A stretch of 53,317 nucleotides of DNA from Bacteroidales bacterium (GTDB lineage Bacteria > Bacteroidota > Bacteroidia > Bacteroidales > UBA932), in NCBI GenBank assembly GCA_015060225.1, contig SUYX01000013.1:1-53317 (forward strand). The letters are read 5' to 3'. Position 1 is the first letter of the stretch, and every line of letters begins with the position of its first letter. A program made the position numbers and the translations under genes. The notes beneath the pieces are model-generated. The model ran no database searches. It saw only the letters and a list, made by a program, of their open reading frames with translations, and had not been told where the DNA came from. Shown one piece after another: positions 1-53,317 of this stretch.

Positions 1-189
1 TGCATCTTTTTTACCTGTAATGACATCAAAATAATCTGACAGAGATTTTTCCTCCCAACTTTCCTGTGGGGAATTAATGAACCAGGATTTGAATAATTCA
101 CGTGCCTGTTGCTCTAAATTATCATTTCTGCGTCTGTTTTGACGAGAAAAACGAGAACGATTGTGTCCGTATGTTTGATAATTCAGCAT
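1..189 (-). CDS. hsdS: Type I restriction specificity subunit (HsdS), 5' part, cut by window edge
   Basis: Minus-strand frame open from an ATG at 189 to the window edge, 63 codons visible. The protein reads LEQQARELFKSWF near residue 27, then PQESWEEKSLSDYFDVITG. The first is the central/C-terminal conserved helix motif of HsdS; the second is the W...L.....G entry to a target recognition domain. HsdS selects the DNA sequence recognised by the HsdM methylase. The ATG shares its A with the TGA stop of the recombinase gene (TGATG), suggesting translational coupling. Starting directly at the conserved helix, without a first recognition domain, suggests a half-length or shuffled specificity cassette. 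The remainder lies outside the window, so full length and integrity are unknown. Confidence 0.72.
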   Translation of the reverse strand, partial: MLNYQTYGHNRSRFSRQNRRRNDNLEQQARELFKSWFINSPQESWEEKSLSDYFDVITGKKDA

Positions 190-1181
190 CAGCCTATAAA
201 TTTTCTGTGTGATAGTTTTACGTTTGTCTGGTTCACCATTGCATAGTGCATTGTAGTGTCAATCTTTACATGCCCAAGCAGTTTCTGAACCTGTTCTACT
301 GGCATGCCCTTGTCAATTGCCATTGTTGCCAGAGTTCGCCTAAACTTATGCGGGTGTACTCTCGGCAGCTTCACTCTTCTTCCCAACTCTCTTAATCTTG
401 TTTCCACTCCAGATATCTGAAGTCTCGTGTGTGGTTTGGCTAAAGATACAAACAATGCCTGGTTCTTATCTTTTCGTGACTTCAAATACTCTTGCAGATG
501 AATCTTTGCCCTTGCATTGAAGTACACGATTCTTTCCTTATTTCCTTTGCCGAAGACGATGCACTCTCGTTCTGCAAAGTTTATGTCGTTCCTATTGAGC
601 TTAACTAGCTCTCCAACTCTAATTCCTGTCGATGACAGTAAATCAATGATGGCCAAGTCGCGTATATTCTTGCACTTATCTCGAAGCAGTTCCAAATTCT
701 CATCTGTCAGCACTTCCTTGACCTGTGTACCGGTCTTCACCTTGTGAATCCTTCTTACCGGGCTCTTCAAGATAAAGTCCTCCTCTTCGAGCCATGCAAA
801 GAATGATGAGAAAATCCTGCGGATATTATCAATCGTTACTTTACTGGACTTGTGCTTTCTCTGGAATACTGCCAGATAAGCTCTTATATCCTCTGTTGTG
901 TATTCTGAGACGTTCTTCGGCATTTTCTTGTAAAGCTGCCTAATAGTTGCCTCATAATACTTGATGGTCTTTATTGAGCATCCTTCAACCTGCTTTGCCG
1001 AGAGGAAAATCTCAAGGATTCTATTATTGTTCTTTACATCCTCCTGAACTTTCTCTCCATTATCTACAAGCTCATATTTACTGATTATCTGCAACAATGC
1101 ATTGTTCAGTTCCACCATCTGCTCAAAGTTGAGCACCTCGCTCATCGCATCTGCGACTTCATTGATAAATTGTTCTTTCAT
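189..1181 (-). CDS. Tyrosine recombinase linked to the type I RM locus (likely DNA invertase)
   Basis: Phage-integrase family site-specific recombinase of about 330 residues. An N-terminal SAM-like core-binding domain (about residues 50-145) precedes the catalytic domain. Catalytic residues visible in order are Arg in TGIRVGELVKL, Lys in GKGNKERIV, HPHKFRRT (HxxR), LLGHVKID (second His) and Tyr in TTMHYAMVN. The frame stays open to 1268, inside hsdM, but the ATG at 1181 (MKEQFINEVADAM) matches the usual N-terminus of this subfamily and clears hsdM, so I chose it. Its place between hsdM and an hsdS frame on the same strand is typical of Bacteroidales RM loci in which the recombinase inverts hsdS segments. 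The recombination repeats themselves are not visible here. Confidence 0.88.
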   Translation of the reverse strand: MKEQFINEVADAMSEVLNFEQMVELNNALLQIISKYELVDNGEKVQEDVKNNNRILEIFLSAKQVEGCSIKTIKYYEATIRQLYKKMPKNVSEYTTEDIRAYLAVFQRKHKSSKVTIDNIRRIFSSFFAWLEEEDFILKSPVRRIHKVKTGTQVKEVLTDENLELLRDKCKNIRDLAIIDLLSSTGIRVGELVKLNRNDINFAERECIVFGKGNKERIVYFNARAKIHLQEYLKSRKDKNQALFVSLAKPHTRLQISGVETRLRELGRRVKLPRVHPHKFRRTLATMAIDKGMPVEQVQKLLGHVKIDTTMHYAMVNQTNVKLSHRKFIG

Positions 1182-1215
1182 GTTTCTATGGTTTTGATTA
1201 CCATAGAAGAAAGCA

Positions 1216-2721
1216 TTATTTAATCGTAAAGCCAATAGAAGCAAGCTGTTTCTTAATCTCGGCTTCAAGCTCGTGAGATTTTGCGAAGAGTTCTGAAAGT
1301 TCCCCAGTCAGTCTTTCCATCTTCTCCTGAAATGGTTCTCCGTCATCTTCTGCCTCTGTGATTCCTACATATCGACCTGGTGTAAGGATGTAATCCTGTT
1401 TCTCTATCTCATCAAAGCCAACAACAGCACAGTATCCTTTTTCGTCTTCAAGAGTACCTGCAACATATGCATCGTATGTACCTGCTATCTTAAGGATATC
1501 CGCCTCTGTAAGCTCTCGGAGCTTTCTGGTCACCATTGTACCCATGTTGCGTGCGTCAATGAAGAGCACCTTGCCCGGCTGCTTCTTCGCTCTGTTCAGA
1601 AACCAGAGACATACTGGAATCTGAGTAGAGTAGAAAAGCTGTGAGGGCATTGCTACGATACACTCCACAAGATCTGCTTTGAGAATATTCTCGCGAATTG
1701 TTCCCTCACCGCCACTCTGTGAAGACAGAGATCCGTTGGCCAACACCATTCCAATCTTCCCGTTAGGGGAAAGGTGGTGAATCATGTGCTGAAGCCATGC
1801 GAAGTTGGCGTTGCCTGATGGTGGAATACCGTATTTCCATCTAACGTCGTCCTGAAGCTTGTCTGCTCCCCACTCCTTCATGTTGAACGGAGGGTTAGCC
1901 ATCACAAAATCAGCCTTCAAAGTAGGATGTACATCCTTAAAGAACGTATCTGCATTGAAGTCGCCAAGATTAGCTTCAATACCGCGGATGGCAAGGTTCA
2001 TCTGAGCCATCTTCCATGTAGTAGGGTTGTACTCCTGTCCGAATACGGAAATATCGTTAATCTTGCCTTGATGTCTTTCTATGAACTTAGCAGACTGTAC
2101 GAACATACCCCCAGATCCGCATGCTGGGTCATATACTCTGCCATGATAAGGCTTGAGCACTTCCACAAGTGTCCTAACTATACATGATGGGGTATAGAAT
2201 TCTCCAGCATTCTTACCTTCAGCTGAAGCGAACATTGAAAGACAGTACTCGTATGTTCTTCCAAGGATATCCTTGCTTTCACCCTGCTCCTTCATCTGTA
2301 TGTTGGTGAAAAGATCCACAACATCTCCAAGCTTCTGCTTATCAAGTTCTGGACGGGCGAAGTTCTTAGGCAAAACGCCCTTGAGTCTCTCGTTCTCATT
2401 CTCAATAAGACGCATCGCCTCGTCAATCACAATGCCTATCTCCGGTTTATGTGCATTTTCTGCGATAACAGACCAGCGTGCGTTCTGAGGCACATAGAAA
2501 ATGTTTTCAGCTGTGTATTCATCCTTGTCTTCCTCCATTCCGTAACCTTCATTCACAAGTTCCTGATATTTAGCTTCAAATCTATCAGAGATATACTTAA
2601 GGAAGATAAGACCGAGTACTACATGCTTATATTCGCCAGCATCCATGCTACCGCGCAATACATCGGCCGCGTTCCAGATTTGCTTTTCAAATCCAACGTC
2701 GGCAGTATTAACTTTTGCCAT
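1216..2721 (-). CDS. hsdM: Type I restriction-modification N6-adenine methyltransferase subunit HsdM
   Basis: 501 residues, usual HsdM length. The N-terminal helical domain begins FEKQIWNAADVLRGSMDAGEYKHVVLGL. SAM-binding motif I is DPACGSGGMF (about residue 200) and catalytic motif IV is ANPPF (about residue 276). A C-terminal helix region (MERLTGELSELFAKSHELEAEIKKQL) contacts HsdS in this family. It methylates adenine in the target chosen by HsdS. The recombinase gene follows 34 bases downstream, then hsdS. No hsdR restriction gene lies upstream within the window; if present it is beyond the left edge. Confidence 0.95.
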   Translation of the reverse strand: MAKVNTADVGFEKQIWNAADVLRGSMDAGEYKHVVLGLIFLKYISDRFEAKYQELVNEGYGMEEDKDEYTAENIFYVPQNARWSVIAENAHKPEIGIVIDEAMRLIENENERLKGVLPKNFARPELDKQKLGDVVDLFTNIQMKEQGESKDILGRTYEYCLSMFASAEGKNAGEFYTPSCIVRTLVEVLKPYHGRVYDPACGSGGMFVQSAKFIERHQGKINDISVFGQEYNPTTWKMAQMNLAIRGIEANLGDFNADTFFKDVHPTLKADFVMANPPFNMKEWGADKLQDDVRWKYGIPPSGNANFAWLQHMIHHLSPNGKIGMVLANGSLSSQSGGEGTIRENILKADLVECIVAMPSQLFYSTQIPVCLWFLNRAKKQPGKVLFIDARNMGTMVTRKLRELTEADILKIAGTYDAYVAGTLEDEKGYCAVVGFDEIEKQDYILTPGRYVGITEAEDDGEPFQEKMERLTGELSELFAKSHELEAEIKKQLASIGFTIK

Positions 2722-2753
2722 AAAATGTGTTTATTTCTTTGCTTGCAATGACA

Positions 2754-2761
2754 CAAATTTA
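2754..2761 (-). promoter_or_regulatory. Probable -7 promoter element of hsdM
   Basis: The minus strand reads TAAATTTG, a perfect match to the Bacteroidota -7 box TAnnTTTG, 33 bases upstream of the hsdM start. No convincing TTTG -33 box is seen at the usual 19-base spacing, so the call rests on one box and position. Confidence 0.45.
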
Positions 2762-2943
2762 ATAAAAATTTCGCATCGTTATTTTCCCCTCCGAGTTGCG
2801 AGGATTAAGGGGGGCCAAAACACACGGTTTTGGCAGCCAAAAACACATCTTGCTTTTCCTTCGCTCCTGCCCAATTACAAAAGCACTTATGCGCTTTTAT
2901 AATTCAGCACTTTTGAATCTTTACACTTTTGTACTTAAGTACT
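2762..2943. other. Spacer with an 8-bp hairpin
   Basis: No gene seen. The inverted pair GCCAAAAC/GTTTTGGC at 2814-2821 and 2827-2834 encloses a 5-base loop, and GGCAGCCAAAAACAC partly repeats its sequence. There is no T-tract, so it is not a convincing intrinsic terminator. Confidence 0.4.
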
Positions 2944-3309
2944 TTATCCCCTTTTCCTGTAACTTGGATTGGTGTAGGCAATAAAGTCAAATGTCTCTTC
3001 AAGGCGGTCTGTTACGCGTGGGCCGTAACGTCTGGTGAGTTCGGCATCGGTGAGGTTGGTGGTAATTATGGTGGTGCGCTGATAGCGGTACCGCTCGTAG
3101 ATGATGTCTGTGATTGGGAGGTGATGCACTGCGTAAATCATGCAGCTTTCAGGTTCGCAGCCCAGGTCATCAAGGAGCATTGTTTTGCCGGAACCTATAT
3201 TGCCGTAGAGGACCAGGCAAAAGCTTTTGCTTTGGTAGATCCACTTGGCAGCAAGGTTAATTTTTGCAAAGGTATAGCTGTCGGGAAGAGTCTTTTGGCA
3301 ACCTCCCTA
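2944..3309 (-). pseudogene. DnaC/IstB-like AAA+ ATPase remnant with internal deletion
   Basis: The minus frame reads LPDSYTFAKINLAAKW, then a Walker A motif GNIGSGKT that runs straight into LLDDLGCEP, a Walker B-like motif, then TTIITTNLTDAELTRRYGPR (sensor 1 and arginine-finger region) and a short C-terminus. In DnaC-like helicase loaders of Bacteroidales about 60-80 residues separate Walker A from Walker B; here they are adjacent, so an in-frame deletion has removed the core. A TAG closes the frame upstream near 3309 without a good start. I read it as a decayed helicase-loader gene of a former mobile element. Confidence 0.7.
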
Positions 3310-3451
3310 TGAGGCCCTCTGCCATAAGGTACGCCTGTGCCTTGAGCACTGATTGTTTGGCGAGGCCGGTTATGTTATAGAGATTCTGTACAAATGGCAA
3401 TTTGACAGAAATGCCCACTTGAGATAAAAGATAATTAGCGGAATCTGTCAA
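3257..3451 (-). CDS. Small hypothetical protein beginning inside a palindrome
   Basis: 64-residue frame, start MTDSANYLLSQ, whose DSANY codons are the arm of the palindrome at 3431-3475. It overlaps the upstream part of the ATPase remnant in another frame. The stretch NITGLAKQSVLKAQAYLMAEGLIG looks helical and could be a winged-helix fragment, but I do not recognise a family. It may be the displaced 5' part of a broken gene rather than a live gene. Confidence 0.3.
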   Translation of the reverse strand: MTDSANYLLSQVGISVKLPFVQNLYNITGLAKQSVLKAQAYLMAEGLIGRLPKDSSRQLYLCKN

Positions 3452-3475
3452 TAAAAGTACGATTCCGCTAATTAT
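3431..3475. repeat. Palindromic element, copy 1 (downstream of ATPase gene)
   Basis: Perfect 15-base inverted repeat: ATAATTAGCGGAATC at 3431-3445 and its complement GATTCCGCTAATTAT at 3461-3475, 15-base spacer. It ends one base before the stop codon region of the ATPase gene. The same arms recur at 4927-4973 on the gene's other side. Confidence 0.9.
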
Positions 3476-3476
3476 A

Positions 3477-4895
3477 TTAATCGAATAATTGATCCATAAC
3501 TACTTCTGACTGTATTTCATCATAATACATATTATGTTTTACGCCATAAGTTGTAACCATTGTAACATGTATCGCTTTCTTCGTACCTGTTTCTCGTTCA
3601 AGAGCAGATACTTTATTTTTTATATCAGCATCATCAGCCTTTTGAATAACAAATTCTTCAGATGCCCATTTCATTTCACAGACACTAATAACATTATCAT
3701 CTCTATCAATAAGCAAATCAATCTGTGCTCCTTTAATACCCTTCTCCCCTTTCTCTGGCACAAATCTCCACATATGTTCTGTAGTTGAGACTGCAGCTAT
3801 ACCTATTGCCTTCTTTATCTGACCTATATGCTGAAGACAAACTCTTTCAAAAGCAAACCCAGACCAACTCCTTATCGACTGGGACTTAAAATTCTTTGTC
3901 CAAAAGTCTTCTATTCCAGCATTTGTCTTGATATATTTGAAATAGAAAATTGTAAAATTATCGCAAAGCTTATAAATAGATTCCTTCTTGTTTTTGGGGA
4001 AAGCCCTCATCTTCATTATGAATCCACATTCTTCCAACTCTTCTAAGCGATCCGAAAAAACGCCATTATCAGCTTGCCCTGTGTGTTTAAGTAATTCTTG
4101 ACGTGTAAGACCTGGAAGATGCTTTCCAAGTGCAACAACTATCGCCTTGTATGCTTCCGGATGTTTAAATAATGAGTTATACAAATCATTAAATTCTCCA
4201 TTAAGCTTTGCATCCTTATTGAAGAATAGCTGATCTATATTCTGTACCGCCGACAACCTCTTATCCAGAATACTCCAATATAAGGCAACCCCACCCATCA
4301 CCATATATAGGTTCAAAATCTGATACCTATTAAGTTTGAGTCCTCTTTCTTTAGAATAAAGCTCGCACTCCTTTAAAGTAAAAGGAGCCAATGGAATCCT
4401 AACTGTAACCCTATTATGCAATCCTCCACGATTCTTAAACACCCTATTGATTATCCATGAAGTTGCAGAAGCACATATGATTAGCAGAACATCTTTTCTA
4501 TTACTTGCCCAACTATTCCAAAAATGCTCCAGAGCAGAAAGGAAGTTGGATTTAGGTGTGTCCATCCAAGCTGCTTCATCAAGGAAGATTGTCTTCTTCT
4601 TTGATTTAGAATTTTGGATTAGTACCTTCAACTGATTAAAAGCTTCATGCCATGTCTTTAATTCCGGGCAATCCGAATGGCCAAAGTCCTGAAGTGAAGT
4701 TCTAAAAAGGCCAAGCTGTCCCTTTAATGACTCTTTAGCAGCACCAGCGTGCTGAAAGGTAAAAGAATACTCAAAGGTTTCACGAACAAGAAATGTTTTT
4801 CCAATTCTGCGTCGTCCATATACAGCAACAAACTGAGAATACTCAGAATTATACGCCTCTTTAAGGATCGTCTGCTCTTTAATTCTACCAATCAT
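3477..4895 (-). CDS. AAA+ ATPase with C-terminal DUF234/PD-(D/E)XK-like domain
   Basis: 472 residues. Walker A is YGRRRIGKTFLV near residue 27, Walker B is TIFLDEAAW near residue 100, and a sensor-like LLIICASATSWI follows. The middle (about 260-330) looks like a winged helix (LTRQELLKHTGQADNGVFSDRL). The C-terminus carries IDLLIDRDDNVISVCEMKW, a D...ExK arrangement seen in the DUF234 nuclease-like domain. Such ATPases (ATPase_2 family) are scattered among Bacteroidota and archaea and vary in copy number; their cellular role is not established. The gene is bounded by two copies of one palindrome, suggesting it moves or is regulated as a unit. It is AT-richer than the core genes downstream. 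Confidence 0.85.
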   Translation of the reverse strand: MIGRIKEQTILKEAYNSEYSQFVAVYGRRRIGKTFLVRETFEYSFTFQHAGAAKESLKGQLGLFRTSLQDFGHSDCPELKTWHEAFNQLKVLIQNSKSKKKTIFLDEAAWMDTPKSNFLSALEHFWNSWASNRKDVLLIICASATSWIINRVFKNRGGLHNRVTVRIPLAPFTLKECELYSKERGLKLNRYQILNLYMVMGGVALYWSILDKRLSAVQNIDQLFFNKDAKLNGEFNDLYNSLFKHPEAYKAIVVALGKHLPGLTRQELLKHTGQADNGVFSDRLEELEECGFIMKMRAFPKNKKESIYKLCDNFTIFYFKYIKTNAGIEDFWTKNFKSQSIRSWSGFAFERVCLQHIGQIKKAIGIAAVSTTEHMWRFVPEKGEKGIKGAQIDLLIDRDDNVISVCEMKWASEEFVIQKADDADIKNKVSALERETGTKKAIHVTMVTTYGVKHNMYYDEIQSEVVMDQLFD

Positions 4896-4926
4896 ATCTC
4901 ACTTATTTTAGCAAGCCAAATATAAT

Positions 4927-4973
4927 TATAATTAGCGGAATCTCAAATTTTTTGATAGATTCCGCTAATTATA
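4927..4973. repeat. Palindromic element, copy 2 (upstream of ATPase gene)
   Basis: Perfect 17-base inverted repeat, TATAATTAGCGGAATCT at 4927-4943 and complement at 4957-4973, 13-base spacer. The inner 15 bases equal those of copy 1. It lies 31 bases upstream of the ATPase start, so it could also be an operator or promoter-proximal site. Confidence 0.9.
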
Positions 4974-5236
4974 TCACCCTAGCACCCATTACAGACAAGT
5001 CTAAAGCTCTTCTCTATTCTTTAAGAGAAGGCGATTTGCTCCGATTTAAAGAAAAAACAGGAGCCCGCATAGTTTCCGGCTACACAAAAAGCGTTGATTG
5101 TGTTTTAAGCGCAATTAATGATATTGCATATTTCAGCCAGCTATTAGAGCACCCTGAAAGACCCACAACAGCCCTTAACAGAATGAGCCGGTATTATGAG
5201 GGGCTTGGAGAAGAACTTGGTTTTAGGGTAATATGA
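4952..5236 (+). CDS. Small hypothetical protein, probable 3' gene fragment
   Basis: 94-residue frame opening inside palindrome copy 2 (MIDSANYITLAP). It has plausible coding character: LLYSLREGDLLRFKEKTGARIVSGYTKSVD and a clean end. The GARIVSGYTKSVD stretch recalls the C-terminal part of some caspase/CHAT-like bacterial proteins, which would make this a truncated gene end left beside the ATPase unit. That comparison is from memory and weak. No promoter was recognised apart from the palindrome itself. Confidence 0.35.
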   Translation: MIDSANYITLAPITDKSKALLYSLREGDLLRFKEKTGARIVSGYTKSVDCVLSAINDIAYFSQLLEHPERPTTALNRMSRYYEGLGEELGFRVI

Positions 5237-5676
5237 TATCAGAATCGCCTATGAATCATAGGATATTCAATGTAGAAGATAGTATAATTATTCTAGGTTA
5301 CACCGGGGCTTATCTTATGAACACTTCTGTAAGTTCGTCAAATGGTATTTATACTTCAATCTTCAGGAGTCAGAACTGCTGGTTAAAAAATGAAAGATAC
5401 CAACCATTTTTGTCCACATTACCTCATTATTTTTTAGTTTGCTTTTTCGTCCGCAAGAGGATTGGCACAACAACCTTTCCTGCAACCGCGTCCAGTACTA
5501 CTTAGCGTGTCCAACCTCAAACAGAACCAGGAGGTTAAGCACGCCCAACGCCGCTATAGGGCCTATACGCATGATTTGTGTTCCTAATCTCTTGGATTAT
5601 ACTGAAGATTTGAAATTCTGGAAGTATATTCAGGCAACAGATATTAAAACACAGCAATTTACGGAATTGGTGTGCA
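5237..5676. other. 440-base spacer with a folded, 5S rRNA-like segment
   Basis: No convincing gene. Frames at 5233-5505 and 5439-5825 lack family features and the second runs antisense into the acetyltransferase gene. At 5505-5544, GCGTG pairs with CACGC and CCTC with GAGG, enclosing a loop that contains GAAC, followed by CGCCG at 5549-5553. That order (helix, GAAC loop, GTTAAGC, CGCCG) mimics helices II-III and loop A of 5S rRNA. The near-palindrome TATAGG-G-CCTATA follows at 5555-5567. It is at most a degenerate 5S relic or chance likeness. Confidence 0.3.
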
Positions 5677-6192
5677 TTAATCATCAACCGGCATGGCAAT
5701 CTCCATTGCCATTATATAATCATTCATGTAATAGCCGTTTCCTATCGGGAAGTCCCCTTGGGAAGCCTTGTGCATTCCCATTTTTTCATAGAATGCCACT
5801 GCAGGGTTGTTCCTGTTCACATTGAGTTCCATTGTTGCAGGGAGCACAGAGTTTTCCCGTATATACTCCACCGCCTTCATAAACATCTGCTTCCCGACAG
5901 ATTTCCCCTGCATCCCCTTTCTCAGATATATTTTCTGAAGATGCCATAACCTCTCCCCCTGCTGCTGCACAGAGAAATATCCAACAGCCTCCCCTCCATA
6001 ATACACTATATGATATATGTGCCCCTCTTCCCCTATCTGCCTTTTCAGGCTTTGTTGTGAGTACATCCACTCCATCATATAGTCTGTCTGCTCCGGCGAG
6101 AGTATCTCCCTGTATGTATGACGGAATATTTCCTGGGCCAGTTCCTCAATAAGAGGGGTATCCTCCATACCTGCCTTTCTGAATGTTATCAT
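5677..6192 (-). CDS. GNAT family N-acetyltransferase
   Basis: 171 residues, typical single-domain GNAT length. The N-terminus MITFRKAGMEDTPLIEELA is the usual opening strand and helix. LQKIYLRKGMQGKSVGKQMF carries the acetyl-CoA pyrophosphate-binding loop (Q-G-K-S-V-G, of the Q/RxxGxG/A type), and ELNVNRNNPAVAFYEKMGM is the conserved C-terminal motif. It transfers an acetyl group from acetyl-CoA to an amine; the substrate cannot be told. It stands alone between an accessory zone and the pepP-like gene, with its own -7 box upstream. Confidence 0.9.
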   Translation of the reverse strand: MITFRKAGMEDTPLIEELAQEIFRHTYREILSPEQTDYMMEWMYSQQSLKRQIGEEGHIYHIVYYGGEAVGYFSVQQQGERLWHLQKIYLRKGMQGKSVGKQMFMKAVEYIRENSVLPATMELNVNRNNPAVAFYEKMGMHKASQGDFPIGNGYYMNDYIMAMEIAMPVDD

Positions 6193-6214
6193 ATTGTAAT
6201 TGTTTGTCGGGAGA

Positions 6215-6222
6215 CAAATTTA
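6215..6222 (-). promoter_or_regulatory. Probable -7 promoter element of the GNAT gene
   Basis: The minus strand reads TAAATTTG, a TAnnTTTG match 23 bases before the start codon. Just downstream, TTTGTC-ggga-GACAAA forms a small palindrome near the expected transcription start. No clear -33 box was seen. Confidence 0.5.
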
Positions 6223-6248
6223 CGCATTTATCTCCGCTAAATGAAACA

Positions 6249-6274
6249 TAAAAAAGGGAGCACAAAGGCTCCCT
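6249..6274 (-). terminator. Intrinsic terminator of the M24 aminopeptidase gene
   Basis: On the minus strand GGGAGC (6268-6273) pairs with GCTCCC (6256-6261) across a 6-base loop and is followed by a T-run (6249-6255). It lies about 25 bases after the aminopeptidase stop codon. Confidence 0.8.
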
Positions 6275-6296
6275 CCTATTATCGGCTCCAATGGGA

Positions 6297-7688
6297 TTAT
6301 CCCTGCATCTCTTTCTCCACCTCTTCCGGAGTGATTGGTAGCCTCTTGCTTCCCAACATCCTGCATCCGTTATCTGTAATTACAATGTCATCCTCAAGTC
6401 TTATGCCACCAAACGTACGGTATCCCTTAAGGGCATCAAAATTGATGAACTCCTTGCATGTCCCTTCTGTCTCCCACTGGTCAATGAGGGCCGGTATGAA
6501 GTAGCATCCAGGTTCAACTGTAATAACATGACCAGGGCAAAGTCTCTTACCCATACGGAGGCTTGCAAGCCCGAACTGGGTTGAAGGACGCACCTCATCA
6601 TCATAGCCAACATAAATCTGGCCCAGATCCTCCATATCGTGCACATCCAATCCCATATTGTGGCCCAAGCCGTGAGGCATGAACAAAGCATGTGCTCCTG
6701 CTGCTACAGCCTCCTCTACATTCCCTTTCATAAGCCCCAGTTCTGTAAGTCCTGCTGCAAGCACCTTACAAGCCTCAAGATGCACCTCCTTGTAGGTAAG
6801 TCCCGGACGGGCAATGCTTTGTGCCTTGTTATTGGCTGCCGCTACAATATTGTAGATCTCCTTCTGCTGCTGTGTAAACTTGCCGCTGCTTGGGATAGTA
6901 CGGGTAAAATCTGAGCAGTAGTTCATGTTGTTCTCCGCACCTGCATCAATTACAATCAGTCTGCCATCTGTAAGTATCTGGTGGTGTGAGTGGTTGTGAA
7001 GGGTTTCTCCATTCTGGGAAAGGATTGTCGGGAAGGAGGTCATTGCCCCTTGTGAGTGGGCTATTCCTTCCATTACACCTGCAAGTTCCTGCTCTACCAT
7101 ACCCAGTTTTGCAAGTTTCATTGCAGTGAAGTGCATTGCGTACCCAATATCACATGCCTTGTGAATCTCCTCCAGTTCGCACTGCTCCTTTATGATTCTC
7201 AAGTCAACAACTGCCTTAATGAGTTCCAATGAAGCATTCTCCTTGAGTGATGCAACAGGCAATCCAAGCAGAGAATGAAGCAGAATCTTGTTATGGTTCC
7301 TGTACGGAGGGAGGAAGTGGATTTTTCTCCCCTCCTTCTGCGCATTCTGCAGAAACTCTCCCAGCTTCCCGAAAGGTTCTGTGTGTGAAATCCCCACCTT
7401 CTCACCCTTCTCGGCAATTGTAGGTTGCGGACCCATCCAGATGATGTCATCCATATCCACATTGTTGCCAAAAAGTATCTGGTCACCGCTCTGAGGGTCA
7501 AGTATTGCGGCCAAATCAGGCTCATTCAGGCCAAAGAAGTAAAGGAATGAACTGTCCTGTCTGAACTTATATGTATTTGCAGGGTAATTGCTGGAAGCCT
7601 CGCTGTTGCCCAACAACAGGATAAGGCCATTGTCAATCTTCTGCATCAGACACTCGCGTCTGCTCATGTAAATCTCTTTAGAAAACAT
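6297..7688 (-). CDS. Xaa-Pro aminopeptidase-type M24 metallopeptidase
   Basis: 463 residues. An N-terminal creatinase-like domain (about 1-170, with YKFRQDSSFLYFFGLNEPD) precedes the pita-bread catalytic domain. Metal ligands visible in order: Asp in VIDAGAENN, Asp in SDFTRTIP, His in MPHGLGHNMGLDVHD, Glu in TVEPGCYFIP, and Glu in GGIRLEDDI. The enzyme removes an N-terminal residue preceding proline from peptides, consistent with peptide use by the cell. No signal peptide is seen, so it should be cytoplasmic. An alternative start is Met8. It is transcribed divergently from the SusC/SusD pair and ends at a terminator. Confidence 0.93.
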   Translation of the reverse strand: MFSKEIYMSRRECLMQKIDNGLILLLGNSEASSNYPANTYKFRQDSSFLYFFGLNEPDLAAILDPQSGDQILFGNNVDMDDIIWMGPQPTIAEKGEKVGISHTEPFGKLGEFLQNAQKEGRKIHFLPPYRNHNKILLHSLLGLPVASLKENASLELIKAVVDLRIIKEQCELEEIHKACDIGYAMHFTAMKLAKLGMVEQELAGVMEGIAHSQGAMTSFPTILSQNGETLHNHSHHQILTDGRLIVIDAGAENNMNYCSDFTRTIPSSGKFTQQQKEIYNIVAAANNKAQSIARPGLTYKEVHLEACKVLAAGLTELGLMKGNVEEAVAAGAHALFMPHGLGHNMGLDVHDMEDLGQIYVGYDDEVRPSTQFGLASLRMGKRLCPGHVITVEPGCYFIPALIDQWETEGTCKEFINFDALKGYRTFGGIRLEDDIVITDNGCRMLGSKRLPITPEEVEKEMQG

Positions 7689-7807
7689 AATTTATCTGTT
7701 TATTTTTACCATTTACCAAAGATAGTGCTTATTCATTTAAAATCAAAAAAACGCATTCTTATGTCAATAAAAATGATATTTTCTAAACAATCGTAGAATA
7801 AAATATT

Positions 7808-7815
7808 TACATTTG
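7808..7815 (+). promoter_or_regulatory. Possible -7 promoter element of the first susC/susD operon
   Basis: TACATTTG matches TAnnTTTG about 92 bases before the susC start. A second weaker candidate, TATTTTG, lies at 7821-7827. No clean TTTG -33 box was found, so choice of box is uncertain. The implied leader is about 85 bases. Confidence 0.4.
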
Positions 7816-7907
7816 TATAATATTTTGCTTGGAGAGCCCCTTAATACAGGCAAATAGAACAGACAAAAAAACCAAACAACATTATTTATTAACCTAAAAT
7901 TATTTTT

Positions 7908-10900
7908 ATGTTCATTCACAAAAATCTTGGTCGCTCATTGCGCTATGCGATGATGACTGTTGCTGCTGTGATCCTTTCTGCAGGAGCAATTTTGGCACAG
8001 AATGTAAAAGTAAGCGGTACTGTTGTTGACGTTAACAATCAGCCGCTTATTGGTGTTTATGTATTGGTTCAGGGAACCAGTACCGGAACATCTACCGACA
8101 TTGACGGTAAATACGCTCTTGATTGCCCAAGCAATGCAAACCTTGTATTCTCATTGATGGGAATGAAAGAGGTTGTAGTTCCAGTAAACAACAAATCTGT
8201 AATTGACGTTACCATGGAGGAGGACGCAGTTCTTCTTGAGGATGTTGTTGTTACCGCATTGGGTATCAAGAAGGAGAGGAAATCCCTCGGTTATGCAGTT
8301 TCTGACATCAAATCTGATGAGTTGATGAAGAACAAGACTGCCAACCCTATCTCTTCTCTTTCAGGTAAAATTGCCGGTGTAAACATTACTCAAGCCGGTG
8401 GTGGTGCAGGTTCTGGTGCACAGATTATCCTTCGTGGTGGTACTTCAGCTGCTGAGGGTAAAGACAACCAGCCTCTAATTGTTGTTGACGGTATCGTTTA
8501 CGATAACTCATCATCAGTTGTAGGTAACTCTGCATTTGACGGTTCAACAAAATCATCTACCACTTCTTCTAACCGCTTGATGGACCTTAACCCTGAGGAT
8601 ATTGAGAGCATGTCAGTTCTTAAAGGCCCTGCCGCTGCTGCACTTTACGGTTCACGCGCTGCAAACGGTGTTATCCTCGTTACTACCAAGAGTGGTAAAT
8701 CTGGTGTTGTTGAGGTTAATGTAAGTTCAAGATTCTCTACTTCATGGGTTACAAACCTTCCTGAGGTTCAGAAACAGTACACAAGAGGTTACATGGAGGA
8801 GCAATATGACTCAAACGGCAACTATGTAAGCACTAACTTCAATGATTTTGCATACACTTCATGGGGCCAGAAATCAACTGCAAAGACTTATAACAACATG
8901 GAAGACTTCTTCCAGGGCGGTTATATCTTTGACGAGAGTGTAAGCATCGCAGGTGGTACTGAGAAGAGCAAATACTACTTGTCAGGTTCATACTATGACC
9001 AGGCTGGTGTTGTTCCTCAGACAGGTTACACCAAATACACTGTACGTTTCAACGGCGAGCAGAAAGTAGGTATCTTCACTTTCAACTCTAACGTAGCTTA
9101 CTCAGAGGCTCATACCGACAGAACCCTTACCGCTGCAGGTCTTTACGGTTCATCAGGTACAGGTGCTTTGAACGCAGTTTACACATGGTCTCCATTTGAT
9201 GACATGAAACACTACATGAACGAGGACGGCAGCCGCTACCAGATGTTCGGTGACAGATTGGATCCATGGGATGAGAAAGACAACCCTTACTGGATCATCA
9301 ACAAGAACAAGATGTTTGATGACACCCAGCGTTGGACAGGTTCAGTAAAAGTTAGAGCTGACGTTGCAAAATGGTGGTTCCTTTCATACAGCATCGGTTT
9401 GGATACATATACTCAGACCAACTCCAACAGAATCGCTCCAGGCGGTGCCATTAAGGATGTATGGCAGAAAGGTATGATGTCTGACAACACATTGAGATTT
9501 ACTTACCTTTCTCACAACTTCATGTCAAACATGAACAAACAGTTCGGTAAATTTGACTTCAACCTGATGTTGGGTGCTTCTATTGAGGATACAAGAACTG
9601 ACCGTCAGTCAATGATGGCTTACAACTTCTCAGTTCCTAACTTCTTCTCATACGCAAACGCAACTGACAACAATAAAGATTTCTCACACGGTGCTTCACA
9701 GAAGAGACTTACAGGTGTATTCGGTGAGTTCAGAGCATCATGGAACAATACAGCGTTCTTGACCGTTACTGGCCGTAACGACTGGACTTCAACTCTTCCA
9801 AAAGAGAACCGCTCATACTTCTATCCATCAGTTAGTGGATCATTCGTATTCACTGAGCCTCTTTTGAAAGCAGGTATCATTGACAATGACAGTTTCTTGA
9901 CATTCGGTAAAATCCGTGCATCATGGGCTAAAGTAGGTAAAGATACAGGTGCATATGAGACCAATACAGCTCTATGGCCAGTAGGTACTTATCTTGGCGG
10001 TGCTGTTGGTGTTGGTAACAGCTGGGAGCGTGGTAACCCATACTTGAAACCAGAGATGACCAAATCTACAGAGTTGGGTATTGAGTTGGCATTCTTCAAG
10101 AACAGACTACGTCTTGACTATGCTTACTATACAAATGACTCATACAACCAGATCCTAAGCCCACGTGGTCCTCAGTCAACCGGTTATATCTTCTGCTCTA
10201 TCAACGCAGGTAACGTATATAACAAAGGTATGGAGCTACAGATTTCAGGTACTCCAATTGAGACAAAGAACCTTACTTGGGACATGAGCTTGAACTTGGC
10301 AGGTAACCGTGGTACTTTGGACGGTCTTCCTGAGGGTATGAATGTTATGTACTTGACAGATGTTCAGTATGCAGGTGCACAGGCTGCTTCATTCAACGGC
10401 GGTAAATTCATGGCTATCGCAGGTAAGAAATGGAATAGAGATGACAAAGGCAATGTAATTCTTGACGGTAACGGTATGCCAACCTATACAACTGCATTGG
10501 AGGAGATCGGTAACCGTGAGGCTACATTCACTGGTGGTTTCAACAATACTGTTACCTGGAAAGGTTTCTCATTCAATATGTTGTGGGAGTTCCGCGTAGG
10601 TGGTGACGTTATCAACGGTACCCAGTACGCTATGGATGCTGCAGGTACAAGCAAATTCTCTGGCGATGTACGTAACAAAACTCTTACCATCAAAGGTGTA
10701 GATGCAGATGGAAATCCTGTATCAAATACTTGGAATGCAAATGACACTTACATGTTCAGCGGTAAGATGACCAGCGGTTACAATATCATCAAGAACTATT
10801 ATACAGGTGCTTACATGGAGGAAACAATGAACTATATCACAGATGTTAACCTTCTAAGATTGCGTTCAGTTTCAGTTTCTTACAATGTTCCTAAAACTTT

Positions 10901-11099
10901 CTTGAAGAAGATTGGTGTAATCAAAGCTGCAAACATTTCAGTTTCTGCAAACAACCTGTTGTTGTTCACCAATTACAAGGGTGATCCTGAGGCTGCTGCT
11001 GCAGGTGCTGGCGTTGGTGGTTCATCATCAGTTGGTTTCGACTACTGTGGTATTCCTTCAACTTCAGGTATGACATTTGGTCTTAACTTGACATTCTAA
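7908..11099 (+). CDS. SusC/RagA-type TonB-dependent outer-membrane transporter (system 1)
   Basis: 1063 residues. A signal peptide (MFIHKNLGRSLRYAMMTVAAV, cleavage near AILAQN) is followed by a carboxypeptidase-like regulatory domain (about 33-105, VSGTVVDVNNQPLIGVYVLV and STDIDGKY), a TonB-box-like segment LLEDVVVTALG, a plug domain (about 110-260, with LRGGTS and VLKGPAAAALYGSRAANGVI) and a beta-barrel ending in GLNLTF with terminal Phe. It forms the gated pore partnered by the SusD lipoprotein encoded 30 bases downstream. Codons are strongly biased (GGT, GTT, CTT, AAC), like the ribosomal protein genes here and unlike system 2, which implies high expression. The substrate is unknown; no glycoside hydrolases are nearby, and peptides are a possibility. 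Confidence 0.95.
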   Translation: MFIHKNLGRSLRYAMMTVAAVILSAGAILAQNVKVSGTVVDVNNQPLIGVYVLVQGTSTGTSTDIDGKYALDCPSNANLVFSLMGMKEVVVPVNNKSVIDVTMEEDAVLLEDVVVTALGIKKERKSLGYAVSDIKSDELMKNKTANPISSLSGKIAGVNITQAGGGAGSGAQIILRGGTSAAEGKDNQPLIVVDGIVYDNSSSVVGNSAFDGSTKSSTTSSNRLMDLNPEDIESMSVLKGPAAAALYGSRAANGVILVTTKSGKSGVVEVNVSSRFSTSWVTNLPEVQKQYTRGYMEEQYDSNGNYVSTNFNDFAYTSWGQKSTAKTYNNMEDFFQGGYIFDESVSIAGGTEKSKYYLSGSYYDQAGVVPQTGYTKYTVRFNGEQKVGIFTFNSNVAYSEAHTDRTLTAAGLYGSSGTGALNAVYTWSPFDDMKHYMNEDGSRYQMFGDRLDPWDEKDNPYWIINKNKMFDDTQRWTGSVKVRADVAKWWFLSYSIGLDTYTQTNSNRIAPGGAIKDVWQKGMMSDNTLRFTYLSHNFMSNMNKQFGKFDFNLMLGASIEDTRTDRQSMMAYNFSVPNFFSYANATDNNKDFSHGASQKRLTGVFGEFRASWNNTAFLTVTGRNDWTSTLPKENRSYFYPSVSGSFVFTEPLLKAGIIDNDSFLTFGKIRASWAKVGKDTGAYETNTALWPVGTYLGGAVGVGNSWERGNPYLKPEMTKSTELGIELAFFKNRLRLDYAYYTNDSYNQILSPRGPQSTGYIFCSINAGNVYNKGMELQISGTPIETKNLTWDMSLNLAGNRGTLDGLPEGMNVMYLTDVQYAGAQAASFNGGKFMAIAGKKWNRDDKGNVILDGNGMPTYTTALEEIGNREATFTGGFNNTVTWKGFSFNMLWEFRVGGDVINGTQYAMDAAGTSKFSGDVRNKTLTIKGVDADGNPVSNTWNANDTYMFSGKMTSGYNIIKNYYTGAYMEETMNYITDVNLLRLRSVSVSYNVPKTFLKKIGVIKAANISVSANNLLLFTNYKGDPEAAAAGAGVGGSSSVGFDYCGIPSTSGMTFGLNLTF

Positions 11100-11129
11100 A
11101 ACAGTATAACTTAATAATATTGAGATATT

Positions 11130-12998
11130 ATGAAATTACTTAAATCAATTATATTGTGCGGTATTTGCTTGATGGCTCTATCGTTGACATCTTGCGACAA
11201 TTGGCTGGATGTTAATACCGACCCTGAGAACCCATCATCTGCAAGTGCTACATACGAGAACCGTTTGGCACATATTGAGTTCTATACCAACAGTGGTACT
11301 CAGTTCGCCGCTTGGCGTTCAACCATGTCTATGGGTGACTGGACACGTAACTACAACGGTAGTACATATTGGCATATGTCTTACTGGAATCCACAGCAGG
11401 GTGCTGTAACTACCGCTTACCAGTGGTGGTTTGTAGGTGCAGCTTGTAACATTGAGGATATGTACGAGAAAGCTATGGCCGATGAGGCTTGGCATTATGC
11501 AGGTGTTGCAAGAATCATCTATGCATATGGCTTTATGCTTATGACTGACCTTCACGGTGAGATGCCTTTCACTGAGGCTCTTGGTGAGGATGCAACTCCT
11601 TCTTACGACAATGGTAAAACTATCTATCTTGGCTGTCTTACAGCATTGGATGAGGGTCTTGAGCTATTGTCAAAATCACAGGATCCTTCTCTTCCGGCAC
11701 TTTCTGTAGGTGACTGGTGGTGTGGCGGTAATGTTCAGAAATGGGTTAAATTCGGTAACCTTCTTAAAGCACGTTGGATCAACAAGCTTATAAAGAAAGG
11801 TGCAGGCAGCTACAAAGATGGCAAATTTGACACACAGGCTATTCTTGATGCCCTTGCAAAAGGCCCTCAAAGCAATGCTGACAACGCTATCATCAACCAT
11901 ACAGATGACAACAGTACAACTCACGACGTACTTGGTTGGAACGAGCCTGTAGACTACTCTCCTCTATACTCTGTATCAGGTATGAACTCAGGTTACATGG
12001 CAACTAAGATGTTGTATGACAACTTGACCAACTTCAACGGCTACGGTGTTGAGGACCCACGTGCAGACAAGATCCTTCCATGGGCATACTCTCCTAACGC
12101 TGCTCCTGGCGAGTACAAACAGAAGGATGGTTGGAGACGTACTCTTGGTGTTGACATGGTATCACAGAACTCTCCAAGCTTGGTTAACGGCCCTATCAGA
12201 GCTTCTTACTCATCTGCAAAGAAATGGTATATTGACACTGAGCTTCCTGAGCGTAAAGGTGACACAGTTTATGTTGAGGCAACTTCTTCATCTAAGGGTT
12301 ATGCTGCCAACAGAGACTTGTTATACAGAAGAGCAAATGTATTGACCGGTGCTCCTGGTGAGAACGTTCTTACTGCAGCTGAGTCTGGTACATATTATAC
12401 TCGCGTATCATCTCCTACATACTTGGGAACATATGCTGAGGCTTGTTTCATCAAAGCAGAGGTATTGTTCAACCAGGGTGACAAGAGCGGTGCTTTTACT
12501 GCTTACAAAGAGGGTATCAAAGCAAGTATCGAGCAGATGAATGTTAAACTTAACTTGTGGGTAAGTGAGGATGCAGGTCTTTTGGATTGCCCTTCATTCA
12601 CTCCAATGGAGCAGGCTGACATTGACAACTTCCTTGCTAACGGTATCGGTTCTGCTGATGACATCACTCTTGGCCATATCCTTACTCAGAAACGTATCGC
12701 TCTTAACTTCTCAGTTGAGATCTGGAATGATATGAGAAGATATGATTTCAACCCTGAGTTGTTCTTCGGTTGGGGCATCCCAGCATTGCATGACATCAAT
12801 GCATCTGCACTTAAGGGTATCCCTGCAGGAAAACAATTCCGTCGTTGGAGACAGTGCTCACACGAGTTCAACTACAACGCTGCTAACCTTCAGGAGATCG
12901 GAAACCAGGTTCCAGGTGCAAACATGAGCCTAACTCAGTGGAACCAGGCTGACGATGCTTGGACTATCAACGTATGGTGGGATTCTAATCAAGAGTAA
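11130..12998 (+). CDS. SusD/RagB-family outer-membrane lipoprotein (system 1)
   Basis: 622 residues. The lipoprotein signal peptide ends LMALSLTSC, with the Cys at about residue 22 as the lipidation site. The mature part has NWLDVNTDPENPSSASATYE, Trp-rich segments (MSYWNPQQGAVTTAYQWWF) and helical repeats such as ARIIYAYGFMLMTDLHGEMP, typical of the SusD-like_2 branch. It is the surface lid that binds substrate over the SusC pore. It shares the biased codon use of the preceding gene and ends at a strong terminator, so the two form one operon. Confidence 0.93.
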   Translation: MKLLKSIILCGICLMALSLTSCDNWLDVNTDPENPSSASATYENRLAHIEFYTNSGTQFAAWRSTMSMGDWTRNYNGSTYWHMSYWNPQQGAVTTAYQWWFVGAACNIEDMYEKAMADEAWHYAGVARIIYAYGFMLMTDLHGEMPFTEALGEDATPSYDNGKTIYLGCLTALDEGLELLSKSQDPSLPALSVGDWWCGGNVQKWVKFGNLLKARWINKLIKKGAGSYKDGKFDTQAILDALAKGPQSNADNAIINHTDDNSTTHDVLGWNEPVDYSPLYSVSGMNSGYMATKMLYDNLTNFNGYGVEDPRADKILPWAYSPNAAPGEYKQKDGWRRTLGVDMVSQNSPSLVNGPIRASYSSAKKWYIDTELPERKGDTVYVEATSSSKGYAANRDLLYRRANVLTGAPGENVLTAAESGTYYTRVSSPTYLGTYAEACFIKAEVLFNQGDKSGAFTAYKEGIKASIEQMNVKLNLWVSEDAGLLDCPSFTPMEQADIDNFLANGIGSADDITLGHILTQKRIALNFSVEIWNDMRRYDFNPELFFGWGIPALHDINASALKGIPAGKQFRRWRQCSHEFNYNAANLQEIGNQVPGANMSLTQWNQADDAWTINVWWDSNQE

Positions 12999-13016
12999 TT
13001 CTTCCCTATAATAATT

Positions 13017-13047
13017 GAAGGTGGCCACATGGCCACCTTCTTTTTTT
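13017..13047 (+). terminator. Intrinsic terminator after susD (system 1)
   Basis: GAAGGTGGCC (13017-13026) pairs perfectly with GGCCACCTTC (13031-13040) around an ACAT loop, followed by seven Ts. It separates the two convergent SusC/SusD systems. Confidence 0.95.
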
Positions 13048-13062
13048 GTCCACACCCGAATA

Positions 13063-14736
13063 TTACCACCCTGGATTTTGTGGAAATTCAATCCCCTTCA
13101 GCTGATAAAGGGTAAGTTCTCCTGTAGGGATTGCATCAAGGTAATTCTTTGGAACCTCAACTGACCTTCCTGTGCCCAATCCGTATGGGAGTATATATCC
13201 CTGGGCATCAGTTGCAAGTCCGTCAGCCGCAGAAACATCCTCTGCAGAGAGTCTTGCACCCAAAAAGATTGAAGGTTTCACAGCAGGATCCAAATACTCA
13301 AGCTTCCCCCAACGGCGGATGTCCCACTCCCTGAATCCGTCCATTATGAGTTCACTTCTCCTTTCCCGACGAATCTCCCAAAGCAACGGGGAAACATCTG
13401 AATCACGCAAAGGGTCATCGGGAACAGAAGAGAGCAAAAGAGGTGCTACTCCGGCCCTACCCCTCAACAGATTTATGGTGTTGTCCAGATCTGTTTGGGT
13501 AAGCACTCCCAACTCGGCTGAGGCCTCGGCATAATTGAGCATCACCTCTGCCAGCCAGAACAATGGAGCATCTGTAGGGTTGTTTGGAGCAAGTATTTCA
13601 GAGGCCCCCAAAGATGGATTGTTGAATTTTGTAATAATGTATCCTGTGCTGGAGGTGAACCCTTTCTCGTCAGGGTTTCCTATGTATGCAAGTTCGCCCT
13701 CCACAGATTGCACAAGGCGCATATCCCTCCCGGCCAGGGTATGGGATATGTTGTCATCACCCTCATACATTGGGGACAATGATATTGGCAATCCGTCGGC
13801 GCACAGGAATGCATCAACCGCATCTTTTGTAAGGCCGCTCATCATTGTACTGCTGTTGGTGTATCCTATAACCGAATGGGTCAGCACACCCGAAACATAA
13901 CTTTTATACAGAATTACTTCAGGATTCTTTGAAAGGTCCAGCGAACTGTACAAATCTTTATATACAGGGGTAAGTGAGAAGTTTCCCTTCCCGACAATTT
14001 CTCCTGCAGCCTCTCTGGAAATCTGCAGCAGGTTATTGGCAGCTGCAGCATCTGATGCAACATATTTTGCATAGGTACCTTCATACAAAGCCACCCTGCT
14101 CAGAAAAGCCAGAGCTACCTCCCTGGACAATACATTTACATCTCCCAGAGACTTGCTCCTATCAATGCTCCGCAGGTTTGCAACCGCAAACTGCAAGTCT
14201 GCAATTATGCTGTCCACTACAGCCTTACGGGGAGTACGGGGAGCATAAATGGCCTCAATATCAGACTGGTCCAGATATTCATTTATATACGGGACATCTC
14301 CAAAATGGCGTATAAGATTGGCATACTCGAACGCCCTGAAGAAACGGCCTGTCCCCAGCCAGTGGTTTCTGGCCTCTGTTCCCAGGACATCCATCCGGGG
14401 AACCCTTTCAAGAAGGAGGTTGGCCTTCCTTATATATGTGTAATCCCAATGGGAATTGGATGCAGGTGCTGTTGTAGGGAACAGGTCCAGAGTCCTGGCC
14501 GCCTGATCATCTGTAAATGTGGTAAAATAGAAATCCCCGTTTGTCCCGGTCCCGTACCCTGTAAACAGGTTATAGAACTCCCAGCAGTAGGATTTTACAT
14601 TGTTTTCACTTGTCCAAAAATTCCCGTCCTGGAAAACTGTCTTGGAACCCCTGTCCAGAAAATCCTTTGAACACCCTGTAAGGGCAATGGCCACAACCCC
14701 ACATATAAGCGCTATATTTGTTCTGTTCTTTTTCAT
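13063..14736 (-). CDS. SusD/RagB-family outer-membrane lipoprotein (system 2)
   Basis: 557 residues. The signal peptide ends IALTGC, giving a lipid-modified Cys near residue 22, then SKDFLDRGSKTVFQDGNFW, a typical SusD start. TPR-like helices follow (RTPRKAVVDSIIADLQFAVANL), and the C-terminal RagB/SusD domain contains LWEIRRERRSELIMDGFREWDIRRW. It should capture substrate for the SusC partner encoded 11 bases upstream. Its codon use is ordinary for this genome, unlike system 1, fitting an inducible or weakly expressed system. No regulator or hydrolase sits beside it, so the substrate is open. Confidence 0.94.
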   Translation of the reverse strand: MKKNRTNIALICGVVAIALTGCSKDFLDRGSKTVFQDGNFWTSENNVKSYCWEFYNLFTGYGTGTNGDFYFTTFTDDQAARTLDLFPTTAPASNSHWDYTYIRKANLLLERVPRMDVLGTEARNHWLGTGRFFRAFEYANLIRHFGDVPYINEYLDQSDIEAIYAPRTPRKAVVDSIIADLQFAVANLRSIDRSKSLGDVNVLSREVALAFLSRVALYEGTYAKYVASDAAAANNLLQISREAAGEIVGKGNFSLTPVYKDLYSSLDLSKNPEVILYKSYVSGVLTHSVIGYTNSSTMMSGLTKDAVDAFLCADGLPISLSPMYEGDDNISHTLAGRDMRLVQSVEGELAYIGNPDEKGFTSSTGYIITKFNNPSLGASEILAPNNPTDAPLFWLAEVMLNYAEASAELGVLTQTDLDNTINLLRGRAGVAPLLLSSVPDDPLRDSDVSPLLWEIRRERRSELIMDGFREWDIRRWGKLEYLDPAVKPSIFLGARLSAEDVSAADGLATDAQGYILPYGLGTGRSVEVPKNYLDAIPTGELTLYQLKGIEFPQNPGW

Positions 14737-14747
14737 AACTCCATATT

Positions 14748-17700
14748 TTACATTGCCAATTGTACACCAAACGAGATTATCCTCTCAAAAGGGGCTGTCC
14801 TTCCGTAGAAGTTTGATGTGGACGAACCTGCAGTAATCTCAGGGTCAATAGGAATCTTCTTCTGAGAGAATTCAAAGAGGTTCTCTCCGCTGAAATATAT
14901 CCTGGCCTTTGTGAGGTTGGCCCGGCTTATCCATTTGTCGGGAAGAGAATACCCTATTGTAAGGTTCTTGAGTCTCAAGTATGAGAGGTTCAACAGGTAT
15001 TTGGTCTGCGGATAAAAGTTGTTGCCTGAATTGGCTGCCGCATTTGCCATATACCTTATGCCGCTGATGGCTGTTGAGCCGTTGCCTGTATAAGGGAGAG
15101 GGTATCTGGCATTTGGATTCTCAGGGCTCCAGAAATCCATCTGGTGCTCATACATCACATCTGCTCCCCTGTAATACGGGATTGCCTCATTTCCGGTTGC
15201 CCACAGCTGGCGTTTTCCAATTCCCTGGAAGTATATATCCACGTCAAATCCTTTCCACGCGCCTCCTACCCTGAAACTGTACTGGTACCGGGGTGTTGTA
15301 TTTCCAATAACCTTAAGGTCTCCGTGGTCCTGTAGAGTTGACTTGCCGGCATTTATCACATTGTCTCCATTCAGATCCTTATATTTTATATCACCAGGAC
15401 CAAATACAAAGTTCCCTGTCTGCAGCCCCACCTGGCTTGGAGAGGCGGCTACATCTTCTGCCGAAGTAAAATAGCGGTCTGTCTCAAAACCCCAGATCTC
15501 CCCTATTGTCTTCCCTTTGTAATTTGATGTAAGAAGATTGGCGGAGTTGGCGTTCCACTCAGTAATTACACTCTTGTAATCACTTATATTTATATTGCCA
15601 TATATGCTCAGGCCATTCCCGAATGTATGGTTTCCGTCAATGGTTATCTCCCAGCCCCTTGTACGGAGACGTCCGTCATTCACCATTGCCGCTGCTGTAC
15701 CGAATGTTTCTGGAAGGGTCTCCCCCACACTCAACATATTGCGGTTCTCCCTCTGGAACCAGTCGAATGTTATTCCAAACCTGTTTTCAAGGAACCTCAT
15801 ATCAACACCCAAATCCAATGTTGCCACATCCTCCCAATAGAGATTGGAAGAGACATTTGCAGGAAGCCCTGTATATAGAACCTTTGCCCCATCAACAAGC
15901 CATGAGGCATATGCTGTGGACATGGTGGGTATAAACCTGTCTGCCCCAACATTCTGGTTCCCTATGAGTCCGTAGGATCCCCTTATCTTCATATCGGAAA
16001 CTACCTGTTTCAAAGGGGCAAAGAAAGGTTCCTCCGAAATTCTGTAACCCAGGGAGAATGAAGGGAAGAATGCCCATCGGGAGTGTGAAGGGAAGTTTGA
16101 AGAACCGTCATACCTTCCGTTTATCTCCGCCAGATATCTGTTCTTGTAGTTGTAGTTTGCTCTGGCAAACCACCCCACTACTGCCCAATCCGAAGCATTC
16201 CCGTTTACTGTTGCAGCACCTGTTGCCAAAGGGAGCTGGCCAAGTTCCTTATCCATAAGTCCCGTTTTTCTGGACATCTGCATCTGTGACTGCCCTGTCT
16301 CCACATTCACTCCTGCTGTAATCTTAAGATTATGCTCCCCAAAATCCCTTTCAAAAGTGGCGTATGTGTTTGATGTTATCTGGGTAGTGCGGTAAGAGGC
16401 AAGCTCCACTTCATCAAATGAACTGCCCGGCAGTTTTGTGTTGTAATTGAGTCCACCTCCCCAAAAATCCCACATTGTAACATATCCTCCGGTTTCATGC
16501 ACATTGCGGTGGGTAGTGGAATATGCAAACTCACTCCTCAAATCAATACTGTCACCTATATGGAATGTTGCAGCAATCTGGGTGTTGTAGTAGCTCTGCC
16601 GGCTGGTGCTGTATGATGCATTGTGTAGGTAGCCCGGTATATGTCTGAACCAGGCTTTAGTCCCCTGTTCATCTGTGTAAGTACCGTAAGGGAAATAGGT
16701 TCCCCAGCGCCACATATAATAGTATGGGTCCTGATAGCTGTAAGGGTAATCATAGTCTGTCTGCCTGAGATTCATCCTGGCCTCCAGATCTACCCAAGGG
16801 GCAGCCTGTGCATTTACATTCAAAGAAAGGTTGTATTTGTTGAGGATATCAGGTTTTATCTTAAGAATTCCCTCCTGATACTGGTATCCTCCGCTCAATA
16901 CAAAGCTAATCTTTTCTCCTCCACCGGAAACCTGCAGGTTATGGCTCTGCTGTGGTGTCCATTTCTGGTACATCTCCTTTACAGGATCCCACAGCCTGTA
17001 GAAATAGGTAACGCCATCCTTAACCTCAAAATCCTCACCCATAATCATTTCGTGCCCGTGCCGGTTATGTGAGTAATTGGCTATCCAGTTTGTAATTCCC
17101 TCCATAAGGGGCTGGGCCTTCATTCCAAACATATCAAAAGCCTGCTTCCCCCTTGCCATTGCAGCCTCCATTGCTGCAATTTCGGCTACTGCATTATCGG
17201 GGAACTTGGGCAACACTGTAGGGGTTCCCCAAGAAAAGTTATTTGTATAGCTTACAGAAAAACGGCTTCCCATCCTTCCGCTTCTGGTCTTTATAAGAAT
17301 CACCCCAAAGGCTGCTCGGGCTCCGTAGATTGAAGTTGATGCGGCATCCTTAAGCACGGATATGCTCTCTATATCCTCTGCATTTACTAAAGATATATCG
17401 CTTACCACAACATTATCTACCAGAATAAGTGGCGAGCCTCCATCCTCGGCGTTCAATGAGCCCATCCCTCTGATATTTATGCCGGGGGCGTTGTTGATGG
17501 CACCATTGGAAAAGGTGACTGTCAATCCAGGGACAGCCCCCTGCAACCCTTTTGCAGGATCAGTAAAAGGTTTCCCATCCATTGTCCTCCCCACATTTAC
17601 TGTAGATACTGCACCGGTAAGGTTCTCCTTCCTCTGGGAACCGAATCCCACAACCACCAGCTCATCCAGAAGAAGATTCTCCTCCTTCATGACCACATCC

Positions 17701-18032
17701 ACAACACTCCTGCCGTTTACAGGAACCTGAGCACTCTGCATCCCGATAAGGGAGAACTCCAGCACACCATCTGCCGGGGCCTTTATTGTATAAAGGCCAT
17801 CAATATCTGAAATGGCCACATTCCCCTGTTCCCCCTTCACAACAACAGTGACACCGGCAAGGGGGACCCCAGCCGCATCTGCAATTTTTCCTGTAACAGT
17901 CATCTTGCTCCCGACAATCTGCTCCACACCTTTCTCTGAGGGATAAGCACATACAGGCAATCCTACAGCCAGGAGAAGGGACATTGCCATCATACAGGCA
18001 ATTATCCTTTTATAACCATTTGAATAACACAT
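14748..18032 (-). CDS. SusC/RagA-type TonB-dependent outer-membrane transporter (system 2)
   Basis: 1094 residues. The signal peptide (IIACMMAMSLLLAVGLPVCA) is followed by a carboxypeptidase-like domain (VTGKIADAAGVPLAGVTVVV), a TonB-box region (LLLDELVVVGFGSQRKENLT), a plug with NIRGMGSLNAEDGGSPLILV and VLKDAASTSIYGARAAFGVI, and a barrel ending FGVQLAM. DELVVVGFG and the SIYGARAA motif are SusC hallmarks. It begins 75 bases from the LpxK start, divergently transcribed. Partner susD follows 11 bases after its stop. Confidence 0.95.
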   Translation of the reverse strand: MCYSNGYKRIIACMMAMSLLLAVGLPVCAYPSEKGVEQIVGSKMTVTGKIADAAGVPLAGVTVVVKGEQGNVAISDIDGLYTIKAPADGVLEFSLIGMQSAQVPVNGRSVVDVVMKEENLLLDELVVVGFGSQRKENLTGAVSTVNVGRTMDGKPFTDPAKGLQGAVPGLTVTFSNGAINNAPGINIRGMGSLNAEDGGSPLILVDNVVVSDISLVNAEDIESISVLKDAASTSIYGARAAFGVILIKTRSGRMGSRFSVSYTNNFSWGTPTVLPKFPDNAVAEIAAMEAAMARGKQAFDMFGMKAQPLMEGITNWIANYSHNRHGHEMIMGEDFEVKDGVTYFYRLWDPVKEMYQKWTPQQSHNLQVSGGGEKISFVLSGGYQYQEGILKIKPDILNKYNLSLNVNAQAAPWVDLEARMNLRQTDYDYPYSYQDPYYYMWRWGTYFPYGTYTDEQGTKAWFRHIPGYLHNASYSTSRQSYYNTQIAATFHIGDSIDLRSEFAYSTTHRNVHETGGYVTMWDFWGGGLNYNTKLPGSSFDEVELASYRTTQITSNTYATFERDFGEHNLKITAGVNVETGQSQMQMSRKTGLMDKELGQLPLATGAATVNGNASDWAVVGWFARANYNYKNRYLAEINGRYDGSSNFPSHSRWAFFPSFSLGYRISEEPFFAPLKQVVSDMKIRGSYGLIGNQNVGADRFIPTMSTAYASWLVDGAKVLYTGLPANVSSNLYWEDVATLDLGVDMRFLENRFGITFDWFQRENRNMLSVGETLPETFGTAAAMVNDGRLRTRGWEITIDGNHTFGNGLSIYGNINISDYKSVITEWNANSANLLTSNYKGKTIGEIWGFETDRYFTSAEDVAASPSQVGLQTGNFVFGPGDIKYKDLNGDNVINAGKSTLQDHGDLKVIGNTTPRYQYSFRVGGAWKGFDVDIYFQGIGKRQLWATGNEAIPYYRGADVMYEHQMDFWSPENPNARYPLPYTGNGSTAISGIRYMANAAANSGNNFYPQTKYLLNLSYLRLKNLTIGYSLPDKWISRANLTKARIYFSGENLFEFSQKKIPIDPEITAGSSTSNFYGRTAPFERIISFGVQLAM

Positions 18033-18085
18033 ACCTCATTGTTTTATACGTTTGTGTTAATCAACAAAAATCACATAGTTTGGTT

Positions 18086-18102
18086 TAGATTTGCTAAATT
18101 TG
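18086..18102 (+). promoter_or_regulatory. Two overlapping -7 boxes before lpxK
   Basis: TAGATTTG (18086-18093) and TAAATTTG (18095-18102) both match TAnnTTTG just before ATG 18108. Use of the second would give a nearly leaderless transcript. They also argue against the upstream in-frame ATG at 18039. No well-spaced -33 box is visible. Confidence 0.45.
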
Positions 18103-18107
18103 CACAT

Positions 18108-19184
18108 ATGTTGTCACTAAAGAGCAAAATACTTCTGTTTCCATACTGGATAGCCCTGAAAATAAGGCATTTCCTATATGACAAAGGGATAAAGAAAAGT
18201 TATTCCTTCCCTATACCGGTAATCTGTATAGGCAACATTACCGTTGGCGGTACAGGCAAGACTCCGCATGCAGAGATGATTATTGGGATGCTGAAGGGAA
18301 AATACCGGATTGCCCTCCTCTCAAGGGGTTACAAGAGAAAGACCAAAGGGTTCAGAATTGCATCCGATACAGACACTTTTGAACATATAGGGGATGAGCC
18401 TCTTCAGATAAAGCACAAATTTCCAGACATAATTGTGGCAGTATGTGAAGACAGGTGCGAGGGGATAGAGAAGTTGCTTGCGCTGCCTGAGGATATACGC
18501 CCACAACTGATTATCCTGGATGATGCCTTCCAGCACCGCAGAGTAAAGCCATCCCACTCAATAGTGCTTATAAACTGGAACAACCCTATCTTCTCCGACA
18601 ATCTCCTCCCTTTGGGAAGATTGAGGGATTTGCCCGAGCAGATAAAAAGGGCAGACAGTGTAATAGTTACAAAGGCACCCCGTTTTGGAGAGCATGACGG
18701 CATTATTGATGAAGAACTTGCTGCAGTACAGGCTGCCCCTGTAGAGAAGGAGTGGCGTGCAAAACTGGGATTGGGGAAAGAGCAGAACCTGTGCTTCTCC
18801 AGCATTTTTTATGGTGAGCCGTTTGGGGTTGATCCAAAGATGGCAGACAACCGCTACATCTACTCTGGGAGTGCCGTATTCTTCACAGGCATTGCAAACG
18901 ACACACAGTTCAGGGACCATATCTCAGGAAAATACAAGATACTCAATTCCATAAAATTCCCCGACCACTACAGCTTTACAAAGACAAACATAAAGGATAT
19001 AAACAATTGGGCAGCACTATATCCAACATCTGTTGTCTTTACAACCGAGAAGGACAGCAAACGGCTCATCGGGAATCCATATTTGTCAGAAGACCTGAAA
19101 AGGAGATTGTTCTATATCCCAATTGAAGTGAGAATCATTCCTGGGCACCCCATCGGGAAGCAACATAATCCAACAGTTCAATAA
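18108..19184 (+). CDS. lpxK: Tetraacyldisaccharide 4'-kinase LpxK
   Basis: About 358 residues from ATG 18108 (MLSLKSKILLFPYWIALKIR); the frame is open to an ATG at 18039, but promoter-like boxes lie between. The N-terminal membrane-associated helix precedes the P-loop GNITVGGTGKTP. Further family features are LLSRGYKRKTKGF, GDEPLQIKHKF, and IILDDAFQHRRVKPSHSIVL (the DDxxQHR motif). It phosphorylates the 4' position of the lipid A disaccharide precursor at the inner membrane. It overlaps the end of the convergent dus gene by 50 bases, with no terminator between. Confidence 0.95.
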   Translation: MLSLKSKILLFPYWIALKIRHFLYDKGIKKSYSFPIPVICIGNITVGGTGKTPHAEMIIGMLKGKYRIALLSRGYKRKTKGFRIASDTDTFEHIGDEPLQIKHKFPDIIVAVCEDRCEGIEKLLALPEDIRPQLIILDDAFQHRRVKPSHSIVLINWNNPIFSDNLLPLGRLRDLPEQIKRADSVIVTKAPRFGEHDGIIDEELAAVQAAPVEKEWRAKLGLGKEQNLCFSSIFYGEPFGVDPKMADNRYIYSGSAVFFTGIANDTQFRDHISGKYKILNSIKFPDHYSFTKTNIKDINNWAALYPTSVVFTTEKDSKRLIGNPYLSEDLKRRLFYIPIEVRIIPGHPIGKQHNPTVQ

Positions 19185-20139
19185 CCTTTGCAGGGTCGTT
19201 CTCGGTAACCAGTTTCAGACGGGTCTCCTTAAAATCGGGAAGGCATTTGAAATAGTTGCTCAAATGGCGGCGCATCTCAAGCACCCCCACGCGGTCCCCC
19301 TTTACAGAGATTGATTTTGCGAAATGTTTCTTTGCGAGGGCAACCTTCTCCTCTACCGTGAGAGGAGGCATAGGCTCCCCATGCTCCATATAGTATTTTA
19401 TCTCCTTGAAAATCCATGGGCGGCCATATGTAGCCCTCCCTATCATTATGCCATCCACACCGTAACGTTCAAATGCTGCCGCTGCACCGGGGCCATCTGT
19501 TATGTCACCGTTCCCGATGATTGGAATGCGCATCCTCGGATTCTCTTTAATCTTCCCGATAAGGGTCCAGTCCGCCTCTCCTTTATACATCTGGCACCGT
19601 GTCCTCCCGTGTACAGTAAGGGCCGCTATACCTACATCCTGCAGCCTCTCTGCCAGTTCAACTATTATCTTTGAGTCTTCGTCCCATCCAAGACGTGTCT
19701 TTACGGTAACCGGAAGTTTTACCGCTTCCACAACAGATTTGGTTATCTCAACCATTTTGTCGGGAAAACGCATCATGCCGCTTCCTGCTCCCCTTCCTGC
19801 AATCTTGCTCACAGGGCACCCGAAGTTTATATCTATAATGTCCGGGCCCGCACCTCCCGCAATCCGGGCAGCATTCTCCGCCATTTGGGCCGCTTCAACC
19901 ATTGCCTCCGGGATGTGGCCGTAGATCTGGATTCCTATGGGTTTCTCATAATCAAATGTTACAAGTTTGGCCAGGGACTTCTTGGCATCGCGTATGAGTC
20001 CGTCAGATGATACAAACTCCGTGTACATCATATCTGCACCAAACTCCTTGCATATATACCTGAACGATGCATCCGTAACATCTTCCATAGGGGCCAAAAA
20101 AAGTGGCTTCACACCCAAATCCAAATCACCGATCTTCAT
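19135..20139 (-). CDS. dusB: tRNA-dihydrouridine synthase (DusB-like)
   Basis: 334 residues. The TIM-barrel start is LFLAPMEDVTDASFRYIC. The catalytic cysteine sits in DINFGCPVSKIAGRGAGSGM; FMN-binding elements include VKTRLGWDED, LTVHGRTRCQMYKG, IIGNGDI and GVDGIMIGRATYGRPW. It reduces uridine to dihydrouridine in tRNA D-loops using FMN and NADPH. The M-E-D-V-T motif and the G-R-A-x-x-G-R-P-W motif fit the DusB group best. Its last 50 bases overlap lpxK head to tail on the other strand. It is divergent from pfkA with only 33 bases between start codons. Confidence 0.93.
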   Translation of the reverse strand: MKIGDLDLGVKPLFLAPMEDVTDASFRYICKEFGADMMYTEFVSSDGLIRDAKKSLAKLVTFDYEKPIGIQIYGHIPEAMVEAAQMAENAARIAGGAGPDIIDINFGCPVSKIAGRGAGSGMMRFPDKMVEITKSVVEAVKLPVTVKTRLGWDEDSKIIVELAERLQDVGIAALTVHGRTRCQMYKGEADWTLIGKIKENPRMRIPIIGNGDITDGPGAAAAFERYGVDGIMIGRATYGRPWIFKEIKYYMEHGEPMPPLTVEEKVALAKKHFAKSISVKGDRVGVLEMRRHLSNYFKCLPDFKETRLKLVTENDPAKVIELLDYVASRWGAQE

Positions 20140-20172
20140 TATCTTTGTTATATGAATTAGAATGCAAAAGTA
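20140..20172. promoter_or_regulatory. Divergent promoter pair between dus and pfkA
   Basis: The plus strand carries TATCTTTG at 20140-20147 (25 bases before the pfkA ATG) and the minus strand carries TACTTTTG at 20172-20165 (25 bases before the dus ATG). Both match TAnnTTTG. The -33 boxes would have to lie inside the opposite genes; none is perfect. Confidence 0.5.
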
Positions 20173-21168
20173 ATGAATATGATGGAATCAAAGAAATTCA
20201 AAAGGATTGGAGTCCTCACTTCAGGTGGTGACGCTCCAGGGATGAATGCTGCAATAAGGGCTGTTGTAAGGAGTGCAATATACCACGGAATTGAGCCTGT
20301 AGGAATCATGAGGGGATATCAGGGGATATTGGACAAAAGGTTCATAGGGATGCAGTCCCATTCCGTTTCCAAAATAATAAACAAGGGAGGGACAATGCTC
20401 AAATCAAGCAGATGCCCGCAGTTCAAGGAGGCCGGAACAAGAGTTCAGGCTATGGAGAACCTTAGGGAGGCCGGAATTGAGGCTTTGGTTGTAATAGGTG
20501 GCGACGGCTCTTTCAGAGGGGCAAATGCGTTGTATGAAGAGTTTGATTTTCCTGTGGTGGGGGTTCCAGGAACCATAGACAACGACATTTACGGTACCGA
20601 TTTTACCATTGGCTTTGATACGGCCATAAATACAGCTGTAGAAGCCATAGACAAGATCAGGGACACAGCAGATTCCCATAACCTCATATTCTTTGTAGAG
20701 GTAATGGGGAGGGATGCCGGTTTTATAGGTCTGTATACCGGTATTGCCACAGGAGCCGAACAGTGCCTGATACCGGAGTACCATACCGATATTGACAAAT
20801 TATGCAGCTACCTTACAAATGAAAGGAGGAAGAACAAGACCAGCGGAATAATTGTGGTAGCAGAGGGTGAAGATGCAGGAAGTGCACATGAAATTGCCCA
20901 GAAGGTAAAAGAGAAACTTCCACATTATGACACCAGGGTAACCACTCTTGGCCATATACAAAGGGGCGGTTCCCCTACCTGCAACGACAGGGTTCTGGCC
21001 AGCGTCCTGGGAAACGGTGCTGTGGAGGCCCTCATGAGGGGATGGAGCGGAGTTATGGTGGGCCAGATCAACGGTGACATAACCTATACTCCGTTCAATC
21101 AAGCTTGTACAAAGCACAATCAGATTAACAAAAATCTATATGAGATAGCTCATATTTTGGCACTTTAA
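20173..21168 (+). CDS. pfkA: ATP-dependent 6-phosphofructokinase
   Basis: 331 residues, usual length for bacterial group A PFK. Motifs: GVLTSGGDAPGMNAAIRAVV (nucleotide loop), VVIGGDGSFRGA, VVGVPGTIDNDIYGTDFTIG (catalytic Asp in TIDND), EVMGRDAGFIG, AEGEDAG and TLGHIQRGGSPTCNDRV. Glycine after GGD (GGDG) fits ATP rather than pyrophosphate as donor. It phosphorylates fructose 6-phosphate to the 1,6-bisphosphate in glycolysis. In-frame Mets at positions 3 and 4 are possible starts. Its 3' end contains the -33 box of the rplM promoter. Confidence 0.96.
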   Translation: MNMMESKKFKRIGVLTSGGDAPGMNAAIRAVVRSAIYHGIEPVGIMRGYQGILDKRFIGMQSHSVSKIINKGGTMLKSSRCPQFKEAGTRVQAMENLREAGIEALVVIGGDGSFRGANALYEEFDFPVVGVPGTIDNDIYGTDFTIGFDTAINTAVEAIDKIRDTADSHNLIFFVEVMGRDAGFIGLYTGIATGAEQCLIPEYHTDIDKLCSYLTNERRKNKTSGIIVVAEGEDAGSAHEIAQKVKEKLPHYDTRVTTLGHIQRGGSPTCNDRVLASVLGNGAVEALMRGWSGVMVGQINGDITYTPFNQACTKHNQINKNLYEIAHILAL

Positions 21169-21186
21169 AAATTTTTACTACCTTTG
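21156..21186 (+). promoter_or_regulatory. Promoter of the rplM-rpsI operon
   Basis: TTTG (21156-21159), 19 bases, then TACCTTTG (21179-21186): an exact Bacteroidota housekeeping promoter. The -33 box lies within the last codons of pfkA. The leader to the GTG start of rplM is about 55 bases. Confidence 0.85.
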
Positions 21187-21246
21187 CACCCCCTTATATA
21201 GGGGAAATCGCAACAAAAATATAGTATTAACTTAAAAATCAACACA

Positions 21247-21699
21247 GTGGAGTATCAAAGTTACAAGACAGTTTCGGCAAATGCACAGACCGTAACCAAA
21301 GAGTGGTTGGTAATTGACGCAACTGATCTAGTATTAGGAAGACTTGCCAGCAGAATCGCATTGGTTCTAAGAGGCAAGAACAAGGCCAACTACACACCAC
21401 ACGTGGATTGTGGCGATAACGTAATCGTTATCAATGCCGAGAAAATCCGCCTTACTGGTAAAAAGTTGACCGACAAGGTGTATGTAAGACATACAGGGTA
21501 TCCCGGCGGACAGCGTTTTGCAAACCCTAAGGATTTGCTTGTACGCAAACCAACCGTTGTACTTGAGGAGGCAGTAAGAGGTATGCTTCCTAAAAACAGA
21601 CTTGGAGCAGAGTTGCTTCGTAACCTACATGTATATGCAGGTCCTGAGCACCCTCACCAGGCACAACAACCTAAAACAGTTACTTTTAACGAAATTTAA
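21247..21699 (+). CDS. rplM: 50S ribosomal protein L13
   Basis: 150 residues. EWLVIDATDLVLGRLAS, YTPHVDCGDNVIVINAEKIR, HTGYPGGQR and LEEAVRGMLPKN are the L13 signature. It is an early-assembling 50S protein. The start is GTG at 21247, chosen because the resulting SYKTVSAN opening matches L13 of other Bacteroidales. It is first in a rplM-rpsI pair, followed by rpsB-tsf, with strongly biased codons. Confidence 0.96.
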   Translation: MEYQSYKTVSANAQTVTKEWLVIDATDLVLGRLASRIALVLRGKNKANYTPHVDCGDNVIVINAEKIRLTGKKLTDKVYVRHTGYPGGQRFANPKDLLVRKPTVVLEEAVRGMLPKNRLGAELLRNLHVYAGPEHPHQAQQPKTVTFNEI

Positions 21700-21708
21700 A
21701 CACAGAGC

Positions 21709-22095
21709 ATGGAACAAATCAACGCCCTTGGAAGACGTAAAACAGCAGTTGCTCGCGTTTATGTGAACACAGGAAAAGGTAATATTACCATTAACGGTAA
21801 AGAGCTTAACTCATACTTCGTAGAGGAGACTCTTCAGTTTATCGTTAAACAGCCACTTGAGGTAACAAACACTTTGGCAGAGTTTGATATCAAAGTAAAC
21901 CTTGACGGTGGTGGAATCAAAGGTCAGGCAGAGGCTCTTCGTCTTGGTATTGCACGCGCCCTTTGCGCTATCAATGCTGAGTACAGACCGGCACTTAAAG
22001 CTGCAGGATTCCTAACTCGCGACTCAAGAGAGGTAGAGAGAAAGAAACCTGGTCAGCCTGGTGCACGCAGACGCTTCCAGTTCAGCAAACGTTAG
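21709..22095 (+). CDS. rpsI: 30S ribosomal protein S9
   Basis: 128 residues, full length. [16 protein letters not shown] opens the protein; [19 protein letters not shown] and the C-terminal [18 protein letters not shown] (ending in the S9 SKR tail that reaches the P-site tRNA) are diagnostic. It follows rplM by 9 bases and is co-transcribed with it. Confidence 0.97.
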
Positions 22096-22129
22096 TATTT
22101 TACAGACAACTGCTTACATTTTTGCACAG

Positions 22130-22240
22130 TTTGAATTCAAATTTTTCGGGACTTCCTAAAGGGAGTCAAATCCCATGCGGGAACTACCTGATAAATTGTT
22201 CAGCTGCGGAAAATTTGAGGATCGGCAAAGCCGCTACCTC
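22130..22240 (+). ncRNA. Structured leader before rpsB, candidate ribosomal-protein regulatory RNA
   Basis: The 189-base rpsI-rpsB gap holds several stems: GACTTCC/GGGAGTC with TAAA loop (22150-22167), TCCC/GGGA around ATGC (22171-22182), and a bipartite GAGG-at-CGGC-aaa-GCCG-cta-CCTC stem (22217-22240). A perfect 12-base palindrome TTTGAATTCAAA stands at 22130-22141. No T-tract follows, so these are not terminators. In other bacteria S2 represses its own operon through the rpsB leader; a similar role here is inferred from position and folding only. Confidence 0.5.
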
Positions 22241-22284
22241 AGATTGACATAAAGAGATTTATAAAAAAAGAAAAAACAAAAGAA

Positions 22285-23085
22285 ATGCCTAGAACAAATT
22301 TCCAAGACTTACTTGATGCAGGTTCGCATTTTGGTCACTTGAAAAGAAAATGGAATCCAAAAATGGCTCCATACATTTTTATGGAGAAGAATGGTATTCA
22401 TATCATTGACCTGCACAAGACCGTTGTCAAAATAGATGAAGCAGCAAACATGATGAAACAGCTTGCACGCGCAGGCAGAAAGATTCTTTTTGTTGCTACC
22501 AAAAAACAGGCAAAAGAGATTGTTGCCGAGAAGGCTGCTGCTGTTAACATGCCATATGTTACAGAGAGATGGCCAGGTGGAATGCTTACTAACTTCCCTA
22601 CTATCCGTAAGGCTGTTAAGAAGATGAACACCATTGACAAAATGATTACAGACGGTACTTTTGACACTCTTGCAAAAAGGGAGAAACTTCAGATTACCCG
22701 TCAGAGAGCAAAATTGGAGAAGAACCTTGGTTCAATCGCAGACTTGAACCGTCTTCCTTCAGCTCTTTTTGTAGTTGACGTTCAGAAAGAGATGAACGCA
22801 GTTAAAGAGGCTAACCGCCTTAACATTCCGGTTATCGCTATGGTTGATACTTGTTGCGATCCTACCCCTATTGATTATGTAATTCCTGCCAACGATGATG
22901 CTGCTAAATCAATCGGCCTAGTAATGGATGCACTTTGTGGCGCTGTTGCTGAGGGTCTTCAGGAGAGAAAGATTGAGAAGGAGAAAGAGAAAGAGGCATC
23001 TGCAGAGAAAGAGGGCGATGCACCGGTAGCAAAAAAACTACGTTCACGTAAATCAACTGCTGCTGCAGAGGAGAAAGCTGAGTAA
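22285..23085 (+). CDS. rpsB: 30S ribosomal protein S2
   Basis: 266 residues. FQDLLDAGSHFGHLKRKWNP, FMEKNGIHIIDLHKT, ILFVATKKQAKEIV, TERWPGGMLTNFPTIR and PVIAMVDTCCDPTPIDYVIP are S2 hallmarks. The C-terminal 35 residues are a charged Lys/Glu/Ala tail (EKEKEKEASAEKEGDAPVAK), a lineage extension. It is paired with tsf 23 bases downstream, the usual arrangement. Confidence 0.97.
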   Translation: MPRTNFQDLLDAGSHFGHLKRKWNPKMAPYIFMEKNGIHIIDLHKTVVKIDEAANMMKQLARAGRKILFVATKKQAKEIVAEKAAAVNMPYVTERWPGGMLTNFPTIRKAVKKMNTIDKMITDGTFDTLAKREKLQITRQRAKLEKNLGSIADLNRLPSALFVVDVQKEMNAVKEANRLNIPVIAMVDTCCDPTPIDYVIPANDDAAKSIGLVMDALCGAVAEGLQERKIEKEKEKEASAEKEGDAPVAKKLRSRKSTAAAEEKAE

Positions 23086-23108
23086 TTATTTTTAAAGTAC
23101 AGAACATT

Positions 23109-24113
23109 ATGGAAATTAAAGCTTCAGACGTTGCGAAACTACGCCAGATGACCGGTGCAGGTATGATGGATTGCAAGAAGGCTCTTGTAGAGGCTGAGGG
23201 CGATTTTAACAGAGCACAGGAGATCATCAGAGAGAAAGGCAAACTAGTTGCAGCAAAACGTTCAGACAGAGAGACTACAGAGGGTAAAGTTGTAGCTCTT
23301 GTAAATGCAGACAATACTAAAGCTATCCTTACTGCTCTTGGTTGCGAGACAGACTTCGTTGCCAAAAATGCAGAGTTCCAGGAGTTGGCCGGCAATATTG
23401 CCAAGACTGCACTTGAGAACTTCCCAGCAGACCTTGCAGGTTTGATGGCTTGTTCATTCAACGGACAGACTGTAGAGGATGCTATCACTCAGCAGACCGG
23501 TAAGAGCGGTGAGAAACACGCTGTACCTTTCTATGCAAACATTGAGGCTCCTTACATCTCTTCATATATGCACGTAATCAACGGCAAGCTTGCAGCTATC
23601 GTTGGTTTCAACAAAGAGGTTTCTGCAGAGGTTGGTAAAGGTATCGCTATGCAGGTTGCTTCAATGAACCCTGTTGCCCTTGATGCAGCATCTGTTCCAC
23701 AGGAGGTTATCAACAATGAGCTTACAGTTGCAGTTGAGAAAACCAAAGAGGAGCTTGTTCTTAAAGCAGTAGAGGCTGCCCTTAAGAAAGCCGGCATCAA
23801 CCCTTCACATGTTGACAGTGAGGACCACATTGAGTCTAACATGGCTAAAGGCTGGATCACTGAGGAGGAGGCTGCAAAAGCTCGTGAGATCAAAGCTACC
23901 GTTACTGCAGAGAAAACTGCAGGCCTTGGCGCTGAGGAGGCTAAAATCCAGAACATCGCTAAAGGTAGACTTGGCAAGTTCTTCAAAGAGAACACTCTTC
24001 TTGAGCAGGCTTACCAGATGGGTGACGGCAAGCAGTCTGTAAAAGATTTCTTGGCTTCAGTTGACAAGGATGTTAAAGTTGTTGCTTTCAAGAGATTCTC
24101 TCTTAACGACTAA
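23109..24113 (+). CDS. tsf: Elongation factor Ts
   Basis: 334 residues. The N-terminal UBA-like domain has VAKLRQMTGAGMMDCKKALV and EAEGDFNRAQEIIREKG; TALGCETDFVAKN is the TDFV motif that contacts EF-Tu. It exchanges GDP for GTP on EF-Tu. It is the last gene of the rpsB-tsf transcription unit and ends 15 bases before a strong two-way terminator. Confidence 0.97.
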   Translation: MEIKASDVAKLRQMTGAGMMDCKKALVEAEGDFNRAQEIIREKGKLVAAKRSDRETTEGKVVALVNADNTKAILTALGCETDFVAKNAEFQELAGNIAKTALENFPADLAGLMACSFNGQTVEDAITQQTGKSGEKHAVPFYANIEAPYISSYMHVINGKLAAIVGFNKEVSAEVGKGIAMQVASMNPVALDAASVPQEVINNELTVAVEKTKEELVLKAVEAALKKAGINPSHVDSEDHIESNMAKGWITEEEAAKAREIKATVTAEKTAGLGAEEAKIQNIAKGRLGKFFKENTLLEQAYQMGDGKQSVKDFLASVDKDVKVVAFKRFSLND

Positions 24114-24128
24114 TTTTAACTTCACCAT

Positions 24129-24162
24129 AAAAAAGCTGACTTTTTGAAAGTCAGCTTTTTTT
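24129..24162. terminator. Bidirectional terminator between tsf and tyrA
   Basis: AAAAAAGCTGACTTT (24129-24143) pairs with AAAGTCAGCTTTTTT (24147-24161); A- and T-runs make it work for both converging operons. The tyrA stop codon lies within its right edge. Confidence 0.92.
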
Positions 24163-24976
24163 ATTTCACCCTCTCCCTCACACCATCCAGGAACTGTTTC
24201 ATTGCAGCACTATCCTTTGCAGCTACAATTTCTTTCAATTCATTCAATTTGTCTATAATGCCCTGCAACTGCCCGTTGGTGTTTGGATTGAACAGAATCT
24301 CTGTAAGGAGGTAGTCATCCTCACTCAACAGCCCATGTGCGATTGCCAGATGTTTCTTGAATGTTGTACCAGGAACCTCCTGATGCTTCATTATCGAGCC
24401 AAAAACAAGGGTTGATGCAAATGGAATTGAAAGTGAATAAGCCACAACCTCATCGTGTCCGTCAAAAGTATATTCCCTTACATTCAGCTTGAGAGAGCTG
24501 AACAGATCACGGTAGAAAATCATACCCATATAATCTGTTCCCCTAACCGCAACTTTGCCAGAAGCATCCTTATGCTGCGGTTCATTTATAATTATGGCGT
24601 TTTCTGTCTGAAGATTCCCAAGATTGGCAAAAGTTGGGCCAAACATTGGATGGACAGATACATATCTGAATCCGGACTGCTCATAGAAATCCTTGAGTCC
24701 TGTTTTTACAGATGCTATATCTGAAAGGATACACCCCTGCGGCAAATACGGCATAACCTCCCTGAATGCAGCTTCGGTATAGCTCAAGGTTACACAATTT
24801 ATCACCAGTTCAGGAGCAAATTCCTTCACTTGATCCATAGTGGAGAAACGCAATGCATTGTAGATAAAACGCATCCTCTTGAGATCCTTCTCAAAGACTG
24901 CAATCTCATGATTGAAACTCAGAAGGTCAGAAAAGAATGACCCCATCTTACCGTTCCCCAAAATAAGTATTCTCAT
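24161..24976 (-). CDS. tyrA: Prephenate dehydrogenase
   Basis: 271 residues. The N-terminal Rossmann motif is ILILGNGKMGSFF; ELVINCVTLSYTE, ILSDIASVKTG and YVSVHPMFGPTFANL (substrate-binding His in HPMFGP) mark the TyrA family. It oxidises prephenate to 4-hydroxyphenylpyruvate with NAD(P), the tyrosine branch. It is the last gene of the pheA operon, 11 bases after the DAHP synthase gene. The chorismate mutase activity resides in that neighbour, so this protein is monofunctional. Confidence 0.92.
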   Translation of the reverse strand: MRILILGNGKMGSFFSDLLSFNHEIAVFEKDLKRMRFIYNALRFSTMDQVKEFAPELVINCVTLSYTEAAFREVMPYLPQGCILSDIASVKTGLKDFYEQSGFRYVSVHPMFGPTFANLGNLQTENAIIINEPQHKDASGKVAVRGTDYMGMIFYRDLFSSLKLNVREYTFDGHDEVVAYSLSIPFASTLVFGSIMKHQEVPGTTFKKHLAIAHGLLSEDDYLLTEILFNPNTNGQLQGIIDKLNELKEIVAAKDSAAMKQFLDGVRERVK

Positions 24977-24987
24977 ATCCGTACTCT

Positions 24988-26043
24988 CTATAATGCCAAC
25001 TGTATCCTTACCGATTCCTCATGTATGCTCTTCATTATTGCAAAGACAAACTCTTTGTCCAAGTTCATTGCCTCTCCCATCTGGGCACGTTTCTCAAGAA
25101 TCTCATTGTATCGTCCTGTCTGCAATACCGGCATATTGTTCTCTTTCTTGTACATACCTATCTCCCTTGAAACCCTGTTTCTCTTTGCCAGAATGGTAAG
25201 GAGCTGCTCATCTATCTCATCTATCTGCTTACGCAATACTGAGATGTTCTCTGTTGTCTGCTTGTTCTCTCTCAAAACCAACATCTTTATGGTAAAATCC
25301 AAAACTTGCGGGGTTATCTGCTGTTTGGCATCACTTAATGCCTCGTCGGGATTACAATGTGATTCCACCATAAGTCCGTCAAACTTGAGGTCCATTGCCT
25401 GCTGCGATATTGGAGCAACCAGTTCCCTCTTTCCACCAATATGGCTCGGATCGCAGAACATTGTAATGTTCGGATAACGGCGTCTGAGTTCAATTGGAAT
25501 ATGCCATAAAGGGAGATTTCTGTAGAGTTTCTGATCATAAGTGCTGAATCCTCTCAGAATTACACCAACATTGGTAATGCCGGCATTTACAAGTCTCTGC
25601 AATGCTCCAATCCAAAGCTCAAGATCAGGATTTACAGGATTCTTTACCAGCACAGGTATATCTGTACCTTTAAGGGAATCTGCCAGCTCCTGCATTGCAA
25701 AAGGATTTGCTGCAGTTCTGGCCCCTATCCACAAAATGTCTATACCGGCTTTGACTGCTTCAAATACATGTGCAGCAGTTGCCACCTCAGTTGCCACAAG
25801 CATTCCGGTCTTCTGTTTAACCTCCTTTAGCCATGGAAGGCCAACGGTTCCTACCCCCTCAAATCCTCCCGGTTTGGTACGCGGTTTCCATATTCCTGCC
25901 CTGAATATCTTTACTCCATTCTTTGCCAATTCCTGTGCTGTATTCAACACCTGCTCACGGCTCTCTGCACTGCAGGGGCCAGCAATTATTATTGGGCGCT
26001 CTGATGCCTCAATTCCCGGTAAAACCAATTTCTCAATTTCCAT
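24988..26043 (-). CDS. Bifunctional DAHP synthase / chorismate mutase
   Basis: 351 residues in two domains. Residues about 1-255 form a class I-beta (KDPG-like) DAHP synthase: IIIAGPCSAESREQ, FRAGIWKPRTKPGGFEG, DILWIGARTAANPF, MFCDPSHIGGKRE. Residues about 265-351 form an AroQ-type chorismate mutase: VLRKQIDEIDEQLLTILAKR and RYNEILEKRAQMG. It thus makes the first shikimate-pathway intermediate and converts chorismate to prephenate. This fusion order is common in Bacteroidota and often allows feedback control through the mutase domain. It stands third in the operon. Confidence 0.95.
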   Translation of the reverse strand: MEIEKLVLPGIEASERPIIIAGPCSAESREQVLNTAQELAKNGVKIFRAGIWKPRTKPGGFEGVGTVGLPWLKEVKQKTGMLVATEVATAAHVFEAVKAGIDILWIGARTAANPFAMQELADSLKGTDIPVLVKNPVNPDLELWIGALQRLVNAGITNVGVILRGFSTYDQKLYRNLPLWHIPIELRRRYPNITMFCDPSHIGGKRELVAPISQQAMDLKFDGLMVESHCNPDEALSDAKQQITPQVLDFTIKMLVLRENKQTTENISVLRKQIDEIDEQLLTILAKRNRVSREIGMYKKENNMPVLQTGRYNEILEKRAQMGEAMNLDKEFVFAIMKSIHEESVRIQLAL

Positions 26044-26064
26044 AATACCAAATTTTCCCGATAA

Positions 26065-27240
26065 CTATTCTACATTTTCATTTATCCTGCAAAGTGCCCG
26101 CTGCAATGTCTCTTCATTTGCACAAAGGGATATCCTTATATAATTATCCCCATTGGAACCGAAGATGAACCCCGGGGTGAGGAACACCTTTGCATTATAC
26201 AGCACCTTGTCACAAATATCTACACCTTTTCCCTGCACTTTTCCCCACAGAAACAGTCCCACCTGTCCTGGGGCAACCTCTGCCCCCACCTTCTCAAGTA
26301 TTGCCTGCGCCAACGCCTTGCGCGCCGCATAAACCCCGTTCATCTGCACATACCACTCTTTTGGCGCCTCAAGAGCCTTTACTGCAGCCAGCTGCATAGG
26401 GCGGAACATTCCGGAATCCATATTGCTCTTTACCCTCAATACCCACTCTACAAACTGACTGTTTGAAACAAGCGTTCCAATACGCCATCCGGGCATATTA
26501 TGGCTCTTGCTCATTGAATTGAGTTCAATGCATATATCCTTCGCTCCCTCCACACTCATGATGCTCAAAGGCTTATCATTCAGGATGAAACTGTAAGGGT
26601 TGTCGTGACAGATTATAATACCGTACTTCTTTCCAAAGGCCACAAGCCTCTCAAACAGTTCTACGGAACCGTTTGCCCCTGTAGGCATATTGGGATAATT
26701 GCACCACATGAGTTTTACAGAATCAAGGTCTATTTCCCCATTCTTGTGGGCCTGCTCCAATGCATTAAAATCGGGCTGCCACCCTTTTTCTGCACAAAGA
26801 TCATAACTTATAATTTTTGCTCCCACCAATTTGGATACAGATGAGTATGTAGGATATCCCGGATTTGGAACAAGTACCGCATCACCATCATTTACAAAAG
26901 CCATGGAGATGTGCATTATACCCTCCTTGCTGCCCATCAGCGGCAACACTCCATTGACAGGGTTGAGCTCCACACCGTACCACCTGCTGTACCATTGCGC
27001 CCATGCCTGCCTCAGTTGTGGGGTACCCACATACGGCTGATAACCGTGAGCCTTGGGATCTGCCGCCTCTTGAGCCAAAGTATCTGTAACTTCCTTAGCC
27101 GGCGGAAGATCCGGACTCCCTATCCCCAAATTTATAACATCCGCCCCCTGGGAATTCATCTGTGCAATCTCCTTCAGCTTTACAGAAAAATAATACTCCT
27201 GTACATTTGATATCCTGTCTGCTGGAACTATCTCTTTCAT
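26065..27240 (-). CDS. PLP-dependent class I/II aminotransferase, probably aromatic
   Basis: 391 residues. INLGIGSPDLPP opens the fold; VLVPNPGYPTYSSV, MWCNYPNMPTGA, and the PLP lysine in NSMSKSHNMPGWRIG identify a fold-type I aminotransferase of the aspartate/LL-DAP group. FIFGSNGDNYIRISLC is the C-terminal Arg-containing carboxylate site. Its place between pheA and DAHP synthase-mutase suggests that it transaminates phenylpyruvate and hydroxyphenylpyruvate, the last step to Phe and Tyr. Substrate is inferred from context. Confidence 0.88.
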   Translation of the reverse strand: MKEIVPADRISNVQEYYFSVKLKEIAQMNSQGADVINLGIGSPDLPPAKEVTDTLAQEAADPKAHGYQPYVGTPQLRQAWAQWYSRWYGVELNPVNGVLPLMGSKEGIMHISMAFVNDGDAVLVPNPGYPTYSSVSKLVGAKIISYDLCAEKGWQPDFNALEQAHKNGEIDLDSVKLMWCNYPNMPTGANGSVELFERLVAFGKKYGIIICHDNPYSFILNDKPLSIMSVEGAKDICIELNSMSKSHNMPGWRIGTLVSNSQFVEWVLRVKSNMDSGMFRPMQLAAVKALEAPKEWYVQMNGVYAARKALAQAILEKVGAEVAPGQVGLFLWGKVQGKGVDICDKVLYNAKVFLTPGFIFGSNGDNYIRISLCANEETLQRALCRINENVE

Positions 27241-27251
27241 ATCATTCTTAT

Positions 27252-28115
27252 TTATTGGACCGACTGTTCACCTTCCATATACTCTCCCAGTATCTGCAGA
27301 TCCTTAACAAGAGGCAATATTGCATCTACCGCCTGCCTGTATCTCCTGTAATCTGTAAAAAGGAGATTTACATAGAACTGGTATCTCCATTCCTCCCCCA
27401 CTATTGGCATTGATTGTATCATTGAGAGGTTCATGTCATAAAACGAAAGTACCGACAATACCTTTGAGAGGCTTCCGCTCATATGGGGCAATGTAAATAC
27501 CATCGAGCTTTTGTTGATGTTCTCCTGTTCAACGCACAATTCCCCCAACACATCTGTTGCCACATCCTTGTTTGCCAAAATAAGGAAACGGGTAAAGTTT
27601 CTCTTGTTTGTCTCTATCCCATCTGCAAGGATATTCATGCCATACAGTTCTGCCGCTCCCGCAGGGCATATGGCAGCATGGTCTGCAAGATTGTTCTCCT
27701 TTATCCATTTTGCACTCCCGGCAGTATCCTCTTTCTCCACCAGCTTTACATTGGGGAGGGTATCCAGAAATTCCTGGCACTGCATGAATGCCATCGGATG
27801 GGTGTTTATCTCCTTTATATCTGCCAACTGCACCCCAGGCAATGCCACCAGAGAATGGGCTATCCTCAATTTGTACTCGCCCACTATTACAAGCCTGTTG
27901 TCCTGAAGTATCTTGTAATTTTGCAAAAGACTTCCGGCAATGGTGTTCTCTATTGCCATTATTCCCAATTTTGAAGGATCCTTCACCACATGGGCAGCCA
28001 ACTCCTTGAATGTATCACAATCAATGGTCTCCACCTCATCATTCCTGAAGAATAGTTTTGCTGCAATATAATGGTTGCACCCACCTATTCCCTGTATTGC
28101 CACTTTCCGTTTCAT
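27252..28115 (-). CDS. pheA: Prephenate dehydratase
   Basis: 287 residues. The catalytic domain (1-185) has IMAIENTIAGSLLQNY and NFTRFLIL, the TRF motif needed for activity. The C-terminal ACT domain (about 200-275) starts SSMVFTLPHMSGSLSKVLSV and would sense phenylalanine. It decarboxylates and dehydrates prephenate to phenylpyruvate. It is first in the operon and is preceded by a terminator and an aromatic-rich leader peptide, so its transcription is probably attenuated by charged Phe/Tyr tRNA. Confidence 0.94.
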   Translation of the reverse strand: MKRKVAIQGIGGCNHYIAAKLFFRNDEVETIDCDTFKELAAHVVKDPSKLGIMAIENTIAGSLLQNYKILQDNRLVIVGEYKLRIAHSLVALPGVQLADIKEINTHPMAFMQCQEFLDTLPNVKLVEKEDTAGSAKWIKENNLADHAAICPAGAAELYGMNILADGIETNKRNFTRFLILANKDVATDVLGELCVEQENINKSSMVFTLPHMSGSLSKVLSVLSFYDMNLSMIQSMPIVGEEWRYQFYVNLLFTDYRRYRQAVDAILPLVKDLQILGEYMEGEQSVQ

Positions 28116-28121
28116 ATACTA

Positions 28122-28152
28122 CAAAAAAACTCCCACCACTACGGCAGGAGTT
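28122..28152 (-). terminator. Attenuator terminator before pheA
   Basis: On the minus strand ACTCCTGCC (28151-28143) pairs with GGTGGGAGT (28137-28129), nine pairs with two G-U, and a T-run follows immediately, ending seven bases before the pheA ATG. The 5' arm can alternatively pair with GGCGGGAG at 28191-28184 inside the leader peptide gene (eight pairs), which would prevent the terminator. Confidence 0.85.
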
Positions 28153-28172
28153 CATAAATTATTGTCAATTCA

Positions 28173-28253
28173 TTACATACAAGCTCCCGCCTTTAACCTG
28201 TTGCATGGATAAAAGTAAAAAAAGAAGAAGTATGTAAATCGGTTCTGTCTCAT
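28173..28253 (-). CDS. Phe/Tyr-rich attenuator leader peptide of the pheA operon
   Basis: 26-codon frame starting about ten bases after the -7 box. It begins MRQNR, runs FTYFFFFYFYP (six Phe and three Tyr in ten residues) and ends CNRLKAGACM. Codons for the KAGA part encode the segment that can pair with the terminator's 5' arm. A ribosome stalled at the Phe/Tyr codons would leave that segment free and allow read-through; one reaching the stop would cover it and let the terminator form. Gene order promoter, leader, antiterminator, terminator, pheA is that of classical attenuation as in enterobacterial pheL. The longer in-frame opening to 28370 crosses the promoter and is rejected. Confidence 0.85.
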   Translation of the reverse strand: MRQNRFTYFFFFYFYPCNRLKAGACM

Positions 28254-28262
28254 ATCTGACGA

Positions 28263-28293
28263 CAAATTTATCCATTTTATTCCAAGTTCCAAA
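28263..28293 (-). promoter_or_regulatory. Promoter of the pheA leader and operon
   Basis: The minus strand reads TTTG (28293-28290), 19 bases, TAAATTTG (28270-28263): an exact Bacteroidota promoter. It fixes the transcription start just before the leader peptide ATG. Confidence 0.88.
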
Positions 28294-28329
28294 GGATTTA
28301 AGAATTTTTTTAATACTGATAATAATTTA

Positions 28330-28337
28330 TAAATTTG
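28330..28337 (+). promoter_or_regulatory. Probable -7 promoter element of aroB
   Basis: TAAATTTG, 23 bases before the aroB ATG. The upstream region is T-rich without a clear TTTG at N19. It lies back to back with the pheA promoter. Confidence 0.55.
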
Positions 28338-28360
28338 CTTTTTGTACAAACAGAATAAAA

Positions 28361-29440
28361 ATGAAGACAAATATCTATATCAATAAGAGCCTCAGCGGTT
28401 TATCTGATTTGGCATTAGCAAAAGACAAAACTTTTGTTATAATTGATAACAATTTGAAACATCTCTCTTCATTTTTTAAAGATTTTCCTCAGATTTCCTT
28501 TGTATCAAGTGAGCAGAACAAGGTTATGGATACAATTGGAGAGATTGCCGGAAAGCTCCTCAATCTTGGAGCAGACAGGGATGCCCTTGTTATTGGAGTG
28601 GGGGGAGGAATAACCACAGACATTACCGGCTTCATTTCTTCCATATATAAAAGGGGAGTAAAGTTTGCCTTTGTTCCAACTACACTGCTCTCCCAAGTGG
28701 ATGCCTCCATTGGAGGAAAAAACGGAGTGAATTTCCAGTCATACAAAAATATTCTTGGAACCATTACCCAACCTGAATGGATTTACATATGCCCTGAGCT
28801 GCTTTCCACCCTTCCTCAAGATGAATTCAAGGCGGGAATTGCAGAAGTTCTCAAGACATTCATACTCTTTGATAAAGTCCATTACCGCAGCGCTGTAGAG
28901 TATTTCAGTGCAGTTGCAGATGAATATGCCCTGGCAGGGGAAACTGGAATTACATACGGTGAGATTGCCACAAGGGTGGACATGGAAAAGCTATGTGAAA
29001 TCATAGGGAAGTGCGCCCGGTACAAATGTGGTGTGGTTGAGAGGGATGAATTTGAAAAGGGGGAGAGAAGACTACTCAATCTGGGACACACATTTGCCCA
29101 TTCCATTGAGAAACTTACCGGGGGAGAGATTTCTCACGGTTATGCAGTTGCCATAGGGATAGTGATAGCAGCAAGGATAGCATGCTCCATGGGGATGGGC
29201 AATGAAGAGTTTGCAAGGATACTTGCAGAAGATTTACGCATGTGCGGACTCCCAGCAACCCTGCAGGAGTGCAGCGCAACATCACACCTTAAGATCAGGG
29301 ACCTTGCAGATGCAGTAAAAAAGGACAAGAAAGTTACAGGCAACAATATCCATTTCATCCTTCCAAAAGGGTTGGAGGATGTGGAGGATGTCATCATCCC
29401 GATAGAGACCATTAAAACCATTTGCAATGATTTGTGTTAG
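28361..29440 (+). CDS. aroB: 3-dehydroquinate synthase
   Basis: 359 residues. Motifs: VIGVGGGITTDITGFISSIY (NAD loop), FAFVPTTLLSQVDASIGGKNGVN (metal and substrate site), AGIAEVLKTF, and LLNLGHTFAHSIEKLTGG with a metal-binding His. It converts DAHP to 3-dehydroquinate. The last 14 bases overlap the start of the aroD-aroA gene, suggesting translational coupling. The operon continues to aroC. Confidence 0.95.
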   Translation: MKTNIYINKSLSGLSDLALAKDKTFVIIDNNLKHLSSFFKDFPQISFVSSEQNKVMDTIGEIAGKLLNLGADRDALVIGVGGGITTDITGFISSIYKRGVKFAFVPTTLLSQVDASIGGKNGVNFQSYKNILGTITQPEWIYICPELLSTLPQDEFKAGIAEVLKTFILFDKVHYRSAVEYFSAVADEYALAGETGITYGEIATRVDMEKLCEIIGKCARYKCGVVERDEFEKGERRLLNLGHTFAHSIEKLTGGEISHGYAVAIGIVIAARIACSMGMGNEEFARILAEDLRMCGLPATLQECSATSHLKIRDLADAVKKDKKVTGNNIHFILPKGLEDVEDVIIPIETIKTICNDLC

Positions 29441-31475
29441 CGTTCAGGAAAAGGATTTTACAAAGTGCAGGGAAATACTCAAGAGTTCCCCTATGGTGGA
29501 GTTGAGAGGAGATCTGTGCGGTTTCACTGCGGCACAGACAGCTGAACTGGTTCAGATGCATCCCAACCTGCTCTACACCCACAGGATAGCTGGGAGCTCG
29601 TTGGAAACTGCCTACAGCTGTATGGTGGAAGCTATAAAGAAGGGGGCCAAATATATTGACATTGAGATTGAAGCACCTGTAGATTACCTTGAGCAGATAA
29701 AATCCTATGCAAGGGTCAACGGATGTACACTCATTATATCCTATCACAATTTTGAAGGGACACAATCCCTGCAAGAACTGCAGACCATATATGACATCTG
29801 CCGCCGCAAAGGGGCAGATATAGTTAAGATTGTAACTACTGCACACAACATCTCTGATGCTTCAAGGGTGATGCAGCTATACAGATACTGCAAAAAGGAC
29901 AGTGAACTTGTAGTTTCAAATTACATGGAGAGGGGCGAGGAGAGCGGTTCTCTGAGCAACAGTTTTGGAGAGGAACAGGCCAGGTTGCTCGCTTTCTGCA
30001 TGGGTAAAGCAGGGAAATTCACAAGGCATCTTTGCCTGGCTTTGGGTGCCCCATACACCTATACGGCGTTGGATGATGCTTCGGCAACTGCACCTGGGCA
30101 GTTTACCAGGGAGGAGGTGGAGAGGCTTCTGTGCAAAGATGAATACAAGTTCCCTACCATGAGGCGTGAAGAGACAATCTTTGGAGAGGCAATGCCCGCA
30201 CTGGAGATTCCATGCTCAAAAAGCATAGCCCAAAGAGCTGTTCTGGCAGCAGCACTTGCAGAAGGGAAGACCGTTTTGAGGAACTTTGAGCCTTGCAATG
30301 ATATTCTTGGGGCCGTAGAAGTGATAAAATCTTTGGGTGCAGAAGTTGGTTTGGAGGGGACAACCTTAACTGTAAATGGATGCGGTGCCGAATCCCTCAA
30401 GGAGATCTCTTCCATATTTGTTGGGGAGAGCGGTCTTCTTACAAGGCTTCTGATACCAATGGCTGCATATTTGTCGGGAGGAGAAAAGGAGATTGAAATT
30501 TACGGGAAGGGGAGTATCCTCAAAAGGAATCTCACTGAGTCTGCCAATGCGGTGGAGGCTGCCGGGGCACAATGCACTACAAATGGAGGACTCCTTCCAT
30601 TCAAGGTTAGCGGAGGGATAACTGAAAACTGCATAGAGTTTTCGGGGAAAGAGAGTTCCCAGATAGTTTCAGGGTTCCTGATGATGCTCCCACTGCAGAA
30701 AAACGGCTCCACCCTCATCATAACAGAGCCTGCAAGTATCCCATATATAGATCTCACATTACGGGTACTGAAGAGTTTTGGAATAATAATTCATCAGGAG
30801 AGGGAGCTGCCGCATAAGATAACCTACAGGATTCCCGGAGGACAAAAATACCGTCCTACAGAAATGTATATGGATTCCGACTGGAGTTCTGCCGCAAATT
30901 TTGCGGTTGCAGGGGCCCTTACAGGTGGCATAACCCTTAAAAACATGCCTCTTGACTCTTCTCAGGCAGATGAGAATATAATCAACCTGCTACAAGGATT
31001 CGGATACGGGATAAAGGCTGAGGCAGCTGGAGAATTCAATGATATAACCATATACCCTACCCTTCCCGACAATCCGGGGGGAATATCGGGAAGGAGGGAG
31101 TTTTCATTGCATGACTGCCCTGACCTCTTCCCCATTGCAGCAGTTATGGCATGTATGGGCGAGGGAGATACCGTTTTTGAGGGGGTAGGAAGACTTGCCC
31201 AGAAAGAGAGCAACAGGGCTGAGACCGTTTTCAGTGAACTCACCAAATTGGGATTTGATATACAGATTGACGGCGATAAGATGTATATTTGCGGCAAAGG
31301 GAAATCATCCTGCCGCAATGTTGGGGAACCTGTGCTCTGCAACAGCCATAACGACCACAGAATAGCAATGGCCCTTTATATTGCCTCATTAGCCGGCGAT
31401 ATTGATATAAAGGTGGATAATATAAAATGTATAGACAAGTCTTTCCCTACATTTTTGGAAAGACTTAAAAAATAA
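29427..31475 (+). CDS. aroDA: Fused 3-dehydroquinate dehydratase (type I) / EPSP synthase
   Basis: 682 residues in one uninterrupted frame. Residues 1-about 235 are a type I dehydroquinase: MVELRGDLCG (substrate Glu/Arg), IISYHNFEGT (catalytic His) and DIVKIVTTAHN (Schiff-base Lys). Residues about 250-682 are EPSP synthase: IPCSKSIAQRAVLAAALAEG, FVGESGLLTRLLIPMAA, and SHNDHRIAMALYIASLAG. It performs dehydroquinate to dehydroshikimate and shikimate 3-phosphate plus PEP to EPSP. These two steps are not consecutive; shikimate dehydrogenase and kinase act between them and are not in this window. Linking Phe-Pro-Thr-rich residues sit near 238-246. All catalytic motifs are present, so both halves look active. 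Confidence 0.92.
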   Translation: MICVSVQEKDFTKCREILKSSPMVELRGDLCGFTAAQTAELVQMHPNLLYTHRIAGSSLETAYSCMVEAIKKGAKYIDIEIEAPVDYLEQIKSYARVNGCTLIISYHNFEGTQSLQELQTIYDICRRKGADIVKIVTTAHNISDASRVMQLYRYCKKDSELVVSNYMERGEESGSLSNSFGEEQARLLAFCMGKAGKFTRHLCLALGAPYTYTALDDASATAPGQFTREEVERLLCKDEYKFPTMRREETIFGEAMPALEIPCSKSIAQRAVLAAALAEGKTVLRNFEPCNDILGAVEVIKSLGAEVGLEGTTLTVNGCGAESLKEISSIFVGESGLLTRLLIPMAAYLSGGEKEIEIYGKGSILKRNLTESANAVEAAGAQCTTNGGLLPFKVSGGITENCIEFSGKESSQIVSGFLMMLPLQKNGSTLIITEPASIPYIDLTLRVLKSFGIIIHQERELPHKITYRIPGGQKYRPTEMYMDSDWSSAANFAVAGALTGGITLKNMPLDSSQADENIINLLQGFGYGIKAEAAGEFNDITIYPTLPDNPGGISGRREFSLHDCPDLFPIAAVMACMGEGDTVFEGVGRLAQKESNRAETVFSELTKLGFDIQIDGDKMYICGKGKSSCRNVGEPVLCNSHNDHRIAMALYIASLAGDIDIKVDNIKCIDKSFPTFLERLKK

Positions 31476-31479
31476 TGAC

Positions 31480-32451
31480 ATGAACAGCTACGGTAACAAA
31501 TTCAGAATTTCCATGTTTGGTGAGTCTCACGGTGAGCTCATTGGTATTGTTATGGACGGTGTCCCTGCAGGGATTCCCCTTTGTGCAGAAGATTTTATTG
31601 CTGATTTGAGCCGTAGGAAAAGCGGAGGAAAAGGGACGACTCCCCGCATTGAGAGCGACATGCCCCATATTGTAAGCGGCGTTTTTGACGGGCATACTAC
31701 AGGGGCGCCTCTTGCAGTGGTATTCCAGAACGGAAACACCATCTCCAAAGATTACTCCCAGTTCAGAGCCGTTCCACGCCCGGGGCATGCAGATTTTACT
31801 GCAGATGTAAAGTTCAGCTCATTCAATGACATAAGGGGTGGAGGACATTTTTCGGGAAGACTTACACTCGTTCTTGTTACAGCTGGTACTGTTGCCAAGA
31901 AGATTGCTTCAGATATCAGTTTCAATGCTGCCATCACACATATTGGAGGGTCGGATGAGCCTGCGGCCTGGGACGGGATAATTTCAGGTGCTATGGCGGA
32001 AGGAGATTCTGTAGGGGGCATTATTGAGTGTGTATGCAACGGAGTTCCTGCAGGTTTGGGTGAGCCGTTCTTCAACTCCCTTGAGTCTGAAATTGCCCAT
32101 CTGGCATTCTCAATTCCTGGAGTGAGGGGTATTGAATTTGGAGACGGATTCAGCTCTGCGGCCATGAAAGGTAGCCAGCACAATGACAGCTTTATAGACC
32201 AACAAGGGCATACAGCCACCAATGGTGCCGGCGGTATAAATGGTGGAATAAGCAACGGCAACCCCGTTGTATTCAGGATTGCCGTAAAACCCACTTCAAG
32301 CATTTCCAAAATCCAGCACACATTCAATTTTGAATCCGGCGAAATGGAAGATTTCTCTGTAAAGGGGAGACATGACGCCTGCATCGCCTTGCGTTGCCCT
32401 GTAATTGTTGAAGCCATTGCTGCAATAGCCCTGGCCCAACATATCCGCTAA
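31480..32451 (+). CDS. aroC: Chorismate synthase
   Basis: 323 residues, about 30 shorter than the common 350-360. NKFRISMFGESHGELIGIVMDGVPAG, RPGHADFTADVKF, DIRGGGHFSGRLTLVLVTAG (the HFSGRLT variant in place of SSARET), NDSFIDQQGHTATNGAGGINGG and the C-terminal GRHDACIALRCPVIVEA define the family. It removes phosphate from EPSP to form chorismate with reduced FMN. It follows the aroD-aroA fusion by 4 bases. Its end overlaps by four bases that of the convergent receptor gene. Confidence 0.95.
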   Translation: MNSYGNKFRISMFGESHGELIGIVMDGVPAGIPLCAEDFIADLSRRKSGGKGTTPRIESDMPHIVSGVFDGHTTGAPLAVVFQNGNTISKDYSQFRAVPRPGHADFTADVKFSSFNDIRGGGHFSGRLTLVLVTAGTVAKKIASDISFNAAITHIGGSDEPAAWDGIISGAMAEGDSVGGIIECVCNGVPAGLGEPFFNSLESEIAHLAFSIPGVRGIEFGDGFSSAAMKGSQHNDSFIDQQGHTATNGAGGINGGISNGNPVVFRIAVKPTSSISKIQHTFNFESGEMEDFSVKGRHDACIALRCPVIVEAIAAIALAQHIR

Positions 32452-34979
32452 AGTGTAAGTTTCACACCAAAGGCACAATTGCGTCCCTGCCCCCAATATC
32501 CTGTGAAGGTATTGATGGTATGGTCTTTCCCGTCTTTTCCCCTCTCTATATACCACTCATCAAATACATTGTTGAGATTAAAGAAGAAATTTGCTCCAAC
32601 TGCCTTATTGCCCATCCTGAAGTATTTAAGATAGCTTACACTTATATTTACAAGATGGTAATCAGGCAATTTGAACGGCTCTGTCCGGTCATTTGCATCA
32701 GTTCTGGTGTTAGGCTCAAAATCTGCCCAATACCTTGCACTGTAATTCCAGCCCAACTGTACAGTAAGTTCTCCATTTGCAGCATCTGATATAGTACCCA
32801 TAGGGTCAATCACTGAATATCCGCTCAAAGAGCCAAGAGGTTTGAGTGTAAGGTTTGCCCCTATCTGTGTCTGTGGAGCATCACCTACAGGAAGGCCATT
32901 GCTGTAAACGTCTATTCTCTGTGCAACCTGTCCTGTATAGTTGTCATAAATGATTGCATTTACATCATTCTTCCATTTCCAGCTGCCTATTGAGGCATAA
33001 CCTGCAAGTTTTCCCCATCTGCTGAAATTGTAATAGGCATCCACCTCCACTCCATAATGGAATGCATCAAGGCCTGTTATCATATATTTGCAGGCATCCT
33101 CACTCTCCTGCTGTTTGTACGGAGAACTCATTATTGACTTGTTCTTCCAGTAGCTTGCATAGAAGGTTGCCTCTATTCCTGCTCTGCCAAATACAGAACG
33201 GAAACCGGCCTCTCCAAGGTAATTCTGTTCATTTTCAACCCCCTCAGAAATATGGTTGTTGCCGCTTGCAAAGAATACATTTGAATATGGCACCCTGCTG
33301 TAATATGCACCGTTAACATAAAGGCTTGTAGCAGCATTGTCTGAAGATTTTATTCTGTACAGTGCACCTGCCTTTACTGCTCCTCCAAGCCCCTTTGCCC
33401 AATCGCTGTAGATATCATTTACATAATTGTAGCTGTCCCATCTTTGGGTTGCAGAACCGTTCAATAAGGCCCCAAGCTCAATATTCCATCTTGGATTCTT
33501 ATATGACAGGGATGTATAAAGGGTCCCAAAATGGGTATCCTTACCGTTTCTGGTACGGATATAGTCCCCAACCTTCTTAATTGGATTTCTCCCTGCAGCC
33601 CCTGCCAGTGATTTTGTAGAATAATCTTCATACCAATATTCTGCACCAAGGAGATCCCTTATCTGCTCCTTTTCCCATGTAAAATAGCCCTGATAATGGA
33701 ATCCTCCACCCAAAGTAAATTTCTCTGAAAGCTCAAGCTCAAAAGCACTCTTTGCCCCTATCTGGGTATGTCCGGCTATATAATCACTCAACGCATTCTG
33801 GGCAGATTTCTCCTGCTCTGTTGTACCATTTGCATATGCAGCTCTATTCTCCGCTACAACTGCATCCCAATCTACATGACCATCAGTCTGGTGGGCAGCG
33901 ATGCTTTTTCCTTTAGTCTCTGTCCAATATCCGCCACCATGCGCCAATGCAAGGTATATTGCATTGTTCAATCTGAAATTGCGCTGTTTTTCACCCACTT
34001 TTGCATTATAATAATGGTTAAGGGTAAAATATGGCTTATGGTAATTGTTTCTGCTTATGCTGCGGGCCTCCCTGTAACCGTCGGGATGAGTGATGTATCC
34101 CCAGTTCTTGCTGTAGCTCCTGCCGTACTTCTGTACCTCATCATAGGTTAATCTGGCAGACCTCTGGCTGTGCTTCTCCGGTGAGCCCATTGCTGTAAAC
34201 AGGAATGAGTGTCTGGTGTTGACCTTCTTGCTTACAGAGAGAAGGTATGACCATGCATCCACATCTGTACACTCCACCCAACTGTCTCCCCACACTTTGG
34301 ATACCAGGAAAGAGACTCCCCAGCCTTTGCCCAACTCACCGCTGTTATAATTTATAAAGGCTTTTGAAGTTCCTCCACCTGCATAATTGTAACCCACTCC
34401 GTATGTAGGGGTCTTGCCCGGGCTCTTGGTTACAATATTTATACTTCCTCCAACAGAATTGTCGCTGAGCATACTACCTCCAACACCCTTCTGTACCTGA
34501 ATTGTGGCTGTTGCATCAGTAAGTCCCAGCCAGTTGTTCCAGTACATGCTGCCGCTGGTAAGCCCAGAAATTGGAATACCGTTGAGCAATACAGATATGT
34601 TCTCCTGCTTGAAACCCCTTATGTTTATTTTGGCATCTCCGTAACTTCCTGTCTCTGCTGTTGCATAAATGCCCGGTATATCCTTCAGAAGCTCAGGATA
34701 TGTCTTTCCTGCAGCCTGTACTGCAATAGTTTTCTCATCAATATCAACCAACCTCAATGGAGATACATTTTTCCTCTTTACTCCCGACGATACTATAATC
34801 TCCTTTATGAGAATGGAACTGTCGGGAAGCTGGACAGCAGGATTGCCCTCATCTGCCACTGCTTTGAAGAGTTTCTTTTCTGAATCTGTTGATTTAAGTT
34901 CTGTTGCCTGTATACCTGATGAGGCAACGCAAAATAGGAGCGCCGCAGCGCTTAGCTGAGTGAAAAATTTTTTTGACAT
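32448..34979 (-). CDS. TonB-dependent outer-membrane receptor under FMN riboswitch, predicted flavin importer
   Basis: 843 residues. A signal peptide (LSAAALLFCVASSGIQA) leads to a TonB-box-like SILIKEIIVSSGVKR, then a plug domain (PELLKDIPGIYATAETGSYG, INIRGFKQENISVLLNGIP, VQKGVGGSMLSDNSVGGSIN) and a barrel rich in aromatic residues ending FGVKLTL. It lacks the SusC-type N-terminal domain and has no SusD partner. The start codon lies 10 bases after an FMN riboswitch, which in bacteria controls riboflavin synthesis or uptake genes. I therefore infer that it imports riboflavin or another flavin across the outer membrane. The inner-membrane partner is not in the window. Confidence 0.85.
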   Translation of the reverse strand: MSKKFFTQLSAAALLFCVASSGIQATELKSTDSEKKLFKAVADEGNPAVQLPDSSILIKEIIVSSGVKRKNVSPLRLVDIDEKTIAVQAAGKTYPELLKDIPGIYATAETGSYGDAKINIRGFKQENISVLLNGIPISGLTSGSMYWNNWLGLTDATATIQVQKGVGGSMLSDNSVGGSINIVTKSPGKTPTYGVGYNYAGGGTSKAFINYNSGELGKGWGVSFLVSKVWGDSWVECTDVDAWSYLLSVSKKVNTRHSFLFTAMGSPEKHSQRSARLTYDEVQKYGRSYSKNWGYITHPDGYREARSISRNNYHKPYFTLNHYYNAKVGEKQRNFRLNNAIYLALAHGGGYWTETKGKSIAAHQTDGHVDWDAVVAENRAAYANGTTEQEKSAQNALSDYIAGHTQIGAKSAFELELSEKFTLGGGFHYQGYFTWEKEQIRDLLGAEYWYEDYSTKSLAGAAGRNPIKKVGDYIRTRNGKDTHFGTLYTSLSYKNPRWNIELGALLNGSATQRWDSYNYVNDIYSDWAKGLGGAVKAGALYRIKSSDNAATSLYVNGAYYSRVPYSNVFFASGNNHISEGVENEQNYLGEAGFRSVFGRAGIEATFYASYWKNKSIMSSPYKQQESEDACKYMITGLDAFHYGVEVDAYYNFSRWGKLAGYASIGSWKWKNDVNAIIYDNYTGQVAQRIDVYSNGLPVGDAPQTQIGANLTLKPLGSLSGYSVIDPMGTISDAANGELTVQLGWNYSARYWADFEPNTRTDANDRTEPFKLPDYHLVNISVSYLKYFRMGNKAVGANFFFNLNNVFDEWYIERGKDGKDHTINTFTGYWGQGRNCAFGVKLTL

Positions 34980-34988
34980 GACATTTAA

Positions 34989-35110
34989 AATTTACTTCCA
35001 TCCAGACTTTAACTGTTGGTACCGTAGTTTCAACGGTTCCACCTTTGGCCTGCAGCCTCAGGGTCGCGGACTTTACCGCCAGTGGGGACTTTCACCCCGC
35101 CCCGGAAATT
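34989..35110 (-). ncRNA. FMN riboswitch (RFN element)
   Basis: Read on the minus strand the aptamer shows the conserved blocks in order: GGGGCGGGGTGAAAGTCCCC, CTGGCGGTAAAGTCCGCGA, the variable stem with GGCTGCAGGCC, TTGAAACTACGGTACC, and ACAGTTAAAGTCTGGATGGA. The ends AATTTCC and GGAAGTAAATT pair as P1. The consensus match is strong. The receptor ATG follows P1 by about ten bases with no terminator between, so control is probably translational: FMN binding would stabilise P1 and hide the initiation region, lowering expression when flavin is plentiful. Confidence 0.93.
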
Positions 35111-35119
35111 TTAACTGTA

Positions 35120-35127
35120 ACAAAGAT
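35120..35127 (-). promoter_or_regulatory. -7 promoter element for the riboswitch and receptor
   Basis: The minus strand reads TATCTTTG, a TAnnTTTG match ending ten bases before the aptamer, so transcription would start almost exactly at P1. The best -33 candidate, TTG at 35155-35153, is spaced a little too far. Confidence 0.6.
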
Positions 35128-35150
35128 AATAAAAATACTCTCTAATTATA

Positions 35151-35249
35151 AACAATAGGGGAAGAAATATTTTGAAAACTAAATCCCTCCCACGCGTTCA
35201 CGAGACCACGGGAGGTCACGGTTTTCAAAATATTCCTTCCCCTATTGTT
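35151..35249. repeat. Long near-perfect hairpin, 29-base arms
   Basis: Arms at 35151-35179 and 35221-35249 match in 28 of 29 positions (the mismatch becomes G-U in one RNA strand). Inside, CCTCCC (35186-35191) can pair with GGGAGG (35210-35215). It begins 16 bases after the serine hydrolase stop codon and could terminate that gene, but arm length and the GC-rich centre are unusual for a terminator. A mobile-element relic is the alternative. Confidence 0.85.
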
Positions 35250-35264
35250 ATCTTTAGTCCTGTA

Positions 35265-36509
35265 CTATTCTACTATTGAGCCGGCTACGATATTTGCAAC
35301 CAAAGCCCTGAGTCTTGTAACACTACCCTTGTCTGCAGGGTGAACCCTATGAGCCAATAGGATTACGGCTGTCTTTGAAACAGGATCAACTATGAATGAT
35401 GTTCCAGTATAACCGGTATGGCCAAAAGTCCTTGTCTTGTGGAACAAGTTGCCCTGATTTGAGTTGTAGTCTGAATAGTTGTCCCAACCAAGTGAACGGC
35501 CAAGGTGCTCAAAACCTGCAGGAACCTGAGTCATAGTCTCTACAGTCTGTTTTCCAAGAACCTGACGGCCATTGTAGTTGCCGCCATTCATAAGGGCAGC
35601 AGCCAACACTGCCAAATCCTCTGCACAAGAGAATACACCTGCATTACCAGAGTTGCCATGGTTCATAACCCTTGCAAGAGGATCGTGTACCTCACCCAAG
35701 AAACACTCACCCTCACCGGTTTTCTCGGTAGGGGCAACTCTTGGCATAAGCTCCGGTTTGTTCTTAGGCATATATGTTGTACTTGTCATGCCAAGGACAT
35801 CAAAAATGTTCTTCTGTGCATACTCTGCCAATGTCATTCCTGTAATATTCTGTAATACATTCTGCAATGTAATGAAGTTCAAGCAGCTGTACTCGAAAGT
35901 GGTAGTAGGCACATGTTTTCTCCTCATTGTACAGATATAGCTCATAAGGCTGTCGGGATCATCCTTGCCTTTATCTTTTATTACAACCTCAGGAGAAACA
36001 TATGATGGAAGTCCGCTTGAATGTGTAAGCAGGTCAATCATTCTGATATTTATCTTCTTCCCTGTCTCAGGATCTACATATGGCTGGAAACCTGGGATAT
36101 ACATATCAACCCTGTCGGTAAGCCTGTATCCTCCGCTCTCCATAAGGTGGTTCATGCTCATTGCTGTACCAACAACTTTACTGCATGATGCCAGGTCAAA
36201 TATTACATCCTCTGTCATAGGGACAACCTCAGGATATACACTCTTGTTTCCATAAGCCTTGATGTAGGCCATCTTGCCGTTTCTTACAACTGCAAGGACT
36301 GCTCCTGGAATCTCCTTCTTCTCAATGGAAGCGTTGATAACCTCATCAACTCTTGAAAGGCGGGTCTCATCCATACCTGCCTGAGATGGTTTTACCCTCT
36401 CCAATCTTACTGTTCCCTTACCGTCAGTTGCCGCATTGGATGGTGTACATGCGCCAAATACAACCAAAGCTGCAGCACAAACTGCAAATGCTTTAAAAAA
36501 TCTTTTCAT
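35265..36509 (-). CDS. Serine beta-lactamase-like hydrolase, lipoprotein (first copy)
   Basis: About 414 residues from ATG 36509 (MKRFFKAFAVCAAALVVFGAC), which gives a good lipoprotein signal peptide with Cys after FGA; the frame upstream to 36662 lacks coding character. The beta-lactamase/transpeptidase-like domain (PF00144 type) has SxxK in DLASCSKVVG, a Tyr motif in FEYSCLNF and HTG in FGHTGYTG in the KTG position. Such proteins are esterases, D-aminopeptidases or peptidoglycan hydrolases more often than resistance enzymes. It is predicted to be anchored in an envelope membrane. A second family member lies at 43842-45014. Confidence 0.9.
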   Translation of the reverse strand: MKRFFKAFAVCAAALVVFGACTPSNAATDGKGTVRLERVKPSQAGMDETRLSRVDEVINASIEKKEIPGAVLAVVRNGKMAYIKAYGNKSVYPEVVPMTEDVIFDLASCSKVVGTAMSMNHLMESGGYRLTDRVDMYIPGFQPYVDPETGKKINIRMIDLLTHSSGLPSYVSPEVVIKDKGKDDPDSLMSYICTMRRKHVPTTTFEYSCLNFITLQNVLQNITGMTLAEYAQKNIFDVLGMTSTTYMPKNKPELMPRVAPTEKTGEGECFLGEVHDPLARVMNHGNSGNAGVFSCAEDLAVLAAALMNGGNYNGRQVLGKQTVETMTQVPAGFEHLGRSLGWDNYSDYNSNQGNLFHKTRTFGHTGYTGTSFIVDPVSKTAVILLAHRVHPADKGSVTRLRALVANIVAGSIVE

Positions 36510-36568
36510 ATTGCAATAGTTTAATAAGTTTCTTTGAGTTGCTAAGTTAGAAAAAAAACTCCAATCAA

Positions 36569-37624
36569 TTATAAAGAAGCAAAGAAAGTAACAAGAAAAG
36601 GGACTGAGAAATCCACTACCACACCATGAAATATTGAAATGAAAGCCAACTCCTTGCCACATACAGATACAATTACCGGTAATGTTGAATCCATTGAGGT
36701 TGCCCCTCCTGTTGAAATAGGTGCCAATATGCCGAACACCCTACAGATAACAGGGGCAAACAGCAATGTCATCACCTCCCGCATTATATTTGCCATAAGG
36801 GCTATAGTACCCAGCTGGGCTGCAGCTACAACACCTATGGAAGCCTCCTTAATCTGCGTAATGAGTACAGAAGAAAGGGAATAATACCCGAAACCTGCCC
36901 CAACTGCCATGCAGTCCTCCATTTCTATCCCTTTGAGTACCAGGCCTGCCACCGGAACAAAAAGCAAAGTCCCAACTATTGTACCCAAAGGCAGCAGAAG
37001 AAGTTTTGGCCTTATACCTGCAAGTATCTCCTTGAGTCTCTTGTCGCTTCCGATACTTATACCCACTTGTATCATAAGGAGATACAGCACATACATGGAT
37101 AAATCACCATTGGTAAGCATTTGAGGCATAATTCCAAACCATCCGCACACACACCCTGCAGCAAAAAAGGCTACCACAATAAAACCACCCATAAACTGGA
37201 AAAACATATCTCGCGAATGCGGAGCAGCCTGTGCCTGTACATGTACCGGTGCTGGTGCCTGTTCCTGCGCCTGTGCCTGAGTCTGCGCCTCTGCCTTTTC
37301 CTCTGCCTGTGCCACAGATTCCGCGTTCTCACCTTCAGCGGAGGCAATTGGCAAACCACCTTTACTGAATACAAACCTGTAAACTATCCACGCAAAACAA
37401 CAACTCCCCAATACTCCCGACAAAGATATTGCCAGAGCCTTCAACCCCAAGGTATCCAGATTTGCAACCACCTGCTCATTTGCACCAACCTGAAGGCCAA
37501 AAAAGAAAAGCAGCAGCCATATAGTGTATGAAATACCCTTATACAGCCACTCCACCCACCACTGCCTGCGGAGCAAATACCCCATAGCAATACCGCTGAA
37601 TGTAATGAACAGAACCTTGAACAT
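36569..37624 (-). CDS. lysO: LysO-family lysine exporter with low-complexity insert
   Basis: 351 residues, about eight membrane helices. IWLLLFFFGLQVGANEQVV opens the first LysO half; the second has MIQVGISIGSDKRLKEIL, GAGFGYYSLSSVLI and the diagnostic GGATSMDSTLPVI. LysO exports lysine and toxic analogues across the inner membrane. Between the halves (about residues 93-136), in a predicted cytoplasmic loop, is a Glu/Ala/Gln/Pro-rich run (AEAQTQAQAQEQAPAPVHVQ) encoded by imperfect six-base repeats. That insert is not a usual part of the family. The gene precedes the serine hydrolase by 59 bases on the same strand. Confidence 0.88.
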   Translation of the reverse strand: MFKVLFITFSGIAMGYLLRRQWWVEWLYKGISYTIWLLLFFFGLQVGANEQVVANLDTLGLKALAISLSGVLGSCCFAWIVYRFVFSKGGLPIASAEGENAESVAQAEEKAEAQTQAQAQEQAPAPVHVQAQAAPHSRDMFFQFMGGFIVVAFFAAGCVCGWFGIMPQMLTNGDLSMYVLYLLMIQVGISIGSDKRLKEILAGIRPKLLLLPLGTIVGTLLFVPVAGLVLKGIEMEDCMAVGAGFGYYSLSSVLITQIKEASIGVVAAAQLGTIALMANIMREVMTLLFAPVICRVFGILAPISTGGATSMDSTLPVIVSVCGKELAFISIFHGVVVDFSVPFLVTFFASL

Positions 37625-37643
37625 AACAAAGATTTTTTCCCGA

Positions 37644-37674
37644 CAAAAATACTACAAACCCCCAAATACACAAA
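37644..37674 (-). promoter_or_regulatory. Promoter of lysO
   Basis: The minus strand reads TTTG (37674-37671), 19 bases, TATTTTTG (37651-37644), an exact Bacteroidota promoter. The word TGTCGGGA overlaps the likely transcription start, giving a leader of only about 15 bases. Confidence 0.8.
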
Positions 37675-37685
37675 ATGCCCTTGCT

Positions 37686-37945
37686 GTCCACGCAGAGAGG
37701 GTATTTTGTGGACACAACCTTCCCCAAAATGGCATTTGTCCACGCAGAGAGGGTATTTTGTGGACACAACCTTCCCCAGAATAGCATTTGTCCACGCAGA
37801 GAGGGTATTTTGTGGACACAACATACCCCAAAATGGCATTTGTCCACGCAGAGGGGGCTTTTTGTGGACACAACATACCCCAAAATGGCATTTGTCCACG
37901 CAGAGGGGGCATGGTGTGGATGCAATGTGCTATCGGGAAGATTGG
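37686..37945. repeat. 52-base tandem repeat array, four full copies and a partial fifth
   Basis: Copies start at 37686, 37738, 37790, 37842 and 37894, exactly 52 bases apart. Each holds GTCCAC, 16 bases, GTGGAC, so every unit can form a small hairpin, followed by ACAACnTnCCCCAnAATnGC. Copies differ by a few substitutions; the fifth diverges after the first half. Units are tandem without unique spacers, so it is not a CRISPR array. The rest of the spacer to 38030 is G-rich (GGGAAGGGAGCC and like words) without a gene. Same-type GTCCAC/GTGGAC modules recur near 50000-52000. Confidence 0.95.
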
Positions 37946-38030
37946 GGAGGAAGGTAACGGATGGAAAGGGAACCGTGGGAAGGGAGCCATGGGAAGGGAA
38001 CGGGTGAGATGGGAGCAGTGAGCAATAAAA

Positions 38031-38057
38031 AAGAGGAACCGCACCGCAGTTCCTCTT
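38031..38057. terminator. Terminator of the ribosomal protein operon
   Basis: AAGAGGAAC (38031-38039) pairs with GTTCCTCTT (38049-38057) over a 9-base loop, with an A-run before and a T-run after. It lies about 23 bases beyond the rpsC stop and marks a true operon end. Confidence 0.88.
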
Positions 38058-38079
38058 TTTCTATATGGGGTAATTCAAA

Positions 38080-38841
38080 TTACTCCTGAGTTTTTTTAGC
38101 ACGTGGCTTGCCACCTTTGCGGTTATCCCTTCTGCCTCTGTTGCCGCCTCTGTTGCCCTGATTGTTCTGAGCACCAGCATTGGTATTAACACCTGCATTA
38201 GGAGTAAGATCTCTCTTACCGTAAACCTCACCGTTGCAAACCCATACTTTGATACCAAGAACACCTACTTTAGTGTGAGCCTCAGCCAAAGCGTAGTCAA
38301 TATCAGCACGGAATGTGTGAAGTGGAGTTCTACCCTCTTTGTAAAGCTCTGAACGTGCCATCTCAGCACCACCCAAACGGCCGCTGATAAGCACTTTGAT
38401 ACCCTCAGCACCCATTCTCATGGTAGTAGCGATAGCCATTTTGATAGCTCTACGGTATGAAACTCTACCCTCTACCTGTCTTGCAATGTTGTTTGCAATG
38501 ATATTTGCATCAACCTCTGGACGTTTTACCTCAAAGATGTTGATCTGAACCTCTTTGTTGGAGATCTTCTTCAACTCCTCTTTAAGCTTGTCAACCTCCT
38601 GACCGCCTTTACCGATAATAACACCAGGTCTTGCAGTGTGGATAGTAACAGTGATTAGTTTAAGTGTTCTCTCAATAACGATTTTTGAAAGACTTGCCTT
38701 AGCAAGACGTGCGTTAAGATACTCACGGATTTTTGTATCCTCAAGAATCTTTGCAGCGTAGTCTTTTCCGCCGTACCAGTTAGAGTCCCAGCCACGGATA
38801 ACACCAAGTCTATTGCTTATTGGATTAGTTTTCTGTCCCAT
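38080..38841 (-). CDS. rpsC: 30S ribosomal protein S3
   Basis: 253 residues. [20 protein letters not shown], the KH domain with [20 protein letters not shown], and [20 protein letters not shown] with TLRADIDYA-type [12 protein letters not shown] are S3 hallmarks. The last 45 residues are an Asn/Gly/Arg-rich tail ([20 protein letters not shown]). It is last in this operon; a terminator follows, whereas rplP normally continues the S10 operon. Confidence 0.97.
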
Positions 38842-38843
38842 GA

Positions 38844-39263
38844 TTATTTCTCCTCTGATTTAACGGCTTTTTTATCCAAAATGATAGTAACGTGGTTAGA
38901 ACGTTTTCTGATTCTTGCAGCTCTACCCTGAGGTGCAGTTCTGATTCTCTTAAGAGAACGGCCCTGGCCAACCATAATGGTAGAAACAATTACGTTACCG
39001 TTTTCCAACTCTTTTTTATCTGCCTCGTTCTTAGCCTCCCAGTTTGCAATTGCAGAACGTAGAAGAGTCTCAAGACGAACTGAAGCCTCTTTCTTTGAAT
39101 ATTTAAGAATATCCAAAGCACGGTTAACCTCAACACCTCTGATAATATCCGCTACAAGGCGCATTTTACGGGGAGAGGTAGGAACATCATTCAGCTTAGC
39201 TATAGCTGTGTGTTTTTTTATCTCTTTCTGCCTTTCGGCCATTAATTTTTTACGAGCTCCCAT
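38844..39263 (-). CDS. rplV: 50S ribosomal protein L22
   Basis: 139 residues. [36 protein letters not shown] and the extended loop [20 protein letters not shown] that lines the exit tunnel identify L22. It ends two bases before rpsC. Confidence 0.97.
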
Positions 39264-39289
39264 TTTACTGTAATCTGTGTTTCATTATA

Positions 39290-39556
39290 CTATTTACGAT
39301 TACCAGAGTGACCTTTGAAGGTTCTTGTAGGAGCAAACTCTCCGAGTTTGTGACCTACCATATTCTCAGTTACATATACCGGAATAAACTTGTTTCCGTT
39401 ATGAACAGCGATAGTATGACCAACAAAATCTGGCGAAATCATACTGGCTCTAGACCAGGTTTTCACTACATCTTTCTTGCCTGACTCATTCATGGCAAGA
39501 ACTCTTTTCTCTAGGCTAGCCTCAATATAAGGACCTTTTTTAATCGAACGACTCAT
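39290..39556 (-). CDS. rpsS: 30S ribosomal protein S19
   Basis: 88 residues, full length. [40 protein letters not shown] and [15 protein letters not shown] are diagnostic. It lies between rplB and rplV as in the canonical order. Confidence 0.97.
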
Positions 39557-39579
39557 AATACTCTATTCAGTTTAATCCG

Positions 39580-40404
39580 TTATTTCTTTCTACCTTCAAT
39601 GATAAACTTCTTAGTAGTCTTCTTAGGGTTTCTAGTCTTGTAACCCTTAGCTGGCAAGCCTTTTCTTGAACGAGGGTGACCTCCTGAAGCACGGCCTTCA
39701 CCACCACCCATAGGGTGATCAACCGGGTTCATTACAACACCTCTCACGCGAGGTCTGCGGCCCAACCAACGTTTACGACCAGCTTTACCATGTGACTCCA
39801 AGTTGTGGTCTGCATTTGACACAACACCTACAGTTGCACGGCAAGTAACCAATACCATTCTGGTCTCACCTGAAGGCAATCTTAGAATAGCGTGGTTGCC
39901 CTCGCGAGCAGTAAGCTGAGCATAGCATCCTGCTGAACGTGCCATAGCAGCACCCTGACCAGGAACCAACTCGATGTTGTGGACAAATGTTCCTAACGGA
40001 ATCTCTGACAAGAATAGAGTGTTACCTACCTCTGGAGCAACACCTGCACCTGAAGCAATAACCTGACCTACCTGAATGCCCTTAGGAGCAATGATGTAGC
40101 GTTTCTCGCCATCTGCGTAAACCACCAATGCAATTCTTGCACTGCGGTTTGGATCATACTCAATAGTTTTAACTGTAGCGGTATAGTTATCCTTGTTTCT
40201 TAGGAAATCAATGATACGGTACATTTTCTTGTGACCGCCACCAATGTAGCGCATAGTCATTTTACCTGAGTTGTTTCTACCACCAGTTCTTTTTAGTGGA
40301 GCCAACAAAGATTTCTCAGGTACTGAACATGTAATCTCGTCAAATGCGCTGATTACTTTATTTCTTTGACCGGGAGTAACCGGTTTAAATTTACGTACTG
40401 CCAT
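39580..40404 (-). CDS. rplB: 50S ribosomal protein L2
   Basis: 274 residues. [33 protein letters not shown]-type [33 protein letters not shown] and the peptidyl-transferase-near loop [20 protein letters not shown] are all present. It ends in a basic [14 protein letters not shown] tail. Confidence 0.98.
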
Positions 40405-40407
40405 CTC

Positions 40408-40698
40408 TTAAATGTTGCTGTAGAAATCAATCTTATCTTCACCGGCCAAAGTTACATACGCTTTCTTGAAGTGGTTTGCACGGCCTGACAATAAACCCGC
40501 TTTAGTGTAGCGGCTCTTCTTTTTTCCGTGGTAGTTAACGGTATTTACATCTTTAACGTTAACACCATACAATTGCTCAATCGCAGCTTTGATCTCCAAC
40601 TTGTTAGCTGAACGATCAACTACAAAACCGTAACGATTCAATTTTTCGCCCTGAATCGTCATCTTCTCTGTTACTAAAGGCTTAATTAAAATTCCCAT
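40408..40698 (-). CDS. rplW: 50S ribosomal protein L23
   Basis: 96 residues. LIKPLVTEKMTIQGEKLNRY and EIKAAIEQLYGVNVKDVNTV mark L23, which docks trigger factor and SRP at the tunnel exit. Four bases separate it from rplB. Confidence 0.96.
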   Translation of the reverse strand: MGILIKPLVTEKMTIQGEKLNRYGFVVDRSANKLEIKAAIEQLYGVNVKDVNTVNYHGKKKSRYTKAGLLSGRANHFKKAYVTLAGEDKIDFYSNI

Positions 40699-40712
40699 CG
40701 TTTTCCGGTTTT

Positions 40713-41348
40713 TTAGCGTCCATACTCAGTATAAAGAGCGTCCTGTGTACCGTCTACGAATACAACGCTGTATGCATTCATGATGTCATAAGTGTTGATC
40801 TCGTTTACATTTACAACTTTAACGTTCTCCAAGTTACGTGACGACAAGTAAATATTATTTGAATTCTCAGGAAGCACAAAAAGAACTCTTCTGCTGTTAG
40901 CTTTGATGTTGTTCAAAATGCTGATGAACTCTTTTGTTTTAGGTGCCTCCATAGCAAATGGCTCAACTACTGTGATTACGTTCTCTTTAGCTTTGTATGA
41001 CAATGCAGAGAAACGTGCAAGCTGTTTAAGCTTCTTGTTAAGTTTAAAACCATAGCTTCTTGGCTGTGGACCGAATACTCTACCACCACCTACGAATGTT
41101 GGTGATTTGATGCTGCCGTGACGTGCACCGCCAGAACCTTTCTGTCTTACGATCTTCTTGGTACTGTAAGCAACCTCCCACCTCTCTTTACTCTTGTGTG
41201 TACCCTGACGCTGGTTTGCAAGGTATTGCTTAACGTCCAGGTAAATTGCATGATCGTTTGGCTCCAAACCAAACACTGCCTCGTTCAAAGTCACTTTCTT
41301 TCCTGACTCTGTTCCGTCAATTTTCAATACTGCTAATTCCATAGACAT
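40713..41348 (-). CDS. rplD: 50S ribosomal protein L4
   Basis: 211 residues. The globular domain surrounds a long loop, YSTKKIVRQKGSGGARHGSI then PTFVGGGRVFGPQPRSYGFK, typical of L4. In Escherichia coli L4 also regulates the S10 operon through the leader RNA; a folded leader precedes rplC here. Its start overlaps the rplC stop. Confidence 0.96.
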   Translation of the reverse strand: MSMELAVLKIDGTESGKKVTLNEAVFGLEPNDHAIYLDVKQYLANQRQGTHKSKERWEVAYSTKKIVRQKGSGGARHGSIKSPTFVGGGRVFGPQPRSYGFKLNKKLKQLARFSALSYKAKENVITVVEPFAMEAPKTKEFISILNNIKANSRRVLFVLPENSNNIYLSSRNLENVKVVNVNEINTYDIMNAYSVVFVDGTQDALYTEYGR

Positions 41349-41977
41349 TACTCCTCCACAATTACATAAGAACCTTTAGCTCCTGGGATAGAACCTTTAA
41401 CCAATAGAAGGTTATTTTCAGGAATTACTTTGATAACTTTAAGGTTCAAGATTTTTACTCTGTCACCACCTGTGCGACCTGCCATTCTCATACCTTTGAA
41501 TACTCTTGAAGGCCATGAAGATGCACCTAGAGATCCTGGTGCACGAAGTCTGTTGTGCTGACCGTGGGTCTGACCGCCTACACCGGCAAAGCCGTGGCGT
41601 TTTACTACACCCTGGAAACCTTTACCCTTAGAGATACCTGTTACATCTACCCATGTATCCTCTCCGTCAACGAAAAGGTCTGCCACGGTTAGGGTATCAC
41701 CTAGCTGCAACTCTTTGCCGAAGTCATTCTCAAACTCAACAAGTTTGCGTTTAGGAGTGGTATTTGCCTTTTTAAAGTGACCCATAAGTGGGGCGCTGGT
41801 GTGTTTTTCTTTTTTCTCGTCATAGGCAAGCTGTACAGCGGCATAACCATCTGTTTCTTCTGTACGAATCTGCGTAACAACACACGGACCAGCCTCAATA
41901 ACGGTGCAAGGGATATTTCTACCCTCTGCATCGAAAACGGAAGTCATTCCGATTTTTTTTCCAATTAATCCAGACAT
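41348..41977 (-). CDS. rplC: 50S ribosomal protein L3
   Basis: 209 residues. [40 protein letters not shown] and [20 protein letters not shown] are diagnostic. It is first in this operon: rpsJ, its usual predecessor, is absent, and a promoter with leader lies directly upstream. Confidence 0.97.
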
Positions 41978-42008
41978 TGGTTTTAATCAGTTGTTTAGTT
42001 TAACATAA

Positions 42009-42073
42009 GCTGCATTGCCAGCGATTTTTTCAGTTTTGCCCCAAGGCCGCTTCTCAGCGCTGAGATTCAACTG
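42009..42073 (-). ncRNA. Folded leader of the rplC operon
   Basis: Between the promoter and rplC the RNA can form CAGTT/AACTG (42073-42069 with 42035-42031) closing over a perfect 12-base palindrome CTCAGCGCTGAG (42053-42064), and then GCTG/CAGC (42022-42019 with 42012-42009). No T-run follows. The leader is about 120 bases, long for this genome, and could be the target of feedback by a ribosomal protein such as L4. Role is inferred. Confidence 0.45.
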
Positions 42074-42104
42074 GTTACAACTCCTCGCATACTTTGCGGG
42101 GCTG

Positions 42105-42135
42105 CAAATATACAACTAATTCCCAAATTGGCAAA
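42105..42135 (-). promoter_or_regulatory. Promoter of the rplC-rpsC operon
   Basis: The minus strand reads TTTG (42135-42132), 19 bases, TATATTTG (42112-42105), an exact consensus promoter. Confidence 0.88.
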
Positions 42136-42262
42136 AAAAATTGAATTATAACTCACTCTTTTCAAACTACATATACTTTTAAATACCCATTTTGCGCCCA
42201 TCTTATGCAGTTGCAGGAAGGTTTTTTGGGAAAAAACTTCGGGGAAAAAGATACCTTTTTTA

Positions 42263-42270
42263 TATATTTG
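42263..42270 (+). promoter_or_regulatory. Probable -7 promoter element of the PurF-like gene
   Basis: TATATTTG, a TAnnTTTG match 28 bases before the ATG. The -33 region is poor; TTTG at 42225-42228 is too far away. Confidence 0.55.
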
Positions 42271-42298
42271 CATCTCTAATGAAATAAAACAAGCGCTT

Positions 42299-43720
42299 AT
42301 GTCTGGATTTTTTGGCTGCGTATCCCGCAATGAATGTGTAAATGAAGTTTTCTACGGAACTGACTACCACTCACATCTTGGAACCAAACGTGCCGGAATG
42401 GCATTCTATACCGGCAAGAAATTTGTCCGTTCAATCCACTCTCTGGAGAATGGATACTTCAGGAACAAATTTGAGGATGAGCTCCCTAAGTTCGGTGAAT
42501 CCAATATGGGTATTGGAGTAATATCCGACAGCGAATCTCAACCTATAACAATAACATCACATCTTGGGAGATATGCGGTTGTAACTGTTGCCAGAATAGA
42601 CAACATAGAGGAACTAACCCAGGAACTTCTGAAGGAAAGACACCACTTTGCAGAGCTGTCTGACTCTACCATAAATGCAACTGAACTGGTTGCCATACTT
42701 ATAGGGTTGGGCAACACTCTGAAAGAGGGAATAGAACTGGTACAGCAGAAGATAAAAGGCTCTTGTTCAATGCTCGTACTCACAGACCATGCAATATATG
42801 CTGCAAGAGACAAGTTTGGACGCACACCTATAGTAATAGGCAAAAACGATAAAGGCTACGTGTGTGCAAGTGAAAGTTCGAGTTTCGACAACCTTGGCTA
42901 TTCACATGTAAGGGATCTTGGCCCTGGAGAGATTGTGCAGATAACCGCAGATGGGATAAGGGTAGTAACTCCTCCTCAGGAGAGGATGCAGATGTGTTCG
43001 TTCCTGTGGGTTTACTACGGCTATCCAAGTGCCAACTACGAAGGAATAAATGTAGAGGACTCCAGATACCGCAGCGGTGCGGCCATGGCCCGCCGAGACA
43101 AAGATGTTGAGGCAGACTTTGCTGCAGGCATCCCGGATTCAGGCGTAGGGCATGCAGTAGGCTATTCCAACGAAAAGGGAATTCCATACAAGAGGCCTTT
43201 TGTAAAATACACCCCAACCTGGCCGCGCAGTTTCATGCCGCAGAACCAGAAGATGAGGGACCTTGTGGCAAAGATGAAACTCCTTCCAAACGAGCAGTTC
43301 ACCAGAGACCAGAGAATTGTCTTTATGGATGACAGTATAGTAAGGGGTACACAATTAAAGGATAATGTGGTGAAACTTCTGGATTCGGGAGTTAAGGAGA
43401 TACATATGAGGATAGCATGCCCACCGCTTGTATTCCCATGTCCTTTCCTCAATTTCTCAACATCCCGCAGTTCATTTGACCTGTATGCAAGAAGGATCAT
43501 CAGAGACCTTGAGGGTACCGAGAACATTCCGGAAGAGGTCCTTCAGGAGTATGTTAATCCCGACAGCAAAAAACACGCAGAAATGGTTGACACCATGCGC
43601 AAACACCTGCAACTGACAAGCCTTAAGTTCCAGAGGCTGGATGACCTTGTAGATGCCATAGGATTGCCAAAATGCAAACTCTGTACCCATTGCTGGGACA
43701 ACAGCAGTTATATGGAATAG
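42299..43720 (+). CDS. PurF-like amidophosphoribosyltransferase homolog with Ser in place of the glutaminase Cys
   Basis: 473 residues. The N-terminal half has the glutaminase fold (NSHLG-type YHSHLGTKRAGMAFYTG, DKFGRTPIVIG, ESSSF). The C-terminal half is a phosphoribosyltransferase with GIPDSGVGHAVGYS and the PRPP loop RIVFMDDSIVRGTQLKDN. C-terminal cysteines CKLCTHCWD resemble the iron-sulfur ligand region of PurF. In ordinary PurF the protein begins MCG with Cys as nucleophile; here it begins MSGFFG, so glutamine hydrolysis should be lost. Related Bacteroidales paralogs beginning MGGFFG are known. It may use free ammonia or serve another role. It is transcribed alone and ends at a terminator. 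Confidence 0.85.
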   Translation: MSGFFGCVSRNECVNEVFYGTDYHSHLGTKRAGMAFYTGKKFVRSIHSLENGYFRNKFEDELPKFGESNMGIGVISDSESQPITITSHLGRYAVVTVARIDNIEELTQELLKERHHFAELSDSTINATELVAILIGLGNTLKEGIELVQQKIKGSCSMLVLTDHAIYAARDKFGRTPIVIGKNDKGYVCASESSSFDNLGYSHVRDLGPGEIVQITADGIRVVTPPQERMQMCSFLWVYYGYPSANYEGINVEDSRYRSGAAMARRDKDVEADFAAGIPDSGVGHAVGYSNEKGIPYKRPFVKYTPTWPRSFMPQNQKMRDLVAKMKLLPNEQFTRDQRIVFMDDSIVRGTQLKDNVVKLLDSGVKEIHMRIACPPLVFPCPFLNFSTSRSSFDLYARRIIRDLEGTENIPEEVLQEYVNPDSKKHAEMVDTMRKHLQLTSLKFQRLDDLVDAIGLPKCKLCTHCWDNSSYME

Positions 43721-43784
43721 CCGCAAACATTTGCGGAATGCATCATAAAGCAGAAATAAAATAAGATGATACAAGGATAAATGA

Positions 43785-43823
43785 AGAGAGGGTAACCCTT
43801 TGGGCCACCCTCTCTCTTCTTTT
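43785..43823 (+). terminator. Terminator after the PurF-like gene
   Basis: AGAGAGGGT (43785-43793) pairs with ACCCTCTCT (43807-43815), with inner CCC/GGG, followed by TTCTTTT. It stands between two convergent genes. Confidence 0.85.
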
Positions 43824-43841
43824 GTCACAAACCTCAACAGG

Positions 43842-45014
43842 CTATTTCTTTATCTGTGCATTATAGATTGCATTGGTAAGTTCCTTAAGGAAACTCTTCC
43901 CTTTAACTGAAGTGTAACCGTTGGTCATGGCCACGATACCCCAACCGTCTGCCGGGCTCCAGATCATAATGCTGTTAAGGCCGTATGCACCACCTGTATG
44001 ACCTACAGGATAACTGCCGGGAGCATTGTATTTAGGGTCATCTATATAATCCACAAACTCCTTAAGACAAAGGCCGTACTGGTCTTCACCCTCGTTCTTT
44101 ATCATCCATACAGGAGTTTGCATTGCTTTTGCACTCTCCTGAGAAATTATGCGTACGCCGTTGTACTCTCCGTAGTTCATATGCATCATCATATAAACTG
44201 CCAAGTCGTGTGCAGAAATCTTCACGCCGCCTGTAGGAGAGAAGATAGGTGAAGAGTAACCGAATTTATAATCAGGCATTTCATCTGCCCTGCTTCTGTA
44301 TGCACCTTCAGATTTCACATACTCTCCGTTCTCACGTGAGTAGATCCATGCAAATTTGCTTGCGTCCAATGAATCTATATTGTGGCCGCCATACAGGCCG
44401 AGTTTCCAGATTACATTCTCCCTTACATAGTCATCGAACCTTACACCTGAAACTTTCTCAAGGATAGTTCCTGCAAGGTTAAGGCCCATATTTGAATAGC
44501 AGTAGCCCTCACCCGGTTTGTATTTGAAATAAGACTCCTCGCAGTCTCCATATACTGCAGGGTTAAGGTGGTCAAGGGTAAAGTAATCCTCCTTGTCCCT
44601 GATACTTGCAGTGTGTGAAAGGACCATTCTCAAAGTGATTGGAACATCAGGGTGATGAGGGTTCCTTATCCTGAATCCTATAAGGTCGCTAACATCATCA
44701 TCCAAAGAGATGATACCTTTGTCTACAAGTTGAAGAAGAGATGTTGCAGTAAATGATTTTGAGATTGAGGCAATCCTCATTACATCTGTATTGCCAAGAG
44801 GCTCTTTAGTCTCAAGGTTCTTGTAACCGAAAGACTCATTGTAAACTATTTTGCCGTCTTTTACAACCGCAGCAGAGATTCCAACATTCTGGAACTCTTC
44901 CATAACTTGTGAAATGGCTTGGTCTGTAAGCTGTTTGGCGTCAGGCGCAGATGTGCATGCACCAAAGAGCATCAATGAAGCGGCAATTGCCAGGAAAAAT
45001 TTGGATAAGCGCAT
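43842..45014 (-). CDS. Serine beta-lactamase-like hydrolase, lipoprotein (second copy)
   Basis: 390 residues. The lipoprotein signal MRLSKFFLAIAASLMLFGAC has Cys after FGA, nearly the same start as the first copy at 35265. SxxK is ASISKSF, YSN is in GYCYSNMGLN, and HTG is in PVGHTGGAYG. PF00144-type domain throughout. A periplasmic or outer-membrane-anchored peptidase/esterase is more likely than drug resistance. The two copies differ enough that they are old paralogs. It is a single-gene unit facing the divergent glycosyltransferase. Confidence 0.9.
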   Translation of the reverse strand: MRLSKFFLAIAASLMLFGACTSAPDAKQLTDQAISQVMEEFQNVGISAAVVKDGKIVYNESFGYKNLETKEPLGNTDVMRIASISKSFTATSLLQLVDKGIISLDDDVSDLIGFRIRNPHHPDVPITLRMVLSHTASIRDKEDYFTLDHLNPAVYGDCEESYFKYKPGEGYCYSNMGLNLAGTILEKVSGVRFDDYVRENVIWKLGLYGGHNIDSLDASKFAWIYSRENGEYVKSEGAYRSRADEMPDYKFGYSSPIFSPTGGVKISAHDLAVYMMMHMNYGEYNGVRIISQESAKAMQTPVWMIKNEGEDQYGLCLKEFVDYIDDPKYNAPGSYPVGHTGGAYGLNSIMIWSPADGWGIVAMTNGYTSVKGKSFLKELTNAIYNAQIKK

Positions 45015-45131
45015 AATTGAATGTTTTTAGGTTATATAAATCTGGTTTTCTACTTCAGTGTGTAATCGTACAAATTTAGGCATATTTTTACTAACTTTAC
45101 GAAAATATCGGAAATATAAAAGTTGTGGCAT

Positions 45132-46004
45132 ATGAGATTTCTTAAAAGTGTAGAAAGGGGGATTAGCAGGATAAAGCAGCATTTTATCCTAAAAAAGCTG
45201 GTGAAGGGGGTTGGTTTGTCTGAAGTGGTGGAAAAATACCGAAGCATTTCCAATAATTCCGGGACAATAGGGGGAGATTCAAATATATGGGTAATGTGGC
45301 TGCAGGGGGAGGAGAACATGCCTGAGCTGGTGAAAATATGCTATAACAGCATCAGGGCCCATGCAGGTTCGCACCCTGTGGTGCTTCTTGATGAGCGGAA
45401 CTGGAAGGATTATGTATCCCTCCCTTCCAACATCATAGATAAAATTGAAAAGGGGATAATTGACCGTACCCACACTTCAGATATTATAAGGTCATACCTC
45501 CTCAAGGAATATGGCGGTATATGGGTTGATGCTACAATCCTCATGAACGGCAGATGCTTTGCGGAATTCTGCAGGGAGGAGCTGAGGTTCTGGAGCTGCA
45601 GGGGTAAAACGGAAAGGAACAATGTTTCCAGGGGATACTGGACAAGCTATTTCCAGGCAGCAGGGAAAGGATGCATTGTACAATCATTCATATACGATGC
45701 CCATATACATTATTGGAGCAGGACGGATACTCTGGCAGCATATCTGCTGCTGGATTATATCTTTTGGATAGGGTTCAGCTCCCTGCCTCAGTTCAGGGAA
45801 GTTGTAATGGAGGTGCCGGTATCGTTGCAGGGTGAGCTGATGAAGAAAATCAACACCCTTTATACCGAAAGCGGGTTCAAGAAGATTTGTGGTGAAGGTG
45901 TAAACTTCAGCAAACTTTCATATAAGCGTCCGGTAACCTTGACTACCGCTGAAGGCGGGCGCACAATGTATGCATTCATTAAAGAGAAGTATCTCAACAA
46001 ATAG
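45132..46004 (+). CDS. Capsular polysaccharide synthesis-type glycosyltransferase
   Basis: About 290 residues from ATG 45132 (MRFLKSVERG); ATG 45123 is an alternative. NIWVMWLQGEENMPELVKIC, YNSIRAHAGSHPVVLLDE and the DxD-containing SDIIRSYLLKEYGGIWVDAT are typical of the Caps_synth/GT32-like family (here YGGIWVDAT carries the metal-binding Asp). It should transfer a sugar from a nucleotide donor to a surface glycan. It stands alone, not in a capsule cluster, and is followed 11 bases later by the dipeptidase gene. Confidence 0.85.
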   Translation: MRFLKSVERGISRIKQHFILKKLVKGVGLSEVVEKYRSISNNSGTIGGDSNIWVMWLQGEENMPELVKICYNSIRAHAGSHPVVLLDERNWKDYVSLPSNIIDKIEKGIIDRTHTSDIIRSYLLKEYGGIWVDATILMNGRCFAEFCREELRFWSCRGKTERNNVSRGYWTSYFQAAGKGCIVQSFIYDAHIHYWSRTDTLAAYLLLDYIFWIGFSSLPQFREVVMEVPVSLQGELMKKINTLYTESGFKKICGEGVNFSKLSYKRPVTLTTAEGGRTMYAFIKEKYLNK

Positions 46005-46015
46005 ATAATAACAAT

Positions 46016-47647
46016 ATGAAAAGGGTGTTTTTTTTAATATTGCTGGTGTTTTTTGCAGTTGATTCATTCTCATGCACAAACCTCCTTGTTTCCAAAGGGG
46101 CAAGCAAGGATGGTTCCGTTATGGTAAGTTATGCGGCCGATTCCCATACAAGGTACGGTACACTGGTGTATATGCCGCGAGGCAGACATAGGGACGGGGA
46201 GATGATTGAGATTAGGGAGTGGGGAAAGGAACGTTTCCTTGGAGCCATTCCGCAAGTGCCATATACATTCAATGTTATAGGAAACATGAATGAGTATCAG
46301 GTGCTGATTGGTGAATCCACATGGGGAGGGCGTCCTGAGTTCATGGATACCACTGCCATACTTGATTACGGTTCACTTATATATATCACTCTCCAGCGCG
46401 CAAAAACAGCACGTGAAGCAATAGAGATCTTCACTTCGTTGGCAGACGAATACGGATATGCCTCGTCGGGAGAATCAATCTCGTTTGCAGACAAGAACGA
46501 AGTGTGGTTCATGGATATAATTGCCCGCAAACCAAAATATGAGAATGGGGTTAATGTCAACAAAGGTGCAGTATGGGTTGCTGTCCGTATTCCCGACGGG
46601 TACATCTCAGCACATGCCAATTGTGCCCGTATAACCACCTTCCCAAAGGATGATCCGGAGAACTGTCTCTACTCGCCGGATGTAGTGCAGCATGCCCGTG
46701 ATTGTGGTTTGTACGAGGGGGACGGAAGTGATTTCAGTTTTGCTGATACCTTCTGTCCGTTGGATTTCTCGGCAATGAGAGCCTGCGAAGCCCGCGTATG
46801 GAGTTTCTTCCGCAAACACGGGGCGGAAGATATGGACAAATACATTGATTTTGCCCGCGGAGACAACCCTGCCAACAGGATGCCTCTGTATGTAAAGGCA
46901 AAGGAGAAACTCTCGGTGAAGGATGTTGCAGACATGATGCGTGACCATTATGAGGGGACTGAGTTTGACATGACTGTAGGAATTGCAGCCGGAGGGAATG
47001 AGCTCCCTTACCGCTGGAGACCTTCATCATACGAGATAGACGGCAAGAAGGGGTACAACGAGAGGGCTATTGCCACCCAGCAGACCGGTTTCTGGTTTGT
47101 GGGGCAATGCCGCGGCTGGCTTCCCGATGAAATTGGAGGACTCTTCTGGTTTGCAGTGGATGATGCCGGCACTGCTCCTCTTTCACCTTTCTATGCCTGC
47201 TCAGATGCGATATCTGAGCACTATGCCCTTGGGAACGGAAGCATGTTGGAATACTCGCCTACATCCATGTTCTGGCTCCAGAACAGGATTGCCCAGTTTG
47301 CGTATCTCCGTTACAACCATATAGGCAAGGAGGTACGGGAGAATGTTGATGCTCATGAGATTGCTATGATTGATGCTATTGCTGTGGCAGATGCCAAGGC
47401 ATATGAACTCAACCATTCTGAAGACAGAAGGGCATATCTTACAGATTTTTCAGTATCCCAAGCCAATGCCCTGTTCAAGAAATGGAAAGCTCTGGATGAG
47501 TATCTCCTTGTAAAATTCATAGATGGCAATACCAAACGCCAGAACCCGGACGGTTCTTTCAAGAATAACGGCCATTCTGACCGGATTCCACCGCAACCGA
47601 TGTTCCCAGGATATTCCGATACCTACAAAAGGGCGGTTGCAAAATAG
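46016..47647 (+). CDS. C69 family dipeptidase, secreted
   Basis: 543 residues. A signal peptide (FFLILLVFFAVDSFS) ends directly before CTNLLVSKGASKDGS, so cleavage exposes the N-terminal nucleophile Cys of this Ntn-hydrolase family. YAADSHTRYGTLVYMP, NVIGNMNEYQVLIGESTWGG and WFMDIIARKP are family features. It cleaves dipeptides in the periplasm or outside, fitting a peptide-using organism. Together with the M24 peptidase upstream in the window it points to peptide nutrition. It may be co-transcribed with the glycosyltransferase gene. Confidence 0.92.
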   Translation: MKRVFFLILLVFFAVDSFSCTNLLVSKGASKDGSVMVSYAADSHTRYGTLVYMPRGRHRDGEMIEIREWGKERFLGAIPQVPYTFNVIGNMNEYQVLIGESTWGGRPEFMDTTAILDYGSLIYITLQRAKTAREAIEIFTSLADEYGYASSGESISFADKNEVWFMDIIARKPKYENGVNVNKGAVWVAVRIPDGYISAHANCARITTFPKDDPENCLYSPDVVQHARDCGLYEGDGSDFSFADTFCPLDFSAMRACEARVWSFFRKHGAEDMDKYIDFARGDNPANRMPLYVKAKEKLSVKDVADMMRDHYEGTEFDMTVGIAAGGNELPYRWRPSSYEIDGKKGYNERAIATQQTGFWFVGQCRGWLPDEIGGLFWFAVDDAGTAPLSPFYACSDAISEHYALGNGSMLEYSPTSMFWLQNRIAQFAYLRYNHIGKEVRENVDAHEIAMIDAIAVADAKAYELNHSEDRRAYLTDFSVSQANALFKKWKALDEYLLVKFIDGNTKRQNPDGSFKNNGHSDRIPPQPMFPGYSDTYKRAVAK

Positions 47648-47650
47648 TGT

Positions 47651-47680
47651 AATCCCTGCCAGAATACTCCGGCAGGGATT
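47651..47680. terminator. Hairpin after the C69 dipeptidase gene
   Basis: AATCCCTGCC (47651-47660) pairs perfectly with GGCAGGGATT (47671-47680). Only a short T-poor tail follows, so termination is likely but less certain. Confidence 0.65.
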
Positions 47681-47718
47681 GCTCATTCATAAAGTGGCTT
47701 TATAGTCACCCCCGTTGT

Positions 47719-48420
47719 TTATTGATGTACTTCTGTCAGAACTTCAGAAGTGATGAGTTTCAAATCAGTGTCATAGGTGTCATGCCTTACCATACCTATA
47801 CCCTTGGCGTACCAGGTATCAGCTACGGTATGGCGGTTACGTCCCATCCCTTTTTCCACCTTCCGTTCCCGGATTACCAAGCAGCTGAATTTTCCTGCAG
47901 GAGTAGAAATGGTCTCCGTTCTGAGCACTTTCCTTTCAGTTACGGTAATCCTCATTGTGAGCCCGAGAGCCTTAACGGATGCATAAATATCGGGAAGAAT
48001 ATCTCCTGGAGCCAAATCCGAAGGGAGGGAAGATTCTCCTCCCGACGATGTGATTGTAACACCTGAAGGGAGTATTGTCCTGAAGATGGCTACCACAGAT
48101 TCTGCGACATTCAGGGTAACTTTACCTTGAGTTATACTTGCAGAAAGCTTGGCCGGCTCATCTCCGTAATACGGTTTGCGTTTATGGTTGAGGATATGGG
48201 AGGTATAATCAATGCAAGTGGTATCTGCATTTTTTGAAGTGCTTCCAATCTTCATGGTGTGGAACCATTTCACATCCCCCTCTGCCGTGGTCCTTATATA
48301 CTCCAGTATTGTGCCGGGTACATTACAGAAATAGGGGGCGCCGCTCCGGTCCTGTCCCATGAGGCCACAAACGGGCATTGTAAATATTGTCAGCAACAAT
48401 AGAAACCTTTTCATGTTCAT
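47719..48420 (-). CDS. Exported TapB/DUF3108-like protein
   Basis: 233 residues. The signal peptide (FLLLLTIFTMPVCGLMGQ) precedes a beta-rich body with FCNVPGTILEYIRTTAEGDV, PAGKFSCLVIRERK and VADTWYAKGIGMVRHDTYD. The last motif (W(Y/F)..G.G.V) is typical of TapB/DUF3108-like proteins, whose function is poorly known. It follows the MATE gene by 23 bases on the same strand and may share its transcript. Confidence 0.7.
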   Translation of the reverse strand: MNMKRFLLLLTIFTMPVCGLMGQDRSGAPYFCNVPGTILEYIRTTAEGDVKWFHTMKIGSTSKNADTTCIDYTSHILNHKRKPYYGDEPAKLSASITQGKVTLNVAESVVAIFRTILPSGVTITSSGGESSLPSDLAPGDILPDIYASVKALGLTMRITVTERKVLRTETISTPAGKFSCLVIRERKVEKGMGRNRHTVADTWYAKGIGMVRHDTYDTDLKLITSEVLTEVHQ

Positions 48421-48443
48421 TTAACAGATTTTAGCAAATATAC

Positions 48444-49778
48444 TCAGATACTCTTCTTGTCCCACCTGGCAAACTTCATATAAAGGCAGCATAAAATGCC
48501 AAGAAGTGCACCATAGAGGATTTCTGCTGTCCAGACCAGTTCCACCCTTGTTGTAAGGTGTGTCATTGCCACAATGAAAAGGATATATACCACCAGGACT
48601 GCTGTCTCCAGATACAGGGCAGCAGAAGTATTTCCGGTACCGGAAACCGCCTCAAAATAAGCATTGCCTATCCCCTGGAAAATTGTTCCGCTGCATATGA
48701 CCAGTATGGAAGGGACAACAAGGCGGGCAAAATCAATGTCACTGGTGTAGATACCAGCAATCTGCATAGGGAAAACTGCAACAATTATCAGAATGGGGAT
48801 TGTACACAACATGCAATTCTTCAGCACCTTGTTTATTGTCGGGAAGACCTGCTCCCTTTTCCCCTCCCCTATGATTCTGCTCACCAGGGTATTTGTGGTA
48901 GTTGAAAATGCAAAGCAAGGGGTTATGAGAATCATATAGATGCTCCTTGTTATGGAGGAAATTCCGGTAGCGGTTTCCCCCATCTTCTCTATAAGTACAA
49001 AAAAGATGAACCATACACTGAACGAAAAAAGTTTCTGCACCATTGTAGGGGTGGATATTTTCAGGATCCTTCCCATAAGTTCCAACTCCGGTTTATGGGG
49101 CACGAACATACCGTACTCCTTCTTTCCCAATGTAATATAAGTATATACCGTAAAGAATACAAAAGCAGAGATCTCTGCACACAACGATGCCAGTGCCGCT
49201 CCGCCAATACCCATTTGCGGGAAGCCCAAGTTGCCGAATATAAGGCAATAATCGAGCACTATGTTCACAACAGCCATTATTACAGTGGAATAAGTAATCA
49301 CCTTGGTATTTGATATCCCCACATACAGGGCCCTGTTCAGGAAGTTGAAACACACAAAGGCAATTCCCCACTGGCGGTATTTAATATACTCGAGGGATGC
49401 TTCATATATGTTCTGCGAATCTATAAGCTGGAACAGAAGTTGATCCGAAAAGAAATACAATATTGAAAACAGCACCAGGCCCAATAACAGGACAAACAGT
49501 GAACCATGCTGGAATATCACCCCTATCCTCCCATAATTCCTCTCCCCGAAACGGCGCGCCACAATAATCTGGATTCCTATTGCAAAACCAGCCGCCACCG
49601 TAGTGAAAACAAAATAAAAAAGTCCGGCAAGCATGGATGCCCCCAAAGCAACCACCCCAAGATGCCCCAGGAATGCGGTATCTGTAAAGTTGATGATGGT
49701 CTGGGCCATATTCCCCAACATAATGGGGAGTGCTATGCTCCATATTTCCCTGTTGGTTATTTGTGCTTTCACTTTCAC
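48444..49778 (-). CDS. MATE family efflux transporter
   Basis: 444 residues with about twelve membrane helices. REIWSIALPIMLGNMAQTII starts helix 1, and QTIINFTDTAFLGHLGVVAL is the MATE family signature. FGIQIIVARRFGER-type GIQIIVARRFGE and GISNTKVITYSTV are family-typical loops. It exports cationic drugs or metabolites against Na+ or H+. The start codon is GTG at 49778 (reads VKVKAQITNREIW); no better ATG is near. Confidence 0.93.
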   Translation of the reverse strand: MKVKAQITNREIWSIALPIMLGNMAQTIINFTDTAFLGHLGVVALGASMLAGLFYFVFTTVAAGFAIGIQIIVARRFGERNYGRIGVIFQHGSLFVLLLGLVLFSILYFFSDQLLFQLIDSQNIYEASLEYIKYRQWGIAFVCFNFLNRALYVGISNTKVITYSTVIMAVVNIVLDYCLIFGNLGFPQMGIGGAALASLCAEISAFVFFTVYTYITLGKKEYGMFVPHKPELELMGRILKISTPTMVQKLFSFSVWFIFFVLIEKMGETATGISSITRSIYMILITPCFAFSTTTNTLVSRIIGEGKREQVFPTINKVLKNCMLCTIPILIIVAVFPMQIAGIYTSDIDFARLVVPSILVICSGTIFQGIGNAYFEAVSGTGNTSAALYLETAVLVVYILFIVAMTHLTTRVELVWTAEILYGALLGILCCLYMKFARWDKKSI

Positions 49779-49983
49779 CTGAAACCAATGTTTTACAAAT
49801 TTCAGCGCAATTTACCACATTTTTCCCGACAAAACCACTACTGATATTTATATCGGGAAGATTGATTCATGAAGGTGGGGCTTGTGGGGCCAAGTCGGGT
49901 TAGGGTTTGTGGGGCCAGATACGTTCCCCAGCTTGTGAAAGCATGAAGCAATTGATCCGGTGGAGCGGACCCAGCATTCTGAT

Positions 49984-50105
49984 GTCCACAACAACTCCAC
50001 GCAGAGGGCACAGGTGAGGGTACACTGTGGACAATCCCACACGACTTGGCTGATTGTCCACACTCATCCCTTCCCAATAGCATTTCCAATGAGGTGTTGG
50101 TGGAC
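49984..50105. repeat. Two GTCCAC...GTGGAC modules in a 560-base gene-poor spacer
   Basis: The first module runs from GTCCAC (49984-49989) to GTGGAC (50027-50032), the second from GTCCAC (50056-50061) to GTGGAC (50100-50105), each about 50 bases. The first contains CTCCACGCAGAGGG, almost the head of the 52-base repeat at 37686. The second is followed by AATGAATTGCAAAAAC, a word that recurs after a GTGGAC at 51985. The flanks 49845-49983 hold GTGGGGCC direct repeats and no gene. Confidence 0.7.
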
Positions 50106-50145
50106 AATGAATTGCAAAAACCTCTGAACAGTATCCGTTCCACGG

Positions 50146-50264
50146 TGCCGGTCATACAGTATGATGCAGGACCTGCAGCCATGTTGTCTGGGTGAAGGGT
50201 TCTACCTGTACCGCCACCTGAAGCAACTGAGAAATATTTCTTGCCCATCTCCATGCACTCTTTT
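50146..50264 (-). pseudogene. 119-base partial copy of the GGGtGRT gene
   Basis: Matches 52460-52578 with three mismatches in 119 bases. It encodes the same CMEMGKKYFSVASGGGTGRT segment through ASYCMTGT, then leaves frame context into unrelated repeat DNA. No start signal, so it cannot make a useful protein; the frame running to 49838 is accidental. Confidence 0.9.
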
Positions 50265-50337
50265 AGGCCAATTTTGGGACCATCTCAAAAAAGTGACGGC
50301 ATATAAGGCGCAAAAGTGGGAATTATAGCACAATGAA

Positions 50338-50519
50338 CTAATCCAAAAGACTCTCCACTTCTTCTTTTAACCTAGGAAAATGATTGATGACCATACTCCA
50401 AAGGATATCGGGAGAAAGGCTGTCATAACCATGAATGATATAATTCCTTGCATCTACTATTCTTCTGGAATTTGTAATGGCATAATATCATGCAACGATT
50501 TCTTTACCACATCATCCAT
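50338..50519 (-). pseudogene. HEPN (DUF86/HepT-like) toxin remnant
   Basis: The C-terminal part of a HEPN protein is visible: AITNSRRIVDARNYIIHGYD (the RNx4H catalytic motif region), then SLSPDILWSMVINHFPRLKE and a stop at 50338. The frame beginning MDDVVKKSLHDIM at 50519, overlapping the nucleotidyltransferase stop, runs out after 20 codons and a one-base shift is needed to reach the HEPN frame. The N-terminal two helices are missing altogether. The toxin should be non-functional. Confidence 0.7.
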
Positions 50520-50811
50520 AAATAAGCATTTTAGAAGAATCAATACTCTTTCTCAGATACGGATTCTTGATAGCCTGCTCCTCAAGCAAATCTATCTCCC
50601 TTCCTAAAACCTCCTGCAAGGAATCTTTCAGATTGTAATAATTGTCAAAATAATCTGTGATATCCTCTTTATTGAAATCAACAACCAGATCTATGTCACT
50701 CTCCTTATTGAATCTCTCAGTAAGGATTGAGCCAAACACAAATAGTTTATTCACTTTGTACATCTGGCACAAAGCAATAATCGTCTGCATATTTCTCTCA
50801 ATCAATTTCAT
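50512..50811 (-). CDS. MNT-type nucleotidyltransferase (antitoxin of MNT/HEPN pair)
   Basis: 99 residues from ATG 50811 (MKLIERNMQTIIALCQMY); the frame further upstream is hydrophobic noise. KLFVFGSILTERFNKESDID carries the GSxx...DxD catalytic motif of minimal nucleotidyltransferases, then LVVDFNKEDIT and LGREIDLLEE (third Asp). In MNT/HEPN modules this protein AMPylates and silences the HEPN ribonuclease encoded next to it. Here the partner is decayed, so this antitoxin is an orphan. Confidence 0.85.
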   Translation of the reverse strand: MKLIERNMQTIIALCQMYKVNKLFVFGSILTERFNKESDIDLVVDFNKEDITDYFDNYYNLKDSLQEVLGREIDLLEEQAIKNPYLRKSIDSSKMLIYG

Positions 50812-50937
50812 AAAATAGGATTTCCACAAATATAACAATTTTTCTTTTAAAGGGTTAATACCCTCTAAAAAAAGCCATAATAGCCCGGAAATGAGGCATA
50901 AAAAACAGTAATCATATGGTAAGACTATCTCCTGCAC

Positions 50938-51071
50938 TTCACCGTGGGCAGCGAGCGCCTCTACAATACCCTACAGGGAATAGTAGCGCCCACGGCAGAA
51001 CAAATTTGTTGCACCGTGGGCACTATGTCCTTCTACAAGCATCTGCACGCATGGATACTGTCCACGGTGAA
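50938..51071. repeat. Inverted-repeat block between MNT and CatA-like genes
   Basis: TTCACCGTGG (50938-50947) has its complement CCACGGTGAA at 51062-51071. Inside, CCGTGGGC (50942-50949) pairs with GCCCACGG (50988-50995), and CACCGTGG recurs at 51012-51019. CCCTACAGGG near 50969 and GTGAATTGCAGGAAC after GTCCACG are shared with the block at 51868-52016. No gene seen. Confidence 0.7.
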
Positions 51072-51118
51072 TTGCAGGAACTCTCTGTCGGGAGCAGAAG
51101 TGAGCAGAGCGAGGTGTG

Positions 51119-51742
51119 TCAACAGCCCAATTTGCTTATCTCCCTCTGCAGAAGTTCCAGGAACATGGCGCCGTGGCCGCCGTCCATCTGGGAGTGATGG
51201 AACTGGAAAGAGATTGGGAGGGTGGTCCTGAACCAACCCTTGCGGTATTTGCCCCACATTACCATTGGATTGTTGAACATGTCTGTGTACTGGTTTACAA
51301 TACAGTCCAGCTCTGTCTGAACCATTGCAGAGGTTCCAACAATCATATAATCCTCAAGAAAAGTGCTTTTGCACTCTGCTGCCGCCTGCGCTGTAAGGGT
51401 ATGGTATACCTCAACAAACTCCTTCAGATTACCGGTAAAGGGGATGTCGCATGAATTGATTCCTCCCTTGCAGTTGTTAACAATCACATTGATTGCAATG
51501 CTGTCATACCTGTACAACTTACCTTTGTCGGGAAGAAGATAGAACTCCTCCACTTGGGTTGCTGCCTTTCCAATGCACCAGCAAAGGAGGGCATTGAATT
51601 TCACTCCCAGCTTTTTACTTGCTTTCAGCAGGCGGCTCACATCAAAGGTTTTTGTAAGGGTAACCATTGGCATAGGGGATGTCATCCACATCTGGAATGC
51701 CTCTGCCCTGGTGGTATCTTGCGGGTTTACTTCTGTTTTCAT
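51119..51742 (-). CDS. CatA-like (chloramphenicol acetyltransferase family) acyltransferase
   Basis: 207 residues, close to the usual 210-220. MVTLTKTFDVSRLLKASKKL, LCWCIGKAATQVEEF and the catalytic segment FQFHHSQMDGGHGAMF (HHxxxDG) place it in the CAT family. The family acetylates chloramphenicol, but chromosomal members in Bacteroidota often have unknown natural acceptors; resistance cannot be inferred. It is flanked on both sides by repeat-rich spacers. Confidence 0.82.
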   Translation of the reverse strand: MKTEVNPQDTTRAEAFQMWMTSPMPMVTLTKTFDVSRLLKASKKLGVKFNALLCWCIGKAATQVEEFYLLPDKGKLYRYDSIAINVIVNNCKGGINSCDIPFTGNLKEFVEVYHTLTAQAAAECKSTFLEDYMIVGTSAMVQTELDCIVNQYTDMFNNPMVMWGKYRKGWFRTTLPISFQFHHSQMDGGHGAMFLELLQREISKLGC

Positions 51743-52226
51743 ACGGCAAAATTAATAAAAAGGCGACTTTTTAAACAAGGTAATATTTTACACCTGGGTG
51801 GTTATGCACCATAATACCCACATGTACATTTATAAATAACAGTTCCCAAAAGTTCCTGCATTTCATCGTCCACGCCAACATGCCCTACAGGGCTCTGGGG
51901 CGGTGGTCACCGTGGACAATTCAACATGGCCGGGCGGTTTGTCCTCACTCACCCCTTTCAGAAGGCCTTCCCGGAGGGGATGGCGTGGACAACGAATTGC
52001 AAGAACGTGCACGAATTGCCAGGCCTGCCCTCACATCCCAAAGGCCTCCCCCTCCCGACAAGACAATGGCACACCCAATCCTCTCCAAACACACCTCCAG
52101 GACACATTCCCTGCTCCACTCCCAAAGAAATGTTACGGATGGCACACAAAACCGCCTTTGGTGGGCCTGCAGGGCAACTCTGGTGTGCCATCGTCTTGGA
52201 AAGGGAGGGGAAAAGTGAGAAGGCAC
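51743..52226. repeat. Repeat-bearing spacer without genes
   Basis: A module runs from GTCCAC (51868-51873) to GTGGAC (51912-51917) and contains CCCTACAGGG at 51883-51892. GTGGAC at 51985-51990 is followed by AACGAATTGCAAGAAC, matching the word after 50100. The GC-rich remainder holds several overlapping frames on both strands that show no family features. A T-rich stretch before 51868 may hold the CatA-like gene's promoter but no clear box was found. Confidence 0.6.
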
Positions 52227-52254
52227 AAAAAAAGGTGGCCTCAAGACCACCTTC
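52227..52254 (-). terminator. Terminator of the GGGtGRT gene
   Basis: On the minus strand AAGGTGG (52253-52247) pairs with CCACCTT (52238-52232) over an 8-base loop and runs into a T-tract (complement of 52227-52233). Confidence 0.85.
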
Positions 52255-52304
52255 ATTATCTTTTTCCCGACAAATCACCGGGAAGAAAATTCCTTTGACA
52301 GAAC

Positions 52305-53317
52305 TTATTTGCTCAATGCAGTAGCAACATCCACAGCAACAGCAACAGTAGCACCTACCATTGGGTTGTTACCGATGCCAAGGAAGCCCATCATCTCAAC
52401 ATGTGCAGGAACTGATGAAGAACCTGCGAACTGAGCGTCTGAGTGCATACGGCCCATTGTGTCGGTCATACCGTATGATGCAGGACCTGCAGCCATGTTG
52501 TCTGGGTGAAGGGTTCTACCTGTACCGCCACCTGATGCAACTGAGAAATATTTCTTGCCCATCTCCATGCACTCTTTTTTGTAAGTGCCTGCAACCGGAT
52601 GCTGGAAGCGGGTTGGGTTGGTTGAGTTACCTGTGATTGATACGTCAACGCCCTCAAGGTGCATGATTGCAACACCCTCGCGTACGTCATCTGCACCGTA
52701 GCAGTTTACTTTTGCTCTCGGGCCGTCTGAGTAAGCGATTTTGTTTACAACCTTAACCTCGCCTGTTGCGTAATCGAACTCGGTCTGGCAGTATGTGAAA
52801 CCGTTGATTCTTGAGATAATCATAGCGGCGTCTTTACCAAGACCGTTAAGGATACAGCGTAGAGGCTCTTTTCTTACTTTGTCTGCTTTTGCTGCAATTT
52901 TGATTGCACCCTCAGCAGCAGCGAATGACTCGTGACCTGCCAGGAAAGCGAAACATTTTGTCTCCTCTCTAAGAAGACGTGCTGCAAGGTTACCGTGGCC
53001 AAGACCTACTTTACGGTCGTCTGCTACTGAACCTGGAACGCAGAATGACTGAAGACCTACACCAATTGCCTCTGCTGCATCAGCAGCGTTTGAGCAACCT
53101 TTCTTAAGTGCAATTGCAGCACCTACTACGTAAGCCCATTTTGCATTCTCAAAACAGATTGGCTGAGTCTCCTCGCAAGTTTTGTATGGATCCAAGCCAT
53201 ACTGCTCGCAAATCTCGTTAGCCTCCTCTATGCTTTTGATACCGTTTGCATTCAATGCTGCAAGAATCTGCGGCATTCTACGGTCCTGACTCTCAAATTT
53301 TACTTCTCTTATAGCCA
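52305..53317 (-). CDS. GGGtGRT-family protein, start cut by window edge
   Basis: The minus frame is open to the edge; the last bases read TGGCTATAAGAG, so the true ATG probably begins one base outside, giving AIREVKFESQDRRMPQILAA as the N-terminus and about 337 residues. SVASGGGTGRTLHPDNMAAG gives the family its name. Other conserved parts are FCVPGSVADDRKVGLGHGNL, CFAFLAGHESFAAAEGAIKI and GNNPMVGATVAVAVDVATAL. The function is unknown; in Bacteroidales it is often found beside iron-sulfur scaffold genes. Codon use is of the highly expressed type. A 119-base piece of it is duplicated at 50146. Confidence 0.9.
   Translation of the reverse strand, partial: AIREVKFESQDRRMPQILAALNANGIKSIEEANEICEQYGLDPYKTCEETQPICFENAKWAYVVGAAIALKKGCSNAADAAEAIGVGLQSFCVPGSVADDRKVGLGHGNLAARLLREETKCFAFLAGHESFAAAEGAIKIAAKADKVRKEPLRCILNGLGKDAAMIISRINGFTYCQTEFDYATGEVKVVNKIAYSDGPRAKVNCYGADDVREGVAIMHLEGVDVSITGNSTNPTRFQHPVAGTYKKECMEMGKKYFSVASGGGTGRTLHPDNMAAGPASYGMTDTMGRMHSDAQFAGSSSVPAHVEMMGFLGIGNNPMVGATVAVAVDVATALSK

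Follow-up and report, generated by a model that had tools for sequence, protein, structure and literature searches.

A putative Phe/Tyr transcription attenuator ahead of the pheA operon in a Bacteroidales genome and its relatives

The window, that is, the whole stretch of 53,317 nucleotides from a Bacteroidales bacterium analyzed here, carries on its minus strand a four-gene Phe/Tyr operon with pheA at its head.

27252..28115, minus strand: pheA, prephenate dehydratase (PF00800 above cut-off; best NCBIfam matches below cut-off)
26065..27240, minus strand: aminotransferase of an LL-diaminopimelate aminotransferase-like family (best NCBIfam match, below curated cut-offs)
24988..26043, minus strand: DAHP synthase-chorismate mutase (DAHPS/CM) fusion (best NCBIfam match, below curated cut-offs)
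24161..24976, minus strand: tyrA, prephenate dehydrogenase (best NCBIfam match, below curated cut-offs)

Because the NCBIfam scores lie below the curated cut-offs, the gene names used here are those of the best matches. On the divergent side of the operon lie aroB, an aroD-aroA fusion, and aroC. The fusion is a 682-aa ORF (29427 to 31475, plus strand) in which a 3-dehydroquinate dehydratase domain precedes EPSP synthase. No PF00425 chorismate-binding enzyme (TrpE, PabB, or MenF type) was found in the same genome (G000), the assembly of which is about 86% complete. Besides, an FMN riboswitch (34986 to 35113, minus strand; Rfam score, 104 bits) is located just 5' of a minus-strand ORF (32448 to 34979) that by eye looks like an outer-membrane TonB-type receptor and not a riboflavin biosynthesis gene, and a second FMN riboswitch was found in locus L007.

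By sequence inspection, the parts of a Phe/Tyr attenuator occupy the minus strand from 28293 to 28119, upstream of pheA, and all of them were found where the sequence-only reading had placed them.

28290..28293, minus strand: -33-like element TTTG of a Bacteroidota-type promoter (from the sequence)
28263..28270, minus strand: -7 element TAAATTTG, 19 nt past TTTG and 9 nt ahead of the leader ATG
28173..28253, minus strand: leader ORF MRQNRFTYFFFFYFYPCNRLKAGACM, 26 codons plus stop (from the scan and the leaders of orthologues)
28209..28238, minus strand: control codons F T Y F F F F Y F Y (codons 6 to 15), in segment 1 (from the scan); predicted ribosome stall site
28173..28195, minus strand: segment 2, predicted partner of segment 1 (about 28237..28210) in ribosome-free RNA
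28184..28191, minus strand: antiterminator strand GGCGGGAG, within segment 2 and the final leader codons
28142..28153, minus strand: segment 3, terminator 5' arm and alternative partner of segment 2 (from folding and covariation)
28127..28138, minus strand: segment 4, terminator 3' arm, reaching into the T tract 28129..28123 (from folding and covariation)
28153..28127, minus strand: terminator hairpin, 12 pairs including G-U, 5 of them G-C, loop of 3, then seven T (from folding)

The 26-codon leader with nine aromatic codons in ten was recovered exactly as claimed. Indeed, CTCCTGCC (28150..28143), which lies within segment 3, is complementary to GGCGGGAG (28191..28184), and the downstream segment claimed to pair with a terminator arm is hence present. 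The terminator described earlier as nine pairs with a T-run is the same hairpin under a stricter count. Its stem ends 11 nt short of the pheA ATG (28115), and the fold of the attenuator stretch gave a z value of -2.27.

The claimed promoter was likewise found, with both elements at the spacing listed above. The Bacteroidota promoter consensus, TTTG / TAnnTTTG, reportedly goes back to Bayley et al. 2000; the putative promoter and start site were placed by this consensus alone. In 54 of the 75 full attenuators, TAnnTTTG occurred within the 60 nt that precede the leader start, compared with 161 of 3,750 mononucleotide shuffles. A sigma-70 scan had no match at 28293..28263 and gave a weak one on the minus strand at 28348..28319, and three sigma-70 sites were present in the region versus 3.2 expected. 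With only 9 nt between the -7 element and the leader ATG, the transcript may have almost no 5' UTR before the leader ORF; among the 54 motif-bearing loci, 12 have a distance of at most 10 nt.

Initiation, stalling, termination, and read-through can be predicted from these parts as follows. RNA polymerase would start a few bases ahead of the leader ATG, with a ribosome trailing it. When Phe or Tyr is scarce, the ribosome would stall in the F/Y run and leave GGCGGGAG free to pair with CTCCTGCC (2:3), so that no terminator would form and the operon would be transcribed. When both amino acids are ample, the ribosome would reach the stop codon and mask GGCGGGAG, and the 3:4 terminator would then halt transcription ahead of pheA.

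We compared the pairings in 70 distinct leaders with those formed when strands were swapped between loci, in a test that, like the covariation tests below, takes no account of relatedness among loci. The own 2:3 pairing had a mean of -13.9 kcal/mol versus -9.0 kcal/mol after swapping, the own 3:4 pairing had a mean of -16.5 versus -8.4 kcal/mol, and none of 10,000 swapped-strand permutations reached either own value. The own segment 3 was the top partner of segment 2 in just 17 of the 70 leaders (median rank, 4.5), and in 50 of the 70 the own pairing was unreached by any of 50 mononucleotide shuffles. In 22 aligned leaders, 91.5% of the cells were paired for 2:3 and 90.0% for 3:4; none of 500 shuffles and no slid version attained the values for paired cells, both-sides-changed cells, or covariation score. 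The pairs changed on both sides (3 for 2:3 and 6 for 3:4) were not above the shuffles (63/500 and 258/500, respectively), and neither was the count of further pair types. The expectation that aromatic codons and co-changing stems would be conserved in orthologues was largely borne out.

The geometry of the leaders is consistent with a switch operated by the ribosome. The antiterminator starts 5 to 18 nt (median, 12) past the last aromatic codon in these 70 leaders; a ribosome placed on the middle aromatic codon leaves it free in all 70, and a ribosome at the stop codon covers at least half of it in 60. When the footprint of a stalled ribosome was masked, the antiterminator was the predicted fold in 69/70 leaders, and with the ribosome at the stop codon the antiterminator was predicted in 0/70 and the terminator in 69/70. 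Folding without a ribosome gave 2:3 in 43/70 leaders for RNA reaching to the terminator loop and the terminator in 66/70 for the complete RNA. By eye, the 22 folds of aligned leaders also show a hairpin in which the codon run pairs with segment 2 (1:2). Against synonymous alternatives (third-position test, 22 aligned loci), it had a mean z value of -1.55 and ranked at or below 5 in 100 in 10 of the 22; 1:2 may thus act as a protector hairpin, a role with only moderate support. As a positive control, the same detector returned E. coli pheL, with 10 pairs in its terminator and 8 in its antiterminator. The earlier claim of a pheL-like arrangement therefore stands for order, spacing, and mutually exclusive pairing, but the window carries a putative Phe-plus-Tyr sensor and not a Phe-only copy.

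A hairpin with a T tract was present in 81 of 86 leaders, an arrangement typical of intrinsic termination. This bears on the question of whether regulation might act at another level, by Rho-dependent termination or by hairpin control of pheA translation, with the leader ORF serving as a ribosome relay. The structure could affect pheA initiation because the gap between terminator and pheA is so short, 11 nt here and less than 20 nt in many loci. The gap is, however, about 200 to 220 nt in L021, L022, and L068, and together with the T tracts this makes control at another level very unlikely in our judgment.

The codons of the leaders tend to fit the products of the operons. The 151 leaders with a terminator contained 24.0% F, 16.9% Y, and 1.2% W. 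Sensing of Trp in addition to Phe and Tyr was rejected, as W showed no evident enrichment there or in the 70 distinct leaders (1.1%). Three loci at which pheA stands alone first showed Tyr-free runs, from which a prediction relating Tyr codons to operon content was derived and set before the next sample. The pheA-alone loci with leader and terminator, which span four families (f51, f61, f71, and f182), had no Tyr in the run in four cases and 1 in the other two (6/6 with no more than 1), and at least 2 Tyr were found in 103/103 full loci with tyrA downstream (Fisher test, 5e-10, with relatedness ignored). Loci with other operon genes and no tyrA in view had 1 to 5 Tyr (37 loci, 26 of them with less than 5 kb in view). 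This comparison omits five full loci with less than 1 kb of downstream view, and the view at L276 spans only 1.2 kb. When leaders with at least 6 F/Y codons and no detected terminator were admitted, the pheA-alone loci again had no more than 1 Tyr in 6/6 (L322 in and L301 out), and tyrA loci had at least 2 Tyr in 118/119, the exception being L293, with tyrA, 1 Tyr, and no detected terminator. Within the single family f51, the lone pheA of L187 follows a run free of Tyr, the tyrA-containing operon of L298 comes with 4 Tyr, and L271, where tyrA lies 579 nt farther on, has 5.

The stricter rule that Tyr codons need tyrA was rejected, since L196, L218, L170, L176, and others keep Tyr without it: these four and L179, L241, L245, and L247 have 2 to 5 Tyr and no tyrA within a view of at least 5 kb. 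L005, L229, and L260, without tyrA in view, have 1 Tyr each, and the leader peptide chosen for L229 differs between two scans. An early prediction that L144 would be without tyrA or DAHPS was half right, as L144/L260 has DAHPS and no tyrA. Both Phe and Tyr synthesis can draw on chorismate mutase and the aminotransferase, and Tyr control in operons without tyrA may therefore make sense. Leader codon identity may hint at the operon product and aid annotation of uncultured genomes.

The same counts help to weigh whether the leader acts through its own peptide sequence, by nascent-chain arrest of the kind found in TnaC-like leaders, instead of through slow decoding of Phe and Tyr codons. Close relatives of the window do share a partly identical peptide (RFTY.., KAG..M), but the conserved C terminus in this group is the antiterminator sequence itself. 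Across families, F/Y content alone persists while order, length, and the remainder of the peptide vary, and this content tracks that of the operon; arrest by the peptide is accordingly hard to credit.

We further examined how readily the arrangement arises by chance. Among 3,000 dinucleotide shuffles of the 246 nt upstream of pheA in the window, 60 had a leader with at least 6 F/Y per 10 codons, none of them exceeding 7 in 10 codons compared with 9 in the window leader, and none had the complete anatomy. The complete anatomy was present at 75 of 148 usable pheA upstream regions versus 0 of 2,960 shuffles, the leader alone being found in 69 of those 2,960. Furthermore, 23 loci contained 303 ORFs of at least 150 aa; the complete anatomy was present at 12 of these, and 12/12 were pheA. 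The F/Y run alone is not unique, because seven-F/Y-codon runs occur at 5 places in the same genome (14 overlapping matches, versus 3 matches of a reversed control pattern); it is the ordered set of parts, and not the F/Y run by itself, that is distinctive. A chance origin of the set was rejected, as the full anatomy never appeared in shuffles. An unregulated, constitutive intergenic terminator beside a T-rich tract that reads F/Y by accident draws on the AT-rich region, the shuffled leaders, and the genomic runs, but it is scarcely believable against a full set that is absent from shuffles, is confined to pheA among the ORFs, and has strands that change together.

The attenuator arrangement recurs in most of the sampled members of the order Bacteroidales that carry pheA. 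Some pheA loci were found by protein similarity and further ones by PF00800 profile matches, which were present in 28/60, 132/294, and 45/168 genomes of the order and class samples, many genomes having no match. A leader with at least 6 F/Y per 10 codons was found in 26/27 genomes with pheA in the first sample of the order, and such a leader was found in 74/83 loci in the second, for which 132 genomes matched, 17 were left unread, and L278 duplicates a genome already read. In the family of the window, the leader was present in 13/22 genomes, the misses including L140 and L141, with less than 150 nt of upstream sequence. Elsewhere in the class, it was present in 28/32 genomes of the first sample and, at the threshold of 6, in only 7/22 new genomes of the second, in which the four Bacteroidales genomes had it in 4/4. 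Outside the class, it was found in 1/38 loci (38 of 95 matched genomes read).

After merging of same-genome loci, 246 distinct pheA remained, 151 with leader and terminator and 95 without; of the latter, 37 lie outside the class and 18 bear a leader without a scan-detected terminator. These counts come from a fixed scan of about 400 nt upstream of pheA, which misses short runs and imperfect stems (at L128, a short F/Y leader missed by the scan is visible by eye), with a leader threshold of 6 F/Y in 10 codons in the earlier counts and 5 in the later samples and the final table.

Several gaps fall between close relatives. Within one genus, L005/L146 retain the attenuator, and L018/L148 and L004/L147 show a promoter-like sequence directly before pheA; L014 and L015, also close relatives, are without an attenuator. 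Such losses between close relatives are natural experiments, and leaders whose codons track gene content provide further ones. L004 and L018, moreover, have none of the other three operon genes (aminotransferase, DAHPS/CM, tyrA) behind pheA. At L075 and L084, there is no room for a leader because an open frame extends to pheA, and the 0.49-Mb genome G285 (L220) has no attenuator. L152 has a pheA match with two stops and, by eye, a decayed leader and an intact-looking terminator-like hairpin upstream. At L021 and L022, TAAC repeats lie between pheA and the attenuator, about 200 to 220 nt upstream.

Leaders for another amino acid were also seen. At the hisG locus of the same genome (L153, G000:C54, about 1196 to 1340), a His leader, MRQFISNHMHLHHHILSNMMRYACGL, is followed by a hairpin and a T run before hisG; this hairpin was seen by eye and is absent from the scan output. 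Among 30 Bacteroidales hisG loci, this one included, 13 had at least 4 His per 10 codons, compared with 2 of 600 mononucleotide shuffles. At L168, a PF00682 (leuA-like) match, no leader was seen by eye.

Taken together, the locus has a leader ORF rich in product codons, an intrinsic terminator, and an antiterminator that a ribosome could switch, as classical attenuators do. The sequence shows that the parts are present, mutually exclusive, and conserved and that codon identity matches operon content; this makes it very probable that pheA-aminotransferase-DAHPS/CM-tyrA is controlled by ribosome-mediated transcription attenuation in response to the charging of Phe-tRNA and Tyr-tRNA. With less assurance, we lean toward a broader view, in which a widespread and probably old dual Phe-plus-Tyr attenuator of Bacteroidia has had its codons retuned to gene content, Tyr being lost when pheA stands alone and kept with tyrA or with steps shared by Phe and Tyr; we hold this view less firmly because of the low leader count in the second class sample outside the order.

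If the attenuator works as proposed, one leader would integrate the charging signals of two tRNAs and would require coupling of ribosome and polymerase in Bacteroidota, where translation starts largely without Shine-Dalgarno sites. The attenuator bears on coupling because read-through that depends on ribosome position works only if transcription and translation are coupled; coupling here is therefore implied by ribosome-mediated attenuation, and not the reverse. Transcription-translation coupling in Bacteroidota thereby becomes a directly testable question.

A known Rfam element was rejected as an explanation, since nothing reached the gathering score on the leader. The Phe_leader model (RF01859) scored 16.9 bits at 28122-28247 (minus strand; cut-off, 55; model positions 1-125 of 125; E, 2.6) and had no gathering-score match in 20 other pheA loci. 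Bacteroid-trp (RF01692) had none in the window, in these 20 loci, or in 4 further loci, the 20-locus scan giving one unrelated Flavo-1 match, in L064. The leader likewise had no gathering-score T-box match, the FMN riboswitch elsewhere being the sole Rfam match in the window.

Within the phylum, a close counterpart is a 5' element of Flavobacteriaceae. Excerpts of PMC9723704 describe strong indications that leader peptides mediate attenuation ahead of amino-acid operons in Flavobacterium psychrophilum; they also describe 5' elements before pheA and hisG that are conserved in Flavobacteriaceae and have no Rfam hits. The sequence-only reading, which was uncertain about earlier reports for the phylum, needs amendment in this respect. 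That element shares with the window the gene, the phylum, a structured 5' region, and attenuation inferred for amino-acid operons, but the excerpts state no leader sequence, Tyr sensing, or distribution past the family. Bacteroid-trp RNA, which has a table row in the excerpt of PMC2864571 and is called trp-leader-like in that of PMC6414381, is also a candidate cis-regulatory motif of Bacteroidetes, but for the trp operon. An excerpt of PMC7366714 mentions that some long 5' UTRs of Bacteroides thetaiotaomicron contain sORFs resembling leader peptides. The literature searched contained no statement of Phe-plus-Tyr leaders or of class-wide occurrence, which does not prove that there is none; such leaders may already feature in the comparative attenuator survey of Lopatovskaya et al. 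2010 (Mol Biol 44:128), as cited in an excerpt of PMC4833913.

The attenuation mechanism itself is already known, and E. coli pheL-pheA is among the systems closest to the window attenuator. Both have a leader with control codons, an overlapping antiterminator and terminator, and pheA as the first gene. E. coli pheL has Phe codons and no Tyr, and the tyrA gene of E. coli belongs to a separate unit with aroF on the opposite strand, whereas the window combines a Phe-plus-Tyr leader with a Bacteroidota-type promoter and a Phe/Tyr operon of four genes. Attenuators for several amino acids are familiar from E. coli ilvL (Ile/Val/Leu) and thrL (Thr/Ile), in which, as here, one leader carries codons for several operon products, though for other amino acids. 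The window leader would work like pheL yet is outside the curated RF01859 family, and its predicted specificity for Phe and Tyr together is apparently new.
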